A DNA stretch of 64,000 nucleotides from an uncultured Caproiciproducens sp. (GTDB lineage Bacteria; Bacillota; Clostridia; Oscillospirales; Acutalibacteraceae), in contig NZ_OY761810.1 of NCBI RefSeq assembly GCF_963664915.1, positions 2,804,661 through 2,868,660 on the forward strand. The letters run 5' to 3'. The notes under the pieces are model-generated. The model did no database searches and was not told the DNA's origin. It saw nothing but the letters and a program-made list of their open reading frames with translations. The position numbers and the translations under genes were made by a program. Below, in pieces: positions 1-64,000 of this stretch (position 1 is the first letter of the stretch; each line of letters begins with the position of its first letter).

Positions 1-3
1 TAC

Positions 4-2085
4 TCATTCTTCCTCCGTCTTTTCGTAACCGCAGTCAGGTGTAATACAGTAATATTTTGGATGCTTTCCTTTCTTTTTCAGCAGGGTTTTTCCGCAGCGC
101 GGGCATTTTTCCATGCTGGGTTCATCCCATGAAATAAAGTCACAGTTCGGATATTCGGAACAGCCGTAAAACACTCTTCCCTTTTTGGATTTTTTAAAAA
201 TAACTTTTCCGCCGCACTTGGGACATTCGGCCCCTGTTTCCTGCACCAGTTTTTTAATGTTCTTACATTCTGGATAACCGGGACATGCGATAAACTTGCC
301 GTAACGTCCGGTCTTAATGACCATTTTACGGCCGCATTTTTCGCAGATGATGTCGGTTTCATCTTCTTTTAGCTGAATTTTCACGCCCTGCATCTCTTCT
401 TTTGCCTTTTTGAGCGTTTCTTCAAAATCGCCGTAAAAATCATGAAGCGTCTGCACCCAGTCGGTTTTACCGCTCTGCACGCTGTCAAGGTCGTTTTCAA
501 TCTGAGCGGTAAATTTAATGTTAACTATTTTTGGAAACCGCTCCCTGATCAGCTTGGTAGAAACCTCGCCAAGCTCCGTCGGTTTCAGGGCTTTCCCTTC
601 GCGGGTCACATATTCGCGGCCCGTAATCGTCGAGATTGTCGCGGCATAGGTGGAAGGACGGCCGATCCCGTTTTCCTCAAGCGCCTTAATCAGCGAAGCT
701 TCGGTGTAACGGGCTGGCGGCTGGGTAAAGTGCTGATTACCCGCCAGTTCCTTCAGCTTGAGCAGCATATCGTTTTCAAGTATCGGCAAAGAACCCTCGC
801 GTTCCGCCTCTTCATCCTTACCCTCTTCGTACAGCACCGTGTAGCCGTCAAAGGTAACGGTGTAGCCGGAAGCCTTGAATATATAGTCCTTCGCCTGAAT
901 ATCGGCCTGCGTGGTGCTTTGCAGACAGTTCGACATCTGGCAGGCGATAAAACGTTCCCAAATCAGTTTGTACAGCTTATATTGGTCATTGGTAAGGCTG
1001 TCCTTCACCTTGTCCGGTGAAAGTGCGGGCATGGACGGACGAATTGCCTCATGACCGTCCTGCGCGCTGGCTTTGGACTTAAAGTGACGCGGCGTATCAG
1101 GCAGATATTTTTTTCCCCAGCGCTCCAAAATATAATCGCCCGCATCCTTAATAGCGTCTTCTGAAATACGGAGCGAGTCCGTTCTCATGTACGTAATCAG
1201 ACCGATGGCTCCCATGTCGCTGATTTCGATTCCCTCATAAAGCTCCTGTGCCGCTTTCATTGTGCGGCGCGCCTGAAAGCCCAGTCTGCGCGAAGCTTCC
1301 TGCTGGAGGGTGGAGGTGATGAACGGCGGAGCAGGCGTCTTTTTACGCGTGCCCTTCTTCATCTTGACAACACGGTATTCCGCATCATTCAGTTCCGCAA
1401 GAATCTTGTCGGACTGTTCTTTGTTCGTAATTTTAATTTTACCTTCAATGTCGCCGTAAAAGGCGGCTCCAAACACTTTGCGCGAACCCTGCGGATTGAA
1501 TTTGGCGTCAATGGTCCAGTATTCATCGGGTACAAAAGCGCGGATTTCCTCCTCGCGGTCTACAATAATGCGAACCGCGACAGACTGCACACGGCCGGCG
1601 GAAAGTCCCCTGCGAATTTTCTGCGACAGAAACGGGCTCAGTTTATAACCCACAAGACGGTCCAAAATACGGCGCGCCTGCTGTGCATTGACAAGATCAA
1701 TGTCGATACAGCGTGGGTTTTCCATCCCTTTGGTAACACCCGTTTTCGTTATTTCATTAAATGTAATCCGGTTGTCTTTCTCGGTATCAAGGCCGAGAAT
1801 GTACGCCAGATGCCAGGAAATCGCTTCTCCCTCACGATCAGGGTCGGTTGCAAGCAGAACGGCGTCGCTTTTCTCCGCTTTGTCCTTCAGTTCCTGCACC
1901 AGTTTTTCTTTGCCCTTAATGATCTCGTATTTCGGTTTAAAATCATTTTTAACATCAACGCTCAAACGGCTTTCCGGTAAATCGCGCACATGTCCCATGG
2001 ACGCGATTACGTCGTAACCGGAGCCTAAAAACTTCTTGATTGTTTTGGCCTTGGCCGGTGATTCAACGATCACTAGCTTTGACAT
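4..2085 (-). CDS. topA: DNA topoisomerase I (type IA)
   Basis: Relaxes negatively supercoiled DNA through a transient 5'-phosphotyrosine single-strand break. The 693-residue product opens with the Toprim motif KLVIVESPAKAKTIKKFLG and has the DPDREGEAI acidic motif. The active-site tyrosine lies in GLITYMRTDS (Tyr299). Three C-terminal four-cysteine zinc fingers follow (CEKC...CPGYPEC, CPKC...CSEYPNC, CPRC...CITPDC), the usual layout for Firmicutes TopA. ATG at 2085 is preferred over an in-frame start three codons upstream because GAGGTGG lies just ahead of it. The gene follows dprA on the same strand, a common Firmicutes pairing. It is complete; the stop codon is at 4-6. Confidence 0.97.
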   Translation of the reverse strand: MSKLVIVESPAKAKTIKKFLGSGYDVIASMGHVRDLPESRLSVDVKNDFKPKYEIIKGKEKLVQELKDKAEKSDAVLLATDPDREGEAISWHLAYILGLDTEKDNRITFNEITKTGVTKGMENPRCIDIDLVNAQQARRILDRLVGYKLSPFLSQKIRRGLSAGRVQSVAVRIIVDREEEIRAFVPDEYWTIDAKFNPQGSRKVFGAAFYGDIEGKIKITNKEQSDKILAELNDAEYRVVKMKKGTRKKTPAPPFITSTLQQEASRRLGFQARRTMKAAQELYEGIEISDMGAIGLITYMRTDSLRISEDAIKDAGDYILERWGKKYLPDTPRHFKSKASAQDGHEAIRPSMPALSPDKVKDSLTNDQYKLYKLIWERFIACQMSNCLQSTTQADIQAKDYIFKASGYTVTFDGYTVLYEEGKDEEAEREGSLPILENDMLLKLKELAGNQHFTQPPARYTEASLIKALEENGIGRPSTYAATISTITGREYVTREGKALKPTELGEVSTKLIRERFPKIVNIKFTAQIENDLDSVQSGKTDWVQTLHDFYGDFEETLKKAKEEMQGVKIQLKEDETDIICEKCGRKMVIKTGRYGKFIACPGYPECKNIKKLVQETGAECPKCGGKVIFKKSKKGRVFYGCSEYPNCDFISWDEPSMEKCPRCGKTLLKKKGKHPKYYCITPDCGYEKTEEE

Positions 2086-2186
2086 GAAAACCACCTCATT
2101 TGTCCTATTTTTATTTTCCTCTGATTACTGTGATTCTTAATTTATTCAATATTATAACGTTTTAGCAAAAAATATTAAACATTTTT

Positions 2187-2214
2187 AAAATTTGCCGAAC
2201 ACTCGGCAATTTTT
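2187..2214 (-). terminator. putative intrinsic terminator downstream of dprA
   Basis: A short inverted repeat, TTGCCGA / TCGGCAA, is flanked by A- and T-rich tracts in the dprA-topA gap. On the minus strand it would form a small hairpin followed by ATTTTAAAA. It may only partly terminate, because topA follows on the same strand. Confidence 0.5.
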
Positions 2215-2222
2215 AACAACAT

Positions 2223-3383
2223 TTAGCGTGGAAGACTGTAGCGACGGCCGGAATGCGAATGAATCTTTTCCGCAAGCTCCAGTTCGGTAACCGCAGTTAA
2301 AATTCGAGGGGTGGAAATGCCGGTAAGGCGTTCCAATTCGGAAATGTGCCGGGATGCATTGGTCAGGCAGGAATACAGGAGCGCAGCGTCACTTGAAAAA
2401 GCGGCTTTCTCAAGCGGTTCTTCCGCTGTCTTTGCCTGAACCGGTATCATATCCGGACAAAGAATAACATTCGTTTCCTCATCATTTAAATTGATTTGGC
2501 CTGGGAAGCGGTAAAGATATTCTTCCAGAATTTCACCTGCATTGGAAACGGGCTTTGCTCCGCTTTTGATGAGGCCGTTGACTCCCTGCGAAACCGGGCT
2601 GTAAATTCCCGCCGGAACGGCGAATACATCCCTCCCCTGGTCAAGCGCACACTGCGCGGTAATCAGCGAGCCGCTTCGTGCGGCTGCTTCCACCACAAGG
2701 GTTCCCAAAGTCAGGCCGGAAATAATTCGATTCCGAATCGGAAAATTGGAATTGACGGCCTGCGTGCTCGGAGGATACTCCGAAATGACCGCGCCGGAAC
2801 TTGCAATGGCTTCACGCAGAGACGCGTTTCCCATGAGATAATTATAATCAATTCCGCAGCCGAGTACACATACGGTTTTTCCTCCGGACTGCAAAGCGCC
2901 TTTGTGGGCCGCCGTATCAATGCCCAAGGCGCCGCCGCTGACAATCACCGTTCCCTGTTTGGCAAGCTCAAAGGCAAAGCTGCGTGCGGTGGCGACGCCG
3001 GTGGCGGTTGCCTTGCGCGTACCCACAATGGCGATACTGGGAATCGATGAAAAGTCCGGCAGAGTTCCTTTTACATAAAGCGCACAGGGCGCATTGTGAA
3101 TCTGTCTGAGCGGTTCGGGGTAGTCGCCGCAGTCCGGCGTAACAACCTGCTGCCCGATTTTTTCACAGTATTCGATTAAAGCCGCGGCATCCTGAACGGA
3201 GAATGAACTGAGCTTCCCCAGTTCATTGTGCGTAAAGCAGCCTTCCAGCAGCCAGCTTTCCATACCAGCCGTATAAAAGTCAATTAAGGTATGGTAACTG
3301 GAAAGAATACGGTTCTGTTTAGAGCTGCCTGCGCCAAGCGCGTGCTGGATCCATACCCAGTATGCCCTTTGATCAAACAACAT
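2223..3383 (-). CDS. dprA: DNA processing protein DprA/Smf
   Basis: DprA binds incoming single-stranded DNA and loads RecA during natural transformation; in non-competent bacteria its role is less clear. The Rossmann-like core is clear: IAIVGTRKATATGVATAR, then VIVSGGALGIDTAAHKGAL, then a conserved RNRIISGL segment. The C-terminal ~70 residues look like a winged-helix domain (RHISELERLTGIS). ATG at 3383, behind GGGGGCG, is chosen; a GTG at 3407 in the same frame is possible and would add eight residues. The start overlaps the 3' end of the upstream methyltransferase gene, so the two are probably translationally coupled. Confidence 0.93.
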   Translation of the reverse strand: MLFDQRAYWVWIQHALGAGSSKQNRILSSYHTLIDFYTAGMESWLLEGCFTHNELGKLSSFSVQDAAALIEYCEKIGQQVVTPDCGDYPEPLRQIHNAPCALYVKGTLPDFSSIPSIAIVGTRKATATGVATARSFAFELAKQGTVIVSGGALGIDTAAHKGALQSGGKTVCVLGCGIDYNYLMGNASLREAIASSGAVISEYPPSTQAVNSNFPIRNRIISGLTLGTLVVEAAARSGSLITAQCALDQGRDVFAVPAGIYSPVSQGVNGLIKSGAKPVSNAGEILEEYLYRFPGQINLNDEETNVILCPDMIPVQAKTAEEPLEKAAFSSDAALLYSCLTNASRHISELERLTGISTPRILTAVTELELAEKIHSHSGRRYSLPR

Positions 3384-4194
3384 TCCCAACGCCCCCAGAT
3401 TTTTCACGCATCATTTCCCACATCAGAATTGCGGCGGAAGCCGACGCGTTAAGTGACTCCGCTCTTCCGGCCATTGGAATTGTTACCGCTCCCGAACAGG
3501 CTGAAATCACCGCGGAAGTAAGCCCGTTTCCCTCATTGCCCACAACAAGCACCGTCGGGTTTTGAAAGCCGACCGCGGTCACTTTTTTCGCAGAAGCATT
3601 GGGAACTGCGGCAAGGCTGACAAATCCCCCGGCATTGAGCTGGTCTATGGCTGAAATCAGATCGGCCTGCAGATAAAACGGCAGACGGAACACAGCACCC
3701 ATGCTTGCGCGCAGCACCTTTGGGGAATAAATATCGCAGCAGCTGCCGCCTAAAATCACGCCGCCGATTCCCAGGGCTTCCGCCGTACGGAGTACCGCGC
3801 CCAGGTTTGCGGGATCCTGAATGTTTTCAAGGGCAAGGTAATGAAGGCCGGGCTCCATATTTTTCAGCCCGTTCGCACAGCCGCGCATTTCACAGACGCA
3901 GAAAACGCCCTGCGGCGTTTTTGTATCGGATAACAGCGACGCAACATGCGGTTCAACTTCATAGGTTTCTTCCGCCTCTGCCTGAATGACGCTGATATAA
4001 TCCGCATATTTTTCATTTGCCTGCGCAGTGTAAAACAGAATCTTAACATTGACTCCGCTTTTAGCTGCATCAGAGCAGAGACGTGCCCCCTCAACCATGA
4101 AAAGGCCTTGCTCCCTGCGGAAATCAGTAGCCGAAGTAAGGTGGGCGGCATTTTTAATGATCTCGTTTTGACGGCTTGTAATAAGGTCTGGCAT
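3373..4194 (-). CDS. TrmH/SpoU-family RNA 2'-O-ribose methyltransferase
   Basis: A 273-residue SPOUT-class enzyme predicted to methylate a ribose in rRNA or tRNA using S-adenosylmethionine. The three SpoU motifs are visible: ALENIQDPANLGAVLRTAEA, then VLVVGNEGNGLT, then IPMAGRAESLNASASAAILM, which form the knotted cofactor site. An N-terminal substrate-binding segment (SRQNEIIKNAAHLTSA) precedes it, as in the RlmB/YsgA group. The substrate nucleotide cannot be read from sequence, so no symbol is given. It lies between rplT and dprA on the same strand, and its 3' end overlaps dprA. Confidence 0.9.
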   Translation of the reverse strand: MPDLITSRQNEIIKNAAHLTSATDFRREQGLFMVEGARLCSDAAKSGVNVKILFYTAQANEKYADYISVIQAEAEETYEVEPHVASLLSDTKTPQGVFCVCEMRGCANGLKNMEPGLHYLALENIQDPANLGAVLRTAEALGIGGVILGGSCCDIYSPKVLRASMGAVFRLPFYLQADLISAIDQLNAGGFVSLAAVPNASAKKVTAVGFQNPTVLVVGNEGNGLTSAVISACSGAVTIPMAGRAESLNASASAAILMWEMMREKSGGVGNVV

Positions 4195-4214
4195 TTTTTA
4201 TCTCCATATAAAAT

Positions 4215-4241
4215 TTGCGCCCGGGTTTCTTCCGGGCGCAA
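4215..4241 (-). terminator. intrinsic terminator after rplT
   Basis: A G+C-rich inverted repeat (TTGCGCCCGG / CCGGGCGCAA) with a short loop lies 11 bases past the rplT stop. On the minus strand it is followed by ATTTTAT. It separates the ribosomal-protein operon from the methyltransferase-dprA-topA genes. Confidence 0.75.
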
Positions 4242-4251
4242 TTACAGCTTT

Positions 4252-4605
4252 TTAAAGTGCTGCCTTTGCTTTCTCAATTAAGCTCTTAAATGCAGCCTCG
4301 TCAGCAACAGCGATTTCTGCAAGCATTTTACGGTTTAATGCAATACCTGCTTTTTTCATTCCGTTCATAAACACGGAATAGCTGACGTCATTTGCGCGGC
4401 ATGCGGCGGAAATTCGAGTAATCCACAGACGGCGGAAATCTCTTTTTCTCGCTTTACGGCCGACATATGCGTAGTTGCCGGATTTCATTACGGCCTGTTT
4501 GGCCATTTTAAAATGTCTGCTTTTGGAACCCCAATAGCCTTTCGCAAGCTTTAAAGTCTTTTTCCTTCTCTTGCGTGTCATCAATGCACCTTTTACACGT
4601 GCCAT
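4252..4605 (-). CDS. rplT: 50S ribosomal protein L20
   Basis: Full-length 117-residue L20, an early-assembly protein of the large ribosomal subunit that binds 23S rRNA. The basic N-terminus [18 protein letters not shown], the run [20 protein letters not shown] and the globular [11 protein letters not shown] region are all typical. It is the last gene of the conserved infC-rpmI-rplT operon. In Firmicutes L20 represses this operon through the mRNA leader. A good Shine-Dalgarno (GGAGGTAAC) precedes the ATG. Confidence 0.98.
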
Positions 4606-4651
4606 TATGTTACCTCCAATAAATGGTTATTTTTAAATTTGTGACTAATTC

Positions 4652-4849
4652 TTATTTATAAGGAATTAATCTCTTTACTTGTGCCACATTTGTCTTGTCG
4701 GCAACAGTAGTTTTTCTGAGTCCCCTCTTACGCTTGGTCGTTTTCTTGTTGAGGATATGGGATTTATTGGCGTGACCACGGATAACCTTTCCGTTTTTCG
4801 AAAGTTTGAAGCGCTTTTTAGCGCCTGAATGTGTCTTAATTTTAGGCAT
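4652..4849 (-). CDS. rpmI: 50S ribosomal protein L35
   Basis: The 65-residue product begins [17 protein letters not shown] and contains [12 protein letters not shown], both diagnostic of bacterial L35. It sits between infC and rplT in the standard operon order, with short spacers of 24 and 46 bases. An AGGAGG-type ribosome binding site precedes the ATG. Confidence 0.98.
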
Positions 4850-4873
4850 GGTGAATTGTCCTCCTTATTATGA

Positions 4874-5392
4874 TTACTTAGCGGGTTTGGATGCAAGGAA
4901 CATGAGCATATTGCGTCCCTCTAACTTTGCCGGCTTTTCAACATTCGCGATTTCGCTGAGCGCCTCGGCGAAACTGCGCATAATGGTATAGCCCTGCTCC
5001 GGATGCCCCATTTCACGTCCGCGAAAGCGAATGGAAGCCTTTACTTTATCGCCATCCTTTAAGAAGCGGGTTGCATGACCGACTTTTGTGTTAAAGTCGT
5101 GGGTGTCAATGTTTAAAGACAAACGAATCTCTTTGATATCGACAATGCGCTGATTTTTCTTAGCTTCCTTGTCACGCTTTGCCTGCTCAAATCTAAATTT
5201 GCCGTAATCAATAATCTTGCACACCGGCGGCGTCGCCTGCGGTGCGATTTTGACAAGATCAAGATTCTCCCCAAATGCTTTTTCCAAAGCCTGGGATGAA
5301 GTCATCACACCAAGCTGAGAGCCGTCCGAACCAATGACACGCACTTCTCTGTCACGAATTTCCTCATTAATCTGCAGTTCCTTGTTGCTAAT
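4874..5392 (-). CDS. infC: translation initiation factor IF-3, AUU start
   Basis: IF-3 binds the 30S subunit and checks start-codon/initiator-tRNA pairing. The 172-residue protein has the N-terminal domain (NEEIRDREVRVIGSDGSQLG), a lysine-rich linker and the C-terminal domain ending in FRGREMGHPEQG and LEGRNMLMFLASK. The start is assigned to ATT at 5390-5392, five bases downstream of TGGAGGTG, giving the usual ISNKELQINEEI beginning. The GTG seven codons upstream would place the Shine-Dalgarno inside the gene. A rare AUU start is the known device by which IF-3 limits its own synthesis. Confidence 0.93.
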   Translation of the reverse strand: MSNKELQINEEIRDREVRVIGSDGSQLGVMTSSQALEKAFGENLDLVKIAPQATPPVCKIIDYGKFRFEQAKRDKEAKKNQRIVDIKEIRLSLNIDTHDFNTKVGHATRFLKDGDKVKASIRFRGREMGHPEQGYTIMRSFAEALSEIANVEKPAKLEGRNMLMFLASKPAK

Positions 5393-5599
5393 TGTTAAGC
5401 ACCTCCAAAACACGTTATCAATTTAAATTAAAGCGCGGGCAGAATATCCGCCCGCGCAACAATACATAGAATTACAGCTCAAATAAAGCCGTTTTTCGTA
5501 TTGACCCATGGCGGACGAAACCCCACAGGTGTGGACACGGATGTGTCCCGCTTTGTTTTACTGAACTATTCTACCAATGATTGCGCCATTTGTCAAGTA
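5393..5599 (-). promoter_or_regulatory. infC operon leader with attenuator-like hairpin (candidate L20 leader)
   Basis: The region between addA and infC holds a strong inverted repeat at 5433-5457 (GCGCGGGC / GCCCGCGC). On the minus strand it is followed by TTTAATTTAAATT and ends about 40 bases before the IF-3 start. Its place is that of the terminator of the Firmicutes L20 leader, which L20 uses to attenuate infC-rpmI-rplT. The upstream part (about 5460-5560) contains more pairable segments. Identity with the known leader family was not tested. Confidence 0.55.
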
Positions 5600-8500
5600 T
5601 TAATTTGAGATTTCAGAATTCAAACTGAAGGAATAGAGCAAACATGCGGCGACTTTTTTTTTCGTACATTGTTCCATCGCCAGCCGGTAAAGCGCAAGCT
5701 GCGCGTGATAACGTTCCCACAATTCGCCGGGATTGTTCGTTTTATCTGTCTTATAATCCACAATAAATAGTTTTCCATCTTCTTCAAATGCGCAGTCAAC
5801 CGCTCCCTGCAATACAACAGGCTGGTTTTTCAGTTCCTCCGGAAGCCCCGGGCGAACATCGCCGGCGGTAATCTCCACGGTAAAGCGATATTCGCGAAGC
5901 ACATTTTCAGAGGCTAAAATCCGCTTTGCAAGCGTACTTTCAAAAAATGCGCGCACACGCGAAAGATCGACAGCCTCTCCCTGTTCAGCGGTCAGAAAAC
6001 CCTGCCCGACAAGGCGTTGCAGCTCGCTTTGAGGATTTTCCCGTGCTTTTTTGTAATGGGCAAACTGCATATAAGTATGCAGCGCCGTACCGCGCTCCGC
6101 CGGGGTCAGCCCCGTTCTGCTCAAGAACGCGGGCCGGGAAACCGCAGCATACTGCGCAGAATATTCTCGTGCGGCAAGATCAGAGGCGGCTACCTTTGCC
6201 TGAATTCCCTTTAAAGCGGCATACGGATATACATAGTCCATACCAGTGGATATTTCAGCTTCGAGCGCACCATCCGGCTGCGCGGGCAAAATCTGTTCCG
6301 GCTGCTGTACGGACACATCGTCCTTCGGCGGATAAACCAGATTGATGCTCCAAGTTTCATCGGAACCCGCAGTGATACCGGGCAAAGCTCCCGCAAGGTC
6401 GCGCAGATGTCCGCCGCTCGGATGACGCAGGGCGCACAGCAGAAGCCAGTCCGAAATACTGCCGGCACTGCGTACAACATAAGGCTGAATCCTGTTATCA
6501 TCCGTCAGGCGGGTAGCAAGTTTCCCCAAAGTCTTCCCTGCGTTTTTTACCGTGGTCACCATAATCAGTTTTTCCTTTGCCCTTGTCATGGCGACATACA
6601 GCACGCGCAGTTCCTCGCTCATTTCACCGCGGTCCAGTTCCAACGCGACGGCCTCGCGCGGCATGGTCGTGTAGCGGCAGAGTTCGGCGGCATCTTTGAG
6701 TTTAACCCCGAGGCCGAGGGACGGGTGCAGAAGCACGTCGCCCCTTTCCTTATTAAAGCGCCTGGAACATCCGGCAAGGATGCAGACCGGAAACTCCAGA
6801 CCCTTGGAGCGGTGGATGCTCATAATTTTCACGACATTTGCGGCCTCGCTGATTGTGGAAGCGGGCGCAAGGTCGGAGTTGTTCTTTTGAAGCCGGTCGA
6901 TAAAGCGGATAAACCCGGAAAGCCCGTTGTATCCGGACACTTCATATTTTTTCGCGTATTCCAGCAAAAGGCGGAGGTTCGCAAGCCGCAGTTCCCCGTT
7001 TGGCATTGCCTGAACCAGGTTCAGATAACCCGTTTTTTCATATACCGCCTGAATTAGCCTGTCGGACGGCATGGTGGCCGCAAGCGTGCGGTAGGCGTCC
7101 ATGTCCTTCAGAAAATCGGATGCGCGCGTATTGCCGCCCTGCGCCGCGGAAACAAGCGCAAGATAAAGCGGCGCACTGCGCGAAGGAATGCGGATATCCG
7201 CCATATCGTCCGCCGTAAAGCCGTAAATAGGGCTCATCAGCACCGAAAGGAGTGGAATGTCCTGCATCGGGTTGTCAATCACACGCAAAAGCGAAACCGC
7301 CACGCCAACCTCCGCCGCCGCAAAAAAGCCGCCCGCCGTGTCAGCCCACGCCGGAATACCGAGCGAAGTCAGTTCCCGCGCGTATTCATGGGCGTATTGA
7401 TTCGCGCTACGCAGTAAAATACAGATATCCCGGTAAACGACGGGCCGCTGCTGACCTTTGTCCGAAACGGTGGTGCCGTCGCCGGTCATCTGATAAATCA
7501 GCTCCGCAATATGGCGGCTTTCCGCCGAAATCATTTCTTCTTCGTTTTCGGACGCCGATAGATCGATAATGTCAAGCTGCGCCGCGGGTTTGTCACAAGG
7601 CGGGTAATCCGCCCCCGCCGCCAGTTCCTCGGCTTTCGTGTAATCGAGCTCACCCGTCTGTTCGCTCATCAGCTGACGGAATACAAAATTGACCGCTTCG
7701 GTCACACCGCGCCGGCTGCGGAAGTTTTTATCCAACACCACACACGCGGGATACCCGTCTTTTGTTCTATCGTAATCGGGATACAGCGCGCGGCGGCGCA
7801 GAAAAATCTGCGGCATCGCCTGACGGAAGCGGTAAATACTCTGCTTGACGTCGCCGACCATAAACAGGTTGCTTTCCCTTTGCGAAACCGCGCGGAAAAT
7901 CATGTCCTGCGCCTCATTGGTATCCTGATACTCGTCTACCATCACCTCATCGAACCGTGCGGAAATTTCAGCGGCGTCCTCAGTCGGTTCAAAGCCGCCG
8001 TCCGTATCGCGGACAAGCAGTTTCAGCGCGTAATGTTCCAAATCGCTGAAATCCGCGGCGCGGCGCTCCTTTTTCAGCCGGTCAAGCTCCTCGCCGAATT
8101 TCACGGTGACTTCAAACAATTTTTTCATCAGAGGGGCAAGGCGAGCAATGTCTTCTTCACATTCCTGCTCATTCGCGCTGAACAGTTCCGAAAGTTTTTT
8201 GACAGTTTCCTGCACTTCCTTGCGGCTTGCCGAGAGCTTGTTTTTCAGCGGGTCGTCACTGTATCCACGCAGTGGTTTCAGCCTTTGAAAGCTGAAATTA
8301 ACGCTCTGGAACGCGATAGTATCCCAGCCGCCTGCGTCCGCCGCGTCTTTCAGCCCCAAAAGCCCCGCCAGATCGGCGCTGAATCCGTCGACATACGCAC
8401 CGGCGATTTTTGCGTCCTCCTCCATCAGCGCAAGGGAGTTGCGCGTCAGCGAGATGCAGTAATCAACCGCGTCCGCAGCATATTTTAGAATGGTTTGACC

Positions 8501-9133
8501 CCATACGGTCTGCGGCGCGGAAACACCCGGTTCATACATGGCGGCTTTTTCAGCCAGCCAGCGGTTTGGGAACGGATGCGACCGGACAAAATCGTAAAGT
8601 GTGTTAACGGTCTGAATCATGCGGCCGTCGTCCCGCCCGGAGGAAAAAGCGTCTACCAAGCTGTAGAAAGTCGGGTCGTTCTGCGCGTAAAACTCTTCTA
8701 AAACGGCAGAGGCCGCGTCACCGCGCAGCAGCTTCATTTCGCTGTCGTCCAGAATACGAAAATCCGGAGAAATCCCCAGTTTGTAAAAGTTTTCACGGAT
8801 CAGTTCACTGCAAAAGCTGTGGATGGTGCTGATATGGGCGCGCGTCAGTAAAATCTGCTGGCGCTGTAAGCGAACATTCATAGGGTCCGCTTCGAGCAGT
8901 TTTGCAATTTCCGCCGCGATACGGCTGTTCATTTCCGCCGCCGCGGCCTTTGTAAAGGTAACAACCAGCAGACGGTCGGCGTCGGCCGGATTCTTCGGGT
9001 CGGTGATGCGCTCAATGACACGCTGAACCAGAACTGCGGTTTTTCCGGAACCGGCGGCTGCGGAAACAAGCAGCGTGCCGCCCCGCGCTTCAATCGCGTC
9101 CTGCTGGCTTTGCGTCCATGTCCGTGCGCTCAT
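5600..9133 (-). CDS. addA: ATP-dependent helicase/nuclease subunit A
   Basis: AddA is the UvrD-like helicase and nuclease subunit of AddAB, which resects double-strand breaks for recombination. The 1177-residue protein has Walker A in LVSAAAGSGKTAVLV, Walker B in VMVDEYQDTNEAQD, further superfamily-1 motifs (VGDVKQSIYRFR, MSIHRSKGLEFP, LYVAMTRAKEKL) and a RecB-type nuclease with VDYKTDKTN near the C-terminus. ATG at 9133 is chosen: it follows GGGAGG, begins MSARTWTQSQQDAI and overlaps the addB stop by four bases. The longer open frame upstream lies inside addB. Confidence 0.96.
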   Translation of the reverse strand: MSARTWTQSQQDAIEARGGTLLVSAAAGSGKTAVLVQRVIERITDPKNPADADRLLVVTFTKAAAAEMNSRIAAEIAKLLEADPMNVRLQRQQILLTRAHISTIHSFCSELIRENFYKLGISPDFRILDDSEMKLLRGDAASAVLEEFYAQNDPTFYSLVDAFSSGRDDGRMIQTVNTLYDFVRSHPFPNRWLAEKAAMYEPGVSAPQTVWGQTILKYAADAVDYCISLTRNSLALMEEDAKIAGAYVDGFSADLAGLLGLKDAADAGGWDTIAFQSVNFSFQRLKPLRGYSDDPLKNKLSASRKEVQETVKKLSELFSANEQECEEDIARLAPLMKKLFEVTVKFGEELDRLKKERRAADFSDLEHYALKLLVRDTDGGFEPTEDAAEISARFDEVMVDEYQDTNEAQDMIFRAVSQRESNLFMVGDVKQSIYRFRQAMPQIFLRRRALYPDYDRTKDGYPACVVLDKNFRSRRGVTEAVNFVFRQLMSEQTGELDYTKAEELAAGADYPPCDKPAAQLDIIDLSASENEEEMISAESRHIAELIYQMTGDGTTVSDKGQQRPVVYRDICILLRSANQYAHEYARELTSLGIPAWADTAGGFFAAAEVGVAVSLLRVIDNPMQDIPLLSVLMSPIYGFTADDMADIRIPSRSAPLYLALVSAAQGGNTRASDFLKDMDAYRTLAATMPSDRLIQAVYEKTGYLNLVQAMPNGELRLANLRLLLEYAKKYEVSGYNGLSGFIRFIDRLQKNNSDLAPASTISEAANVVKIMSIHRSKGLEFPVCILAGCSRRFNKERGDVLLHPSLGLGVKLKDAAELCRYTTMPREAVALELDRGEMSEELRVLYVAMTRAKEKLIMVTTVKNAGKTLGKLATRLTDDNRIQPYVVRSAGSISDWLLLCALRHPSGGHLRDLAGALPGITAGSDETWSINLVYPPKDDVSVQQPEQILPAQPDGALEAEISTGMDYVYPYAALKGIQAKVAASDLAAREYSAQYAAVSRPAFLSRTGLTPAERGTALHTYMQFAHYKKARENPQSELQRLVGQGFLTAEQGEAVDLSRVRAFFESTLAKRILASENVLREYRFTVEITAGDVRPGLPEELKNQPVVLQGAVDCAFEEDGKLFIVDYKTDKTNNPGELWERYHAQLALYRLAMEQCTKKKVAACLLYSFSLNSEISN

Positions 9134-12100
9134 TCCCCATCGCCTCCCTTTGCTTTTGTTAGCTCCTCTATTACCGCATCCCTGTCCCACTGCTGCATTT
9201 CGCGCGCCGGGTCGTCCCTTTCGTGTCCGCAGACAGAAGAGTAGGGGCACCATGCACAGGCGTCGTAGGCACCTGCAAGCGGAACCGCCGAAACGTCTCC
9301 GCCGTGAAGCTCTTTGGCCATTGCGCCCACCAGCTCTTTGATATGCAGCATAACGCCGTTTAATTCCCCGGAAGAAACCACATGGTCGCGTTTGCCCGGT
9401 ACGCCGTCTTTCAGTGCGACCGGAATGTAATTTCCCTGCCCGCTGTGCTCCATCGCCGTAATGATTTGAGCATCGTCCAGCACAAGTCCGTCCATCCGCA
9501 GCTTTTTCGCAGCTTCCTGTTCAATTTTTTCAGCATCCGCGCCGCGGGAAGCGGAAACGGTCGGACGGTTAGCGGGCATGTACAATACGCCCGCGGGTTG
9601 GACTTCTCCATAGCGGTCGCCGCCGTTTTCAAGCAGTGCCGCTAGATAAATCAGCATCTGCATATTCACGCCGTAAAGGATATCCGATAGTTTAAACTCC
9701 TTATGGCCTGTTTTATAATCGATGACACGCACATAACTGACACCGTCACGGGTCATCAGGTCAACGCGGTCAATCTTGCCGTCAATTTCCACCTGACCGC
9801 CGTCCGGCAGCGGGATACAGAGCGAAGGAATCCCCCCGTTTCCGATGGCAAGTTCAAAATCGACCGGTTTAAATTCGCTTTGCGCAAGCTCCTGCGCAAT
9901 ATGAAACGCGATCACCTGCGCAGAATCGGCAAGGCGCGTAAAAAGATAGACAAAGCGCGGCGTTTTATTTTGAATTCCGCCCAGCTTTGTATCGACATAT
10001 ACATTTAACAGCCGGATAATCTCCTGTTTCAGTTCCTCCGGTTTCATTTGAAGAATAGCTTCGCTGCCGGTATCCCGAAACAATTTTTCAAGCAGGAAAT
10101 GCATCAGGCTTCCGTATTCCAACGCGTCCATCTCCGCTGCCCTGCGCTCCTTTGCATTCAGTCCGAATCGGCAGAAATACTGAAAACGGCACAGGTAAAA
10201 TTTTTCGATCTGTGTTGCTGAAACATGCAGGTTTTCCCCGAAAAGCTCTTTTGCTTTTTCACTGGAAGTAAAAACAGTCGGGCGGTTCTGCGCGGCCCGG
10301 TCAATGGCGGACAGACGGTGAGCGTATCCGCGCTTTTCAAACAGGTTTTTCAGCGTGGCGGACAGAACTGTATTATGCTTCCACTGTTGCGCCATCAATT
10401 CAAACGCAGACTCTTTTGCATTGGCAAAATACGTCTGCGGCAGCAGTAGTTCATTCAAAACCGCAGTATTCTTTAATACGGAGCATACCTCGTTCGGAAT
10501 GGACGAAGGCGTATTCGGTTCCCCCGCAGGGCCGGTCAAAGGATACGTTATGTAAAGCTTTTCGGAAGCGGCGCTCATTGCCGCATACGCAAGGAAGCGC
10601 TCCTGCACCGCTGTTCCTTCAAGGGTATCGTTCAGAGGAAGGCCCAGCCGGATCAGCTCTCGCCGCTCGCCGTCGCTGAAAACACAGTCCCCGCCCGGAG
10701 AAAGGGGGAATTCCCCCTGTACGGTTCCCATCAGGAAAACGACTTTCGGCGCGCCGGTTCTGGTTCGGTCAGCCGCGCCGACGGTCACTTCGTCAAGCCC
10801 CTGCGGGATGCTCGCCATATGATTTGCCAGAATGACCAAGTGCAAAAGCTCCGCGTAACGCGTGTGCGTGACCGGATTTTTTTGCAGCACGAGCGCCGTT
10901 TGGTCCAGAATCTCCATCAGCAGGTCCCAAAGCCGCAGCTGACGGTCGGCGAGTTCAGGTTCGCCGCAGTCGGTCAGACGCCGCGCAAGGGTTTTCAGAT
11001 GGTCGGCGGCCTTGATATCCTGCAGCAGTTCAAATACCGCCGCTGCCATGCCCTCGCCGTCTGCACTGCGGAGTTTAGACGCGAACCGAAGCAGCGGCTT
11101 CATGACCGCCGCGCGGCTCCCGTTAATCTCAGCAAGTTTTTTAGCGTCGCCGTCCGTCATTTTTTCGGCGAAACCCCGGGGATGCTCCGTCCATTCCTCC
11201 TGCCACTGTTTTCTCTCTTTATTCCACACAAAAGCATAATTTTCAAGCTGGGAAATTTCATCGGTGCTGAGACCTGTCAGGCCCGTTTTCAGATAGGAAA
11301 AGACCGCGTCGGAAGAAAAGCTCGACTGTACAATCTTAAATGCGGAAAGCACAAGACGCATGAGCGGTTCGGCGTCAATTGCCTGCGGCTTGTCCATAAA
11401 ATACGGGATTTCCCAACGCTCAAGGGCAAGATCCAAAACACCGCGGTAGCGGTCGGGTGAACGGGTGATAATCGCAAAATCCCGGTAGCGGAAATCCTTC
11501 TCCATCACCAGACGGCGGATGGACGCGGCGGCGAAGGCGGATTCATCATAAACATTGTTCGCTTCATACAGCACAACATCATGATTTTTGCAGTCTGCCG
11601 CGCCGCGTCCGCTGCGGTAAGCCCCCGCTTCCACCGCCGCCAGCGGTTTGCTTTGAAAGCGCAGTCCGCTGTTCAAAACCACCGGAGCAGCAATTTTCAC
11701 GTCGTTCTGCTTTGCAAGCCGCATCAGGTTTTTCGCAGTGCGGCGGACAAGCGAAAAAAGCCCCATGCCGCGTTCCGGGTCGTCAAGCTGGTCCGCGCAG
11801 AGTGTAACGTATAAGTCATCGGCCTGCGTTAAGATCAGGTTGATGATATTGTATTCCTGTACCGTGAAGCTCTGAAACGAATCCAGAGCAACGGTATATT
11901 CCGAAAAGAAGTGATGCCTCTGCAAGACGTTTTTCAGCCTCGTCAGGTCGTCAAGCGGGTCAACAAAGCTTTGTGCGACAAGCGCGTCATACGCGGAAAG
12001 GATCAGAGAAAGCTCCGTCATTTTCTGCCGCAGTGTCCCCTGTCGCATCTCTCCCGCCGCGCGTTCGATATCAAGCGGCTTTACATCGCACATTTTGAAC

Positions 12101-12477
12101 TCTGTGGAAGCGGAAATCATCAGCCCGACAAGCTCGGTGCTCTCCGCGTTTTTACGGTAAAAGCTGAGCTGTTCTTTCACCTGCTCCAGCGCAAGGCTCA
12201 TAAAAATGCTGCGCCCTCCGTCGTCCAGCCGCCGGCCCGCACCGCCGCCGTACCTGCGGAACACCGCGTCCGCAAGACGGGAAAAACTCGTAACCAAAAC
12301 ACGCTGCACATCTTTCGCGCCAAGCAGCTGCAGCATGGCGCGCTCGTTTTCAAACGAAGACTGCTCCGGCACAATCAGCATAATTTTTTTGTGTGTGGTC
12401 TGTGCCATATTTTTCAGTTCGGCCCGCAGCAGTTCGGTTTTACCGCTGCCCGCGCGGCCTAAAATAAAACGCAGCAT
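9130..12477 (-). CDS. addB: ATP-dependent helicase/nuclease subunit B
   Basis: Partner of AddA. The 1115-residue protein starts MLRFILGRAGSGKTELLR with the AddB Walker A motif. It keeps the C-terminal RecB-like nuclease (DGKIDRVDLM, VIDYKTGHKEF). Four cysteines expected to hold an iron-sulfur cluster are visible: one in the FYLCRFQYFC region and three in YDACAWCPYSSVCGHE. The start codon is 98 bases from spoIIR, and the 3' end overlaps addA by four bases, so the two subunits are translationally coupled. Confidence 0.95.
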   Translation of the reverse strand: MLRFILGRAGSGKTELLRAELKNMAQTTHKKIMLIVPEQSSFENERAMLQLLGAKDVQRVLVTSFSRLADAVFRRYGGGAGRRLDDGGRSIFMSLALEQVKEQLSFYRKNAESTELVGLMISASTEFKMCDVKPLDIERAAGEMRQGTLRQKMTELSLILSAYDALVAQSFVDPLDDLTRLKNVLQRHHFFSEYTVALDSFQSFTVQEYNIINLILTQADDLYVTLCADQLDDPERGMGLFSLVRRTAKNLMRLAKQNDVKIAAPVVLNSGLRFQSKPLAAVEAGAYRSGRGAADCKNHDVVLYEANNVYDESAFAAASIRRLVMEKDFRYRDFAIITRSPDRYRGVLDLALERWEIPYFMDKPQAIDAEPLMRLVLSAFKIVQSSFSSDAVFSYLKTGLTGLSTDEISQLENYAFVWNKERKQWQEEWTEHPRGFAEKMTDGDAKKLAEINGSRAAVMKPLLRFASKLRSADGEGMAAAVFELLQDIKAADHLKTLARRLTDCGEPELADRQLRLWDLLMEILDQTALVLQKNPVTHTRYAELLHLVILANHMASIPQGLDEVTVGAADRTRTGAPKVVFLMGTVQGEFPLSPGGDCVFSDGERRELIRLGLPLNDTLEGTAVQERFLAYAAMSAASEKLYITYPLTGPAGEPNTPSSIPNEVCSVLKNTAVLNELLLPQTYFANAKESAFELMAQQWKHNTVLSATLKNLFEKRGYAHRLSAIDRAAQNRPTVFTSSEKAKELFGENLHVSATQIEKFYLCRFQYFCRFGLNAKERRAAEMDALEYGSLMHFLLEKLFRDTGSEAILQMKPEELKQEIIRLLNVYVDTKLGGIQNKTPRFVYLFTRLADSAQVIAFHIAQELAQSEFKPVDFELAIGNGGIPSLCIPLPDGGQVEIDGKIDRVDLMTRDGVSYVRVIDYKTGHKEFKLSDILYGVNMQMLIYLAALLENGGDRYGEVQPAGVLYMPANRPTVSASRGADAEKIEQEAAKKLRMDGLVLDDAQIITAMEHSGQGNYIPVALKDGVPGKRDHVVSSGELNGVMLHIKELVGAMAKELHGGDVSAVPLAGAYDACAWCPYSSVCGHERDDPAREMQQWDRDAVIEELTKAKGGDGE

Positions 12478-12575
12478 CGTATGCCCCCAAACTTTCAGTA
12501 TCCTGATTTAATACTGATCATTATAGCATAGATGCTGCGTATAAAAAAGCACTGCATAGGTGGAAGAACGAAAAC

Positions 12576-13181
12576 CTACTGTTTCTTTTCCAGATAGCTT
12601 TTCAGCTGTTCATAAAGCTCCACAGATTTGAATTTCACCTCAAAGTCACCCTTGCCCTCTACGATTCCAAGCTGGTTCGCATTGAGCACATCGCCAAGCT
12701 CTTTGGGTTCCTCCGCGGCCGGCAGACACATCGGCGGGAAAATGACGCACCACCAGTTGTGACCTGCCGCTTTTCCGATGGTCACGCGAAGCGAGTCGTA
12801 ATCGCCCGCCGGCAGAGTCACCGTTTCATACTCTCTTGTGGTAAAATACATATGAACCATTTCAACATTCACCGGGTAATCGTAACCTTGTTTTTTTACT
12901 TCATCCGCTGCCGCGGCTTTCAGCTGCGGGATGGCGGCGCGTACCGCGTCCTGCGCCTCGGCTTTATTCTTTACATTGTCCATCAAACTCGCGCTTACAG
13001 CCAAAACTCTATCGCGCACCTTCAATTTCAGGGCCTGATCCCCTGAGGAATCGGAGTTTGCAAGGACATGAAGGCGAAGCACATGGTTCGGTATATCTTC
13101 ACAGCCGGCGGCAAAACCGGTAAAGGAAAACAGCACGGTTAAAATAAGCGCCAGACAAAGCGATTTTTCAAATAATTTCAT
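12576..13181 (-). CDS. spoIIR: stage II sporulation protein R
   Basis: SpoIIR is made in the forespore, secreted into the intermembrane space, and triggers SpoIIGA to process pro-sigma-E in the mother cell. The 201-residue product has an N-terminal signal/anchor (LCLALILTVLFSFTGFAAG) followed by the diagnostic IPNHVLRLHVLANSDSSGDQ and LKLKVRDRVL. The later segment GHNWWCVIFPPMCLP is also family-typical. Its presence indicates a spore-forming lineage. It is divergent from the VanZ-like gene; a forespore sigma-factor promoter was not confidently identified. Confidence 0.92.
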   Translation of the reverse strand: MKLFEKSLCLALILTVLFSFTGFAAGCEDIPNHVLRLHVLANSDSSGDQALKLKVRDRVLAVSASLMDNVKNKAEAQDAVRAAIPQLKAAAADEVKKQGYDYPVNVEMVHMYFTTREYETVTLPAGDYDSLRVTIGKAAGHNWWCVIFPPMCLPAAEEPKELGDVLNANQLGIVEGKGDFEVKFKSVELYEQLKSYLEKKQ

Positions 13182-13246
13182 AAGTAAATCCCCTTCTGTA
13201 TTTATGTTTCAGGGGAATTATTGGCATATAAAATCGCTTTTATTCG

Positions 13247-13275
13247 TTGTATTTTCGGAATATGTATTATATAAT
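13247..13275 (+). promoter_or_regulatory. sigma-A-type promoter for the VanZ-like gene
   Basis: TTGTAT and TATAAT are separated by exactly 17 bases. The -10 box ends 30 bases before the ATG. Confidence 0.6.
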
Positions 13276-13305
13276 CATATTAATTTATGAATAAGAGGAG
13301 TAATC

Positions 13306-13902
13306 ATGTCTAAAACTGTCTTGTTTTCTTTCCCCGACTATATCCTGCCGATGGCGGCGGGACTGATCATATACTTCATCTGCCTGATTCTCTTTTTTAG
13401 GCACAAAAAACCGCTGCAGAATTTTTTCCTTGCCATTTTGTTCATGTATCTTGCGGTGGTCTTTGAACTGACCATCCACATTGCATTGCCGCAAGACTGG
13501 CATATCAGTGCAAAATCGACCGCATGGGCAATCAGTCAGATTGACTGGATTCCGTTTGAGTCTGCCGCGAACATTTTGCATAATTCAATTCGGATTGGCA
13601 GCTATAAAGCTTTTTTCCGTGTCATAGGCGGCAATTTCATCATGCTGATGCCGCTCGGCATTCTTGTGCCGCTGATACACCCGCGCATCCGGCTCGGCGG
13701 GATGTTTGCGCTGTCCGTCCTTGTTCCGGTGGGAATCGAAGGGCTTCAGCTTTTGAACAATATTCTTTCCGGTTCCGTAACAAGAAGCGTTGAAATGGAG
13801 GACGTCATTCTGAACGCCGCGGGCTGCCTTTTAGCCTATTTGATTTTTGCCGGGGTGCGGTCACTGTTCAGGCCGAAACGCAAAGGCAAACATTACTCTT
13901 GA
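13306..13902 (+). CDS. VanZ-family membrane protein
   Basis: A 198-residue membrane protein with about five hydrophobic segments. The core matches the VanZ-like family: QIDWIPFESAANILHNS, then GNFIMLMPLGILVP, a GIEGLQLL helix and VEMEDVILNAAGCLLAYL. VanZ proteins give low-level teicoplanin resistance in some contexts, but most chromosomal homologues have no known role. It is transcribed alone and ends six bases from the convergent ArsC-like gene. Confidence 0.85.
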   Translation: MSKTVLFSFPDYILPMAAGLIIYFICLILFFRHKKPLQNFFLAILFMYLAVVFELTIHIALPQDWHISAKSTAWAISQIDWIPFESAANILHNSIRIGSYKAFFRVIGGNFIMLMPLGILVPLIHPRIRLGGMFALSVLVPVGIEGLQLLNNILSGSVTRSVEMEDVILNAAGCLLAYLIFAGVRSLFRPKRKGKHYS

Positions 13903-13908
13903 AAACAG

Positions 13909-14250
13909 TCATTCCCATGTTTTCCAGACTTCAGGCTGATAGCCCACAGTAGCCTGTTTGCCGTTTCGAACGATGGGTGTTTTGAACAGTTTGGGATTTT
14001 CAAGCAATTTTTCCTCTTTGGCTTCGCTGCCCGCAAGATATTTGATAAGAGCTGCGTCGCTGTCCGTGGAATTTTCATCGATCAGTTGATCAAGGCCGCT
14101 CACCGCCGACTTGACGCTGTTGAATTCGCCCCTGCTCATGCCATATTTTGCGATATCGATGCTTTGGAATTTAATTTTACGTTCTTTAAAATAGCGTTCC
14201 GCTTTTTTGGTGTTAAAACACTTTGATTTTCCGAATATCTGTATATTCAA
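13909..14250 (-). CDS. ArsC/Spx-family thioredoxin-fold protein
   Basis: A 113-residue protein beginning MNIQIFGKSKCFNTKKAERYFKE, the start of the ArsC/Spx/YffB fold. The later TPIVRNGKQATVGYQPEVWK matches the conserved C-terminal half (cis-proline and R/K-rich loop). Only the first cysteine of a CxxC or ArsC-type pair is visible (CFNT), so a redox-active disulfide as in Spx is unlikely. Arsenate reductase activity cannot be claimed. It is convergent with the VanZ-like gene. Confidence 0.8.
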   Translation of the reverse strand: MNIQIFGKSKCFNTKKAERYFKERKIKFQSIDIAKYGMSRGEFNSVKSAVSGLDQLIDENSTDSDAALIKYLAGSEAKEEKLLENPKLFKTPIVRNGKQATVGYQPEVWKTWE

Positions 14251-14277
14251 TTTGCTCCTCCTTTGCGCTCTGCTCGA

Positions 14278-14787
14278 TCACTGCAAAGAGGGCAGCTCGT
14301 CCCAGTTGCAGGTGCGTTCAATGATTCGGACAAGTTCTTCCAGTTCACGGGCGTCCGTTTCATCAAAACGGGCGAGCAGAGGGCTGTCGATGTCTAAAAC
14401 GCCCACCACCTGCTGATTCCATTGCAGTGGAACGACAATTTCGGAATTGGAGTCGCAGTCACAGGCAATATGCCCCGAAAACTGGTGAACGTCTTCGACA
14501 AGCACGGTTTCGCCGCGGCTGTACGCCGTGCCGCAGACGCCTTTTCCAAACGCAATATGCACACAGGCAAGCTTCCCTTGAAACGGGCCTAGCAGCAGTT
14601 CATCCTGATTCTTCAGATAGAATCCGACCCAGTTAATGTTCCGCAGCGCACCGTTCAGTAAAGCGGATGCGTTCGCCAGATTGGGAATCACATGATGCTC
14701 TCCATCCAGAATTGCTTTCATCTGTGCTCTTAATAGCGCATACATTTCTTTTTTGTCTTCCGGATATTCATATACTGTTTGCTCCAT
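14278..14787 (-). CDS. GAF-domain free methionine-(R)-sulfoxide reductase
   Basis: A 169-residue single GAF domain of the fRMsr type, which reduces free methionine-R-sulfoxide. The three expected cysteines are present: KLACVHI, the catalytic region GKGVCGTA, and HIACDCDSNSEIVVP. NINWVGFYL and GVLDIDSP complete the family pattern. It is the first gene after the ArsC-like gene on the minus strand, with a 27-base gap. Confidence 0.88.
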   Translation of the reverse strand: MEQTVYEYPEDKKEMYALLRAQMKAILDGEHHVIPNLANASALLNGALRNINWVGFYLKNQDELLLGPFQGKLACVHIAFGKGVCGTAYSRGETVLVEDVHQFSGHIACDCDSNSEIVVPLQWNQQVVGVLDIDSPLLARFDETDARELEELVRIIERTCNWDELPSLQ

Positions 14788-14901
14788 CAGGCTGCCTCCA
14801 TTTTAGCGAAGATTTGTTTAAATGTATAATAATATTGATTAAGGTCGCATGCCGTTCGTTTCGGAATGCGACCTTTTTATGGATGATTATAAAAATACTC
14901 T

Positions 14902-15786
14902 TTATTTTACGGGATTGGTTAGCGTACCGATTCCCTCAATTTCACATTCCACCACATCGCCCGATTTGAGAAATTTAGGCGGATCGAAGCCCATGCCTAC
15001 CCCGGCAGGGGTTCCCATGGAGATAACCGTTCCCGCTTTGAGCGTCATTCCCTGTGACAGTTCGCTGACGGCGGCCTCTATAGAAGTGATGAATAACCCC
15101 GTGGTGCTGTCTTGCCTGAGTTCGCCGTTTACCCTCGACTGAACAGTAAGAACCGGCGGCCGGTTAAACTCGTCCTCCGTCACAATCCACGGCCCCATCG
15201 GCGTGAATCCGTCAAGGCTTTTCCCAAAATACCATTGCTTATGCCTGGACTGTATGTTTCTGGCACTGACGTCATTCATAACCGTATAGCCGAGGATGTG
15301 AGAAAAAACATCTTCCGCGGAAACATTTCTGGCGTCCTTTCCAATAACAACGGCAAGTTCCGCTTCATAATCCAAAGAATCCACAATATCAAAGTGCCCG
15401 TCAATCAGATCGCCGGACGCAACCGCCCTGTTCACCCGTTTGGAAAAATAGACGGCATCGGTGCGGTCCATTTGGAAAGTCTCTTTCTTAAATCGGGCCG
15501 ACTCCTGTGCGTGAGCAAGAAAATTAACACCCAAGCAGATGACATCCTGTGCTGGTACCGGAATGGGAGCGAGAATTTTGATTTCATCGAAAGAAACAGC
15601 GCCCTCTGTTTTTGACTCCAATTTCGCGTAAATTGTATTCAGCTGGTTCTGCCCTGCGTTTTGTATAAAAGAATTCATGTCTTCATAAGGTACGCCAAAA
15701 CTGCTGAAAGGAAAAACTTTTGTCCCGTCTTTTGACAAAACACCGGCATTTTCTGTTCCATCATATAAATAAGTCAGTAATTTCAT
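14902..15786 (-). CDS. fumarylacetoacetate hydrolase-family protein
   Basis: A 294-residue enzyme of the FAH family (2-hydroxyhepta-2,4-diene-1,7-dioate isomerase / 2-keto-4-pentenoate hydratase type). Family motifs are present: ICLGVNFLAHAQE, then LDYEAELAVVIGKDARN with its metal-binding acidic pair, then GYTVMNDVSARNIQ, DGFTPMGPW and ISMGTPAGVG. The substrate is not predictable; acylpyruvate or oxaloacetate-like diketo acids are the family norm. It lies between the fRMsr gene and ispE on the same strand. Confidence 0.87.
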   Translation of the reverse strand: MKLLTYLYDGTENAGVLSKDGTKVFPFSSFGVPYEDMNSFIQNAGQNQLNTIYAKLESKTEGAVSFDEIKILAPIPVPAQDVICLGVNFLAHAQESARFKKETFQMDRTDAVYFSKRVNRAVASGDLIDGHFDIVDSLDYEAELAVVIGKDARNVSAEDVFSHILGYTVMNDVSARNIQSRHKQWYFGKSLDGFTPMGPWIVTEDEFNRPPVLTVQSRVNGELRQDSTTGLFITSIEAAVSELSQGMTLKAGTVISMGTPAGVGMGFDPPKFLKSGDVVECEIEGIGTLTNPVK

Positions 15787-15842
15787 GATAACCTCTTATA
15801 GTTTTATTAACTGATTCAGTAAAAATCTCGATATATAAAAAT

Positions 15843-16709
15843 TCACTCTTCGATTGTACAGCCCGAATCTGCCGGCTCACAGATAAAAACTTCGGAATAA
15901 ACCTGTGCAAGCTCCGATTTGCAGGACATCGCCTTCGGCAAATCTTCAAAAATGCCAAAGACTGCCGAACCGCTTCCCGTCATACACGCTCCAAGCGCGC
16001 CCGACAGTTTCATCATGTTTTTAATATGGTTCACTTCGGCAAGATTCATCAACTGTTCAAACTCATTGCCAAGCCCAGCCGCAATCGCTCGTAGATTCCG
16101 GGTGCCAACCGCCTGAAACATTGCGGCGGAGTGACCGCTGCCTTTTTTTACGGCGGCATCCGCCAGCGCATAGGCTCTTTTCGTATTCACCCCCACAGGA
16201 GGCTTGCAAATCACAATATGACAGGGGGGCATCGGCGGCAGAGCAGTCAGCTTTTCCCCGATGCCTTCGGCAAGCGCGGTTCCGCCGACAATACAGAACG
16301 GAACGTCGGCACCGACTTTCAAACCGATTTGGCAAAGCGTTTCCTTTGTCAGCCCGGTATGGTGCATTTTGTTCAGTGCCAGCAGCACGGCGGCGGCGTC
16401 GGCGCTTCCGCCGCCCAGACCGGCCTGCGAAGGAATCACTTTTTGGATGGTTACTGTCAGGTTGGGGGCAATCCCGGTATATTCAAAAAAGGCTGCCGCC
16501 GCTTTATGGACGGTATTTTCTTCATTGCACGGAATTTCGTCATGGCTGGTAATCACACGGATACCGGTACCGGCACCCGTCAGTACAAGTTTATCACACA
16601 GAGAAACAGACTGCATCACCATGCGCAGAAAATGATAGCCATCCGCACGCTTTCCGATAATATCAAGTGATAAATTTATTTTTGCATATGCATTGACGGA
16701 GAAAGACAT
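15843..16709 (-). CDS. ispE: 4-diphosphocytidyl-2-C-methyl-D-erythritol kinase
   Basis: IspE phosphorylates CDP-methylerythritol in the non-mevalonate isoprenoid pathway. The 288-residue GHMP kinase has the N-terminal AYAKINLSLDIIGKRADGYH, the ATP-binding PSQAGLGGGSADAAAVL and the C-terminal ACMTGSGSAVFG. The start is the ATG at 16709. It follows the aminotransferase gene by 23 bases on the same strand. Confidence 0.95.
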   Translation of the reverse strand: MSFSVNAYAKINLSLDIIGKRADGYHFLRMVMQSVSLCDKLVLTGAGTGIRVITSHDEIPCNEENTVHKAAAAFFEYTGIAPNLTVTIQKVIPSQAGLGGGSADAAAVLLALNKMHHTGLTKETLCQIGLKVGADVPFCIVGGTALAEGIGEKLTALPPMPPCHIVICKPPVGVNTKRAYALADAAVKKGSGHSAAMFQAVGTRNLRAIAAGLGNEFEQLMNLAEVNHIKNMMKLSGALGACMTGSGSAVFGIFEDLPKAMSCKSELAQVYSEVFICEPADSGCTIEE

Positions 16710-16732
16710 TGCCCGCTCCCTTTCATCTAAAA

Positions 16733-17902
16733 TTACAGAGTCTTCAGAAAATGTCCGATACGCGACAGCGCCTCGGTTATATGTTTAATGGAATAAGAAT
16801 ACGAAACACGCAGATAACCCTCTCCGCAAATTCCGAAGGCATCGCCCGGTACAACAGCGACATGCTCAGTGTAAATCAGTTTTTCACAAAATTCCTGTGA
16901 AGTCATTCCCGTACTTTTGATACTGGGAAACACATAAAATGCACCTTCCGGTTCAAAACAGGTCAGCCCCATGGAATTGAATCCGTCAACAATCAGCCGG
17001 CGGCGCATATCATACTGTTCACGCATGTAGTCAATATCGCTGTCACCGTTCTTCATTGCCTCAATCGCAGCATACTGCGCCATGGTCGGCGCACTCATAA
17101 TGCCGTACTGATGAAGCTTTGTCATCTGCCCGATGATTTCCTTCGGCCCGACAGCGTAGCCAAGACGCCAGCCCGTCATTGCAAACGCTTTGGAAAAGCC
17201 GTTCACTACTACGGTGCGCTCTTTCATTCCTTCAATCGCTGCGAAAGAAACATGACGGGTATCGCCGTAAGTCAGTTCACTGTATATTTCATCCGAAAGA
17301 ACCAACAGATTGTTTTCTACAACAACTTCAGCTATTTCCTCCAAATCACGGCGGCGCATGACGGCACCGGTCGGATTATTTGGAAACGGAAGAATCAGTA
17401 ATTTGGATTTGGGTGTAATTTTTTCACGCAAAGCTTTGGCAGTCAGACGAAATTTATCTTCCTGCTTTGTTTCAATAGTAATCGGCACGCCGCCGGCCAT
17501 TTCAGTCAGAGGCCAATAGCAGACAAAGCTCGGTTCCGGAATCAGCACTTCTTCACCGGGATTGATCAGGCAGCGGATACACAGATCAATTGCCTCACTG
17601 CCCCCCACGGTTACAACGACATCTGTTTTCGGTTCATATTCTATACGATAACGGCGTTTCAGCCATTTGCAGATTTCTTCTCTCAGCTCTATAAAGCCGC
17701 GGTTCGGCGAGTACCATGTTTTACCGTCCTCCAGTGATTTAATCCCCTCCTGCCGGACATGCCACGGTGTGGAAAAATCCGGCTCACCGATGGACAGGGA
17801 AATCACATTATCCATTTCGTTTGCAATATCAAAAAAGCGGCGGATACCGGACGGCTTCAGTTGCTTTACCTCATCATTAAGCGCGGACTGGTAATCAATC
17901 AC
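16733..17902 (-). CDS. class I/II pyridoxal-phosphate aminotransferase
   Basis: A 389-residue fold-type I aminotransferase. The PLP lysine lies in VVNGFSKAFAMTGWRLGYAV; substrate and cofactor residues appear in SIGEPDFSTP, PFPNNPTGAV, SDEIYSELTY and the final YLRVSYSYS. It resembles PatA-type aspartate/aromatic aminotransferases, but the amino acid used is uncertain. GTG at 17902, eight bases behind AAGGAG, is chosen over a GTG three codons upstream. It overlaps the Lrp-type regulator gene, which probably controls it. Confidence 0.9.
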   Translation of the reverse strand: MIDYQSALNDEVKQLKPSGIRRFFDIANEMDNVISLSIGEPDFSTPWHVRQEGIKSLEDGKTWYSPNRGFIELREEICKWLKRRYRIEYEPKTDVVVTVGGSEAIDLCIRCLINPGEEVLIPEPSFVCYWPLTEMAGGVPITIETKQEDKFRLTAKALREKITPKSKLLILPFPNNPTGAVMRRRDLEEIAEVVVENNLLVLSDEIYSELTYGDTRHVSFAAIEGMKERTVVVNGFSKAFAMTGWRLGYAVGPKEIIGQMTKLHQYGIMSAPTMAQYAAIEAMKNGDSDIDYMREQYDMRRRLIVDGFNSMGLTCFEPEGAFYVFPSIKSTGMTSQEFCEKLIYTEHVAVVPGDAFGICGEGYLRVSYSYSIKHITEALSRIGHFLKTL

Positions 17903-18380
17903 ACAGAACACTCCTTCTATCGTCCTTTTCGTCTTCGGAGTTGAGGATGATGCCGCCGTCCTTGTAACGCGTCAAAATGAAGTGAGTGGCTGTCGACAGA
18001 ACGGAGTCTAGTGTGGAAAGCCGGCGCATGACAAACATGGCAATTTCCTGCATGCTCTTTCCGTGTACTTTCACCGCAAGGTCGTAGCCGCCTGACATGA
18101 GATAGACACTCTCAACCTCGTCAAACTGCATAATACGGTTGGCTATTTCGTCAAAGCCGCGGTCGCGCTTTGGTGATACGCGGAGCTCTATCAGTGCGCT
18201 GGCTTTATTCTCATCAATTTTTTCCCAGTTAATCAGTGCTTTATAGCCTCTGATCACTCCCTGTTTTTCATAATCGGCGATGGCATTTGCGACCTCATCG
18301 GCTGTCTTATCCAACATGACGGCCAGCTGGTCGGTGGTCAGACGTGCATTTTCGTCCAAAAGGTTTAATAAACGATCCAT
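17895..18380 (-). CDS. Lrp/AsnC-family transcriptional regulator
   Basis: A 161-residue regulator with an N-terminal helix-turn-helix (LLNLLDENARLTTDQLAVML) and a C-terminal RAM/ACT-like effector domain (ASALIELRVSPKRDRGFDEI, VYLMSGGYDLAVKVHGKS). Members sense amino acids and form octamers. ATG at 18380 follows GGAGGAG; the start six codons upstream is less likely. Its stop overlaps the aminotransferase start, so it is probably the regulator of that amino-acid enzyme. Confidence 0.9.
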   Translation of the reverse strand: MDRLLNLLDENARLTTDQLAVMLDKTADEVANAIADYEKQGVIRGYKALINWEKIDENKASALIELRVSPKRDRGFDEIANRIMQFDEVESVYLMSGGYDLAVKVHGKSMQEIAMFVMRRLSTLDSVLSTATHFILTRYKDGGIILNSEDEKDDRRSVLCD

Positions 18381-18412
18381 AATAAAAACTCCTCCCAAAA
18401 ATCTTTCTAAAT

Positions 18413-19225
18413 TTATTCTATTGGTAAAATTTTAGGCACATGATGATGATAGACTGCAAAATGGTGGAAACCCGCCGTAAACAAAAGGCTGAGTCCCTGC
18501 TCCACCCCGCCGCCGACATCCGCCCAGCGGTGCGCATCCGACCCAACCGTAACCAGCTTGCCGCCGAGTTCGCGGTAACGGATCAACGTCGGCAAATCCG
18601 GCATGGTTTTGCCAATCTTCTGGCGAAGTCCGGAAGTGTTCACTTCCAGCGCTTTATGATGTTGAATCAGTGCTTTCAATACTTTGTCAATTTCATCTTT
18701 ATATTGATCAACGTCCATCTTTATATTGTGCTCGCCGACGATATACCGCCATGGGTATGTAAGGTGAGCAAGCGAATCGAATTTCCCCCATGAAATCATT
18801 TCTAGGATTTCATCAAAATAGCGGTGCATCGTGTCATTAATATCTGCATGTTTGTAATCTATATCATAGAAATCCAATTCATTTTTAACATTGTGAACGG
18901 AAGCAAGCACAAAATCGAAGTCACAGGCTGAAAGAACATCGTCAGCGGCTGATTTATCCTGCATGGGCTGTCCGATTTCCACACCGGCGTACACATTCAG
19001 ACGGCTGTGAAAAACAGCGCCCGCCTTGCGGGCTTCAAAATAAGACTGCCGAATGCTCCTGTCATAGTCTTCTGTTTTGTACAGGTTACACTCACAGTGG
19101 TCTGTCATTGTTATGGAATAAAGCCCAAGACGGCACGCACTTTCACACATCATCATGGTCGGATCATTGGCGTCACGTGAACAGTCCGAATGGACATGGC
19201 TGTCGGATATATATTGATATTTCAT
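18413..19225 (-). CDS. PHP-family phosphoesterase, histidinol-phosphatase-like
   Basis: A 270-residue PHP domain protein with metal-ligand motifs DSHVHSDCS, MTDHCE, AGVEIGQ, LASVHNV and the final TVGSDAHRWADVG. The pattern is that of HisK-type histidinol phosphatases, though no his operon is visible here and the substrate may differ. ATG at 19225 follows GGGAGGAAATTT; the 22 upstream codons lack a ribosome binding site. The downstream neighbour is the Lrp regulator gene, 32 bases away. Confidence 0.85.
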   Translation of the reverse strand: MKYQYISDSHVHSDCSRDANDPTMMMCESACRLGLYSITMTDHCECNLYKTEDYDRSIRQSYFEARKAGAVFHSRLNVYAGVEIGQPMQDKSAADDVLSACDFDFVLASVHNVKNELDFYDIDYKHADINDTMHRYFDEILEMISWGKFDSLAHLTYPWRYIVGEHNIKMDVDQYKDEIDKVLKALIQHHKALEVNTSGLRQKIGKTMPDLPTLIRYRELGGKLVTVGSDAHRWADVGGGVEQGLSLLFTAGFHHFAVYHHHVPKILPIE

Positions 19226-19387
19226 AAATTTCCTCCCGGTAAAAAAACGAATCATCCTATTAATATAATATAGTAACATAAATTGGTGCATATTTATAGA
19301 TCTATCATAAATATTTTACGCCGAATAAAAGGTTTTTTTTGAACAGATTGACTACGAAATGTCTTGTGCCTTCTACACCCGCCGCTA

Positions 19388-19416
19388 TTGACAAGAGTAC
19401 AATTGTCGGTCATAAT
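19388..19416 (+). promoter_or_regulatory. sigma-A-type promoter for the ACT-UPF0210 pair
   Basis: TTGACA and CATAAT are separated by 17 bases. The -10 box ends 46 bases before the ACT-domain gene start. Confidence 0.6.
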
Positions 19417-19462
19417 TGTTAATAAGTTTTTTCTTAACAATATTCATTTGGAGGTAATTTAT

Positions 19463-19732
19463 ATGCGTGCTGTAATCACAGTAATCGGCAAAGATATGGT
19501 TGGGATACTCGCGAGAGTTTCAACCATCTGTGCGGATAACGGAGTGAACGTCGTCGAAGTGACGCAGTCTATTTTGCAGGATTTGTTCGCCATGATTATG
19601 ATGGTCGATATTACCAAATCCACCATTCCTTTCAACGAGCTGTCTGACAAGCTCACGGCAATCGGCAGTGATATGAACCTTACCGTTCATGTTATGCACG
19701 AGGATATCTTTAATTCGATGCACCGGATATAA
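19463..19732 (+). CDS. ACT-domain protein (UPF0237 family)
   Basis: An 89-residue single ACT domain (MRAVITVIGKDMVGILARVS, then ICADNGVNVVEVTQSI), likely a small-molecule-sensing dimer. ATG at 19463 follows GGAGG. It lies 37 bases before the UPF0210 gene. This pairing recurs in Firmicutes and archaea, so the two presumably act together, but no reaction is established from sequence. Confidence 0.9.
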   Translation: MRAVITVIGKDMVGILARVSTICADNGVNVVEVTQSILQDLFAMIMMVDITKSTIPFNELSDKLTAIGSDMNLTVHVMHEDIFNSMHRI

Positions 19733-19769
19733 AGCGTTCATTTTTTATAGAAGGGTCGGGGGACAATAA

Positions 19770-21128
19770 ATGGTAAACTCTCATGATATACTGGAAACCA
19801 TTAACATGATTGATAATGAAAACCTGGATGTGCGTACCATTACAATGGGTATTTCACTTCTGGACTGTGTAGATTCGGACATTGACAAATCGTGTGATAA
19901 AATCTACGATAAAATTTGCCGTTATGCGGGTAATTTAGTAAAAACCGGCGAAGATATCAGTAAGGAATACGGCATTCCGATTATCCATAAGCGAATAGCC
20001 GTCACTCCCATTGCGATGATTGCGGCCGCATGCCCCGGAAAAAACCCGGTGCATTTCGCCAAGGCCCTTGACCGCGCTGCCAAGTCAACCGGTGTAAACT
20101 TCATCGGCGGTTATTCCTCACTGGTTCACAAGGGTTTTGCACCCGGCGATTATGCGCTGATTAAAAGCATTCCGGAGGCGCTGAGTGAAACCGAACTCGT
20201 CTGCTCCTCCGTCAATATCGGAACAACCAAAGCCGGCATCAATATGGATGCCGTCGCAAAGATGGGAAAGGTCATCCGCGAAGTGGCGGAGGCCACCGCT
20301 GACCGTGACTGTATCGGTGCGGCGAAACTGGTCGTATTCTGCAACGCGCCGGAGGACAATCCGTTTATGGCGGGCGCATTCCATGGTGCCGGCGAGCCGG
20401 ACTGCGTTATTAACGTAGGGGTTTCCGGCCCGGGCGTTGTCCGCGCGGCGCTGGCGAAAGCCGGTGACTGCGATATTACAGGCGTAGCGGATATTATTAA
20501 GAAAACGGCATTTAAAATCACGCGGATGGGTCAGCTTGTCGCACAGGAGGCTTCGCGCAGGCTGTATGTGCCGTTCGGCATTGTTGACCTTTCGCTTGCA
20601 CCGACTCCTGCCGTCGGTGATTCCGTAGCGTACATTCTTGAGGAAATGGGACTGGAGTGCTGCGGCGCGCATGGTACAACTGCGGCGCTTGCTCTTCTGA
20701 ACGACGCTGTCAAAAAAGGCGGCATCATGGCGTCTTCTCATGTAGGCGGCCTTTCCGGAGCGTTCATTCCGGTTACAGAAGACGCAGGCATGATTCACGC
20801 CGCAAGATGCGGTGCGCTGAGCATTACAAAACTGGAGGCAATGACGGCTGTGTGTTCCGTGGGTCTGGATATGATAGCAATTCCGGGCGACACGCCCGCT
20901 GAAATCATCTCGGCCATTATTGCGGATGAAGCCGCCATCGGCATGGTGAATTCTAAAACAACCGCCGTACGCCTGATCCCGGCAATCGGTAAAAAAGCCG
21001 GTGACGAACTCAATTTCGGCGGACTTCTCGGCGGCGGCCCCGTCATGGAGGTCAATCGTTATTCGCCTCTAAAATTCATCCAGCGCGGCGGGCGAATTCC
21101 TGCGCCGATACACAGTTTGAAAAATTAG
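19770..21128 (+). CDS. UPF0210 / DUF711 family protein
   Basis: A 452-residue member of the UPF0210 (DUF711) family, which is related in fold to glycyl-radical enzymes. Recognisable segments are [57 protein letters not shown] and the final [14 protein letters not shown]. The biochemical role is unknown. It forms an operon with the ACT-domain gene and is followed by an inverted repeat that probably ends transcription. Confidence 0.9.
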
Positions 21129-21151
21129 CGACTTCACGAATCAGTCATAAA

Positions 21152-21192
21152 TTCCTCAAAAAGTTGAGCACAATACCTAATTTTTTGAGGAA
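21152..21192 (+). terminator. putative terminator after the UPF0210 gene
   Basis: Inverted repeat TTCCTCAAAAA / TTTTTTGAGGAA with an 18-base spacer, 23 bases past the stop codon. The loop is long, so strength is uncertain. Confidence 0.45.
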
Positions 21193-21221
21193 CATAATTT
21201 TTCCTTGCATACAATTGCATA

Positions 21222-21250
21222 TTGTAAAAGTGATACGGCGGGACTATAAT
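21222..21250 (+). promoter_or_regulatory. promoter of the V-type ATPase operon
   Basis: TTGTAA and TATAAT with 17-base spacing, 77 bases upstream of the first subunit gene. Confidence 0.6.
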
Positions 21251-21327
21251 GGATTATCGCTGAACATGTTTAAGTTTACAAAATATCTTGAAATAAATTG
21301 TTTATTTCGCCACGAGGAGGCGTCAAA

Positions 21328-21639
21328 ATGCAAGACTTGATCAAACAAATTGTCGAAATGGACCGTAAAGCTAGGGAAATTACCGATGCGGCCCAGCTGG
21401 AAAAGGTCAGTTCCGAAAAAGAAGTCGCGACAAGGCGTGAGCAGATCCGAAGCGATTATCTTGAAAGGGCCAGAAAAAGAATTGTCCTGAACGAGCCGAA
21501 CGAACGGGCGGCCGCCGAATCCGACTGGAATGAAAAGAAGAAGAAAAATGCCGAGCTTGCAGAAAAACTCGACGACCTTTACAGTAAAAACGGCGACACG
21601 TGGGTGAATTCAATCGTCGCAAGAGTTTTAGGGGAGTGA
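21328..21639 (+). CDS. V-type ATPase subunit H (peripheral stalk)
   Basis: A 103-residue, mostly helical, charged protein (MQDLIKQIVEMDRKAREITD, then EKEVATRREQIRSDYLERARK) with coiled-coil character. It matches the subunit H/G that pairs with subunit E in the peripheral stalk of bacterial V/A-type ATPases. ATG at 21328 follows GAGGAGG. It opens the nine-gene operon, and subunit C starts five bases after its stop. Confidence 0.85.
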   Translation: MQDLIKQIVEMDRKAREITDAAQLEKVSSEKEVATRREQIRSDYLERARKRIVLNEPNERAAAESDWNEKKKKNAELAEKLDDLYSKNGDTWVNSIVARVLGE

Positions 21640-21644
21640 TTCAA

Positions 21645-22706
21645 ATGCTTTCCACCCTATCTTCCAATGCAATTTTGTCAAAAGCACGCGCTATGTATGG
21701 AAGACGCCTTACGAAACAGAATTACAAGGAACTTCTAGCATGCCAGAGCGTTGGAGAAGTCGCCACTTATCTGAAAACGCAGACGATATACGGCAAAGCG
21801 CTTGCAGGTATTGATGAAAACAACGTTCACCGCAGTCAACTCGAAGCAAAATTGAAGCAAAAGCTTTTTGAAGACTATGCTTCACTTTGCAGATATGAAA
21901 TATCTGTGGGTGAACATTTTTCGCGGTATTTGATTACGCGCAGCGAAATCGAACAGATTTTACACAGTATTCTTTTGCTTGAAGCCGGCACACCGGAGGA
22001 CTATCTGTTTTCTTTACCAATGTATTTGACCCGGCACACACACATTAATCTGACGGCTCTCAGCCAAGTTAAGAGCTTCGATGATCTGCTGAATGCACTC
22101 AGCCATACGCCGTATCAAAAGCTGCTGGAAGGATTCAAGCCTATTGAAGGAATTCCAATCAATTTTACCGGGATTGAAAACGTCCTTTACACGTATTTAT
22201 ACAACAACGTTTTTGACGTAATCAACCGGTATACTCACGGGGAAACCGCAAAACAGCTTCATGAAATTTTCAATTCGTACATTGACCTGATCAATTACGC
22301 CCGCGTTATCCGTCTGAAAATTTCCTACAACGCCGGCCCCGATTTCATCCGCAGTTCCCTTCTGCCGTTCGGCAGCATTAACAGGCGTATTTTGAATGAA
22401 ATGATTAATGCAGACAGTGCGGATAAAGTGACCGAGCTGATGGAGCAGACCGCCATCGGCAAGCATTTTCTTAAAATAGAGCACAGTTATGCCGGTGAAA
22501 TCCCCGATCGTGTAAAATATATGACATGTAGGCACGATATTCATTTTTCAACACATCCGTCGGTCGTGATGATTTCGTATACCTTTATCATGCAGACTGA
22601 ACTGACAGATATTATTACTATAGTCGAGGGTATCAGATACAAATTACCTCCTGAAGAGATCGCAAAATATCTAATTGTTTTCAATTTCAGTGAAAGGAGT
22701 GATTGA
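21645..22706 (+). CDS. ntpC: V-type ATPase subunit C (NtpC/AtpC)
   Basis: The 353-residue funnel-shaped adaptor (subunit d-like) that couples the central shaft to the membrane rotor. It starts with the family-typical NAILSKARAMYGRRLTKQNY and contains HINLTALSQV, ENVLYTYLYN and VIRLKISYNA. ATG at 21645 follows GGGGAGTGA. Here C precedes I, whereas the well-known enterococcal order has C after E. Confidence 0.9.
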   Translation: MLSTLSSNAILSKARAMYGRRLTKQNYKELLACQSVGEVATYLKTQTIYGKALAGIDENNVHRSQLEAKLKQKLFEDYASLCRYEISVGEHFSRYLITRSEIEQILHSILLLEAGTPEDYLFSLPMYLTRHTHINLTALSQVKSFDDLLNALSHTPYQKLLEGFKPIEGIPINFTGIENVLYTYLYNNVFDVINRYTHGETAKQLHEIFNSYIDLINYARVIRLKISYNAGPDFIRSSLLPFGSINRRILNEMINADSADKVTELMEQTAIGKHFLKIEHSYAGEIPDRVKYMTCRHDIHFSTHPSVVMISYTFIMQTELTDIITIVEGIRYKLPPEEIAKYLIVFNFSERSD

Positions 22707-22709
22707 TAT

Positions 22710-24656
22710 TTGGCCGTTTTAAAAGTTAAAGTGGTAAGTATTATAGGAAGAATGGCTGATTTAGATCAAGCCACCACATTGTGCGGAAAGTCATGTGTCT
22801 TTCATCCTGACAATGCACTGTCATTTTACTCTGACACGTCCGATTTTTCCCCGCTGAATGAAGAAAACCCTTACTCCGAGCCTTTGCAGCAGCTTGCCGA
22901 TGTTTTGGCAGCTTCGAAAAAAAAGCTTGGACTTCTAAGTGCCGATGAAGTTTCTAAAATAAAAATCGGCCGCGATGAACTGAACTCCTATGTTGATTTT
23001 ATATCGTCGTCTTTCAGCGAATTGCAGAAAGAACGTACGGATGCGCAGCTTAACATTCAGGATTACACCAAAGAGATAGAAAAAATCAGTCATTTTGTAG
23101 GTCTGGAATTGGACCTTGATGCAATTCATGCCTGCAAGTACATTAAGGTTCGATTCGGCTCTCTGCCAAAGGAAAGCTATGAAAAATTGAAATCTTATAA
23201 ACAAAACCCATACATTGTTTTTTTTCCATCCACAAGCGATGCGACTCATTACTGGGGAGTTTATTTTTCACCTATCGATATGGTCAGCGAAGTTGACCGT
23301 ATTTTCTCAAGCCTCTACTTTGAACGGACGCGCCTGATCGAACTGACTGGCAGCCCGGAATTAGGTGTTGAAACGCTCCGCAGCAAACGCGATGTCGAAA
23401 TAAACCGCATTAAGCGTGTGGACGACCGGTTTGAAGCCCTTTGGAAAAAGGAAAAACCAATGTGTCAGCAAGTCTATTCCTGGCTGACAGAGCAGGCTGT
23501 CTATTTTGGAATCCGGCATTATGCAGCCCGATATAATGATAATTTTATCCTCACCGGCTGGATTCCGGCGGACAAGGAGGAGTATTTCAAAAAGGAACTT
23601 GACAAAGTGGAGTCCCTTAATTACACCTTTGAAGGAGCGGAGGACGAGCTTTTACACTCGCCGCCCGTCAAGTTAAAAAATAAAAAAATCTTCAAGCCCT
23701 TTGAATTCTTTGTAGACATGTATGGGCTTCCAAGTTATGACGAGGTTGATCCTACCCCCTTTGTTGCCATTACCTATTTTCTGCTGTTTGGCATTATGTT
23801 CGGCGATCTTGGTCAAGGGATTTGTGTGTCGATTCTAGGATACTTGATGTGGAAAATGAAGAAAATGAAGCTTGGCAAAATTTTGGTGTCCTGCGGAATT
23901 TCTTCGTCCGTGTTTGGAATCATCTTTGGCTCGGCATTCGGATTTGAGAACGCACTCGATTTGTTTTACAAAACCTTCTTTGGTTTGGATCAAAAACCGG
24001 TATCGGTGATGGAGCCTGCCACCACAAACATAATCATCTATTCCGCTGTTGGAATCGGCGTGTCACTTGTGCTGATTGCAATGCTAATTAATATCTACTC
24101 CTCACTGAAACGAAAACACTATGAAAATGCACTGTTTAGTCAAAATGGCGTCGCCGGTTTCGTTTTCTACGGTTCCATTGTAGCAGGGTTTGGCGGCCAG
24201 GCGATTTTTGGCTGGAATATTGTGAACTTGGCTTATGTGCTTTGTTTCATTATCCTCCCGATGCTGGTCATTATGTTCCGCGAGGTTCTCGGCGGGCTGG
24301 TTGAACACCGCTCGGACTGGAAGCCCGAAAGCTGGGGCGGTTACATTGTACAAGAGTTCTTTGAACTTTTTGAATTTTTGCTCAGTTACGCAAGTAACAC
24401 CATCTCTTTCCTGCGTGTGGGTGCCTTTGTACTTGTGCACGCCGGTATGATGATGGTTGTATTTACACTGGCCGATATGACCGGTGGTATCGGATACGTT
24501 CTGGTTGTCATTATCGGCAATGTATTTGTTATGGCTTTGGAAGGTCTGCTCGTTGGTATTCAGGTGCTAAGACTTGAATTCTACGAGATGTTCAGCCGCT
24601 TCTTTGACGGCGAGGGCCGTCCCTTTAATCCTGTCGTTGTTCGTAAAGAGCAGTAA
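22710..24656 (+). CDS. ntpI: V-type ATPase subunit I (a-type stator)
   Basis: A 648-residue stator subunit that forms the ion half-channels. The N-terminal cytosolic half (about 1-330) is charged and partly coiled coil. The C-terminal half has about seven membrane segments, beginning ATYFLLFGIMFGDLGQG. The functional arginine region is in the SNTISFLRVGAFVLVHAGM helix, and EMFSRFFDGEGRPFNPV closes the protein. The start is TTG at 22710, behind AAGGAGTG and three bases after the ntpC stop. Confidence 0.93.
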   Translation: MAVLKVKVVSIIGRMADLDQATTLCGKSCVFHPDNALSFYSDTSDFSPLNEENPYSEPLQQLADVLAASKKKLGLLSADEVSKIKIGRDELNSYVDFISSSFSELQKERTDAQLNIQDYTKEIEKISHFVGLELDLDAIHACKYIKVRFGSLPKESYEKLKSYKQNPYIVFFPSTSDATHYWGVYFSPIDMVSEVDRIFSSLYFERTRLIELTGSPELGVETLRSKRDVEINRIKRVDDRFEALWKKEKPMCQQVYSWLTEQAVYFGIRHYAARYNDNFILTGWIPADKEEYFKKELDKVESLNYTFEGAEDELLHSPPVKLKNKKIFKPFEFFVDMYGLPSYDEVDPTPFVAITYFLLFGIMFGDLGQGICVSILGYLMWKMKKMKLGKILVSCGISSSVFGIIFGSAFGFENALDLFYKTFFGLDQKPVSVMEPATTNIIIYSAVGIGVSLVLIAMLINIYSSLKRKHYENALFSQNGVAGFVFYGSIVAGFGGQAIFGWNIVNLAYVLCFIILPMLVIMFREVLGGLVEHRSDWKPESWGGYIVQEFFELFEFLLSYASNTISFLRVGAFVLVHAGMMMVVFTLADMTGGIGYVLVVIIGNVFVMALEGLLVGIQVLRLEFYEMFSRFFDGEGRPFNPVVVRKEQ

Positions 24657-24708
24657 TGCTTTCTACTGATAAAACTATATCAATCAGATATTTGATGGAG
24701 GTAATATC

Positions 24709-25176
24709 ATGAATTTTGTATTAATTTGCTTACCGGTTGTATTTTTAATTGTGTCCGTAATTCTTTCCATTCGTTCCGTTAAAAACGGTAAAAAGACCAG
24801 CAGCGCTGTTGCAACACAGCTTATGGCCTTCATGGCAGTCTGTGTTTTAACCTTTGCAATCCCGGTGGTAGCATCGGCTGCCTCAACAACGGGCCAAACA
24901 GCAACAAACTCAGCCGTTACGCAAGGAGCAGGAGCAGCAGCTACTGCTGTCGCTGACAGCGGAAAAGGTCTCGGCTTAATTGCAGCTGCTCTTGCAGTTG
25001 GTATTGCCGGTATCGGCGGCGGTATCGCTGTTGCCGCAGCTGCTCCTGCCGCTATTGGCGCAACAAGTGAAGACCCAAAGGCTTTTGGTAAAGCAATCAT
25101 CTTTGTTGCACTTGGCGAAGGTATCGCTCTTTATGGCTTGCTGATTTCAATTCTAATTCTGAATAAGATTCAATAA
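24709..25176 (+). CDS. ntpK: V-type ATPase subunit K (rotor-ring proteolipid)
   Basis: A 155-residue membrane-ring subunit. The C-terminal hairpin is canonical: GLGLIAAALAVGIAGIGGG, then ATSEDPKAFGKAIIF and the ion-binding glutamate in VALGEGIALYGLLISILIL. The N-terminal half also has two hydrophobic segments (VLICLPVVFLIVSVILSI and LMAFMAVCVLTFAIPVVA) joined by a basic loop. It does not resemble a duplicated proteolipid hairpin and is followed by an A/T/S/G-rich linker. So this is a one-glutamate subunit with an unrelated N-terminal extension. Confidence 0.9.
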   Translation: MNFVLICLPVVFLIVSVILSIRSVKNGKKTSSAVATQLMAFMAVCVLTFAIPVVASAASTTGQTATNSAVTQGAGAAATAVADSGKGLGLIAAALAVGIAGIGGGIAVAAAAPAAIGATSEDPKAFGKAIIFVALGEGIALYGLLISILILNKIQ

Positions 25177-25203
25177 TTGATCGAAAGCTGAGGTGCATTG
25201 AAT

Positions 25204-25512
25204 ATGCGCTTTTACCTGATAAGCGATAATGTGGATACGCAGGTTGGACTGCGCTTGGCCGGAATTGACGGCGTTGTCGTTCACGAAACAGCCGAGGTGC
25301 AGAAAGCACTGAAAGAGGCAATGGCCATGGAAGATGTTGCCGTGATTCTGATGACGGAAACGCTGATTTCCCTTTGCTTCGACATGGTGTATGACTTAAA
25401 ACTCAACCAAAAGCGCCCACTTATTTTGGAAATCCCGGACAGACACGGCAACGGCCGTACAAAGGATTCGATTACCCGTTATGTCCGTGAGGCGATCGGG
25501 CTCAAAATTTAA
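25204..25512 (+). CDS. ntpF: V-type ATPase subunit F (central stalk)
   Basis: A 102-residue Rossmann-like central-stalk subunit (MRFYLISDNVDTQVGLRLAG, then EDVAVILMTETLI and RPLILEIPDRHG), binding subunit D. ATG at 25204 is chosen; a TTG two codons upstream lies too close to the GAGGTG ribosome binding site. Confidence 0.88.
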   Translation: MRFYLISDNVDTQVGLRLAGIDGVVVHETAEVQKALKEAMAMEDVAVILMTETLISLCFDMVYDLKLNQKRPLILEIPDRHGNGRTKDSITRYVREAIGLKI

Positions 25513-25540
25513 GCCGCAATTACGGCGAAACGGGGGTTTA

Positions 25541-26140
25541 ATGATGGCTGTTAATGACGACAAAATGAACAAATTCTATCTTGCGATCAATCATTATGCT
25601 GAGGAACAGCGTAAAAAGATTGAACAGGAAGTCGCGGAATTCAAGCAAAAGGAACTGGACGAGGCCGAGGTCGATGTTTTAACCGAAGCGTACCGCCTTA
25701 TACAAAAGGAAATGGTGGAAATGCGTAACGGCATTTCACGTGAAATGGCTCAGCGTGAAATGAATGCCAGAAAAGACCTGCTGGCCAAACGGCAGAAAGT
25801 CACTGCCGAGGTTTTTGAGCGAGCCAAAAAAGCGCTTGTTGATTTCACACAAAAAAGCGATTATACCGCTCTGCTGAAGAAATTTGCATCCGAGCTTTCA
25901 AAAACCTTTACCGGGCCCGGCACGGTTCTGTGCATTAAAAAAGAAGATCAAAACTACCAGGAGCTGATTAAAGAAGCTTTTGGAAGCGACTGTACTTTTA
26001 AGATCAGCCCTGACATCCATATCGGCGGTATCCGCGCCTACAACCCTGAAATGGGTATTTCGGCGGATGAAACGCTTGATTCCATGTTGGAGGATCAGCG
26101 CGAGTGGTTTGAAGAAAACTCGGGAATGGCTGTAGTCTGA
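25541..26140 (+). CDS. ntpE: V-type ATPase subunit E (peripheral stalk)
   Basis: A 199-residue protein with a long charged N-terminal helix (HYAEEQRKKIEQEVAEFKQK) and a C-terminal globular domain (HIGGIRAYNPEMGISADETL). It matches subunit E, which joins subunit H in the stalk linking the stator to the catalytic head. ATG at 25541 follows CGGGGG. An extension 20 codons upstream overlaps ntpF and lacks a ribosome binding site. Confidence 0.88.
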   Translation: MMAVNDDKMNKFYLAINHYAEEQRKKIEQEVAEFKQKELDEAEVDVLTEAYRLIQKEMVEMRNGISREMAQREMNARKDLLAKRQKVTAEVFERAKKALVDFTQKSDYTALLKKFASELSKTFTGPGTVLCIKKEDQNYQELIKEAFGSDCTFKISPDIHIGGIRAYNPEMGISADETLDSMLEDQREWFEENSGMAVV

Positions 26141-26175
26141 GCCAGTACCCAATTGTTATATCGGAGATGAATGAG

Positions 26176-27936
26176 ATGGATAATCAGAATGCTATATTCG
26201 GAATAAACGGTTCTGTTGTAACCGTAAAGGACTCGCGCAGCTTTTCCATGATGGAGATGGTATTTGTCGGAAACGAACGCCTTGTAGGCGAAGTAATCGG
26301 CATTACAAACAAACTAATTACCATTCAGGTTTATGAAGAAACTACGGGATTAACTCCGGGTGAACCGGTTTTCGGCACCGGAAGTCCCATGAATGTTACG
26401 CTTGGACCCGGTATTATCGACAATATTTTTGATGGAATTGAACGCCCGCTGAAAAGCATAGCGGAACAGTCCGGTGCATTTATTGCACGCGGAAGCAATG
26501 TATCCCCGCTGGATGAAAACAAACTGTGGGACGTAACCATTACCGTCAAAGTTGGCGACCGGTTAAAGGGCGGCGATATTTACGCAGAATGCCCTGAAAC
26601 AACAATCATTAAGCATAAATGCATGGTCTCACCGCTGATTTCCGGCGTTGTTACCAAGGTAAGTGAGAACGGCCAGTATAAAATTCATGATACTGTTGTT
26701 GAACTGGAAGATGAACACGGGAAAACTCAGTCGCTTACCCTCTGTCAAAGGTGGCCGATCCGCACACCGCGTCCGGTAACGCAGCGTTTACAGACAAAAG
26801 TTCCGCTGATTACCGGGCAGCGCGTCATCGATACCCTGTTCCCTATTTCTAAGGGCGGTACGGCGGCAATTCCGGGCGGATTCGGCACAGGAAAAACAAT
26901 GACCCAGCATCAGCTTGCCAAGTGGTGCGACGCCGATATTATTATTTATGTCGGCTGTGGTGAGCGCGGCAATGAAATGAGCCAGGTTCTCGATGAATTT
27001 TCTGAACTGATCGACCCGAAGTCCGGCAGACCTATGACCGACCGGACCGTGCTGATTGCAAACACAAGCAATATGCCTGTCGCGGCGCGTGAAGCATCCA
27101 TTTACACGGGAATCACACTCGGTGAGTATTACCGCGACATGGGCTATCATGTTGCCATCATGGCAGACTCCACTTCCCGCTGGGCCGAAGCGCTGCGTGA
27201 AATTTCAGGGCGGTTGGAAGAAATGCCAGCCGAAGAGGGCTTTCCGGCCTATCTGCCCAGCCGTCTGTCCGAGTTCTATGAGCGGGCAGGCATGGTTAAA
27301 AATTTAAACAGCACAGACGGCTCCATTACTATTATCGGCGCTGTTTCCCCGCAGGGCTCTGACTTTTCCGAGCCTGTCACACAAAATACAAAGCGTTTTA
27401 CCCGCTGCTTCTGGGCACTGGACAAATCACTCGCTTATGCGCGGCATTACCCGGCGATCAATTGGACCCAGAGTTACAGTGAATATTTCACCGATCTTGA
27501 TCCGTGGTATGCGGAGAATGTGGGTGAAGACTTTATTAAATACCGCAAAAAAATCAATAAGATATTGCAGGAAGAAAACCAGCTGATGGAAATTGTCAAG
27601 TTGATCGGTTCGGATGTTTTGCCAGACGACCAAAAGCTGATTATTGAAATTGCCCGAATTATCAGAGTCGGTTTTTTACAGCAAAATGCGTTTCACGCAG
27701 AGGATACCTTCGTACCGCTTGAAAAACAGAAACTGATGATGAAGGTAATCTTATACCTCTATAAAAAGGCAAAACAGCTTGTTGCCGCTTCAGTGCCTAT
27801 TTCCGGAATTACACGCTCGGGTCTGTTTGATAAATTGGTGAAGATGAAATACGATATTCCCAATAATAAACTTGAGATGTTCGACGACTATATAAAAGAA
27901 ATAGACAAGACACTGTCCGGAATTCTTGCTTCCTGA
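26176..27936 (+). CDS. ntpA: V-type ATPase catalytic subunit A
   Basis: The 586-residue catalytic subunit. The P-loop is GGFGTGKTMTQHQLAK, preceded by DTLFPISKGGTAAIPG. The catalytic-glutamate region is GCGERGNEM, and IMADSTSRWAEALREISGRL plus the LPSRLSEFYERAG stretch follow. The characteristic non-homologous insert of A subunits lies between about residues 115 and 190. ATG at 26176 follows GGAGATGA; another ATG is three codons upstream. Confidence 0.97.
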   Translation: MDNQNAIFGINGSVVTVKDSRSFSMMEMVFVGNERLVGEVIGITNKLITIQVYEETTGLTPGEPVFGTGSPMNVTLGPGIIDNIFDGIERPLKSIAEQSGAFIARGSNVSPLDENKLWDVTITVKVGDRLKGGDIYAECPETTIIKHKCMVSPLISGVVTKVSENGQYKIHDTVVELEDEHGKTQSLTLCQRWPIRTPRPVTQRLQTKVPLITGQRVIDTLFPISKGGTAAIPGGFGTGKTMTQHQLAKWCDADIIIYVGCGERGNEMSQVLDEFSELIDPKSGRPMTDRTVLIANTSNMPVAAREASIYTGITLGEYYRDMGYHVAIMADSTSRWAEALREISGRLEEMPAEEGFPAYLPSRLSEFYERAGMVKNLNSTDGSITIIGAVSPQGSDFSEPVTQNTKRFTRCFWALDKSLAYARHYPAINWTQSYSEYFTDLDPWYAENVGEDFIKYRKKINKILQEENQLMEIVKLIGSDVLPDDQKLIIEIARIIRVGFLQQNAFHAEDTFVPLEKQKLMMKVILYLYKKAKQLVAASVPISGITRSGLFDKLVKMKYDIPNNKLEMFDDYIKEIDKTLSGILAS

Positions 27937-27981
27937 CGCCCGGACGAAAATTCTAATTTTACCTAAGAAGGTGGTTACACC

Positions 27982-29397
27982 ATGATTCTTGATTATATCG
28001 GCTTACAAGAAATTAACGGTTCTCTGATTGTTTTGGATAATGTTGAGAACGCTTCGTTTGAAGAGGTCGTCGATATCCGTCTGGATGACGGAACCATGCG
28101 TCAGGGCCGAATCGTACAGATGGAGGGCGGCCGTGTTGTCATTCAGGTGTTTGAAGGCACCCGCGGCATTTCCCTCGACAATACCAGCACAAGGCTGATG
28201 GGGCATCCGATGGAGATGCCGCTTTCCCCTGAAATTCTTGGCCGTGTATTCGGCGGCTCCGGCCGTCCGATTGACGGTTTGGGCGATATCTTCCCCGTGA
28301 AAAAGGGCAACATCAACGGTACGCCCATCAATCCTGTCTCCAGAGAATATCCGAAAAACTATATTAACACCGGCATTTCCACTATTGACACGTTGATGAC
28401 GCTGATTCGCGGTCAGAAGCTTCCGATTTTTTCCGGTTCCGGAATGAAGCATAATGAGCTTGCCGTTCAAATTGCGCGGCAGTCTAAAATCAGCGACGAC
28501 AGCGGCAGTAATTTTGCAATTGTTTTTGCCGCCATGGGCGTTAAAAACGATGTGGCCGAATATTTCCGCCGTTCTTTTGATGAATCAGGCGTGCTGCAAA
28601 AGGTCGTTATGTTCCTGAATCTTGCAAACGATCCAATCATCGAAAGAATTCTGACTCCGCGCTGCGCGCTGACCGTTGCGGAATACCTTGCTTTTGAATT
28701 GGGGATGCACATCCTTGTCATTATGACCGACATGACTTCTTATGCCGAAGCGCTTCGTGAATTCAGTTCTTCCAAAGGAGAAATACCGGGCAGAAAAGGG
28801 TTTCCGGGTTACCTGTACTCCGACTTGGCCTCACTTTACGAACGGGCAGGAATGATCCGCGGTAAAAAAGGCTCCGTCACGCAGATTCCAATTTTAACTA
28901 TGCCCAACGATGACGTTACCCACCCCGTCCCCGACCTGACCGGCTATATTACGGAAGGTCAGATCGTGCTGGACCGCTCGTTCGACAGTTCCGGTTTATA
29001 TCCCCCCGTCGCCGTACTCCCCTCCCTTTCCCGTCTGATGAAAGATGGTATTGGAGCAGGCTACACGCGTGAGGATCATTCAGCGCTTTCCAACCAGCTT
29101 TTTGCTTCCTATGCAAAGGTAATGGATGCCCGTTCGCTCGCATCGGTTATCGGTGAAGAAGAGCTCTCCCCCATTGATAAGAAATACGTTGAATTCGGCA
29201 AACTGTTTGAATCCCAGTTTGTCAACCAGGGTTTCAATGAAAACCGCACCATTGATCAAAGCCTTGATTTAGGTTGGAAACTTCTTTCCACGCTGCCGCG
29301 CGGAGAGTTGGACCGTGTGGATGACGCTATCCTTGATAAATACTACGCTAAGACACAAGAACCGGAGAAACCCGATCAGGAAACGCCAAAGGAATAA
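27982..29397 (+). CDS. ntpB: V-type ATPase regulatory subunit B
   Basis: The 471-residue non-catalytic nucleotide-binding subunit. It has [20 protein letters not shown], the degenerate P-loop region [15 protein letters not shown] and [20 protein letters not shown]-type sequence (read here as [16 protein letters not shown]). [20 protein letters not shown] follows. It lacks the canonical GKT loop, as expected for B. It begins 45 bases after ntpA, behind AGAAGGTGG. Confidence 0.97.
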
Positions 29398-29446
29398 TTG
29401 TGCAGTATTGCACGATTTTTACCAACCAAAAAGGAGGTGAGCCGCA

Positions 29447-30061
29447 TTGAGCAGCCAGACAGTGCCTACAAAAGGCAATTTGCTCGCCACAAAAAAGACC
29501 CTTGCGCTTTCACGCACAGGCTTTGATCTTCTTGACCGTAAACGCAATATTTTAATTCGTGAAATGATGGCTCTGATTGAACGGGCCGCAAAAATTCAAA
29601 GCGTAATCGACAATACGTACGATGAGGCCTACGCCGCGCTGCAAAGAGCAAATATTACTTTGGGCATCTGCGACGAGCTGTCGCGCACGGTTCCGCTTGA
29701 CAACAATCTGAATGTGGCGTACAGAAGTGTAATGGGTGTTGAAATACCAATGGTTTCTTTTGACACGGTATGTGTTCCGATTCCATTTGGACTGAATTCC
29801 ACCAACATCACCCTTGACAACGCCTATATCAAATTTTCCGAAGTAAAGCGGCTGACCGCTGAGCTTGCAGAGGTTGAAAACAGCGTTTACCGGCTGGCCG
29901 ACGCAATAAAGAAGACACAAAAAAGAGCCAACGCACTGAAAAACATTATGATTCCCCGCTTTGAAGAAACAGTGAAGTTCATATCGGACGCGCTGGAAGA
30001 AAAAGACAGGGAAGAGTTTTCCCGCTTAAAAGTCATTAAAAGACAAAAAGCCCATAAATAA
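29447..30061 (+). CDS. ntpD: V-type ATPase subunit D (central shaft)
   Basis: A 204-residue coiled-coil rotor shaft. It has the N-terminal VPTKGNLLATKKTLALSRTG and FDLLDRKRNILIREMM, plus the C-terminal helix KKTQKRANALKNIMIPRFEE that enters the A3B3 head. The start is TTG at 29447, behind AAGGAGGTGAG. It is the last operon gene and is followed by a strong terminator. Confidence 0.95.
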   Translation: MSSQTVPTKGNLLATKKTLALSRTGFDLLDRKRNILIREMMALIERAAKIQSVIDNTYDEAYAALQRANITLGICDELSRTVPLDNNLNVAYRSVMGVEIPMVSFDTVCVPIPFGLNSTNITLDNAYIKFSEVKRLTAELAEVENSVYRLADAIKKTQKRANALKNIMIPRFEETVKFISDALEEKDREEFSRLKVIKRQKAHK

Positions 30062-30093
30062 AAAGGATGCGTCCCGAGGGATGCATCCTTTTT
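30060..30093. terminator. bidirectional terminator between ntpD and ackA
   Basis: Inverted repeat AAAAAGGATGC / GCATCCTTTTT overlaps the end of ntpD. T-runs on either strand suit the convergent ntpD and ackA transcripts. Confidence 0.85.
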
Positions 30094-30112
30094 ATTTATT
30101 CTGTAATTCTGA

Positions 30113-31366
30113 TCAGATATCTTCAGGGTCAACGACCGTCTTGTCCTCTGTAGAGGCATAAGCCAGTTTTTCTACAATTTCCTTTGTATCGCGGGCAATT
30201 ACAAGCTCTTCATTTGTAGGAATGACATAGACGGCAACTTTTGAATCGTAAGTGGAAATTTTACCCTCACGGCCGGAAACCATTTTATCATTCAGAACCG
30301 GGTCAATTTTCACCCCAAAGAATTTCAGACCGCGGCAGATTGCGTAACGCAGATGGGACTGGTTTTCACCAAGACCCGCTGTAAACACGATACAGTCAAG
30401 GCCGTTCATCGCCGCCGCATAGGAACCAATGTATTTTATAATCTGATAAGACAGCATTTCATGAGCGAGGATCGCTTTAGGATCCCCCTCAATTTCCGCT
30501 TTCATAACATCGCGGTCATCACTGTAACCGCTGATGCCCAGCAGACCTGATTTCTTGTTCAGGATTTCATCCATCTGAGCAGGAGAAAGACCTTCTTTCT
30601 CCATGATGAATGTCACCACCGACGGGTCAAGTGAACCGGAGCGGGTACCCATCATGAAGCCGTCAAGGGGCGTCAGGCCCATGCTGGTATCAATTACTTC
30701 GCCGCCCTTAATTGCAGCAATAGAGGATCCGTTGCCGATGTGGCAGGTAACCATGCTGATATCCTCAATCGGCTGATGCATGATATGCGCACAGTGATTG
30801 CTTACATAGCGGTGGGAAGTGCCGTGAAAGCCATAACGGCGAATTTTGTATTTCTCATAATATTCATATGGAATTGCAAACATATACGCCTTTTTCGGCA
30901 TGGTGGAATGGAAGGAAGTGTCAAAAACAACACATTCAGGCACGTTCTTTCCAAAAACTTCACGGCAGGCAAGGATGCCCTGAAGCTCAGGACCATTGTG
31001 CAGCGGAGCCAATGGAATCAAGCTTCTGATTCCGTCAATAACATCGTCATTGATAAAAAGAGATTTGCTGAAAATTGCGCCGCCCTGAGCAACGCGGTGA
31101 CCGATTGCCGTAACCTCGGACAAATCCTTGATGACGCCAACCTGTTTATCAGTTAAAGCAGCCGTAACCAGCTTAAATGCTTCTTTATGATCAACCATTG
31201 TGATCTTCATGTCTTTTTTAAGGCCATCTGCGGTCTTATGAGTAAAGGTGCCCCCCTCTATCCCAATTCGCTCGCAGTTGCCCTTTGCAAGCATCGCTTC
31301 GGTTTCCATATCGATCAGCTGATACTTCAACGAAGAACTGCCCGCATTTATTACCAAAATCTTCAT
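30113..31366 (-). CDS. ackA: acetate kinase
   Basis: Converts acetyl phosphate and ADP to acetate and ATP, the last step of fermentative acetate formation. It begins MKILVINAGSSSLKYQLIDM, with GHRVAQGG, VVFDTSFHSTMP, RRYGFHGTSHRYVS, HIGNGSSIAAI and the late VFTAGLGENQ. The 417-residue length exceeds the usual ~400 because of a short acidic C-terminal tail (EDKTVVDPEDI). No pta gene lies nearby. It is convergent with the V-ATPase operon and divergent from tmcAL. Confidence 0.97.
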   Translation of the reverse strand: MKILVINAGSSSLKYQLIDMETEAMLAKGNCERIGIEGGTFTHKTADGLKKDMKITMVDHKEAFKLVTAALTDKQVGVIKDLSEVTAIGHRVAQGGAIFSKSLFINDDVIDGIRSLIPLAPLHNGPELQGILACREVFGKNVPECVVFDTSFHSTMPKKAYMFAIPYEYYEKYKIRRYGFHGTSHRYVSNHCAHIMHQPIEDISMVTCHIGNGSSIAAIKGGEVIDTSMGLTPLDGFMMGTRSGSLDPSVVTFIMEKEGLSPAQMDEILNKKSGLLGISGYSDDRDVMKAEIEGDPKAILAHEMLSYQIIKYIGSYAAAMNGLDCIVFTAGLGENQSHLRYAICRGLKFFGVKIDPVLNDKMVSGREGKISTYDSKVAVYVIPTNEELVIARDTKEIVEKLAYASTEDKTVVDPEDI

Positions 31367-31408
31367 CCTATTTCCTCCTAAAATCGCTTTTAATATATCT
31401 AATAGCTA

Positions 31409-31437
31409 TTGAATCCGCTTAGATAATACTGTATATT
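31409..31437 (+). promoter_or_regulatory. putative promoter for tmcAL
   Basis: TTGAAT and TATATT with 17-base spacing, in the A+T-rich gap between divergent ackA and tmcAL. Confidence 0.45.
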
Positions 31438-31491
31438 ATAATAGTACATTCATCCATTAAATTCAAGGAAATTCAAGGAGTTTATCATAAA

Positions 31492-32691
31492 ATGCTTGTG
31501 GCCGGAATAGTTTCTGAATATAATCCGTTTCATAACGGACATGCCGCACTGATTTCGCAGACCCGTTTGGCCGGGGCGACCCACGTTGCCGCGGTAATGA
31601 GCGGCAACTATGTGCAGCGCGGCGAACCCGCCATTCTATCCAAATGGGCACGGGCCAAACAAGCGCTTGAAAACGGCGTTGACCTGGTTGTTGAACTGCC
31701 TCTGCCGTGGGCGCTCGCAGGTGCGGAAAAATTCGCATACGGCGGTGTTGCGCTGCTGGACGCGATGGGTGCCGACATGCTGAGCTTTGGCAGTGAATGC
31801 GGATGCATTGAGGATCTTCATAAGGCGGAACAAGCGCTCGGATCAACGAAACTGCGCGAAAGCATCCAATCGGAACTGAAAAATGGAGCGACTCTCGCAA
31901 AGGCCAGGCAAAAAGCGGTAGCCGGTCTGTTTGGCGAAGAGACCGCGGGACTTCTGCGTGACCCGAATAATATTTTAGGCATCGAGTATATGAAGGCGCT
32001 GAGCCGACTGAATTCCAAAATAATCCCTTTTACAATGAAACGGGTTGGCGCGGCACATGACACACATACATTTGACGGTCAAACAGCCTCCGCTTCACAG
32101 ATACGCAGGATGATTCGGTCCGGAGAAGACTTTTCTTCCCTGATGCCTGCGGCAGCGGCAAAAACAGCAAAAAATGAAATCGAGGCCGGAAACGCCCCCG
32201 CTGATATTGCGTCCGTTGAGCGGGCTATTCTGGCAAAGCTGAGGACCATGAACCGCGCCCAGTTTGCCGATCTTCCCGATATTAGCGAAGGACTTGAAAA
32301 CCGGGTATATGCCGCAGCACGCAAGGCATCCAGTTTGGATGAGGTATATTCCCTCATAAAATCCAAAAGATACACTCATGCAAGAATTCGAAGAATCGTC
32401 CTCTCTGCTTTTCTTGGGCTTAATTCTTCCATGAGTTCAGGGATTCCTCCCTACCTGCACATACTCGGCTTTAACAAACGCGGTACAGAAATCCTGCATT
32501 TGATGAAATCAATCGCAAAACTTCCAGTAATCACCAATTCATCGGATATGTTTTCTCTTGACAATCCTGGGAAAAATATGATTGAACTGGAGAATCGAGC
32601 AACAGACCTCTTTTCTTTGTGTATGCCAACTGTCGCGCCCTGCGGACTTGATATGACAATGGGCATTATTTCTATTTCATCATCTGGCTGA
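31492..32691 (+). CDS. tmcAL: tRNA(Met) cytidine acetate ligase (TmcAL/YlbM)
   Basis: TmcAL forms N4-acetylcytidine at the wobble base of elongator tRNA-Met, using acetate and ATP. The 399-residue protein starts VAGIVSEYNPFHNGHAALI, whose HxGH-type nucleotidyltransferase motif is visible, followed by MSGNYVQRGEPAILSKWARA, VELPLPWALAGAEKFA and GADMLSFGSECG. It lies divergent from acetate kinase; whether that matters for acetate supply is unknown. No Shine-Dalgarno of full strength is visible, only AAGGAG at 31474-31479. Confidence 0.9.
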   Translation: MLVAGIVSEYNPFHNGHAALISQTRLAGATHVAAVMSGNYVQRGEPAILSKWARAKQALENGVDLVVELPLPWALAGAEKFAYGGVALLDAMGADMLSFGSECGCIEDLHKAEQALGSTKLRESIQSELKNGATLAKARQKAVAGLFGEETAGLLRDPNNILGIEYMKALSRLNSKIIPFTMKRVGAAHDTHTFDGQTASASQIRRMIRSGEDFSSLMPAAAAKTAKNEIEAGNAPADIASVERAILAKLRTMNRAQFADLPDISEGLENRVYAAARKASSLDEVYSLIKSKRYTHARIRRIVLSAFLGLNSSMSSGIPPYLHILGFNKRGTEILHLMKSIAKLPVITNSSDMFSLDNPGKNMIELENRATDLFSLCMPTVAPCGLDMTMGIISISSSG

Positions 32692-32707
32692 AAGGATGTG
32701 TTTTCTT

Positions 32708-33643
32708 TTGTCTATTGAAATTAAAGAAACGGAATATGAGAACTATGGAAGATGCCTGAGGCTGAGCAACGGCCTGATCGACGTCATTGTAACAATCGAG
32801 TTCGGGCCGCGCATCGTACGCTTCGGTTTTATCGACGAAGCGAACATTCTTTACAATGACCTGGAACGGCGCAATTTTATCAATAGTGAAAGTATGATGG
32901 AACGTTACGGTAAAGACGCGGCGTTTTACCATTATGGCGGCCACCGTGTATGGCTGAGCCCGGAGAAAATGCCCGAAACATATTATCCTGATAACGAACC
33001 TGTTGTGTACGGAATTTTGCCGGAAGGCGTCAGCTTTACGCCGCCGCGCCAGAAAAGTAATGATATTCAGCTGAGTTTTGAAGTGATTATCGGCGAGGGT
33101 ACCACCGACATCATGGTAGTGCACAGCGTAAAAAACTGCTCGAAAGAAAAACAAACCTATGCGCTGTGGGCGCTCACAATGGTAAAAAGCGGAGGGGTAG
33201 AAGTCATACCGGTGAGCAAAGACGGCGGCAACGCGCTTCTTCCCAACAGAATCCTGTCCGTTTGGCCATATACCGACATACAGGACAATAGGCTGTTTTT
33301 TGGGAACAGATTTCTCACTGTACGGCATGACGGCGGCAATCCGAACGCGCTGAAATTAGGTGTTAACAACACCTTAGGCTGGGCGTCGTATACCAATGGA
33401 AAATATACGCTTGTAAAGCGTTATGTGCACAACGCACAGGCGGCATATCCGGATCACGGCTGTTCGTACGAAACCTATGTTTGCGGGGATTTCGTTGAAA
33501 TGGAATCGCTGAGCCCGCTGTACAGTATTGAGCCCGGCGAAGGAATCCGCCACGTGGAAAATCTTTCTCTGATGAAAGAGCCGTTTCCATGCGACCCGGC
33601 CGACGAAGACGCGATTGAAAAATTCAGCGCTCATTTTAAATAA
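32708..33643 (+). CDS. galactose mutarotase-like / DUF4380-type protein
   Basis: A 311-residue beta-sandwich protein of the aldose-1-epimerase superfamily by its pattern: YENYGRCLRLSNGLIDVIVT, then FGPRIVRFGF, and GGHRVWLSPEKMPETYYPDN with the conserved histidine and tryptophan. The sugar substrate and catalytic residues are not clear. TTG at 32708 (LSIEIKE...) is preferred over ATG at 32696, because AAAGGATG then acts as the ribosome binding site. It starts 16 bases after tmcAL. Confidence 0.7.
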   Translation: MSIEIKETEYENYGRCLRLSNGLIDVIVTIEFGPRIVRFGFIDEANILYNDLERRNFINSESMMERYGKDAAFYHYGGHRVWLSPEKMPETYYPDNEPVVYGILPEGVSFTPPRQKSNDIQLSFEVIIGEGTTDIMVVHSVKNCSKEKQTYALWALTMVKSGGVEVIPVSKDGGNALLPNRILSVWPYTDIQDNRLFFGNRFLTVRHDGGNPNALKLGVNNTLGWASYTNGKYTLVKRYVHNAQAAYPDHGCSYETYVCGDFVEMESLSPLYSIEPGEGIRHVENLSLMKEPFPCDPADEDAIEKFSAHFK

Positions 33644-33686
33644 ACATGGCTGCAATATAAAAAGGCGAAAAAAGCCATTTTACAAA

Positions 33687-33721
33687 AGAACAGGAGCGGC
33701 CCAAAAGCCGCCCCTGTTCTT
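33687..33721. terminator. bidirectional terminator between the mutarotase-like gene and upp
   Basis: Nearly perfect inverted repeat with AAGAACAGG / CCTGTTCTT outer arms and GCGGC / GCCGC inner arms around CCAAAA. A-rich sequence to its left and T-rich to its right suit convergent transcripts. Confidence 0.8.
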
Positions 33722-33736
33722 ATATGATAAGATTTT

Positions 33737-34369
33737 TTACAGTGTTCCGAAAATACGGTCGCCCGCGTCGCCAAGGCCGGGTACAATGTAGCCGATGTCA
33801 TTGAGATGGTCATCCACTGCCGCACAAAAAAGCTGTACATCGGGATGCGCTTCAGAAAAAGCCTTTATCCCTTCGGGTGCCGCAATAATGCACATAAACC
33901 GGATGCTTTTCGGATTGCTGCGCTTGATAATGGTGACCGCATCAATTGCCGAGCCGCCGGTGGCAAGCATCGGATCCAATACAATAACGTCACGCTCTTC
34001 GATATCCTGCGGCAGTTTGCTGTAGTATTCGACCGGCTGTAGTGTTTCGTGATCGCGGTAAAGGCCGATATGGCCGACCTTTGCGGCGGGAACCATTTTC
34101 AGCACGCCGTCGACCATTCCCAACCCCGCTCTTAAAATTGGAACAAACGCAAGCTTTCTGCCTGCAATGATTTTCGTGTGTGCCTGACCCATTGGGGTTT
34201 CAATGGTTGTATCCTCCAAAGGAAGATCCCGTGTCGCTTCATAACACATCAGCATCCCAATTTCACCGACCAACTCGCGAAATTCTTTTGAACCCGTGTT
34301 TTTGTCACGTAAAAAAGTCAGTTTGTGCTGAATAAGCGGATGATCCATGATAAATACCTGTTTATCCAT
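33737..34369 (-). CDS. upp: uracil phosphoribosyltransferase
   Basis: Salvages uracil with PRPP to UMP. The 210-residue enzyme has [20 protein letters not shown] at its start, the PRPP-binding loop [18 protein letters not shown], and the C-terminal uracil-binding [19 protein letters not shown] at 34369 follows GGAGGCTG; the start five codons upstream includes that ribosome binding site. It follows rpiB on the same strand by about 46 bases. Confidence 0.96.
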
Positions 34370-34415
34370 GTTGACAGCCTCCATCTATATTATTGTTCAA
34401 TGATAAACCAGAAAA

Positions 34416-34859
34416 TTACAGCTCACCGCGCTCAATTGCAGTAATTTCATCAATACGCTGCTGGTGGCGACCGCCGTCGAAACCAGTTTCCAGATATATC
34501 TTTGCTAATTCCACCGCTTGCTTTTCATCTATCACTCTGCCGCCAAGGCAAAGAATATTGGAATTGTTGTGCCGGCGTGTCATTTCTGTGCAGAAAGCAT
34601 TTGTGCACACAGACGCGCGAATGCCCTCAACCTTATTGGCCGCAATGCTCATGCCGATTCCTGTTCCGCAGCACAGTATCCCCCGCTCTGCCTCGCCGTC
34701 TGCTACGCAGTGAGCAACTTTGGCCGCAATCGGCGCGTAGTCGACAGAGGCTTCATCAAATGTGCCGAAATCCTTATAAGCAATATTTTCGGCAGCAAGA
34801 TAGTTCTTAATTGCTTCTTTTAACAAAAATCCGCCGTGGTCCGCTCCTAAAGCTATCAT
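34416..34859 (-). CDS. rpiB: ribose 5-phosphate isomerase B
   Basis: Interconverts ribose 5-phosphate and ribulose 5-phosphate. The 147-residue RpiB/LacAB-family protein shows IALGADHGGFLLKEAIKNYL, the active-site cysteine in RGILCCGTGIGMSIAANKV and NILCLGGRVI. It overlaps tsaB by four bases at its start and precedes upp, which uses PRPP derived from ribose phosphate. Confidence 0.95.
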   Translation of the reverse strand: MIALGADHGGFLLKEAIKNYLAAENIAYKDFGTFDEASVDYAPIAAKVAHCVADGEAERGILCCGTGIGMSIAANKVEGIRASVCTNAFCTEMTRRHNNSNILCLGGRVIDEKQAVELAKIYLETGFDGGRHQQRIDEITAIERGEL

Positions 34860-35566
34860 TTGGTTTCTCCTTTAATCCGTTTTTTTAATTCCCGCTCCGC
34901 CTGAGGAAGGCGAAGATATACCGGCATAAGAGCCGCCGGCAACACTGCCCCGCCCTGCTCATATACTTTGAACGCAGATTTCGCCACACCCCATGCGCGC
35001 TGATAAATCAGCTGCTCGGGAGGCAAGACCGCGTTTAGGCTTTTAAACCGCTCATTATTATAGCACAATTTCGCGCCATCTCCAACAAGCAATAGCGGTT
35101 TCGCGTAATTTTTACATTCTTCCGCCAAATCCTCAACGGATAACGCACGGTCCGGCGTAATCCTTTCAATAGAATTGCCATCCGCCGAAAAGATCGCGTT
35201 ATAAACCTGGCCGCAGCGTGCATCCATCACCGCGCAGACGGTACATTCCAGATGCTCCAAATTATGCGCCATGGCTTCAAGTGTGGAAACACCCGCACAC
35301 GGTTTATTCTGCGCCATGGCAAGTCCTTTGATACTCGCCACACCGATACGAATTCCCGTAAAGGAACCCGGCCCCGCGGAAACAGCAAACAGATCAACGC
35401 TTTTCAGCTCCGAGCGGGTGCATTGCAGCAGATTGTCAATCATCGGCATGAGCGTCTGGCTGTGTGTCAGACGTGTATTGATGTAAAACTCCCCCAGAAT
35501 CCTGTTGTCGTCAAGCAAAGCCGCCGAGGCCGCAGTTGCCGAAGAATCGATTGCCAGTATTCTCAT
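34856..35566 (-). CDS. tsaB: tRNA threonylcarbamoyladenosine protein TsaB
   Basis: TsaB is the non-catalytic dimer partner of TsaD in t6A37 tRNA modification. The 236-residue actin-like protein shows MRILAIDSSATAASAAL, then LTHSQTLMPMIDNLL, VSAGPGSFTGIRIGVASIKG and GVSTLEAMA. It lies between tsaE and rpiB, with four-base overlaps on both sides, so translational coupling is likely. tsaD is not in this window. Confidence 0.94.
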   Translation of the reverse strand: MRILAIDSSATAASAALLDDNRILGEFYINTRLTHSQTLMPMIDNLLQCTRSELKSVDLFAVSAGPGSFTGIRIGVASIKGLAMAQNKPCAGVSTLEAMAHNLEHLECTVCAVMDARCGQVYNAIFSADGNSIERITPDRALSVEDLAEECKNYAKPLLLVGDGAKLCYNNERFKSLNAVLPPEQLIYQRAWGVAKSAFKVYEQGGAVLPAALMPVYLRLPQAERELKKRIKGETK

Positions 35567-35988
35567 TGTTTCATCCCCTCAATGTGAAAAATCCGCTCAT
35601 TTTCACGTGTTCCCTGCTGAATTTCAATTCGTATCGAACTTTGCGGAAGCGCGGCCTCAATGTTTTCACTCCACTCGATCACCAATACGCCGCCGTTATC
35701 AAGATAATCAAAAAAACCGGTGGAGTAAAGGTCGTCCCATCCGGTCACACGGAACATATCAAAATGGTAGACATCCAGTCTGCCGTGGTACTCGTGGACA
35801 AGCGCGAAGGTTGGGCTGGAAACACCATCCTGAATTCCAAGTCCGCGGGCAAGTCCGCGCGTAAAAGCGGTTTTTCCCATTCCCATGCCGCCGAAAAGGG
35901 CAATCACCTCGCCGCCGGTCAGCGTTTTTGCTATTTTTTCACCGAGTGCCTCCGTCTCAGCAGGTGAAAAAGTGATCATTTCCTGCAT
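35563..35988 (-). CDS. tsaE: tRNA threonylcarbamoyladenosine ATPase TsaE
   Basis: A P-loop ATPase that resets the TsaBD complex during t6A synthesis. The 141-residue protein has ALFGGMGMGKTAFTRGLARG (Walker A), SSPTFALVHEY, VYHFDMFRV and the later VLVIEWSENIE. ATG at 35988 follows GGGGACAG; the longer frame upstream runs into fhs and has no ribosome binding site. It directly precedes tsaB. Confidence 0.93.
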   Translation of the reverse strand: MQEMITFSPAETEALGEKIAKTLTGGEVIALFGGMGMGKTAFTRGLARGLGIQDGVSSPTFALVHEYHGRLDVYHFDMFRVTGWDDLYSTGFFDYLDNGGVLVIEWSENIEAALPQSSIRIEIQQGTRENERIFHIEGMKQ

Positions 35989-36007
35989 AACTGTCCCCTT
36001 ATATCCA

Positions 36008-37675
36008 TTAAAATAGTCCCGAAATCTTTCCGTTTGCATCCACGTCGATCTTTTCAGCGGAAGGTACTTTAGGCAGTCCGGGCATGGTCATAATATCGCC
36101 CGCGTAGGCAACCACAAAGCCCGCCCCATTTGAGAGCCGCAGGTCGCGGATGGTAATGCTGAACCCTTTCGGCCGACCCAGCAGCGCAGGGTTGTCGGAA
36201 AGAGAATACTGCGTTTTCGCAATACAGACCGGCAGCCGGTCCCCGCCGAGCGCAACGATGTCCTTCATCGCTTTTTCCGCCTGACCGGCATAAACGACTC
36301 CGTCGGCTCCGTAAATTTCTTTGGCAATACATTCGATTTTTTGTTTGATTGTGGAATCAACCGAATAAATCGGACGGAAATTCGCCGGTTTTTCCGCAGC
36401 TTCGCATACCTTTCTGGCCAAATCCACACCGCCTGCCCCACCTTTGGCAAACACCTCGGAAAGCGCAAAGTCAGCGCCGTTGCTGCGGCAGTATTTTTCA
36501 ATAAATGCAAGTTCAGCGTCGGAGTCAGTTCCGAAACGGTTGATGGCGACGACCACCGGCACTCCGTATTTCTTCATATTGACAATATGGGCGCCCAAAT
36601 TCACGATGCCCTTTTCCAGTGCGTCAAGGTTCTCTTCCGACGTTCTGTCCTTTGGAACCCCGCCGTTGTATTTCAGCGCGCGCGCAGTTGCAACAAGCAC
36701 AATGGCGCTGGGTTTCAGTCCCGCAAGACGGCACTTGATATCCAGAAATTTCTCCGCTCCAAGGTCCGAGCCGAAGCCGGCCTCGGTAATACAGTAATCG
36801 GCAAGCTTCAGCGCAAGGCGCGTAGCTCTGACCGAATTGCAGCCATGGGCAATATTTGCGAACGGCCCGCCGTGCATGATGACGGGGGTGCCTTCCAGCG
36901 TCTGCACCAGATTCGGATTAATCGCGTCTTTGAGAAGCGCGGCCATTGCGCCCTGCGCCTTTAAATCGGCCGCAAAAACGGGAGCGCCCGCGAAGGTATA
37001 GGCAACCAGGATTTTCGCAAGCCGTTCTTTCAAATCCGTTATGTCGGATGCCAGACAAAAGATCGCCATAATTTCCGATGCAACCGTAATGCAGAAGCCG
37101 TCTTCACGAGGAACCCCGTTGATTTTCCCGCCAAGGCCGACAACAATTTCGCGCAAAGCACGGTCGTTCATATCAAGGCAGCGTTTTATCAAAATTCTGC
37201 GCTGGTCAATTCCAAGGACGTTTCCCTGATGAATGTGGTTGTCCAGCATGGCGCAAAGTAAATTGTTTGCAGATGTAATCGCATGGAAATCACCTGTAAA
37301 GTGAAGGTTGATGTCCTCCATCGGCACCACCTGTGCGTATCCGCCGCCCGCGGCGCCGCCCTTAATACCGAATACCGGGCCAAGGCTGGGTTCACGCAGA
37401 GCAATGACGGCATTTTTCCCGATCTGCTTCATTGCTTCGCCAAGACCTGCGGTTGTGGTGGTTTTCCCCTCCCCCGCAGGAGTGGGATTGATTGCCGTAA
37501 CCAAAATAAGTTTGCCGTCCTTATTGGAGGCAAGTCTGTTGTAGAGAGAGTCGTTCAGCTTTGCTTTAAATCTGCCGTATGGCTCAAGTTCTTCCTCTTG
37601 AATTCCAAGGTCGCAGGCAATTTTCGCAATTGGAACGAGTTTTGCCTGCTGTGCTATTTCGATGTCTGTCAGCAT
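36008..37675 (-). CDS. fhs: formate-tetrahydrofolate ligase
   Basis: Activates formate to 10-formyl-tetrahydrofolate with ATP, feeding purine synthesis and, in acetogens, the Wood-Ljungdahl pathway. The 555-residue enzyme has the ATP-binding [38 protein letters not shown] and [16 protein letters not shown]. Length and motifs are standard. Neither other Wood-Ljungdahl genes nor a folate riboswitch is visible here. Confidence 0.97.
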
Positions 37676-37963
37676 TGTGCATTCTCCTCACACATAATTA
37701 TGACAAAATTATATCATATTCTCTTATAAAAATGAACAGTAAAGGGCAATATTTCATTTTTTCGTAAGGGCAGACTGATATCTTATCCGTTATTGTGTGT
37801 TATAATATGAAAAGTTAATCTGTTAGTTCTTTATTTGAATGATTTGTTTGGTGGAAATGATACGGGATTAATATTGAATCTTCAGCTTTTTGTAAGAAAT
37901 ATGGTCAGCTTTTATTAAGAATTTTGCTGTATGCTTTAGTTAAGGTCTTTGGGAGGGAAACGA

Positions 37964-38665
37964 ATGGACAAGAAATGTATTTTAATCGTCGATGATGACC
38001 GCGAAATTGTCCGCGCAATCGCCATTCTGCTGGAAAAGGAGGGGTATACCGCTCTTTGCGCCTACAATGGACTGGAGGCGGTGGACGCGGCAATGAACAA
38101 CGAAATCCAGCTGATTGTGATTGATGTAATGATGCCGAAATTGAACGGTCTTTCCGCCGTAATGAAAATCCGTGAAAAACGCAACATACCGATCATTGTG
38201 CTTTCGGCAAAAAGCGAGGACACCGACAAGATTCTGGGGCTCAGCATGGGCGCGGACGATTATGTTACAAAACCGTTCAATCCCATGGAGCTAGTTGCCC
38301 GTGTACGCTCACAGCTTAGGCGGTACCTCAGTCTTGGCGACATTAACGCGCACATGAATACGAACGAAATTCTGAACGGCAGGCTGTCCTACAACACAGA
38401 GGAACGAATTCTGAAAGCAGACGGCGATCCGGTACGGCTGACGGCCACCGAAACCAAAATCATCGATTTGCTGATGCGTAATCTGGGCAGAACCTTCCCG
38501 GCTGAAGAAATTTACCGCCGTGTATGGAACGAGCCCGCCTACTGTGTGGAAAACACCGTCATGGTACATATTCGGCGTATTCGTGAAAAAATCGAACTCA
38601 ATCCAAAGGAACCTGAATATTTGAAGGTGGTGTGGGGTATTGGATACAAAATCGAAAAAATTTAA
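37964..38665 (+). CDS. OmpR/PhoB-family response regulator
   Basis: A 233-residue regulator with a receiver domain (CILIVDDDREIVRAI, phospho-acceptor Asp54 in LIVIDVMMPKLNG, the switch lysine in YVTKPFNPMELVARV) and a C-terminal winged helix (LTATETKIIDLLMRNLGRTF, YRRVWNEP, VMVHIRRIREKIE). It resembles VanR-type regulators, but no van resistance genes are near. ATG at 37964 follows GGGAGGG. The gene overlaps the sensor kinase gene by 26 bases. The ~290-base gap upstream shows a TATAAT at 37801-37806 without a good -35. Confidence 0.92.
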   Translation: MDKKCILIVDDDREIVRAIAILLEKEGYTALCAYNGLEAVDAAMNNEIQLIVIDVMMPKLNGLSAVMKIREKRNIPIIVLSAKSEDTDKILGLSMGADDYVTKPFNPMELVARVRSQLRRYLSLGDINAHMNTNEILNGRLSYNTEERILKADGDPVRLTATETKIIDLLMRNLGRTFPAEEIYRRVWNEPAYCVENTVMVHIRRIREKIELNPKEPEYLKVVWGIGYKIEKI

Positions 38666-40673
38666 AATAATATTCAGCTGGCTGTGCTTTTTCTTCAGTA
38701 TGCTGACAATTTCGGGGCTCCTGATCGCGGTGCTTTTTTCCGGACTTATTGTCAACAGAGGTGATTATCTTTCCCGTGAATTAAATGATGCGTTCACTCC
38801 TGATTATCAGAACACGTCCATGTTCAGCCGAGCCATGGGGTTTCAACTGCAGGATATTCTGGATGCGTTAACCCATGAAAAAGAAGATGGCACCGGGATT
38901 TGGGAAATGTTGAAAGAGGATTCCGGAAAAAACATCCTCTATTCAGCGGGAACACATGAAAATCCCGCCGAACATTCCAACGGGTATCCGGGTCTGGATT
39001 TGAATACCGCCCCGCTCCCGAAGGGATACAACTTTAAACTGTATTTCGACGGAAAAAAAGTGACGGTCACAAAGGACGGAAAAACGGTCGACATTTACGG
39101 CGACGGCGTTTACCGTTCCGGAAAATCAATGTGGTATGTGCCGGGCTATACCAGTAACATAAATTTCAATTATCCAGACATAGAGGATTATCGAGTTACC
39201 ATGCTTGTGCGCAGTGAGCTTGTTGCACCCGTAAAGGGCAGCAATCCACTGTCCTATATTCCTGATTCACAGCGCAATCTGAAAACCGCGCTGTACGCGG
39301 GTGGGGTCTTTCTTATGCTCGGCGCGATTGCCTTCATGCTGTATCTTTTGCTCCGCAAAGACAAAAAGGCCGGCGACTTTGCGCTCGCGCGGTTCACCGG
39401 CTGGTTCTGGTGTGAATTCAAAGCCATCTGCACCGTTGTACTGGTTTATCTGGACTTTGCCTTTATGACAAACTCATGGCGAAACGATTGGTACCTGTGG
39501 GGAATCTGTGCAGTCATATCATTCTTCTGCTATTATCTTGTAGTGAATGATATGCGCTATAACCGTCAATTCTACAAACACAACATCTTTAACACCGCAC
39601 TGAATAATTACAGAAGATTTGAGTTTGCAAAACCCTTCCAGCGGCAGATGGTTCAGCGCTTTTGGGCGTTATTGGCGGCGGAAATACTACTTTTTTTATT
39701 CGGTATATTTATGATTTCCATCATACATGGGAGTTCTTTTACCATACTTGTTTTTGCTTGCTGTATTATTGCAGGAATGATCTATCTGATTTACCGGTAT
39801 GTGCGCAGATTCCAGAATACCGTCTACGATATGGGGCTGCTCATGAATCAGATTTCACTTGTCAAATCCGGTGACTTGATTACACCGCTGGAACTGCCTG
39901 CCGACGCCGATATGAACAAAGCTTGCGTTGACCTTAATGAAATTCAGTTGGGAATCGATTATGCGGTTGAAGAGCGGTTAAAAAGCGAAAGAATGAAAAT
40001 AGAACTGATTACCAATGTGAGCCATGACCTGAAAACACCGCTCACCGCTATTATCAGCTATATCGATTTGTTGAAGCAGGAGGAGAATTTACCGGACCAT
40101 ATAAAAGATTATATTGAGATTCTTGCCCAGAAATCCGACCGTCTGAAGAACATGGTGCAGGATATTTTTCAGGTGAGCAAAGCGACGAGCGGGAATATCG
40201 AACTGAATATGGAAGTTCTGGATTACGGAAAACTGATTTTACAGACAATGGCCGATATGAACGAGCAGGTAGAAGCCTCCGGTCTTGTATTCAAGGTAAA
40301 TATCCCCGATACTCCCGTCATAATCCGGGCTGACGGAAAGCTTTTATACCGGGTGTTCCAGAATTTGATCGGAAACGCTTTGCAGTATTCACTGGATGGT
40401 TCGCGCGTGTTCGTCACATTGGAGCACGACGGAATAAAAGCTCACGCGGCGGTAAAGAATACCTCGCGTTATGAACTGGATTGCAAAACGGATATGACCG
40501 AGCGCTTTGTGCGGGGCGACAGCTCGCGCACAACCACCGGTAGTGGGCTGGGGCTTTCCATCGCAAGGAGCTTTACAGAGGCCTGCGGCGGCGGTTTCCG
40601 GATTAGCGTTGACGCAGACCTGTTTACGGCCGAGGTTGATTTTGATATTTGTGAACAGAAACCGGCAGAATAA
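38640..40673 (+). CDS. membrane sensor histidine kinase
   Basis: A 677-residue kinase. It has an N-terminal membrane segment (LCFFFSMLTISGLLIAVLFS), an extracytoplasmic domain of about 170 residues, then about five further membrane helices (starting ALYAGGVFLMLGAIAFMLYL). A dimerisation helix carries the phospho-accepting His462 in TNVSHDLKTPLTAIISYIDL, followed by the ATPase domain (LYRVFQNLIGNALQYS, TGSGLGLSIARSF). The start is TTG at 38640, inside the regulator gene. The extracytoplasmic ligand is unknown. Confidence 0.9.
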   Translation: MDTKSKKFKIIFSWLCFFFSMLTISGLLIAVLFSGLIVNRGDYLSRELNDAFTPDYQNTSMFSRAMGFQLQDILDALTHEKEDGTGIWEMLKEDSGKNILYSAGTHENPAEHSNGYPGLDLNTAPLPKGYNFKLYFDGKKVTVTKDGKTVDIYGDGVYRSGKSMWYVPGYTSNINFNYPDIEDYRVTMLVRSELVAPVKGSNPLSYIPDSQRNLKTALYAGGVFLMLGAIAFMLYLLLRKDKKAGDFALARFTGWFWCEFKAICTVVLVYLDFAFMTNSWRNDWYLWGICAVISFFCYYLVVNDMRYNRQFYKHNIFNTALNNYRRFEFAKPFQRQMVQRFWALLAAEILLFLFGIFMISIIHGSSFTILVFACCIIAGMIYLIYRYVRRFQNTVYDMGLLMNQISLVKSGDLITPLELPADADMNKACVDLNEIQLGIDYAVEERLKSERMKIELITNVSHDLKTPLTAIISYIDLLKQEENLPDHIKDYIEILAQKSDRLKNMVQDIFQVSKATSGNIELNMEVLDYGKLILQTMADMNEQVEASGLVFKVNIPDTPVIIRADGKLLYRVFQNLIGNALQYSLDGSRVFVTLEHDGIKAHAAVKNTSRYELDCKTDMTERFVRGDSSRTTTGSGLGLSIARSFTEACGGGFRISVDADLFTAEVDFDICEQKPAE

Positions 40674-40713
40674 AGTCTGCCTTTTACGGTTACGCAATTT
40701 TGTCATTGGTCTG

Positions 40714-40747
40714 GAAACCGGTATGAGAGAAATCTCATACCGGTTTC
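40714..40747 (+). terminator. intrinsic terminator after the two-component operon
   Basis: A perfect 15-base inverted repeat (GAAACCGGTATGAGA and its complement) around a GAAA loop, followed by ATTTGATT, 40 bases past the kinase stop. Confidence 0.75.
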
Positions 40748-40811
40748 ATTTGATTATTCACTTGCAGTTTTCTCGTTTCCATCATATAATAAATAAATTA
40801 GAGGTGAAGTC

Positions 40812-41960
40812 ATGCGAGGATTAAAATCATTCGTCAATTATCTAAAACGGGCGGACAAGCTTTATTGGCTAATCATGCTTACCATATCGGCGTACAGCCT
40901 GCTCCTGCTGAAAACGGTGCCAAACAGCGAATCGGGCAGGTCTTATTTCACAGTACAGCTGGTAGCTATTATCCTAGGCTATGTTGGCGCAATTCTTTTC
41001 ACACTGATTGATTACCGTGAAATTGCAAGTTACTGGTATGTTGTGGCGGGATTTTGCTTGTTTTTAATCGTTTATACTCAGATTTTCGGTATTGCGGTGA
41101 AAAGCAGCGGAGGAATCAACGCGAAGGCATGGATTCAACTGCCAGGCACCACATTCCAGCCGAGCGAACTTGTGAAAATCGGCTTTATTATTACTTTTTC
41201 AAAGCATCTGTCAGCATTAAAAGAACGCGACCTGCTGAAATCATTTTCGCAGATTGTCCTATTGGCCTGCCATGCTATGATTCCGATCGTGCTGGTCCAT
41301 TTTCAGGGTGACGACGGTACCGCGGTCATTTTCTTTTGCATGTTTCTCGCCATGGCATTCGGCGCGGGGATTCAGTTAAGGTATTTTGGGGCTGTTTTTG
41401 CGGCGCTTGCGGTAGCATTTCCTATCGCATGGAAGTATATGTTGAAGGATTATCAAAAAGACCGTTTTACCATTTTTCGCCATCCGGAAACAGACCCTCT
41501 TGACAAAGGCCTTCAGCAAATTCAGGGCAGACTGTCCATTGGCAGCGGCCAGTTTTGGGGTCGAGGGTTGTTTAACAGCAATTCACGCGTCAGCAAAGGT
41601 CTTGTCCCCGTACAGCAGACCGACTTTATCTTCTCGGTTGCGGGAGAACAGCTCGGCTTTATCGGCTGTATGCTGATTATGCTTTTGCTGTTGCTGCTTC
41701 TGTTCCGCACGCTTCGGATTGCGAGAAAATCGCCGGACTGCCTTGGCAGTACCATTTGTTTCGGCTTCTTCGGCATGATTGCGGCGCAGGCACTGTTCAA
41801 TTTAGGGATGTGCCTCAACCTCCTTCCGGTTATGGGGGTTACGCTGCCGTTTTTCAGCGCCGGCGGTTCTTCCGCAGCCTGCCTGTACCTTGGCTTCGGT
41901 CTGGCACAGAATGTGCATATGCACAGGATGAATACGGACAAGGTGACGCTCAGACGTTAA
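40812..41960 (+). CDS. FtsW/RodA/SpoVE-family peptidoglycan polymerase
   Basis: A 382-residue SEDS-family membrane glycosyltransferase with about ten hydrophobic segments. Family motifs include the early KAWIQLPGTTFQPSELVKIG, the mid HFQGDDGTAVIFF and RLSIGSGQFWGRGLFNSN, the FIFSVAGEQLGFIG segment and the last-loop GVTLPFFSAGGSSA. RodA-, FtsW- and SpoVE-type members cannot be separated from sequence alone. It is the last intact gene before the accessory island. Confidence 0.9.
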   Translation: MRGLKSFVNYLKRADKLYWLIMLTISAYSLLLLKTVPNSESGRSYFTVQLVAIILGYVGAILFTLIDYREIASYWYVVAGFCLFLIVYTQIFGIAVKSSGGINAKAWIQLPGTTFQPSELVKIGFIITFSKHLSALKERDLLKSFSQIVLLACHAMIPIVLVHFQGDDGTAVIFFCMFLAMAFGAGIQLRYFGAVFAALAVAFPIAWKYMLKDYQKDRFTIFRHPETDPLDKGLQQIQGRLSIGSGQFWGRGLFNSNSRVSKGLVPVQQTDFIFSVAGEQLGFIGCMLIMLLLLLLLFRTLRIARKSPDCLGSTICFGFFGMIAAQALFNLGMCLNLLPVMGVTLPFFSAGGSSAACLYLGFGLAQNVHMHRMNTDKVTLRR

Positions 41961-42159
41961 AAAATCTCATCCAACAAAAGCACCACACGGGCATTATGAA
42001 CCGAACCTTTGTCTTGAGTGGTAGCCATATCAAAAACAACGATAAAGCTATTATTATGTAAGCATGATATGGCACATTCTGTTGTCAGAGAGCAGCAGCG
42101 AATCCGCAACGGTATAAAATATACCTATCACGCAACCGATTGAATAGCAGATATCTGCG

Positions 42160-42333
42160 TTCACCAGTTTTCGTCATGAGTACGTTTGTATACTCTGCAT
42201 GGCTGACGTACCAGATGAAATTGCAATACAGTTGATAGTCTTATGGCGTTTACGGTACTAGCCAGAACAAGAAAAAACCGCATGGATACTGAATAAACCA
42301 GTAAACATACGGTTTGTTAAATGGTCGGAGTGA
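42160..42333 (+). pseudogene. remnant of a tyrosine recombinase (integrase) C-terminus
   Basis: No intact gene lies in 41961-42638. Reading from 42160 gives FTSFRHEYVCILCMAD, then VPDEIAIQLIVLW, a TAG at 42259-42261, then PEQEKTAWILNKPVNIRF and a final TGA at 42331-42333. This keeps the order of an integrase C-terminus: the catalytic HxxR-like box (here FRHEY), VPxEIAxQLxGH with the GH lost, and the trailing helix. The upstream part is too decayed to extend with confidence. It marks an older mobile element at the island's left edge. Confidence 0.55.
42322..42332. other. tRNA-Pro 3'-end-like sequence, candidate att half-site
   Basis: TGGTCGGAGTG reads on the minus strand as CACTCCGACCA, the acceptor-stem 3' half plus CCA of a tRNA-Pro. 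The intact tRNA-Pro ending at 57534 has TGGTCCGAGTG in the same orientation, ten of eleven bases identical. It coincides with the stop codon of the integrase remnant. It could be a left attachment scar of an element inserted at a tRNA-Pro 3' end. Confidence 0.4.
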
Positions 42334-42414
42334 AATTATAGGACTTGGAGAAATCCAGTAATACCAATTGTTTTCGGGCAATCTGCAAGTAGTATTTACA
42401 CCAAAAACAGAAAT

Positions 42415-42544
42415 TTGATACTTACACCGCCTATAGTCTCACTAAGGCGGTGTTTTTGTATATAGAAGTCACTTCGGGCCAACTTGGCCCGAAGTCGAAG
42501 GGAGGGAAAGCATTTCCCTGTGGGGTCTGATTGAAAAATCAGGC
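42415..42544. repeat. direct repeat, left copy, flanking the ABC-3C operon
   Basis: About 130 bases shared with 46109-46239. In order: TTGATACTTACACCGCC, a hairpin closing with GGCGGTGTTTTTGTATATAG, the 25-bp palindrome, a diverged G/A-rich stretch, and GGTCTGATTGAAAAATCAGG. The ACACCGCC / GGCGGTGT hairpin followed by TTTTTGT looks like a plus-strand terminator. Confidence 0.85.
42471..42495. repeat. island palindrome copy 1
   Basis: Arms ACTTCGGGCCAA and TTGGCCCGAAGT around a central C. It is perfect and lies inside the left direct repeat. Confidence 0.95.
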
Positions 42545-42638
42545 ATAACAAATGTAAAAAGGTGTGTTTCTTGGGGTACTATGCAGCAAAAAAGCGGCCT
42601 ATCATTTGCCAACCATTCTTAACATACTAATTATCCGA

Positions 42639-44549
42639 TTAGCCTATAGCGTCATCGATAAGTCCCCTTGGCAATCCATCTCTTGCGTCAGAATCAAATT
42701 CAGCCACAATGCACTCATGTGGCAAAAAGTCAGGATATCCATTATTTACAACAATGAGTTGAATATCATCTTTCATGGATTCTGCCGTTTCATACAGATA
42801 CTTTATTATTGCATGGAATATCTTTTCATCCTTAAATTCCTCAGCTTCGTTTTTGGCTGCTTGAGCTCCCAAGTTTTTTCTAGGAGAATCCATTATCAGC
42901 AAATTAGGATGGCAAAATTCCGATGATGAGCCAACAAGCATAATAGCTAAATAGTAGGCCATCGTAATTAAAGTAACTCCAGCCAAGCTACCTAAATCAT
43001 CATATCTCTGTCCGCGCACATAAGGTAGATACCTTTTTTCATCAATATACGCTGTGCTTAATTTTGGATATTCAAACGACTCTAAAATGCCTTCAAATGT
43101 TTGAGAAAGTCTATTAATTAAATCTTGCTTGTCGACAGAATTTTCCGATAACGCCTTAATATTAGATTTAATTATTTGGATAGTTGCATCTTTATCCTTA
43201 ATAAGTTGCTGATACCGCTCGACTTCTTCAAACATTTTCAAGTCTTTTTGGAATTCAAAAATCAGACTATTTTTCTTACCTATTTCGTAGTTGATATATT
43301 CTATCTGCTCCATATTAGGATTTATATAATCTTTTGATAAATGTTGTAATTCAAGTTCTTCTTCGTGAAGCTTCGCTTTGAGATTAACTTCTTCCCGAAG
43401 CATGCCATCATATTTTCGATCTTCAATTTCTGTGAACTTTAGCAGTTCATTCGATTTTCTTCTAGTAATAGCTATATCCTTTTTTAGCAATACTAGTTCG
43501 CCCTTATCGTCGCTTCTTTCACTGCCACACAGGCAACAAACTTCAACACTATCAGGACGGGAGATTGGTTTTAAGCAATTTGGACAAAAAAGAAATTCAT
43601 ATTGGTTGAATGCCATATAGCCTTCAATTGCAAGTTCTTTCTTTTCGATTTCACTAGTATATTGATTATAAAGAAGTCGAAGTTTATTAAGATACTGTTT
43701 TTGATCTTCTTTCTCTTCGGCAACTTTTTCAAGGGCATTTTTAATTTGCTCTATTTCTTTTCTTAATGCCATAGAGGCAACAGAATCCACCCCTTTATCT
43801 TTCTTAATAGTAGATAATTGCTGCTGTAATGCTACAATTTCTTGATGGAGTTTACTCTCTTTTCGAGTACATTCCTGTAAGTCGGCTATATCTATGGATT
43901 GTAAAAAGTCTCGTATTCCAGTTAATTTAATAGTAAGTTCCTTAGCCTCTTCCCTTCTCGCCTCTAAATTGGTTTTAAATTCTTCCAGTGTTTTATCATA
44001 AATGTTAAAAATAATTTCAAATGTTGCTTTTCGTTTAAAGTCCTTTTCCCAAGATTTTTCTCCAAGTATGTCTTCGTTATCAATCTCAGTTTGTTTAATA
44101 TAACAATATTTATATAAATCGCGAAAACTAAAAGTTTGACCCGAAATTGTCATGTTGGCCAGACCCAATTTTTCTATTAAAAATGCAGATAGTGACTTAG
44201 GATTGCTAGGAGTATCAATTCCAAAGCGATTATAAAAAAGAAATTTTTGCTTTTCTTCGTTCCAATCATCCACGATAACAGCAGCTTTAAAATCGAATAG
44301 TTGACGTCTAATTTTATATTTTTCATCGCCAATATATAATACCAATTCTACTTGGGAACAGGAGTTCCCAATTTCGATGTATGATTTATGTCCCTTTGAG
44401 CCAAGAGCATAATCAATCATTTCAAGAATAGATGTTTTTCCCGTTGATGTATGGCCTGAAATATAATTAAACCCATCTCGGAATGGAACAGTATAGTTCT
44501 TTCTTGAGCCAATAAGGGTTAAAGAGACCAGCTTCATTTTAACCTTCAT
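42639..44549 (-). CDS. ABC-three-component system ATPase (DUF3732 type)
   Basis: A 636-residue SMC/Rad50-like ATPase. Walker A is GHTSTGKTS (residues 32-40), a long coiled coil runs through the middle, and a zinc-hook-like CPNC...CCLC pair sits near residue 320. The Walker B-like LLIMDSPRKNLG lies near residue 551. This is the DUF3732 ATPase of ABC-3C systems, which act against plasmids and phages. ATG at 44549 follows GGAGGGG; it overlaps the middle-component gene by 11 bases. The operon is visibly A+T-rich compared with its neighbours, as expected of transferred defence cargo. Confidence 0.85.
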   Translation of the reverse strand: MKVKMKLVSLTLIGSRKNYTVPFRDGFNYISGHTSTGKTSILEMIDYALGSKGHKSYIEIGNSCSQVELVLYIGDEKYKIRRQLFDFKAAVIVDDWNEEKQKFLFYNRFGIDTPSNPKSLSAFLIEKLGLANMTISGQTFSFRDLYKYCYIKQTEIDNEDILGEKSWEKDFKRKATFEIIFNIYDKTLEEFKTNLEARREEAKELTIKLTGIRDFLQSIDIADLQECTRKESKLHQEIVALQQQLSTIKKDKGVDSVASMALRKEIEQIKNALEKVAEEKEDQKQYLNKLRLLYNQYTSEIEKKELAIEGYMAFNQYEFLFCPNCLKPISRPDSVEVCCLCGSERSDDKGELVLLKKDIAITRRKSNELLKFTEIEDRKYDGMLREEVNLKAKLHEEELELQHLSKDYINPNMEQIEYINYEIGKKNSLIFEFQKDLKMFEEVERYQQLIKDKDATIQIIKSNIKALSENSVDKQDLINRLSQTFEGILESFEYPKLSTAYIDEKRYLPYVRGQRYDDLGSLAGVTLITMAYYLAIMLVGSSSEFCHPNLLIMDSPRKNLGAQAAKNEAEEFKDEKIFHAIIKYLYETAESMKDDIQLIVVNNGYPDFLPHECIVAEFDSDARDGLPRGLIDDAIG

Positions 44550-45030
44550 ACTTAACCCCTCCATTCCTTCGATATATGTTGGATTTTTCACGAATAAGTA
44601 GCTCAATCTTAGCTTCCGACAGTTTCACAATTTTAGGAATGAATTCATTTGCTAATTCGATAAGTTTTTGTTTATAGGGATTGTCAATGCGATTTAAAGC
44701 TTCTTCCCCTAGTTCTTTTATTTTATAAACAATAGCATTGTCCTCCAAAGTTGTTTCGATGAAACCTTTTGAAATAAGAAAATTTAAGCTCTGTCTATAT
44801 CTAACTAGATCGGGCTGCCAGTGAAAGAAGGCATAATACTCATCAAAATTCCATTGTGTGCTTAGTTCGTATATATCATCGCTAAGCATTGTACAAGGAA
44901 ATTTTAAAAAGTAATCATACAATTTGATTTTATTTTCTGTCAATTTTATAGACTTTCGTTCTTTAACAGCATCCAGTAATACCAAAATTCGAACAACATC
45001 ATTTATATAGTTGGAGAAACTAACCTCCAT
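44539..45030 (-). CDS. ABC-three-component system middle component
   Basis: A 163-residue protein rich in helices, with a winged-helix-like pattern (SLNFLISKGFIETTLEDNAI, then VYKIKELGEEALNRI). By position between the effector and the DUF3732 ATPase genes it is the middle component of an ABC-3C system. ATG at 45030 is chosen, because the end of the upstream gene supplies GGAGGGG just ahead; the same AATGGAGGGG block also precedes the ATPase start. No enzymatic motif is seen. Confidence 0.75.
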   Translation of the reverse strand: MEVSFSNYINDVVRILVLLDAVKERKSIKLTENKIKLYDYFLKFPCTMLSDDIYELSTQWNFDEYYAFFHWQPDLVRYRQSLNFLISKGFIETTLEDNAIVYKIKELGEEALNRIDNPYKQKLIELANEFIPKIVKLSEAKIELLIREKSNIYRRNGGVKYEG

Positions 45031-45031
45031 G

Positions 45032-46003
45032 TTAATCCCCTCCATTCTTTAGATACTCTTCTAATCTGCTTTTATAATCTTTGAGCCAACCTATACTGCA
45101 TTCTTCCGCCCATTGATGAAGTATACCTTTCTTCGCCATTAAACTCACTTCTGGTAAGGGAGAGCAACTCAATGTTGTCGTATCGGCGTCTTCAATACGT
45201 TCGTACGTCCGGGTTAATAAATCGTTTCCATCTGTGTCATCTTGGTAACGTCTATATTGAGTCTCCCAGAAGGTATACACCTTTCGCTTAAGATTATCAA
45301 GTAAGCGTATTCGTTCAGGATCGCCCTTGCTTTTGATAATATATTCTGCAAATTCTGCGTTGAAGAAGTCTCTTTTACACCCATCAATTAACTTAATCCT
45401 TGCATTTTCCAACTTTTTCACGAATAGCATATCGTCATAATCGTCTGCATCCACATCTTCCAGAAGTATGATAATTTCATCAGAAATGCGTACTTTCTCG
45501 GATTCGATATAAGATAAAATCTCATCAAGTTTTTGCCTTATATCATTATCAAATGCTTCATCGTATATATCATGCTTTTTTAATTGTGAAATTAAATATC
45601 CACCATCATACAATGCTATATCAATCTCATAAATCTTGTGCTGCTGTCCGCTCCATTCACTCCACCACTTGAACTCTTTTGCGTTAAGAGTGCAGGGGAC
45701 GCAAAGAATCCATTTCTTCATTTTGTAGTCGGGTGCTTCAATTGCCCTTTTAAAAGATTCCGTTATCTGGCTTTTTTGAGAACTACCCAAACCGTCAATA
45801 AAATATTTACATTGATAATTATCAATAGGTTTTTCAAAATTGCCAACTAATATATCTATGCCCTCATCACCTTGACTAACTCGGATGTTATGGGCATCAC
45901 TTCCAAAGCAAGCTTGTAACAACTGTGTGCATATCTTTTCAAATATTTCACGAGCACCTGCATCCCCGTGCTGATCTCTCAAATATCTAAAGTCACGTTC
46001 CAA
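45032..46003 (-). CDS. ABC-three-component system effector with restriction-like nuclease domain
   Basis: A 323-residue protein. The N-terminal ~120 residues carry a PD-(D/E)XK-like core: EGIDILVG (Asp50) followed by NYQCKYF (Gln64-x-Lys66), the QxK form used by many restriction-type nucleases. The C-terminal half is helical, with no family I can name, and matches the C-terminal domain typical of ABC-3C proteins by position. The start is TTG at 46003, behind GGAGGG. It is the first gene of the three-gene operon and has its own promoter upstream. Confidence 0.8.
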   Translation of the reverse strand: MERDFRYLRDQHGDAGAREIFEKICTQLLQACFGSDAHNIRVSQGDEGIDILVGNFEKPIDNYQCKYFIDGLGSSQKSQITESFKRAIEAPDYKMKKWILCVPCTLNAKEFKWWSEWSGQQHKIYEIDIALYDGGYLISQLKKHDIYDEAFDNDIRQKLDEILSYIESEKVRISDEIIILLEDVDADDYDDMLFVKKLENARIKLIDGCKRDFFNAEFAEYIIKSKGDPERIRLLDNLKRKVYTFWETQYRRYQDDTDGNDLLTRTYERIEDADTTTLSCSPLPEVSLMAKKGILHQWAEECSIGWLKDYKSRLEEYLKNGGD

Positions 46004-46050
46004 GCTTAGCCCTCCATTTCAAGATAGAATGGATCTTTGTATTTGTAACA

Positions 46051-46079
46051 ATTATACATTGTATCATTTCTTTATTCAA
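46051..46079 (-). promoter_or_regulatory. promoter of the ABC-3C operon
   Basis: On the minus strand, TTGAAT (46074-46079) and TATAAT (46051-46056) are separated by 17 bases, about 48 bases upstream of the TTG start. Confidence 0.75.
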
Positions 46080-46108
46080 CGCAATTCGTCAAAAGATATC
46101 AATAATTA

Positions 46109-46239
46109 TTGATACTTACACCGCCTTAGTAAGACTACAGGCGGTGTTTTTGTATATAGAAGTCACTTCGGGCCAAGTTGGCCCGAAGTTGGAAGGGGGA
46201 ATAACACATCTCCACAGGGTCTGATTGAAAAATCAGGCC
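46109..46239. repeat. direct repeat, right copy, flanking the ABC-3C operon
   Basis: Second copy of the ~130-base repeat at 42415-42544. Here CTGATT and AATCAG around GAAA are followed by GGCCTTTTTT, so this copy keeps a complete plus-strand terminator that the left copy has lost. The interior of the ACACCGCC hairpin is inverted relative to the left copy. Confidence 0.85.
46165..46189. repeat. island palindrome copy 2
   Basis: Perfect 12-base arms with central G, inside the right direct repeat. Confidence 0.95.
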
Positions 46240-46271
46240 TTTTTTCATGTCTGAATGAAGGAGGAAACCAC

Positions 46272-46865
46272 ATGACATCTGAAAAATTTAACGAAAGCAA
46301 AGGTAAGAAGGAGGATAAAAAGCAAAAGCGCAAATGGCCGTACATTCTTGTGATTCTTCTGCTGCTGCTGCTTCTCCTGCTGCTTTTGTTACGAAGCTGC
46401 GGGAATCAGCATCCCTATCCCTGCCCGTGTCCGTCACCATCCAGTTCCACCCCCTCATCGTCCGCTCCGTCTCTGGACGATACCGGAAGTGCGGAACCGG
46501 GAAGCGGTAGCACTCCTTCGCGGCAGGAAATCCTGTCCCGGCTTCAAAAGCAGGAAGTCACCGTCACCGACAAGGTGAGCGCACAGGCTACCTTTTCCAA
46601 AGGGTCAAAGGGCAGCGCGGGTACATGGAAAGTGGAAAATCCGTCCTCCAACAGCGTCATTATGCAGTGTGAAATTGTGTTGGACGGCAAAACCATTGCA
46701 AAGTCCGCGCCAATCTATCCGGGGCAGCACATTGACGGCCTTGTTCTTTCCCAGCCGGTTTCATCTGGAAGCTACGGCGTGACCGCAACAATCAAGTATT
46801 ATAACAAAGCAAGCAAGGCGTATCTCGGCATGGCGGATTACAAAATCCATCTGTCCGTATCGTAA
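46272..46865 (+). CDS. membrane-anchored extracellular protein, hypothetical
   Basis: A 197-residue protein with a lysine-rich cytosolic start, one membrane helix built mostly of leucine (encoded by CTG/CTT/CTC repeats), then a cysteine/proline-rich and a Ser/Thr/Pro-rich linker (about 60-90). A C-terminal beta-sandwich-like domain follows (VTVTDKVSAQATFSKGSKG, GTWKVENPSSNSVIMQCEIV). It is a type II or signal-anchor surface protein of unknown role. It begins behind GAAGGAGG and precedes two secreted-protein genes, suggesting one surface cassette. Confidence 0.7.
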   Translation: MTSEKFNESKGKKEDKKQKRKWPYILVILLLLLLLLLLLLRSCGNQHPYPCPCPSPSSSTPSSSAPSLDDTGSAEPGSGSTPSRQEILSRLQKQEVTVTDKVSAQATFSKGSKGSAGTWKVENPSSNSVIMQCEIVLDGKTIAKSAPIYPGQHIDGLVLSQPVSSGSYGVTATIKYYNKASKAYLGMADYKIHLSVS

Positions 46866-46911
46866 TCAACCGCTTCTGCGGCTGAAATAAAAACATGCAG
46901 GAGGTTTTCCA

Positions 46912-47502
46912 ATGAAAAACAGGTTCAAAAGGGTTCTCGCGGGCATTGTTACTTTTGCCGTGCTGGGCGTATCGGCGGCAGTCCCGGCGTTCGCCGCCGA
47001 CAAAACCGACACCGGCACAGGCAGCGTCACAGGCAACGTGACGATCAACGGCTCCATCTCGCCGCTGACCATCTCCGTCACCCACCCGATCAACGTGGCC
47101 TATGCCATCAGCCCGGATGCCGAAACCTTTACCTCACCCGACATTAAAGTGACCAACAACACCAAAGTCGCGGTGATCGCCACGGTGGAATCCCTGAAAG
47201 CCGCTTCTGGCGGTTCGCTTACCTTTACCGACGTTGATCCGTCCGCAAAAGCGTGGCGTTCTCTCAACCTTGCGGATTCCAAGAAGTACATTGCGCTCGG
47301 CATTTCCGCAAAAGGCAATTCCGGCTGGAACAGCGGGTACAGCACATCCACCCATTGGGCGGTCAATGATTCGCCGTTACAGGTCGGAACGCTGAATCCG
47401 AACACTTCCGGCGCACTGTCCATGACGGCAGACTACGGTCTCGCGTTTGATGGGGCGTACACGGCCAACCATCAACTTGTTTTCCAGTTTCAGCTTGCAT
47501 AA
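46912..47502 (+). CDS. secreted protein with duplicated surface domain, hypothetical
   Basis: A 196-residue protein with a clear signal peptide (FKRVLAGIVTFAVLGVSAAV, cleavage after AFA). Residues about 52-196 form a domain (ISVTHPINVAYAI, SPDIKVTNNT, WNSGYSTSTHW, SMTADYGLAFD) that recurs at the C-terminus of the next gene's product. It has neither a cell-wall sorting signal nor a WxL motif. Forty-six bases separate it from the upstream gene. Confidence 0.75.
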   Translation: MKNRFKRVLAGIVTFAVLGVSAAVPAFAADKTDTGTGSVTGNVTINGSISPLTISVTHPINVAYAISPDAETFTSPDIKVTNNTKVAVIATVESLKAASGGSLTFTDVDPSAKAWRSLNLADSKKYIALGISAKGNSGWNSGYSTSTHWAVNDSPLQVGTLNPNTSGALSMTADYGLAFDGAYTANHQLVFQFQLA

Positions 47503-47570
47503 AAACATAGGCGCAGGAATTGGCCGGGATTTTCCCGGCCAATCTTCCACGCTGAAAGGGGGATTTTTAT

Positions 47571-49433
47571 TTGAGGCAATCATTCAAGCGGCTTTTTCTC
47601 GCGCCTCTGCTTGCCGCCGATATTCTGTTATCCGGCATTTTTCCCTGCGTCACGGCCTCCGCCGCGTCGGTTCTGTCGCTGACCGCGACGCCGAACCCGT
47701 CTGGGAACTATGTGGCGCTGAGCTGGACAAACAGCGACAAAAGCCAGCCGTACAGCTATATGCTCTATTCCAAGTCCGCGCATGAATCGACCTTCCAGAG
47801 CATCCCCGCCAAAGACAGTGCGAAGGTTTTGAACATCTATCCCGTTGTTGCACCGACCATTTCCTTTACAATATGGAACGGCAAGAGCTACACCCTACCG
47901 AAGTCGGCATCCCTTAAAATGTGGATGGAAACACCGAACGGGTATGATTCCAAGGGTTATGGCAAGGGCCTCATTTCCGTAGATACCGTTTCAATCTCCG
48001 ATTTCAACGCCAACCCGGACGCTTATCTGAAAAACGCGAACGGCAGTTACAAATATGACGTGCTGTATTTCGGCGCGTGGGATGCTTTCGCAAGTCAGGA
48101 TTTATCCAATTCGGCGGAAACCAAGACCGACGTCTTTATCAAAACAGGGCGCGGCGTTCTGTTCGGGCATGACACGATGGTGGACAATGACCAAATTTCC
48201 ATGCCGAACTTTTTCAAGCTCGCCCATTACTGCGATATTCAGACTATCCCGCATTACACCGTGCTCGGCAGCTCGCAGATCAAAGTTTCCAAGAAGGGCC
48301 TGCTCACTAATTATCCGTGGACTATAGGAGACGTGGGTACGGTTCTGAATGTTCCGCTGTCTCATTCCAATCAGCTTGCTTTCGGGGACGTGTGGATGAC
48401 TTATCAGCAGCCCTACACATACCCCAACAGCGCAGAAGCAACTGGCTCCAACGGGCAGGGCACCAATACCTTTTATCTGACCAGTTGGTCAAACTGCGCC
48501 ATGATTCAGACCGGTCACTCCAACGGGGAAGCCACGCCGGACGAGCAGCGCGTCACGGCAAACGCCCTGTTTTACCTAGCGCAGATTACAACCGATACAA
48601 GCTGGAACGACCATAAAGGACAGGATTTGGACGCGCCGGACAGACCGACGATTTCCGGCGTTACGCACAATTCTGACCGAACGCAGTATACCGTCAACTA
48701 TTCTTCGCAGGACAATGCAACCGGCTATCAATATTATGTGGAGGCCACCGGACAGAACGACGGCGCGAAATACGATTCTCCGGTCATTTCCACCTCTTTG
48801 AAAACCGGAATGAAAGGCTACTCCATCGTGGTGGACAACAACTCCGATACCGTCCCGGATGGGAGCATTACCACGACATCAAGCAGCTATACTTTTTCCC
48901 GCCCGTCCGGCAGCAGCTTTTACATCCATATTGTCGCCGTGGACAATGCCGGAAATATTTCATCCATCGCTCATTATCTCGTGGACGAGTTGGTGTCTGT
49001 GACACATCCGGTCAGTATCGGCTACGCCATCGACCCGAACAGCAACACGCCATTCACCGCGCCGGATATTCCGATTACCAACCATTCCACTTTCCCCGTC
49101 CGGGTTTCCGTCGCGGGCCTGAAAGCGACTTCCGGCATCGGTGACGCCGCCCCCACGTCCTATTCGGATTGGAACAGCCTGACGGCGGCACAGACCGGAA
49201 ACGGAATCGCGCTCGGCGTGGAAATCAGGGAAACAGTCGGTTCAGGCTGGACGGCGGTTGACCGGGCAATGCCCGTTTATACAAGCAATCTTGCATCAGA
49301 AGTACCTTTGGGGACACTCGGCGCGAACGGGGCGTCGGGGAATCTGGCGCTTACCGCTAAATTCGGTTTGGCATGGGCAACCGCGAAAACTGTTTCCCAT
49401 GAACTGACGCTGAACTTTACGATTGCGGATTGA
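47571..49433 (+). CDS. large secreted DUF5057-like protein
   Basis: A 620-residue protein, starting with TTG at 47571 behind AAAGGGGG. A signal peptide ends near ASA (residue ~32). A fibronectin-like segment follows, then a domain resembling DUF5057 (about 110-345: YDVLYFGAWDAFASQDLS, VLFGHDTMVDN, QTGHSNGEATPDEQRVTANA), then a second fibronectin-like segment. The last ~150 residues are paralogous to the protein encoded just upstream (SVTHPVSIGYAID, PDIPITNHSTFPV). It is probably exported and may work with its neighbour on the cell surface. The function is unknown. Confidence 0.75.
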   Translation: MRQSFKRLFLAPLLAADILLSGIFPCVTASAASVLSLTATPNPSGNYVALSWTNSDKSQPYSYMLYSKSAHESTFQSIPAKDSAKVLNIYPVVAPTISFTIWNGKSYTLPKSASLKMWMETPNGYDSKGYGKGLISVDTVSISDFNANPDAYLKNANGSYKYDVLYFGAWDAFASQDLSNSAETKTDVFIKTGRGVLFGHDTMVDNDQISMPNFFKLAHYCDIQTIPHYTVLGSSQIKVSKKGLLTNYPWTIGDVGTVLNVPLSHSNQLAFGDVWMTYQQPYTYPNSAEATGSNGQGTNTFYLTSWSNCAMIQTGHSNGEATPDEQRVTANALFYLAQITTDTSWNDHKGQDLDAPDRPTISGVTHNSDRTQYTVNYSSQDNATGYQYYVEATGQNDGAKYDSPVISTSLKTGMKGYSIVVDNNSDTVPDGSITTTSSSYTFSRPSGSSFYIHIVAVDNAGNISSIAHYLVDELVSVTHPVSIGYAIDPNSNTPFTAPDIPITNHSTFPVRVSVAGLKATSGIGDAAPTSYSDWNSLTAAQTGNGIALGVEIRETVGSGWTAVDRAMPVYTSNLASEVPLGTLGANGASGNLALTAKFGLAWATAKTVSHELTLNFTIAD

Positions 49434-49529
49434 ACAGGTTATTTTAAAAAATACCAAAACAGGCAGAACGGGCAGAGAATTTTCTCGGCCCTTTTTTACT
49501 GCAAAAAATCAGCAAGGAGGTAAACCCGT

Positions 49530-50915
49530 ATGGCAAAAGATAAACCCAACAATCCGGAGGAAATGACAACCGGGCCAGTCAGCGAAACTCCCGCAGAGAA
49601 AAAAACTGCTCCCGCTGTCCCGTCGCCGGAAGTCGGCGGTGAGGCCCCGGCCCCTGAACCGACCGTCGAGGAAAAAGCGGTGCTGACTCAAGAGGGCAAA
49701 AAACCGATTGAGCCGCCCGCGCCATCAGACATCGGCGGCGAACATGTTCCCAACCCCGGTGACATTGTTGTTCCGCCAGACAAAATCAATGAACTTATGT
49801 CGGAAAAGAAACCCTCACACAGAGGCAGGTTGCCAAAAGCGGATAAGGCCGAACAGGCCCCGGCTCCCGAAAAAACAGAAGCGGAAAAATCGAATCAGAC
49901 CCCCAAAAGGGAGCACAAGCCTCGCGCGGAAAAGCAGAAACCCGCCGCCGCGAAAAAGGCCCCGGTGAAGGAGGAATCCCCGGCCCCGGAGCCGCCGCAG
50001 GAACCGAAAGAGGCTCCGCGCAAGGGCGAAACGGAACAGATTGTTTTCCTCAACCTGTCCGAGCTTCACGCTTTCAAAAATCATCCGTTCCAAGTCCGGG
50101 ACGATGATGAAATGCGGGCGATGGTGGAAAGTGTCAGGGATAAAGGCGTTACACAGCCCGCTATCGTTCGATCCCGTGAGGACGGCGGCTTTGAAATCGT
50201 ATCCGGCCACCGCCGCCAGAAAGCCAGCGAATTGGCTGGGTATGCGGATATGCCCTGTATCGTCCGCAACCTGACCGACGATGAAGCAATTACGCAGATG
50301 GTGGAGGATAACATCAATCAGCGTGAAAACATTCTCCCCAGCGAACGGGCCAAGGCTCTGAAAATGCAGTTGGAGGCCATAAAGCGGCAAGGTGTGCGGG
50401 GCGACCTGTCCACTTCGGGCCAACTTGGCCCGAAGTCGGAAAACGGGCAGCGTTCCAACGCGGTTGTGGCCGAGCGCAATAAAATGACAGTCAAGCAGGT
50501 ACAGCGGTATATCAAGCTGAACGATCTTGTGCCTGATCTGATGAAAATGGTGGATGAAAAGAAAATTTCATTCACTCCCGCCGTTGAAATGTCCTTCATC
50601 AAGCCCAAAAATCAGCGGTATATCGCCGTTGCCATCGAGGGCCAGCAGTCAGCCCCATCGCTGTCACAGGCACAGCGAATGCGGGAACTTGACCAGAAAG
50701 GGATGCTCAATGGCGACGTAATCGATGGCATTATGCTCGAAGAAAAAAAGGAGGTAGACAAAGTGATCATTTCCAGTCAGGAACTTAGCCAGTATTTCGG
50801 GAAGGAAAAGACCCCGCGTGAAATGAAGGATACCATCATCAAGCTGTTGGACGAATGGAAAGGCCAGCAGAAGGATATTGCCAAACCGGAAAAACAGACC
50901 GAACAGGAAAAATAA
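49530..50915 (+). CDS. ParB/Spo0J-family partition-like protein
   Basis: A 461-residue ParB-like protein. Residues 1-170 are Pro/Glu/Ala/Lys-rich and probably disordered. The ParB N-terminal CTPase-type domain follows (QIVFLNLSELHAFKNHPFQV, IVSGHRRQKASELAG with the GHRR box, EDNINQRENILPSERAKA), then a helix-turn-helix region (AVVAERNKMTVKQVQRYIKL, about 310-335). No ParA is next to it. Codons 295-303 (TSGQLGPKS) are written by a copy of the island palindrome, and the next copy begins on the stop codon. Such ParB proteins are common in conjugative transposons of Clostridia. Confidence 0.88.
   Translation: MAKDKPNNPEEMTTGPVSETPAEKKTAPAVPSPEVGGEAPAPEPTVEEKAVLTQEGKKPIEPPAPSDIGGEHVPNPGDIVVPPDKINELMSEKKPSHRGRLPKADKAEQAPAPEKTEAEKSNQTPKREHKPRAEKQKPAAAKKAPVKEESPAPEPPQEPKEAPRKGETEQIVFLNLSELHAFKNHPFQVRDDDEMRAMVESVRDKGVTQPAIVRSREDGGFEIVSGHRRQKASELAGYADMPCIVRNLTDDEAITQMVEDNINQRENILPSERAKALKMQLEAIKRQGVRGDLSTSGQLGPKSENGQRSNAVVAERNKMTVKQVQRYIKLNDLVPDLMKMVDEKKISFTPAVEMSFIKPKNQRYIAVAIEGQQSAPSLSQAQRMRELDQKGMLNGDVIDGIMLEEKKEVDKVIISSQELSQYFGKEKTPREMKDTIIKLLDEWKGQQKDIAKPEKQTEQEK
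50412..50436. repeat. island palindrome copy 3, inside the parB-like gene
   Basis: Perfect arms, central C. It is read in frame as residues 295-303 of the ParB-like protein, just before its helix-turn-helix. Confidence 0.95.
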
Positions 50916-50939
50916 CTTCGGGCCAAGTTGACCCGAAGT
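50915..50939. repeat. island palindrome copy 4, on the parB stop codon
   Basis: Central G with one mismatch (GACCC instead of GGCCC in the right arm). Its first base is the last A of the parB-like TAA stop codon. Confidence 0.95.
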
Positions 50940-50945
50940 CCATAA

Positions 50946-51150
50946 GCGGGGCGCTGCCCCGCGCCCTGATGCTCAAAGGATTTATTCCCCGTCGCCGCAA
51001 TTTCCGTAGCACAGCCGGATGTTCGCCGTCAAGAGTGGCGCGGCGCGCCACCGCGAAGCGGCCTTGCTCTTGACGGCGGGCTCCGGTTATGCTTTCCTGC
51101 GGCCATGCGACGGGGATTATTCCCTTGAACAGCCCCCTTTCCATGAGTGG
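50946..51150. other. cluster of three hairpins in the parB downstream gap
   Basis: The 290-base gap holds GCGGGGC / GCCCCGC around GCT (50946-50962), GCCGTCAAGAG / CTCTTGACGGC around a G+C-rich 31-base centre (51025-51077), and CCTTTCC / GGAAAGG around ATGAGT (about 51130-51150). None has a T-run. They could be structured RNA or single-strand DNA elements such as a transfer or replication origin. No relaxase gene is present to support the latter. Confidence 0.5.
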
Positions 51151-51207
51151 AAAGGGCGGGGGAAAAGGTTGACACATTTGGCGCGACAGAAACGGAGGTG
51201 CTTTTAT

Positions 51208-51573
51208 TTGAAAAGACCATTGGCGTACATCACCGCCGCATGGAGCGGCAATCACGATACAGACGCGAAACAGGCAGCGCGGTATTGCCGGGCGGTATAC
51301 GAAGCCGGATTTTCCCCGGTCTGCCCCCTGCTTTATCTTCCCCTGATTCTCAACGACGCCATCCCGGAGGAACACAAAAGCGGCATCGACATCGGGCGCG
51401 ACCTTCTGCACCGTTCCCATGTACTTGTTGTTTGCGGCGACGGTATGAACGAGGACATGAAAAACGACATAGCCACAGCCGGGCGGCTGAATATCACGGC
51501 GACCACGCTGGACGGTATTCTGACAGTTAAGGGACAGGGCCGCGGGGAGGCCGAAACCAATGAGCGCGATTGA
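51208..51573 (+). CDS. DUF4406/nucleoside-deoxyribosyltransferase-like protein
   Basis: A 121-residue protein with a Rossmann-like start (RPLAYITAAWSGNH, AARYCRAVYEAGFSPVCPLL) and a later LLHRSHVLVVCGDGMNEDMK. This matches DUF4406/DUF7768 proteins of mobile elements, which are distant relatives of nucleoside 2-deoxyribosyltransferases. The start is TTG at 51208, behind GGAGGTG. An upstream extension to 51019 would cover the hairpin cluster and lacks a ribosome binding site. It overlaps ardA by 14 bases, implying co-translation. Confidence 0.75.
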   Translation: MKRPLAYITAAWSGNHDTDAKQAARYCRAVYEAGFSPVCPLLYLPLILNDAIPEEHKSGIDIGRDLLHRSHVLVVCGDGMNEDMKNDIATAGRLNITATTLDGILTVKGQGRGEAETNERD

Positions 51574-52030
51574 AGCCTTTGTCACTAATCTTGGGCGCTA
51601 CAACGAAGGGTATCTGGACGGGGAGTTTTTGAAGCTCCCCGCCACTACCGAGGAAGTTCAGGCCCTTTTCCAGCGTATCCATGTAGACGGAGTACGGTAT
51701 GAGGAAATTTTCATCACAGACTATGAAACCGATGTTTCCGGCCTGTATGACTGCCTCCCCGAATACGCCGATCTGGATGAGCTGAACTATCTCGCTACTC
51801 TACTGGACGATTTGGACGAGGGCGACCGGGAGAAGTTTGAAGCCGCCCTTTCCTGCGGCGACCATACAAGCAGCCTGAAAGAGTTGATCAACCTCGCGCA
51901 AAACCTCGACTGCTATGAGTATTATCCCGGAATCTGTGACGAGGACGATTTGGGCCGCTACATGATCGACGAAATGGGCGCGATGGAAGTACCGGAATAT
52001 CTGGAAAACTACATCGACTACGAGGCATAG
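51560..52030 (+). CDS. ardA: antirestriction protein ArdA
   Basis: A 156-residue, very acidic protein that mimics B-form DNA to block type I restriction enzymes when a mobile element enters a cell. ArdA features are visible: an early LGRYNEGYLDGEFLKLP, DELNYLATLLDDL in the middle, and the ending DLGRYMIDEMGAMEVPEYLE followed by NYIDYEA. It is full length. ArdA is typical of Tn916/Tn1549-like conjugative transposons. The sequence directly after its stop codon belongs to a different, truncated gene. Confidence 0.92.
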   Translation: MSAIEAFVTNLGRYNEGYLDGEFLKLPATTEEVQALFQRIHVDGVRYEEIFITDYETDVSGLYDCLPEYADLDELNYLATLLDDLDEGDREKFEAALSCGDHTSSLKELINLAQNLDCYEYYPGICDEDDLGRYMIDEMGAMEVPEYLENYIDYEA

Positions 52031-52113
52031 ATTCATTTGAAATGATACAAGGCACAATGGATGATGTGTTCTTGAAATTGGTTGGTGACAATAAGGAGGA
52101 TTATACGAAATGA
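52030..52113 (+). pseudogene. 3' stub of an ABC transporter ATPase gene
   Basis: Reading in frame to a TGA at 52111-52113 gives DSFEMIQGTMDDVFLKLVG then DNKEDYTK. GTMDDVFLxLxG is the usual C-terminal tail of drug-type ABC ATPases. The stub starts at the last base of the ardA stop codon, and its TGA overlaps the ATG of the permease gene (ATGA), as in an intact ATPase-permease pair. The rest of the ATPase is missing, so a recombination joint lies at about 52030. Confidence 0.7.
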
Positions 52114-52985
52114 AAGCACTATTGAGCTTGGTTAATCGGAACAACAAAGTTTTCAGGCGTGACAGAGTGCAAATTGTTTTCGCTCTTTTGACGGTCGGAA
52201 TACTGATAGCACTTTATGCTCTTTTTTTAAGACAAGAGAATTTGTCACAATTAAAAAACATTGTAGGCAACAATATCCCCGCTATGTACTGGCTGGCTGA
52301 CACTCATATGGTAGCAGGTTTATTGACAATCTGCACCGTAACGACAACGCTTACCGCCTTCGGTGTAATGGTTTGGGATAAAGAAAGGCAAAAAGACATA
52401 GATTTTCTGGCAACACCCTTATCAAGAAATAAGATACAGTTGGGCTATCTTATCAATGCCGTGTTGATTGGACTTGTATTTACTGCGATTGCATTTTTTC
52501 TGTGTGAATTATTTATAAAAATGGCTGGTGGAGAATTTCTGACATTTTCGGAAACAATGAAAGTGTTCGGCTTGCTTATATTATCCTTGCTTCTTGCAAG
52601 CAGTATCAATTTGTTTATTTCATTTTTGGTTAAAACTCAACGTGCCTTTTCAACAATAAATACGATTGTGGGAACCTTAATCGGATTTTTATTGGGGGCA
52701 TATTTCCCAATGGGTGTATTCCCGCAACCTGTTCAGTTTTTAATCAAGATATTTCCATTAAGCCATATAGCAACATTGTTAAGACAGGTTATGATGGAAA
52801 GACCCATGCAATTAGTTTTCAGTAACACGACGGCTTCGATTGATACATACAAACTTCATTATGGGGTTGTTTACAGCGTGAATGGAAATATCGTTTCACC
52901 TGTATCAAGTATCATTTTTATCTTAATTTCTACTGTCGTGTTCGCATCACTTTCTATTTATATTTTCAAAAAAATCAATAAGTAG
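52110..52985 (+). CDS. ABC-2-type transporter permease, orphan
   Basis: A 291-residue membrane protein with about six helices (IVFALLTVGILIALYALFL, GLVFTAIAFFLCELFI, GLLILSLLLASSINLFI and others) and the central WDKERQKDIDFLATPLSRNK. It matches ABC-2 permeases of multidrug/lantibiotic exporters. Its ATPase is reduced to a stub just upstream, so it probably has no partner here. Base composition is more A+T-rich than ardA, supporting separate origins. GGAGG precedes the ATG. Confidence 0.85.
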   Translation: MKALLSLVNRNNKVFRRDRVQIVFALLTVGILIALYALFLRQENLSQLKNIVGNNIPAMYWLADTHMVAGLLTICTVTTTLTAFGVMVWDKERQKDIDFLATPLSRNKIQLGYLINAVLIGLVFTAIAFFLCELFIKMAGGEFLTFSETMKVFGLLILSLLLASSINLFISFLVKTQRAFSTINTIVGTLIGFLLGAYFPMGVFPQPVQFLIKIFPLSHIATLLRQVMMERPMQLVFSNTTASIDTYKLHYGVVYSVNGNIVSPVSSIIFILISTVVFASLSIYIFKKINK

Positions 52986-53005
52986 ATTAAATGGGGGGTG
53001 ATTTA

Positions 53006-53194
53006 GTGGAACCGACCGAATGGCTCTTATGCCCTGTTTGCCAAAGTAAGACACGCATTAAAATACGAGAAGATACAATACTTGAGAACTTCCCGCTCTT
53101 TTGTCCGAAATGCAAAAAAGAAACAATCATCAATGTCAAAAAATTGAATATGTCAGTTATCAAAGAGCCAGACGCTAAGACGCAGAGCCGATAA
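53006..53194 (+). CDS. cysteine-rich KTR-domain protein
   Basis: A 62-residue zinc-ribbon-like protein: WLLCPVCQSKTRIKIREDT, then LFCPKCKKETIINVKKL. Two CxxC pairs and the KTR motif identify the small cysteine-rich KTR family found in Firmicutes mobile elements. GTG at 53006, behind GGGGGGTG, is chosen; the ATG at 52991 overlaps that site. The role is unknown. The 3' end overlaps a terminator hairpin. Confidence 0.8.
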   Translation: MEPTEWLLCPVCQSKTRIKIREDTILENFPLFCPKCKKETIINVKKLNMSVIKEPDAKTQSR

Positions 53195-53222
53195 CATGTG
53201 AGAAAATCACTGTTATCGGCTC
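53185..53222 (+). terminator. terminator at the end of the KTR gene
   Basis: Perfect 12-base arms GAGCCGATAACA / TGTTATCGGCTC around a 14-base loop, followed by ATTCTTTA. The left arm includes the gene's stop codon. Confidence 0.75.
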
Positions 53223-53285
53223 ATTCTTTATGATAACTTTTTCAGCTATGCGATACTGACATTCTTAACAACGAATATAAAACCG

Positions 53286-53474
53286 TTGTTTAGCGTGTGT
53301 CGCATACATAGAAAAACGGCGGTTTTGAAGAATTTCAAGGCCGCCGTATTCTGTGCCAACATTGAAGAAAGTGCAGTTTTCTTCGACTTAACAGTGATGG
53401 CGGCTAAAGCGGAGGAACCATATGAATTTAAAGTCGCTATTGTCTGTAATGGAGGAACCGTTGCTTTGTTGTAA
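53286..53474 (+). CDS. possible small ORF, unrecognised
   Basis: Sixty-two codons from a TTG; the product is FKAAVFCANIEESAVFFDLT with flanking residues. No ribosome binding site precedes it and no family is recognised. It ends in an inverted repeat (GAACCGTT / AACGGTT) that could be a terminator. It may be a gene fragment left by rearrangement. Confidence 0.25.
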   Translation: MFSVCRIHRKTAVLKNFKAAVFCANIEESAVFFDLTVMAAKAEEPYEFKVAIVCNGGTVALL

Positions 53475-53637
53475 CGGTTTGGCTTAGCTGACAGCTTAAT
53501 CTTTCAAAACTCCAAAAAAACCATAACAAAGTTCATGGGTGAATACTGCGCTCATTTTTCTTTTAACACCTTGCGGGAACTTTCCCGTATAGGTGCTTTT
53601 TTGTCTCTTTTTGCGGTATTGCAGGAAAAAACCTGCC

Positions 53638-53662
53638 ACTTCGGGCCAACTTGGCCCGAAGT
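53638..53662. repeat. island palindrome copy 5, upstream of the sigma-like gene
   Basis: Perfect arms, central C. It lies about 100 bases before the sigma-like gene start. Confidence 0.95.
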
Positions 53663-53759
53663 TCGCGCTGGGCCTAACCGCCATAGTAGTCCCGGTTGCC
53701 GTTCCCCGCCGTTCTCCGTTCATCAAGCATCAACTCACAAAATGAACGGAGGTAACATA

Positions 53760-54176
53760 ATGGACAAGCCACTTGTAACGATAACATATAAAACCGCCAG
53801 TGGAAGTAAGATTTGTGTTGAGGTTTCAACCCCGGTCAAAGAACTGCTGGAACAGTCCGACCGACAAATTCGCTCCCAAAGGCGGCAAGACAGGCGACAT
53901 CTCGACTTTACGGTACGCACAGATGAAAATTTGTCCGATTCCCTGTTTCCCGCATGTGAGGATACCGCCGATCTGTTGATAAAAATGGAGCGTGATGCCT
54001 GGCTCCATGAGGCCATCGGCAAACTGACCGAGGTACAGAGACGGAGACTGCGCCTATACTACTTTGAAGGATTCAGCTACAGCCGGATCGCCAGACTGGA
54101 AGGTGTATCCTGCCAGACTGTTGTCAGTACAATCGAACAGGCGCTTAAACGGTTGCAAAAGCTCTGCCGGAGATAA
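53760..54176 (+). CDS. sigma-70 family (ECF-like) regulator of the element
   Basis: A 138-residue protein. The C-terminal half is a sigma region 4 helix-turn-helix (LTEVQRRRLRLYYFEGFSYS, RIARLEGVSCQTVVSTIEQA). The N-terminal half is not a recognisable region 2. Such short sigma-like proteins are standard regulators in Tn916/Tn1549-type elements. ATG at 53760 follows CGGAGGTAAC; the longer frame upstream runs through palindrome copy 5 and is not believed. Confidence 0.85.
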   Translation: MDKPLVTITYKTASGSKICVEVSTPVKELLEQSDRQIRSQRRQDRRHLDFTVRTDENLSDSLFPACEDTADLLIKMERDAWLHEAIGKLTEVQRRRLRLYYFEGFSYSRIARLEGVSCQTVVSTIEQALKRLQKLCRR

Positions 54177-54189
54177 TCACATTCCAAGC

Positions 54190-54221
54190 AGGACGCCCCG
54201 CCTCCGCGCGGGGTTGTCCTT
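54190..54221 (+). terminator. hairpin after the sigma-like gene
   Basis: G+C-rich inverted repeat (AGGAC...CCCCGC / GCGGGG...GTCCT) beginning 13 bases past the stop. It lacks a long T-run. Confidence 0.5.
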
Positions 54222-54342
54222 GACTATTCTATAGCTATTCACACGTTCAATTATACATTTGAATATGCGTATTTGCAAGCTGTATTAATCGTATTTTACG
54301 CTTCTGCAAATGTGTATGCTATAAATGGACGGAGGCGGTAAA

Positions 54343-54645
54343 GTGGATATATTGGATAGAATTAAGCAGCTACGGGATGAACGTGGCTGGAGCAATTACA
54401 AGTTGGCGAAAGAGGCCCACATATCGGAGGGGTCGCTCAACAATTTGTTTCGATTGAATAATCAGCCGACGATTCCCACTTTGGAAGCGATATGCACGGG
54501 CCTCGGCATCAGCCTTTCCCGATTTTTCGCGGAAGGAAACGAGGCCGTTGTCCTTAGTCTGGAACAGCGGGAAATGCTTGATATATGGAGCACTCTCAAC
54601 AAAGAACAAAAGGCTGCGTTATTGGAACTTCTGAAAAAAATGTAA
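54343..54645 (+). CDS. XRE-family helix-turn-helix regulator
   Basis: A 100-residue regulator with a classical Cro/CI helix-turn-helix: IKQLRDERGWSNYKLAKEAH, then ISEGSLNNLFRLNNQPTIPT and LEAICTGLGISLSRFF. The C-terminal 35 residues may dimerise (LSLEQREMLDIWSTLNKEQK). GTG at 54343 follows GGAGGCGG. It is probably the repressor of excision or transfer functions in the element; no operator was identified. Confidence 0.85.
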   Translation: MDILDRIKQLRDERGWSNYKLAKEAHISEGSLNNLFRLNNQPTIPTLEAICTGLGISLSRFFAEGNEAVVLSLEQREMLDIWSTLNKEQKAALLELLKKM

Positions 54646-54657
54646 TCAAAGAATACA

Positions 54658-54705
54658 ACGAGAAGAAACCCGGAAGGTGATGAAGCCTGCCGGGTTTCTT
54701 CTCGT
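54658..54705 (+). terminator. strong hairpin after the XRE gene
   Basis: Perfect 16-base arms (ACGAGAAGAAACCCGG and complement) around a 16-base spacer, starting 12 bases past the stop codon. Confidence 0.7.
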
Positions 54706-55212
54706 CATAAAACACATTGAAAGAATTAAATTTTTTTGAAAAGACGCCTTGAAAAACGGCCTTTTTCCGTCCTAATAAGTAGAGGATACTTTTTCCTCGT
54801 TTGTACTTTGAAAGCTGAATAAAAAGATACCCGGATACGAAGGGTACGTGTGCCGAGCGACAGGCCCGCAATGACCTCCATTGCCAGAGAATGGAGAGAG
54901 CGACAAGGCCCATGCCGCAGGCGGGGCGTGACTTGGCCCCGCCTGATCAAGCACACAAACTCGGATACTTGCGTTCAGTCACAGTCCGAGCGTGAAGCGG
55001 CCATTCAGGCCGTGAGCCGTCGCAGGCAATGAGGACGCCTCGCCATCAGAATGGGGAGAGGTGAAATTCCTATGGGGCGGACAAGCCGCCGCCCGTCCGG
55101 GTACTCTGTTCGCATTACCGAAAAAGAGGGCCGCGCCGTGTTTGCCTGTCTTATGACGGCCCGAAACTTACGGCGCGGGTTCGCTCACTCTGTTGATGAA
55201 CGGAGTTTTATA
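54706..55212. other. gene-free region with several short palindromes
   Basis: No convincing coding sequence. From about 54840 it is G+C-rich with repeated pairable segments: AGGCGGGGC / GCCCCGCCT at 54919-54944, CTCGGA / TCCGAG near 54960-54985, and GCGGCC / GGCCGT near 55000. It may be a structured leader or small RNA, or debris of lost transfer genes. Confidence 0.4.
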
Positions 55213-55407
55213 ATGGATAAGCAGTTAGAAACATTGCTTGATCAGCAATGGAGCAATAACGCTTGCCGCGGCTATGTCATTTGGGCTATGGAGAACTGCG
55301 ATTTCAATCCTGATGATATTCAGCGCGTGATTTCGGAACTTCATTACGTTTTCGATATGAAATCCATTGAAGAAGCCGACCGGCATTATTGCGACAGCCC
55401 CTATTGA
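55213..55407 (+). CDS. small mobile-element protein, unrecognised
   Basis: A 64-residue acidic protein (MDKQLETLLDQQWSNNACRG, then YVIWAMENCDFNPDDIQRVI). ATG at 55213 follows CGGAG. Longer upstream frames have no ribosome binding site. I do not recognise a family with certainty. Its TGA stop supplies the first base of palindrome copy 6. It lies upstream of the tnpW-like and recombinase genes. Confidence 0.6.
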   Translation: MDKQLETLLDQQWSNNACRGYVIWAMENCDFNPDDIQRVISELHYVFDMKSIEEADRHYCDSPY

Positions 55408-55431
55408 CTTCGGGCCAAGTTGGCCCGAAGT
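55407..55431. repeat. island palindrome copy 6, on a stop codon
   Basis: Perfect arms, central G. The first A is the last base of the preceding gene's TGA, as for copy 4. Confidence 0.95.
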
Positions 55432-55538
55432 GTGGAGCAAGATTAGAGGGCAGCACCATGCCGGTGCCGCCCTTTGGTGTTTCCCCACAGGACACGGGGA
55501 GGCTCAAACAATTTACATAATTCTGGGGAGGAGACAGT

Positions 55539-57481
<1,943 letters not shown>

Positions 57482-57485
57482 AAAA

Positions 57486-57532
57486 GCGGAGTGTCCTTAA
57501 TAAGATACTCAGATCCTATAAGGACACTCCGC
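57486..57532. terminator. hairpin between recombinase and tRNA-Pro
   Basis: Arms GCGGAGTGTCCTTA and TAAGGACACTCCGC around a ~19-base centre. It ends two bases before the tRNA 3' end and could terminate either convergent transcript. Confidence 0.7.
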
Positions 57533-57533
57533 A

Positions 57534-57609
57534 TGGTCCGAGTGGCGAGACTTGAACTCACGGCCTCTTGACCCCCAGTCAAGCGCGCTACCAACTGCGC
57601 TACACCCGG
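57534..57609 (-). tRNA. tRNA-Pro (anticodon GGG)
   Basis: A 76-base cloverleaf on the minus strand. Acceptor CCGGGTG pairs with CACTCGG (one G-T pair). The D arm is GCGC / GCGC around AGTTGGTA, the anticodon arm CTTGA / TCAAG around CTGGGGG, and the T arm GTGAG / CTCGC around TTCAAGT. The 3' ACCA is encoded. Anticodon GGG reads CCC/CCU proline codons. The 3' end faces the mobile island. Confidence 0.95.
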
Positions 57610-57623
57610 AAACAACAAAAATT

Positions 57624-57652
57624 ATTTTAGCACATGCGTGAATAAAATGCAA
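57624..57652 (-). promoter_or_regulatory. promoter of tRNA-Pro
   Basis: On the minus strand, TTGCAT and TAAAAT are separated by 17 bases, 14 bases upstream of the tRNA 5' end. Confidence 0.6.
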
Positions 57653-57713
57653 GGGCATATGTGGTAAAACACTGTCAACATATTCAAATTTCTTGATAAT
57701 ATCTAGTGTTTCG

Positions 57714-57754
57714 TCAAGTACACTAAATTCATCATGTTCATTTAGTGTACTTGA
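57714..57754. repeat. perfect 15-bp inverted repeat
   Basis: TCAAGTACACTAAAT and its complement around 11 bases, in the ~270-base gap between tRNA-Pro and the bactofilin gene. There is no adjacent T-run. It may be a remnant of a small insertion sequence or a regulator site. Nothing else is recognised in 57653-57881. Confidence 0.7.
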
Positions 57755-57881
57755 CTCATATTTTATTTGAGTATATCACAACAATCTAGTTGAGTCGATT
57801 CTTTCCCTCTGGTATGTGGTGGTATATTAAAGTTGTGTCAACAACGCGACTTAAATTCAAAAAAAGATTGTCCGCATATGA

Positions 57882-57906
57882 AAACCCCCGGCTACGCCGG
57901 GGGTTT
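57882..57906 (-). terminator. terminator of the bactofilin-like gene
   Basis: AAACCCCCGGC / GCCGGGGGTTT around a 3-base loop, followed on the minus strand by TTCATATG. It lies 10 bases past the stop. Confidence 0.85.
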
Positions 57907-57916
57907 GTTTTTATAA

Positions 57917-58699
57917 TTACTCGGCAGGACGAACGTTTTTATCTTCATCCTGAATCTTAATCTCACCCAACTGACCATTGAAGATCTCAAGCTTGCCCTG
58001 CAGCTTCGCGCCGTTGTTCACGGTAACCGTGGCCGCTTTCAAATCGCCGATAACAATTGCATTGCTCTGGCAGGTTATGCTGTTTTTCGCTTGGATATTT
58101 CCCTGTAGCCTTCCGTTAATCATCAGATTCTTAGTCCTAATATCGCCGATAATAACAGAATCGCTGTCAATATTCATATCCTCAGTTGCAGTTATATTTC
58201 CGCGAACCGTACAGGAAGAAAGAGTGATGCTTGAGCCCTGAATGTCACCTATCTGCTTCCCGTTGATTTTAATATTGCCGGTCGCCATAATACCGCCCGT
58301 TACCGCTCCGTACACCTCAAGATTCCCTTCGGATTTTATATCACCGGTAATAACGGTACCTTTCGATATCACTGTGGTCTGCTTAGTAGAATTGAAGTCA
58401 TTGGCGGTAGGAAGCTCAATCGGCTTTTGAGACTGAAAATCGGGTTTAATCGGCTGAAATTCAGGCCTGCCTGCTTCAATGGGTTTAGGCGCGGCGAATT
58501 GCGGTTCGATCGGCTCGTCGTCTTTTACCTCAAGTTTAAACTCCGCAACATTCTTGATAGGGCCGTACTCCATGATTGGTGCCTTACTGAACTGTATGCT
58601 GGAAACATCTTCCACCGCATCATAATCCGGGCCGTCCCAGATTCTTCTCAAAATGCTTAAAAACCTACTATTATCATTTTTTCTAACTGCTTCCATCAT
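57917..58699 (-). CDS. bactofilin / polymer-forming cytoskeletal protein
   Basis: A 260-residue protein. The N-terminal ~105 residues form a proline/glutamate-rich linker (KPIEAGRPEFQPIKPDFQSQ). The rest is a right-handed beta-helix of short repeats (TVISKGTVITGDIKSEGNLE, NIKINGKQIGDIQGSSITLS, LMINGRLQGNIQAKNSITCQ), characteristic of bactofilins. These self-assemble into membrane-linked filaments affecting cell shape or division. It is a single gene with its own terminator. Confidence 0.9.
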   Translation of the reverse strand: MMEAVRKNDNSRFLSILRRIWDGPDYDAVEDVSSIQFSKAPIMEYGPIKNVAEFKLEVKDDEPIEPQFAAPKPIEAGRPEFQPIKPDFQSQKPIELPTANDFNSTKQTTVISKGTVITGDIKSEGNLEVYGAVTGGIMATGNIKINGKQIGDIQGSSITLSSCTVRGNITATEDMNIDSDSVIIGDIRTKNLMINGRLQGNIQAKNSITCQSNAIVIGDLKAATVTVNNGAKLQGKLEIFNGQLGEIKIQDEDKNVRPAE

Positions 58700-59171
58700 C
58701 CTGCCTCCACAAACATAGTTTTATAATGATATAAAAAACACAATTTATTACTTTTCTTAATCATAATCTATTTTTTTAAATTTTTCCAGTATTATTTGCA
58801 AATTTTCAAATTTTTTTGTAATAATGTGTAGAATTTAAACATTTATTGATTATTTGCAGGAGATTAACAGAAGAATTTCATCGAGTTAATTCCATAATTA
58901 AGGTGATAAACAGGAACAAAAAGCAGAATATTGTTTACATTAATATATAAAATTTACACTTTCGCAAATTCGAATATTCATCGATCGTCCCTGCAAGCTA
59001 ATAAAGTCCAAATAATACTGTCGAAAATGCCAGATTATTTAATGCAAAATTCATTTTGCTTGAATTTTGCATATTAGCATGATATAATCATAAAAAGTTT
59101 ATGCAGCGTTAATCGGCGGCCCGGCCAGGCCGCAAAAAATAAACTGAAATTACTTGAGGAGGAAACTTAGC
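58700..59171 (+). promoter_or_regulatory. long A+T-rich leader of the liv operon with promoter and operator-like repeat
   Basis: No gene in this ~470-base gap. A promoter lies at 59060-59088 (TTGAAT, 17 bases, TATAAT). A perfect 11-base inverted repeat, ATGCAAAATTC / GAATTTTGCAT with 9 bases between (59042-59072), overlaps its -35 box and looks like an operator. The part before 59000 shows only A+T-rich sequence. Confidence 0.65.
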
Positions 59172-60344
59172 ATGAAAAAGATTGCAGCACTGTTACTGGC
59201 ATTGGTAATGACGGCGACAGCATTTTCAGGATGCAAAAAAGTTGATACTGCATCCGGCACTGCACAGACCAGCAGCGACACCATCAAAATCGGTGTGTTT
59301 GAACCATTAACGGGCGCAAACGCTGCCGGCGGAGAAGCAGAAGTGGAAGGCATTAAAATTGCCAATAAACTTTATCCTGAGGTTCTGGGCAAAAAGGTCG
59401 AAGTCGTTATCGCAGACAACAAATCAGACAAAGCACAGGCCACGACGGCTGTTGCACGTTTGATTGAAAAAGACAAGGTCTCCGCTATTATCGGTTCCTG
59501 GGGTTCCAGCTTTTCAATGGCTGCCGGTGAGCTTGTGAAAAAGAACAAGGTTCCCGCGGTCGGCGCCTCCTGTACAAATCCGTTGGTAACAAAGGGAAAC
59601 GATTATTATTTCAGAGTCTGTTACCTTGATCCGTTCTAGGGAACCGTCATGGCAAACTACGCGTTCAAGAGCGGCGCGAAAAAGGCAGCAATCATTCAGG
59701 AAGTTTCAAACGATTACGCTGTCGGTCTTGCTACATATTTTAAAGAAGCTTTTGTTAAGCTGACCGGCGACCCGAATTCCATAGTGACAACCGTAAACTA
59801 CAACACAAACGACCAGGAATTCGGCGCACAGCTCTCTACTGTTAAAGCTGCAAATCCGGACGTAATCTTTGCCCCCGGCAACTTTACGGAATCTGCCCTT
59901 GTCATGAAACAGGCACGTCAGCTTGGCATTACCGCTCCGTTCCTTGGCGGCGATACATGGGATATCGATGAATTTACCTCTGTCGGCGGCAAAGACGTAG
60001 AAGGTGCCACCATCTCCACTTTCTTTGACGATTCCGCCCCTGTAACAGAAGAAGGCAAGAAATTTGTCAAAGCATATAAGGAGGAATATCCGGACAAAAA
60101 CATGGCTGCAGTAAGTGCGCTGGGCTATGATGCGTATCTTGTGATCATCAAAGCAATTGAGGCTGCCAATTCTTCCGAACCCACCGCAATCCGCGACGCT
60201 TTGGCAAAAACGAAGGATATTGAAGGCGCAACGGGTAACCTGTCCTTTACCGCCGACGGCGATGCCGACAAGAATTCCGCAATTATCAAAGAAGTTAAAA
60301 ATGGAAAGTTCACCTATAAAGACACTGTTACTGTTGCAAAATAA
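59172..60344 (+). pseudogene. livJ: branched-chain amino-acid binding protein with in-frame amber codon
   Basis: The substrate-binding lipoprotein of the liv ABC importer. It has a lipoprotein signal with FSGC lipobox (Cys20), then IKIGVFEPLTGANAAGG, IADNKSDKAQATTAVARLIE and IIGSWGSSFSMA. After YYFRVCYLDPF a TAG stands at 59637-59639, and the same frame continues GTVMANYAFKSGAKKAAIIQ to the natural end at 60344. Related proteins have DPFQG here, so the codon is one C-to-T change from CAG. No frameshift is involved. It is either a recent nonsense mutation, a readthrough site or a sequencing error. ATG at 59172 follows GAGGAGG. Confidence 0.85.
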
Positions 60345-60373
60345 CGAATAATTTGATATAGGGATGTTGTGCT

Positions 60374-61267
60374 ATGACGCTTGAACTGTTTTTACAAAAT
60401 CTGGCAAACGGGATCGCGGTGGGAAGCCTCTACGCATTGATCGCAATCGGCTATACAATGGTTTACGGTATTCTCCGTCTCATCAACTTTGCCCATGGCG
60501 ATATTTTCATGATGGCAGCCTACTTTACTTTTTTCGGTGTTGCGGTCTTTCACCTGCCGTGGTATTTCGCGTGTATTTTTGTTATTGTGCTGACCGCAGG
60601 GTTAGGCATGCTGATTGAAAGGGTGGCCTATCGCCCCTTACGTGACGCGCCGAAGGATTCCATCCTGGTTTCCGCAATCGGCGTTTCCTTCCTGCTGGAG
60701 AATCTTGCCACTTATCTGTTCAGCGGCAAGCCAAAGGCTTTCCCTGATTTTTTAGGTTTGATGACAACCGTGACCTTTGGTACGGTTTCCATTCAAAAGG
60801 TGGCACTTGTCGTACCTTTTGTTCTGATTGTCTGTATCACGATCCTGTTATTTGTCATCAATAAGACAAAATTCGGGATGGCGATGCGCGCCGTATCAAA
60901 GGACTACGAAATCGCCCGTGTAATGGGCATCAACATCAATCTGGTCATTGCCGCCACTTTTGGAATCGGCTCCAGTCTGGCAGCTGTCGGCGTGATTCTG
61001 TGGGGAATGAAATACCCTCAGGTTTCTCCGCTGATGGGCGTCATGCCCGGACTGAAATGCTTTATTGCCGCAGTCATCGGCGGTATCGGAAATATTAAGG
61101 GTGCTGTTCTGGGCGGTTTTATTCTGGGCCTGATTGAGGTTATGCTGGTCGCGTTCTTCCAGCCGCTGACTGGCTACCGTGACGCTTTCGCCTTTATCCT
61201 CTTGATTTTGATTCTGTTGGTTAAACCCACCGGTTTAATCGGAGAAAAAACAACGGAGAAGGTGTAA
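60374..61267 (+). CDS. livH: branched-chain amino-acid ABC permease LivH
   Basis: A 297-residue inner-membrane permease with about eight helices. It has GIAVGSLYALIAIGYTMVYG, GILRLINFAHGDIFMMAAYF and the ATPase-contact region KDYEIARVMGIN. The gene lies 29 bases after livJ and one base before livM. Residues GVMPGLKCFIAAVIGGIGNI are the conserved C-terminal loop. Transports leucine/isoleucine/valine with LivM and LivGF. Confidence 0.94.
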   Translation: MTLELFLQNLANGIAVGSLYALIAIGYTMVYGILRLINFAHGDIFMMAAYFTFFGVAVFHLPWYFACIFVIVLTAGLGMLIERVAYRPLRDAPKDSILVSAIGVSFLLENLATYLFSGKPKAFPDFLGLMTTVTFGTVSIQKVALVVPFVLIVCITILLFVINKTKFGMAMRAVSKDYEIARVMGININLVIAATFGIGSSLAAVGVILWGMKYPQVSPLMGVMPGLKCFIAAVIGGIGNIKGAVLGGFILGLIEVMLVAFFQPLTGYRDAFAFILLILILLVKPTGLIGEKTTEKV

Positions 61268-61268
61268 C

Positions 61269-62360
61269 ATGATGAATAAAACTAAAAAGCGCAACATCAT
61301 CTGCACCGCAATTCTGGCGGTCATTGTAATCGCACTGATTAATTTTGCAAACAATAATTTAGATGCTTACGTAGTAAGAATTTTAAATCTGTGTGCAATC
61401 TACACCATCATTGGTCTTTCAATGAACCTGATCAACGGCTTTACCGGCCTGTTCTCACTTGGCCAGGCCGGCTTTATGGCCATCGGCGCATACACGGTGG
61501 CAATCTTTACGCTGCCGCTGGATATGCGATCCACTGTTTACTATATGGAACCGATGAACGGAGCAATTGCGAATATTCACCTTGAATTCGTTCCCGCACT
61601 TCTTTTGGGCGGTGTATTTGCGGCAGTCGCGGCCTTCTTAATCGGAGCGCCGGTTCTGCGGCTTCGGGGTGACTATTTGGCAATCGCTACGCTCGGTTTC
61701 TCCGAGATTATCCGGATTCTGCTCACGAACTGGCAAAGCGTAACAAATGGAGCGCTCGGAATTAATAAAATACCGGACAATGCAAACAGCATGTGGTGGT
61801 CGTTCGGCGTTTCTATTATCGTTTTGATTTTAACGGCGCTTCTTATCAGTTCCAGTTACGGACGGGCGTTTAAAGCCATCCGTGAGGATGATATTGCGGC
61901 TGAAGCAATGGGTATCAGTCTGTTCAAGCATAAGGTCATGTCCTTTGTTGTCGGCGGTTTCTTTGCCGGCGTCGGCGGGGGCCTGTACGCTTCCCTGCTT
62001 GGCACAGTTGACCCCAAGCAGTTCTATTTCACACTCACTTACAATTTCCTGCTGATTATCGTTTTGGGCGGCATGGGCAGCATCAGCGGCACTGTCATCG
62101 CTTCCTTTATTGTGACGTGCGGCCTGGAGCTTCTCCGCTCTTTTGATGAGCCGCTGACCATTGCGGGCTATGAAATGTCGCTGTTCCGTCCCGGCTTCAG
62201 CATGGTGATTTTCTCTGTACTTCTAATGGTGATCGTACTGTTCTACAGTAAAGGTCTGATGGGCAGAACCGAGCTGACCTGGGACAGATTATTCAGCTTT
62301 ATTGCTAAAATCAAGGCAAAGCTATCCCCGAAAAGCACAGAGGGGGGCAGCACGAAATGA
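61269..62360 (+). CDS. livM: branched-chain amino-acid ABC permease LivM
   Basis: A 363-residue second permease subunit. Typical stretches are GLSMNLINGFTGLFSLGQAG, FMAIGAYTVAI, LRLRGDYLAIATLGFSEIIR and REDDIAAEAMGIS. The C-terminus has a short charged tail. It overlaps livG by four bases, implying translational coupling. The start is ATG at 61269, or the adjacent ATG, behind GGAGAAGGTG. Confidence 0.94.
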   Translation: MMNKTKKRNIICTAILAVIVIALINFANNNLDAYVVRILNLCAIYTIIGLSMNLINGFTGLFSLGQAGFMAIGAYTVAIFTLPLDMRSTVYYMEPMNGAIANIHLEFVPALLLGGVFAAVAAFLIGAPVLRLRGDYLAIATLGFSEIIRILLTNWQSVTNGALGINKIPDNANSMWWSFGVSIIVLILTALLISSSYGRAFKAIREDDIAAEAMGISLFKHKVMSFVVGGFFAGVGGGLYASLLGTVDPKQFYFTLTYNFLLIIVLGGMGSISGTVIASFIVTCGLELLRSFDEPLTIAGYEMSLFRPGFSMVIFSVLLMVIVLFYSKGLMGRTELTWDRLFSFIAKIKAKLSPKSTEGGSTK

Positions 62361-63169
62361 CCGTAGAAAACATCAACGAAACAATTGATAAAAACGTCGT
62401 ACTGAGAACCGAAAATATGACAATGCAGTTCGGAGGCGTCGTCGCTGTTGACAATTTGCATCTGACCATCCGTGAACATCAGATTGTCGCATTGATTGGT
62501 CCGAACGGCGCGGGCAAGACGACAGCATTCAATATGATTACCGGTGTATACACCCCTTCAAGCGGCAAGATATTTTTACGCGGCGAAGATATCACAGGCG
62601 TGAGCCCGGACAAAATTACCCGCAAAGGAGTGGCGCGTACCTTCCAGAACATACGCCTCTTTAAGGACTTATCTGTATTCGATAATATCATTATTGCAAA
62701 GCACTTTTCCATGAAGAGTAACATTTTCAGCGCCACACTTCGTCTACCGGGCGCAGTGCGGGCCGAAAAAAGGATGCGTGAGGAAAGCGAGGAGCTCCTT
62801 GAAAGAATGGGTCTGGCGGATGTTAAAAACGCCGTTGCGAGCTCTCTTCCCTACGGACAGCAGCGCCGACTTGAAATTGCGCGCGCACTTGCGACAAAAC
62901 CGGAGCTTCTTCTTCTTGATGAACCTGCCGCAGGCATGAATCCGCAGGAAACAGAAGATTTAACCGCTTCCATTAAACAAATTCAGCAGGATTTTGACTT
63001 GACGGTTTTCCTGATTGAACACCATATGGATCTTGTAATGGAAATATCCGACCGGATTTATGTACTGGACTTCGGTCAGACAATCGGCAAGGGCTCACCC
63101 GCCGAAATACAAAATAACAAGCGTGTGGTAGAGGCTTATCTGGGGGTGGAAGACGATGCTGAAAATTGA
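62357..63169 (+). CDS. livG: branched-chain amino-acid ABC ATPase LivG
   Basis: A 270-residue ATPase with Walker A in LIGPNGAGKTTAFNMITG, the Q-loop ARTFQNIRLFKDLSVFDNI, the signature LPYGQQRRLEIARALA, Walker B LLLLDEPAAGMNP and the H-loop LIEHHMDLVM. It pairs with LivF and overlaps it by 14 bases. Confidence 0.96.
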   Translation: MTVENINETIDKNVVLRTENMTMQFGGVVAVDNLHLTIREHQIVALIGPNGAGKTTAFNMITGVYTPSSGKIFLRGEDITGVSPDKITRKGVARTFQNIRLFKDLSVFDNIIIAKHFSMKSNIFSATLRLPGAVRAEKRMREESEELLERMGLADVKNAVASSLPYGQQRRLEIARALATKPELLLLDEPAAGMNPQETEDLTASIKQIQQDFDLTVFLIEHHMDLVMEISDRIYVLDFGQTIGKGSPAEIQNNKRVVEAYLGVEDDAEN

Positions 63170-63878
63170 GAATTTATTTGTATCCTACGGCGGTATTGAA
63201 GCCGTAAAAGGAATATCTTTTGAGGTACCGGATAAAAGTATTGTTACGCTGATCGGCGCGAACGGCGCGGGCAAAAGCACTACTCTGCGCGCCGTGGTCG
63301 GTCTTGTCAAACCCCAGAGCGGTAAAATTGTTTATAATGATAATGACATTACCGGAAAGCCGTCTGAGGAAATCGTAAAACATAGGATTACGCTTGTTCC
63401 GGAAGGCCGCCGTATTTTCCCAAATCTAACCGTGTATGAGAACTTAAAAATAGGCGCCTACATGAGAAAAGACGATTATTCCGAGGATGTTAAATGGGTT
63501 TACGACCTTTTCCCCCGCCTAAAAGAGCGTTCCTGGCAGCTTTCCGGAACATTGTCCGGCGGTGAACAGCAGATGCTCGCTGTGGGACGCGCTTTGATGA
63601 GCAAGCCTGAACTGATTATGATGGATGAGCCGTCACTTGGCCTCGCCCCTCTTGTAGTAAAGGGTATTTTTGAAATTATTAAAGAGATCAATAAATTGGG
63701 TGTTACAATTTTGCTCATTGAGCAGAACGCTAATCTTGCGCTGCGTGTTGCGGATCAGGGGCATGTCCTTGAGACGGGACGCATTAAGCTTTCCGGCAAA
63801 GGGCATGAACTTCTTGAAAATGCTGAAGTGAAAGCCGCCTATCTGGGCAACAAAAAACGTGAGGTACCGGCTCAATAA
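63156..63878 (+). CDS. livF: branched-chain amino-acid ABC ATPase LivF
   Basis: A 240-residue ATPase with Walker A in LIGANGAGKSTTLRAVVG, signature LSGGEQQMLAVGRALM, Walker B LIMMDEPSLGLAP and H-loop LLIEQNANLAL. It is the last gene of livJHMGF and is followed by a strong terminator. Confidence 0.96.
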   Translation: MLKIENLFVSYGGIEAVKGISFEVPDKSIVTLIGANGAGKSTTLRAVVGLVKPQSGKIVYNDNDITGKPSEEIVKHRITLVPEGRRIFPNLTVYENLKIGAYMRKDDYSEDVKWVYDLFPRLKERSWQLSGTLSGGEQQMLAVGRALMSKPELIMMDEPSLGLAPLVVKGIFEIIKEINKLGVTILLIEQNANLALRVADQGHVLETGRIKLSGKGHELLENAEVKAAYLGNKKREVPAQ

Positions 63879-63897
63879 AAACTTATGTTGGTGTAAA

Positions 63898-63931
63898 ACA
63901 GGACCAATGGCGGCTGCCATTGGTCCTGTTT
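63898..63931 (+). terminator. terminator of the liv operon
   Basis: ACAGGACCAATGGC / GCCATTGGTCCTGT around GGCT, followed by TTCGTAT, 20 bases past the livF stop. The remaining bases to the window end show no gene. Confidence 0.85.
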
Positions 63932-64000
63932 CGTATATCAGAGCATGTTGATTCAAACTTTTCGTACTTTATTGATGGGGTTTTTCCCGACAATGTTTTG

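Follow-up and report, generated by a model that had tools for sequence, protein, structure and literature searches.

A palindrome inside parB that covaries with residues of the ParB DNA-binding domain: putative operators of a ParA-less ParB on a mobile element of Caproiciproducens

Which protein reads a 25-bp palindrome that occurs six times within 13 kb, with some copies at gene ends? We examined this question in the window, which is the whole analysed stretch of 64,000 nucleotides. The sequence-only reading had taken the copies as candidate sites of the ParB encoded in their midst. All six copies were verified where that reading had placed them; five were perfect and the copy at 50915 had one mismatch. 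No further copy with up to three mismatches was found in the 64-kb window, and 100 dinucleotide shuffles of the window gave none.

Palindrome copies and the element that carries them

The relevant features of the window are the following (the palindromes have no strand).

Direct repeat, about 100 bp: holds the copies at 42471 and 46165 and flanks the Lamassu-type operon
42471-42495, no strand: palindrome copy 1, intergenic, 3' of a terminator-like hairpin, within the left direct repeat
42639-46003, minus strand: Lamassu-type operon between copies 1 and 2 (LmuB 42639-44606, LmuC 44539-45045, LmuA 45032-46003)
46165-46189, no strand: palindrome copy 2, between genes, within the right direct repeat and 5' of the gene at 46272
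49530-50915, plus strand: parB, 461 aa, with a P/E/A/K-rich N-terminal tail (about 165 aa), a ParB_N domain with a GHRR motif, a disordered linker containing the site, and a helix-turn-helix (HTH)
50412-50436, no strand: palindrome copy 3, in frame within parB, coding for residues 295-303 (TSGQLGPKS), at a position common to homologous parB genes
50457-50576, plus strand: codons of the covarying residues N310, V321, K322 and Q325 (HTH) and T349
50915-50939, no strand: palindrome copy 4 (one mismatch), overlapping the parB stop codon
53638-53662, no strand: palindrome copy 5, near the start of ORF 53535-54176 (sigma-70 region 4 domain)
55407-55431, no strand: palindrome copy 6, which overlaps the stop codon of ORF 55051-55407 and lies 5' of the recombinase ORF
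55748-57481, plus strand: large serine recombinase of the element, adjoining tRNA-Pro (57534-57609)

The Lamassu-type operon is cargo and lies outside the palindrome-site system. Copy 5 possibly falls in the 5' leader of its ORF, if an internal ATG serves as start. Four observations had escaped the sequence-only reading: the copy inside parB, the stop-codon overlaps at 50915 and 55407, the direct repeat at copies 1 and 2, and a seventh exact copy in the same genome (G000:C1:744844). This seventh copy lies about 2.1 Mb from the window, upstream of a truncated duplicate of genes 46272-47502 and not near parB. Nor is the palindrome private to this genome: at least 120 stretches of the genome collection, mostly Clostridia by their record titles, contained its 21-bp core, frequently in multiple copies within 8 kb, and so did four viral contigs.

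The N-terminal part of the resident ParB has the CTPase fold (PF02195, E 2.3e-18; TIGR00180 above its cut-off), with the GHRR form of the GxRR motif at residue 226. Its site is not the classical parS TGTTTCACGTGAAACA, in agreement with the sequence-only reading; canonical parS is absent from the window, and the only two parS-like places in the genome (C1:1029316 and 1031530, one mismatch each) lie outside it. The genome also encodes the host's own ParB/Noc pair, separate from the window ParB.

Across 98 related genomes, the 25-mer was matched in 12 of 33 with this ParB family as against 1 of 65 without it. All six genomes with a ParB hit below 1e-100 carried at least five sites, compared with only 2 of the other 92. 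The question whether the 25-mer tracks the ParB subfamily thus has a mixed answer, on balance a favourable one. Orphan sites exist: one genome (G010) has six sites (two perfect, three with one mismatch and one with three mismatches) and only two short ParBs, which have other sites, and another (G004) has two sites and no ParB at E<=1e-20. A long ParB in G019 had no such palindrome in 11 kb.

A site at a fixed place in parB genes

At the place of the window's intragenic copy, homologous parB genes, a family found on mobile elements, also carry a 25-bp palindrome; its sequence varies between genes, while palindromy is kept. Of 161 distinct homologues, 141 had at least 10 of the 12 base pairs there (12 pairs in 61 genes, 11 in 52 and 10 in 28), and only 7 of these 141 came from loci retrieved via the site pattern itself. 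Among the 20 genes below this threshold, one (L287) was missed only through the anchor pattern. In a further gene set, 66 of 67 parB genes had at least nine pairs, after two of 69 were dropped for want of an anchor. The surveys found ParB in 148 of 394 genomes and then in 105 of 391; weak homologues are under-represented in the sample because only the best-scoring genes were taken (about 110 and 70, respectively). A place in or next to the parAB operon is typical of partition sites, and here the site lies inside parB in the 141 genes, and in the window both within parB and at its end. We found no description of such an intragenic site in the open-access literature searched. Searching by the letters of the site gave, among the matches listed, apparent chance matches in primers and similar sequences.

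For pairing between the arms, the mean over 136 genes was 11.16 of 12 pairs, versus 7.61 when right arms were shuffled among genes (maximum 7.89 of 500) and 5.33 with synonymous codons. Compensating changes were found on both arms, and 95 distinct half-sites occurred among 138 genes, so that the site differs between most genes. Distances between sites correlated with those of the linker (0.35) and the HTH (0.22) more than with those of other regions (0.10 to 0.14).

Conserved pairing with free sequence is typical of RNA stems, and the palindrome can form a long stem, several copies of which lie inside or at the end of genes. We therefore considered a hairpin in the mRNA, acting in translation control or as a terminator-like gene end. 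No copy in the window is followed by a T-run, as the sequence-only reading had also noted, so the stem-then-T-run form of an intrinsic terminator is absent. The two pairs nearest the centre, which could not all form in a loop, are kept (pair 12 in 127 of 136 genes, pair 11 in 132 of 136), and G-U accounts for only 27 of 114 non-Watson-Crick cells; within the variable pairs 5-9 the figure is 4 of 70. Long-ParB loci such as L006 and L097 have no internal site but are flanked by sites on both sides of parB. Base-specific covariation with DNA-binding residues, described below, would also be unexpected for RNA, and we regard a hairpin as extremely improbable.

The short ParBs differ from the window form. 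Their common arrangement is parA-parB with one intragenic site, whereas the window has no ParA upstream, a long N-terminal tail and many sites. Scored with one ParA query (E<=1e-8), a ParA-like ORF lay upstream in 23 of 31 short-ParB loci and in none of seven long-ParB loci including the window, one of which offers only 1.7 kb to inspect. The site is not restricted to ParA-less elements, since short ParBs beside a ParA carry single intragenic versions of it.

We also considered whether the palindrome is a mobile or repetitive, REP-like sequence that spread passively in the element and happened to land in parB. The long-ParB branch has many copies per element, the flanks of copies 1, 2 and 7 are duplicated, and T(A/G)A overlaps an end in 65 of 154 exact copies as a raw count. 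Against such passive spread, the fetched stretches of the 31 short-ParB loci contained no second copy of the gene's own site with up to five mismatches, and two short-ParB sites searched genome-wide were each single. Moreover, the site keeps its place in parB, whereas its sequence varies and tracks the HTH residues, which makes a passive repeat highly unlikely.

Covariation of ParB residues with site bases

The covarying residues of ParB are not encoded by the site itself. Covariation between ParB columns and site positions was seen for 148 with 9 (z 12.6), 175 with 11 (11.3), 136 with 6 (9.3), 148 with 8 (8.4), 147 with 8 (5.9) and 151 with 7 (4.4). By an ungapped profile alignment to 4umk, these specificity columns correspond, in ascending order, to Caulobacter ParB 162, 173, 174, 177 and 201. 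Residues 162, 173 and 201 contact parS, and R201 of Noc reads C6, according to the published account (PMC7383237). Covariation with HTH columns at published contact positions suggests that the HTH reads the palindrome. In the window ParB, positions 310, 321-325 and 349 fall within predicted helices.

The associations took the form of simple rules. At column 148, D went with G9 in 28 of 28 cases, N with C9 in 27 of 27, R with G8 in 23 of 23 and K with G8 in 12 of 12; R at column 175 went with C11 in 54 of 55. Such residue-to-base rules predicted site bases in unseen genes. Ten of the 66 test genes were at least 80% identical to a training gene (four at least 95%), and excluding them changed little. 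Rules derived from 135 short ParBs only (N with G6, 7/7; K with G8, 11/11; T with A11, 27/27; Q favouring G7, 38/60) can be applied to the window, whose site carries G6, G7, G8 and A11, the bases predicted from N310, K322, Q325 and T349. Position 9 does not discriminate for the window ParB (with K: C 5, A 6).

A tree that left out the linker and HTH columns placed changes in residue and base on the same branch more often than expected: 29 versus 12.4 for 148 and 9, 31 versus 16.3 for 136 and 6, and 5 versus 0.5 for 175 and 11. Weaker co-changes appeared at unexpected pairs, among them 136 with 5 (P 4.7e-4), 151 with 9 and 147 with 6. The link of 175 to position 11 is clade-linked, failing permutation inside 70%-identity clusters (364 of 500 reached the observed value); further correlations tie position 11 to N- and C-terminal ParB columns and position 2 to linker columns 133-134.

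One parAB operon pair (L148/L149) displays the exchange of site and reader. Across parA and parB the two are 80-98% identical per 60-bp block, except for a tract of about 117 bp at 52%, which contains the site and the recognition helix. Covariation could be inflated if site and HTH travel together when such a cassette recombines. Since the site lies some 20 codons from the HTH codons and the two can be exchanged together, another reader encoded by the element, namely the XRE regulator or the sigma-like protein, might recognise the palindrome while ParB covaries by physical linkage alone. The covariation is, however, column-specific and at published parS-contact positions, and its chemistry is plausible, pairing R or K with G. 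Column 175 falls outside the exchanged tract and still covaries, and rules persist between genes less than 60% identical, such as that from 148 to position 8 in 15 of 16. We thus consider another reader very unlikely.

ParB, by comparison, very probably reads the palindrome, given the covariation at contact positions, the predictive rules and the cassette difference of L148/L149. Because the intragenic site of the family tracks the reader residues and recurs on this element, it is very probable that the resident ParB binds the six palindromes of the window. The ParB encoded at 49530-50915 would then have the 25-bp palindromes as its parS-like operators, and the proposal of the sequence-only reading has gained support from protein-DNA coevolution, beyond proximity alone.

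Incompatibility as a driver of site diversity was considered and rejected: co-resident ParBs showed no avoidance of like sites. Among 71 pairs in 39 genomes (92 of 93 loci, L291 being dropped), one pair was identical and 11 were within two half-site differences, compared with 0.54 and 8.6 in permutations.

Related systems and a possible history of the site

Chromosomal ParB/Spo0J-parS and Noc-NBS resemble the present system in the ParB_N domain and HTH, the palindromic site and the contact positions. A parS inside the spo0J gene of B. subtilis is said to be a precedent for an intragenic site. Classical parS is, to our knowledge, nearly fixed across bacteria, whereas the 25-bp site seen here, built around a single central base, is different in most genes. 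The pT181-family rep genes have their origin inside rep, hence a recognition site within its reader's gene and matched specificity residues, but they concern a replication initiator and a nicking site, not ParB. The parC site is located outside its reader gene parR, and ParR belongs to a different protein family from ParB. The OB operators of RK2 are short palindromes, each with a single central base, that are distributed over the plasmid; KorB is thus, like the window protein, a ParB-family member with several such palindromes over an element, although we know of no OB described within korB.

In sequence, KorB resembles the window ParB only over the N-terminal fold (8qa8, E 3.3e-7). Published accounts describe KorB as sliding as a CTP clamp and silencing promoters (PMC11790492), and ParR of Clostridium perfringens plasmids as binding only same-family parC centromeres, the proposed basis of compatibility (PMC9426499). 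BisD of Pseudomonas ICEs, like the window protein, is a ParB without ParA on an integrative element, and it acts in gene regulation; its host group differs, and an intragenic palindromic site is not reported in the text searched, where 'palindrom' occurs 0 times (PMC12704722). In Noc, R201 reads C two bases from the dyad (PMC7383237), just as R at column 175 goes with C11 here.

Ancestrally, the arrangement appears to have been a parA-parB operon whose parB held one site in its disordered linker, just before the HTH. The site varies greatly and coevolves with the reader residues, and therefore site and reader could be exchanged jointly as one short cassette. In the branch of the window, ParB would have gained a long N-terminal tail, with no parA upstream, and the site would have multiplied along the element. 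A ParB dimer may bind the site and load there as a CTP-dependent clamp, as the GHRR motif suggests. Through the spread sites the element may be silenced or organised in a KorB-like or BisD-like manner, and perhaps also maintained once excised.

We regard it as likely that parB carries a self-encoded centromere, a cognate site within the coding sequence beside the codons of its reading residues, such that one short recombination would re-specify the whole partition system. About 100 natural matched ParB-site pairs would then follow a residue-to-base code that is readable in part. The window would be a derived branch in which the site left the gene and spread, giving a ParB without ParA a network of many operators. 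It has long been asked how a DNA-binding protein and its site change specificity together. Here, both lie within about 100 bases, are highly variable and are unambiguously paired per genome, so ParB recognition rules are learnable from natural pairs and directly testable. For imaging and plasmid work, the system would be a source of numerous candidate orthogonal ParB-parS pairs; it would also allow sites to be predicted for uncharacterised ParBs of integrative elements.

Copies of the palindrome and their surroundings

A sequence-only reading had listed six copies of a 25-bp palindrome (arm-to-arm pairs 1 to 12 around one central base), and all six were confirmed at their places. Its statement that the 64 kb hold no further copy also stood at up to three mismatches, with 100 shuffles yielding 0. 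The features concerned are as follows.

42471 and 46165: copies 1 and 2, with a Lamassu-type operon between them
49530-50915 (+): resident parB, 461 aa, PF02195
50412: copy 3, within the resident parB, encoding the peptide TSGQLGPKS
50915 and 55407: copies 4 and 6, overlapping stop codons
53638: copy 5
Other genes in the stretch: DUF7768 protein, ArdA protein, ABC-2 permease, sigma-like regulator, XRE-type regulator and genes of unknown function
Large serine recombinase gene, adjoining tRNA-Pro

Genome-wide, one additional palindrome was found on the same contig, at C1:744844, upstream of a truncated duplicate of genes 46272-47502; it is an orphan site within the same genome as the window. In the locus fetched there (L001 1401-2800, G000:C1:744744-746143), the truncated second copy has its own exact palindrome, distant from parB. 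At 42420-46230, the Lamassu-type defence operon is flanked by two direct repeats, each made of a terminator-like hairpin, the palindrome and a common 3' segment, and this segment also fronts the duplicate at L001. The operon looks like cargo acquired via duplication or recombination at the repeat segment. Because the genes 3' of the short parB in L148 (2400-3850) and L149, by reading of the sequences, resemble the window genes from 46272 onward (46272-49433), it is suggested that a parAB operon may formerly have occupied the present place of the Lamassu operon. The host's own two ParB/Noc-type genes lie at G000:C1:1027804-1031545, with two parS-like sites nearby, one mismatch each.

In the genome collection, the 21-bp core of the palindrome has matches in at least 120 stretches, in clusters of several copies per 8 kb. 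Judged by record titles, Clostridia predominate among the matches listed, accompanied by Syntrophobacterales, Candidatus Adiutrix, a Chloroflexi MAG and Paenibacillus; the core is also present in four viral contigs.

The site within parB genes

Several distant parB genes, fetched for holding the palindrome, carry it at the place of copy 3, encoding T-S-G-Q-L/V-G-P-K. A protein search recovered the ParB family in 33 of 98 relatives, with a palindrome at the same place of the gene in different letters (peptides TSPQVAAK in L148, NSRQLVGN in L149 and TSVPLGQR in L161), and wider searches found the family in 148/394 genomes of the order and 105/391 of the class. The best 25-bp palindrome reached at least 10 of 12 pairs in 146 of 161 distinct parB genes, 141 of these sharing one codon phase. 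Scored at the fixed place, at least 10 pairs were present in 141/161 genes (12 pairs in 61, 11 in 52, 10 in 28), leaving 20 without a good site there by these counts, and in 149/161 no other palindrome of the same gene scored above 9. The two arms are matched gene by gene: the mean was 11.16 of 12 pairs (n = 136 genes), compared with 7.61 when right arms were shuffled (maximum 7.89) and 5.33 under synonymous recoding. Beyond pair 12 the palindromy declines, to 95/136 at the next pair and 49/136 at the one after. Among 67 further genes, 66 had at least 9 pairs and 63 at least 10. Plasmid examples of the site include one from Cohnella (11/12 pairs) and one from Subdoligranulum (12/12). One ParB on a viral contig (L126) had no site. 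The sites of L206, L283 and L289 keep 11/12 pairs, yet their centres are unlike CAA-N-TTG or CCA-N-TGG (peptides such as TCATELHKS and TSANDLQKL).

The palindrome very probably acts as a DNA site and not as RNA: the centre-adjacent pairs 11 and 12 are conserved in 132/136 and 127/136 genes, only 4 of 70 mismatches in variable pairs are G-T, and certain long-ParB loci, L006, L083 and L097 among them, have no internal palindrome, with copies flanking parB before and after instead.

Residue-base covariation and prediction of sites

Over 141 genes, with the residues encoded by the site masked, protein columns were compared with site bases by mutual information. The strongest signals fell in five columns, all in the DNA-binding domain: positions 9 and 8 were tracked by column 148, 11 by 175, 6 by 136, 8 by 147 and 7 by 151. 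Position 2 was also tracked by linker columns 133-134, and position 11 by N- and C-terminal columns, the latter being a clade effect. For column 148, D went with G at position 9 (28/28), N with C (27/27), T with C (19/19) and E with A (13/14), while R and K went with G at position 8 (23/23 and 12/12). R at column 175 went with C at position 11 (54/55), and N, T or S with A (81/83); D at column 136 went with G at position 6 (25/25). These tables read like a code, and the reader residues of L206, L283 and L289 may disclose more of it.

Under permutation within clusters of related proteins at the strictest threshold, z values of 9.4-18.2 remained, except for 175-11, which was indistinguishable from clade (364/500 permutations). 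Co-changes were then counted on a tree built without linker and helix-turn-helix (HTH) columns, with P values nominal over 35 pairs: 29 against 12.4 expected for 148-9 (P 1.5e-8), 31 against 16.3 for 136-6 (P 2.5e-6) and 5 against 0.5 for 175-11 (P 2.4e-5). Excess was also found for 147-9 (P 7.3e-6) and for 148-8 and 151-8 (P 1.1e-5), and more weakly at certain other pairs.

The family profile aligned to 4umk without gaps across the HTH, where the second stretch was weak alone (i-Evalue 1.4) and preceded by a strong one. By this alignment, with numbering via motif spacing, columns 136, 147, 148, 151 and 175 correspond to Caulobacter ParB 162, 173, 174, 177 and 201. In PMC7383237, Q162, R173 and G201 are parS contacts and C at position 6 is read by Noc R201. 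In the predicted structure of window ParB residues 165-461 (mean pLDDT 82.6), one helix carries V321, K322 and Q325; residues 291-306, immediately N-terminal to the HTH, have pLDDT below 50 and include the peptide encoded by the site.

With close relatives withheld at 60% identity, column 148 predicted position 9 correctly in 120/134 genes, against 0.59 for the majority base and 0.37 for the nearest remaining relative; 136 predicted position 6 in 112/136 and 175 predicted position 11 in 131/133.

Table. Right calls by the residue rules in genes outside the rule set
Position; 66 genes; majority base, same 66 genes; 40 test genes <70% identical to training
9; 53/66; 31; 27/40
8; 57/66; 34; 36/40
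6; 49/66; 32; 30/40
11; 62/65; 48; 36/39
7; 48/57; 27; 27/33

The window site matches the rules at positions 6, 7, 8 and 11. Among long ParBs with window-like (GGGCC-type) sites, counting that of the window, N, V/I, K and Q occupy the four HTH positions; the fifth residue is T in all but L046 and L115 (G and D by alignment-free reading). In L148 and L149, from two genomes of the window's genus, the parA-parB operons share 80-98% identity per 60-bp block, apart from a tract of about 117 bp where identity is 52%; the linker, the site and the recognition helix lie in this tract.

Short and long forms and their possible roles

A ParA-like ORF lies immediately upstream, mostly overlapping, of 23/31 short ParBs (those without the long N-terminal tail) and of 0/7 long ParBs, one with only 1.7 kb to inspect (Fisher P 5e-4). 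Within up to 20 kb around each of the 31 short-ParB loci, no second copy of the own site was found at five or fewer mismatches, and two such sites checked genome-wide were single copies. The proposal that copy number tracks this ParB subfamily stood in part: each of the six genomes whose ParB hit fell below 1e-100 had 5-14 sites, and two of the other 92 had at least five. It did not extend to the orphan sites of G010, G004 and the C1:744844 copy, or to the long ParB of G019, which has no site. Avoidance of like sites between co-resident ParBs was not seen. At two loci of G010 (L180, L181), GGGCC-type sites, several mismatched, lie 3' of a short parAB whose own intragenic site is different, and no long parB is present; a long parB since lost may have left these sites behind.

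Most likely, the palindrome would be recognised by ParB dimers, one HTH for each half-site, followed by clamp loading there. Where parA is linked, the site inside parB would serve as the centromere. For the window form, maintenance using ParA supplied in trans is a distinctly less probable second guess. Since ParA is absent upstream and the sites are distributed along 13 kb, our first guess, held at about even confidence, is that this form may silence or organise its element in a KorB-like or BisD-like manner.
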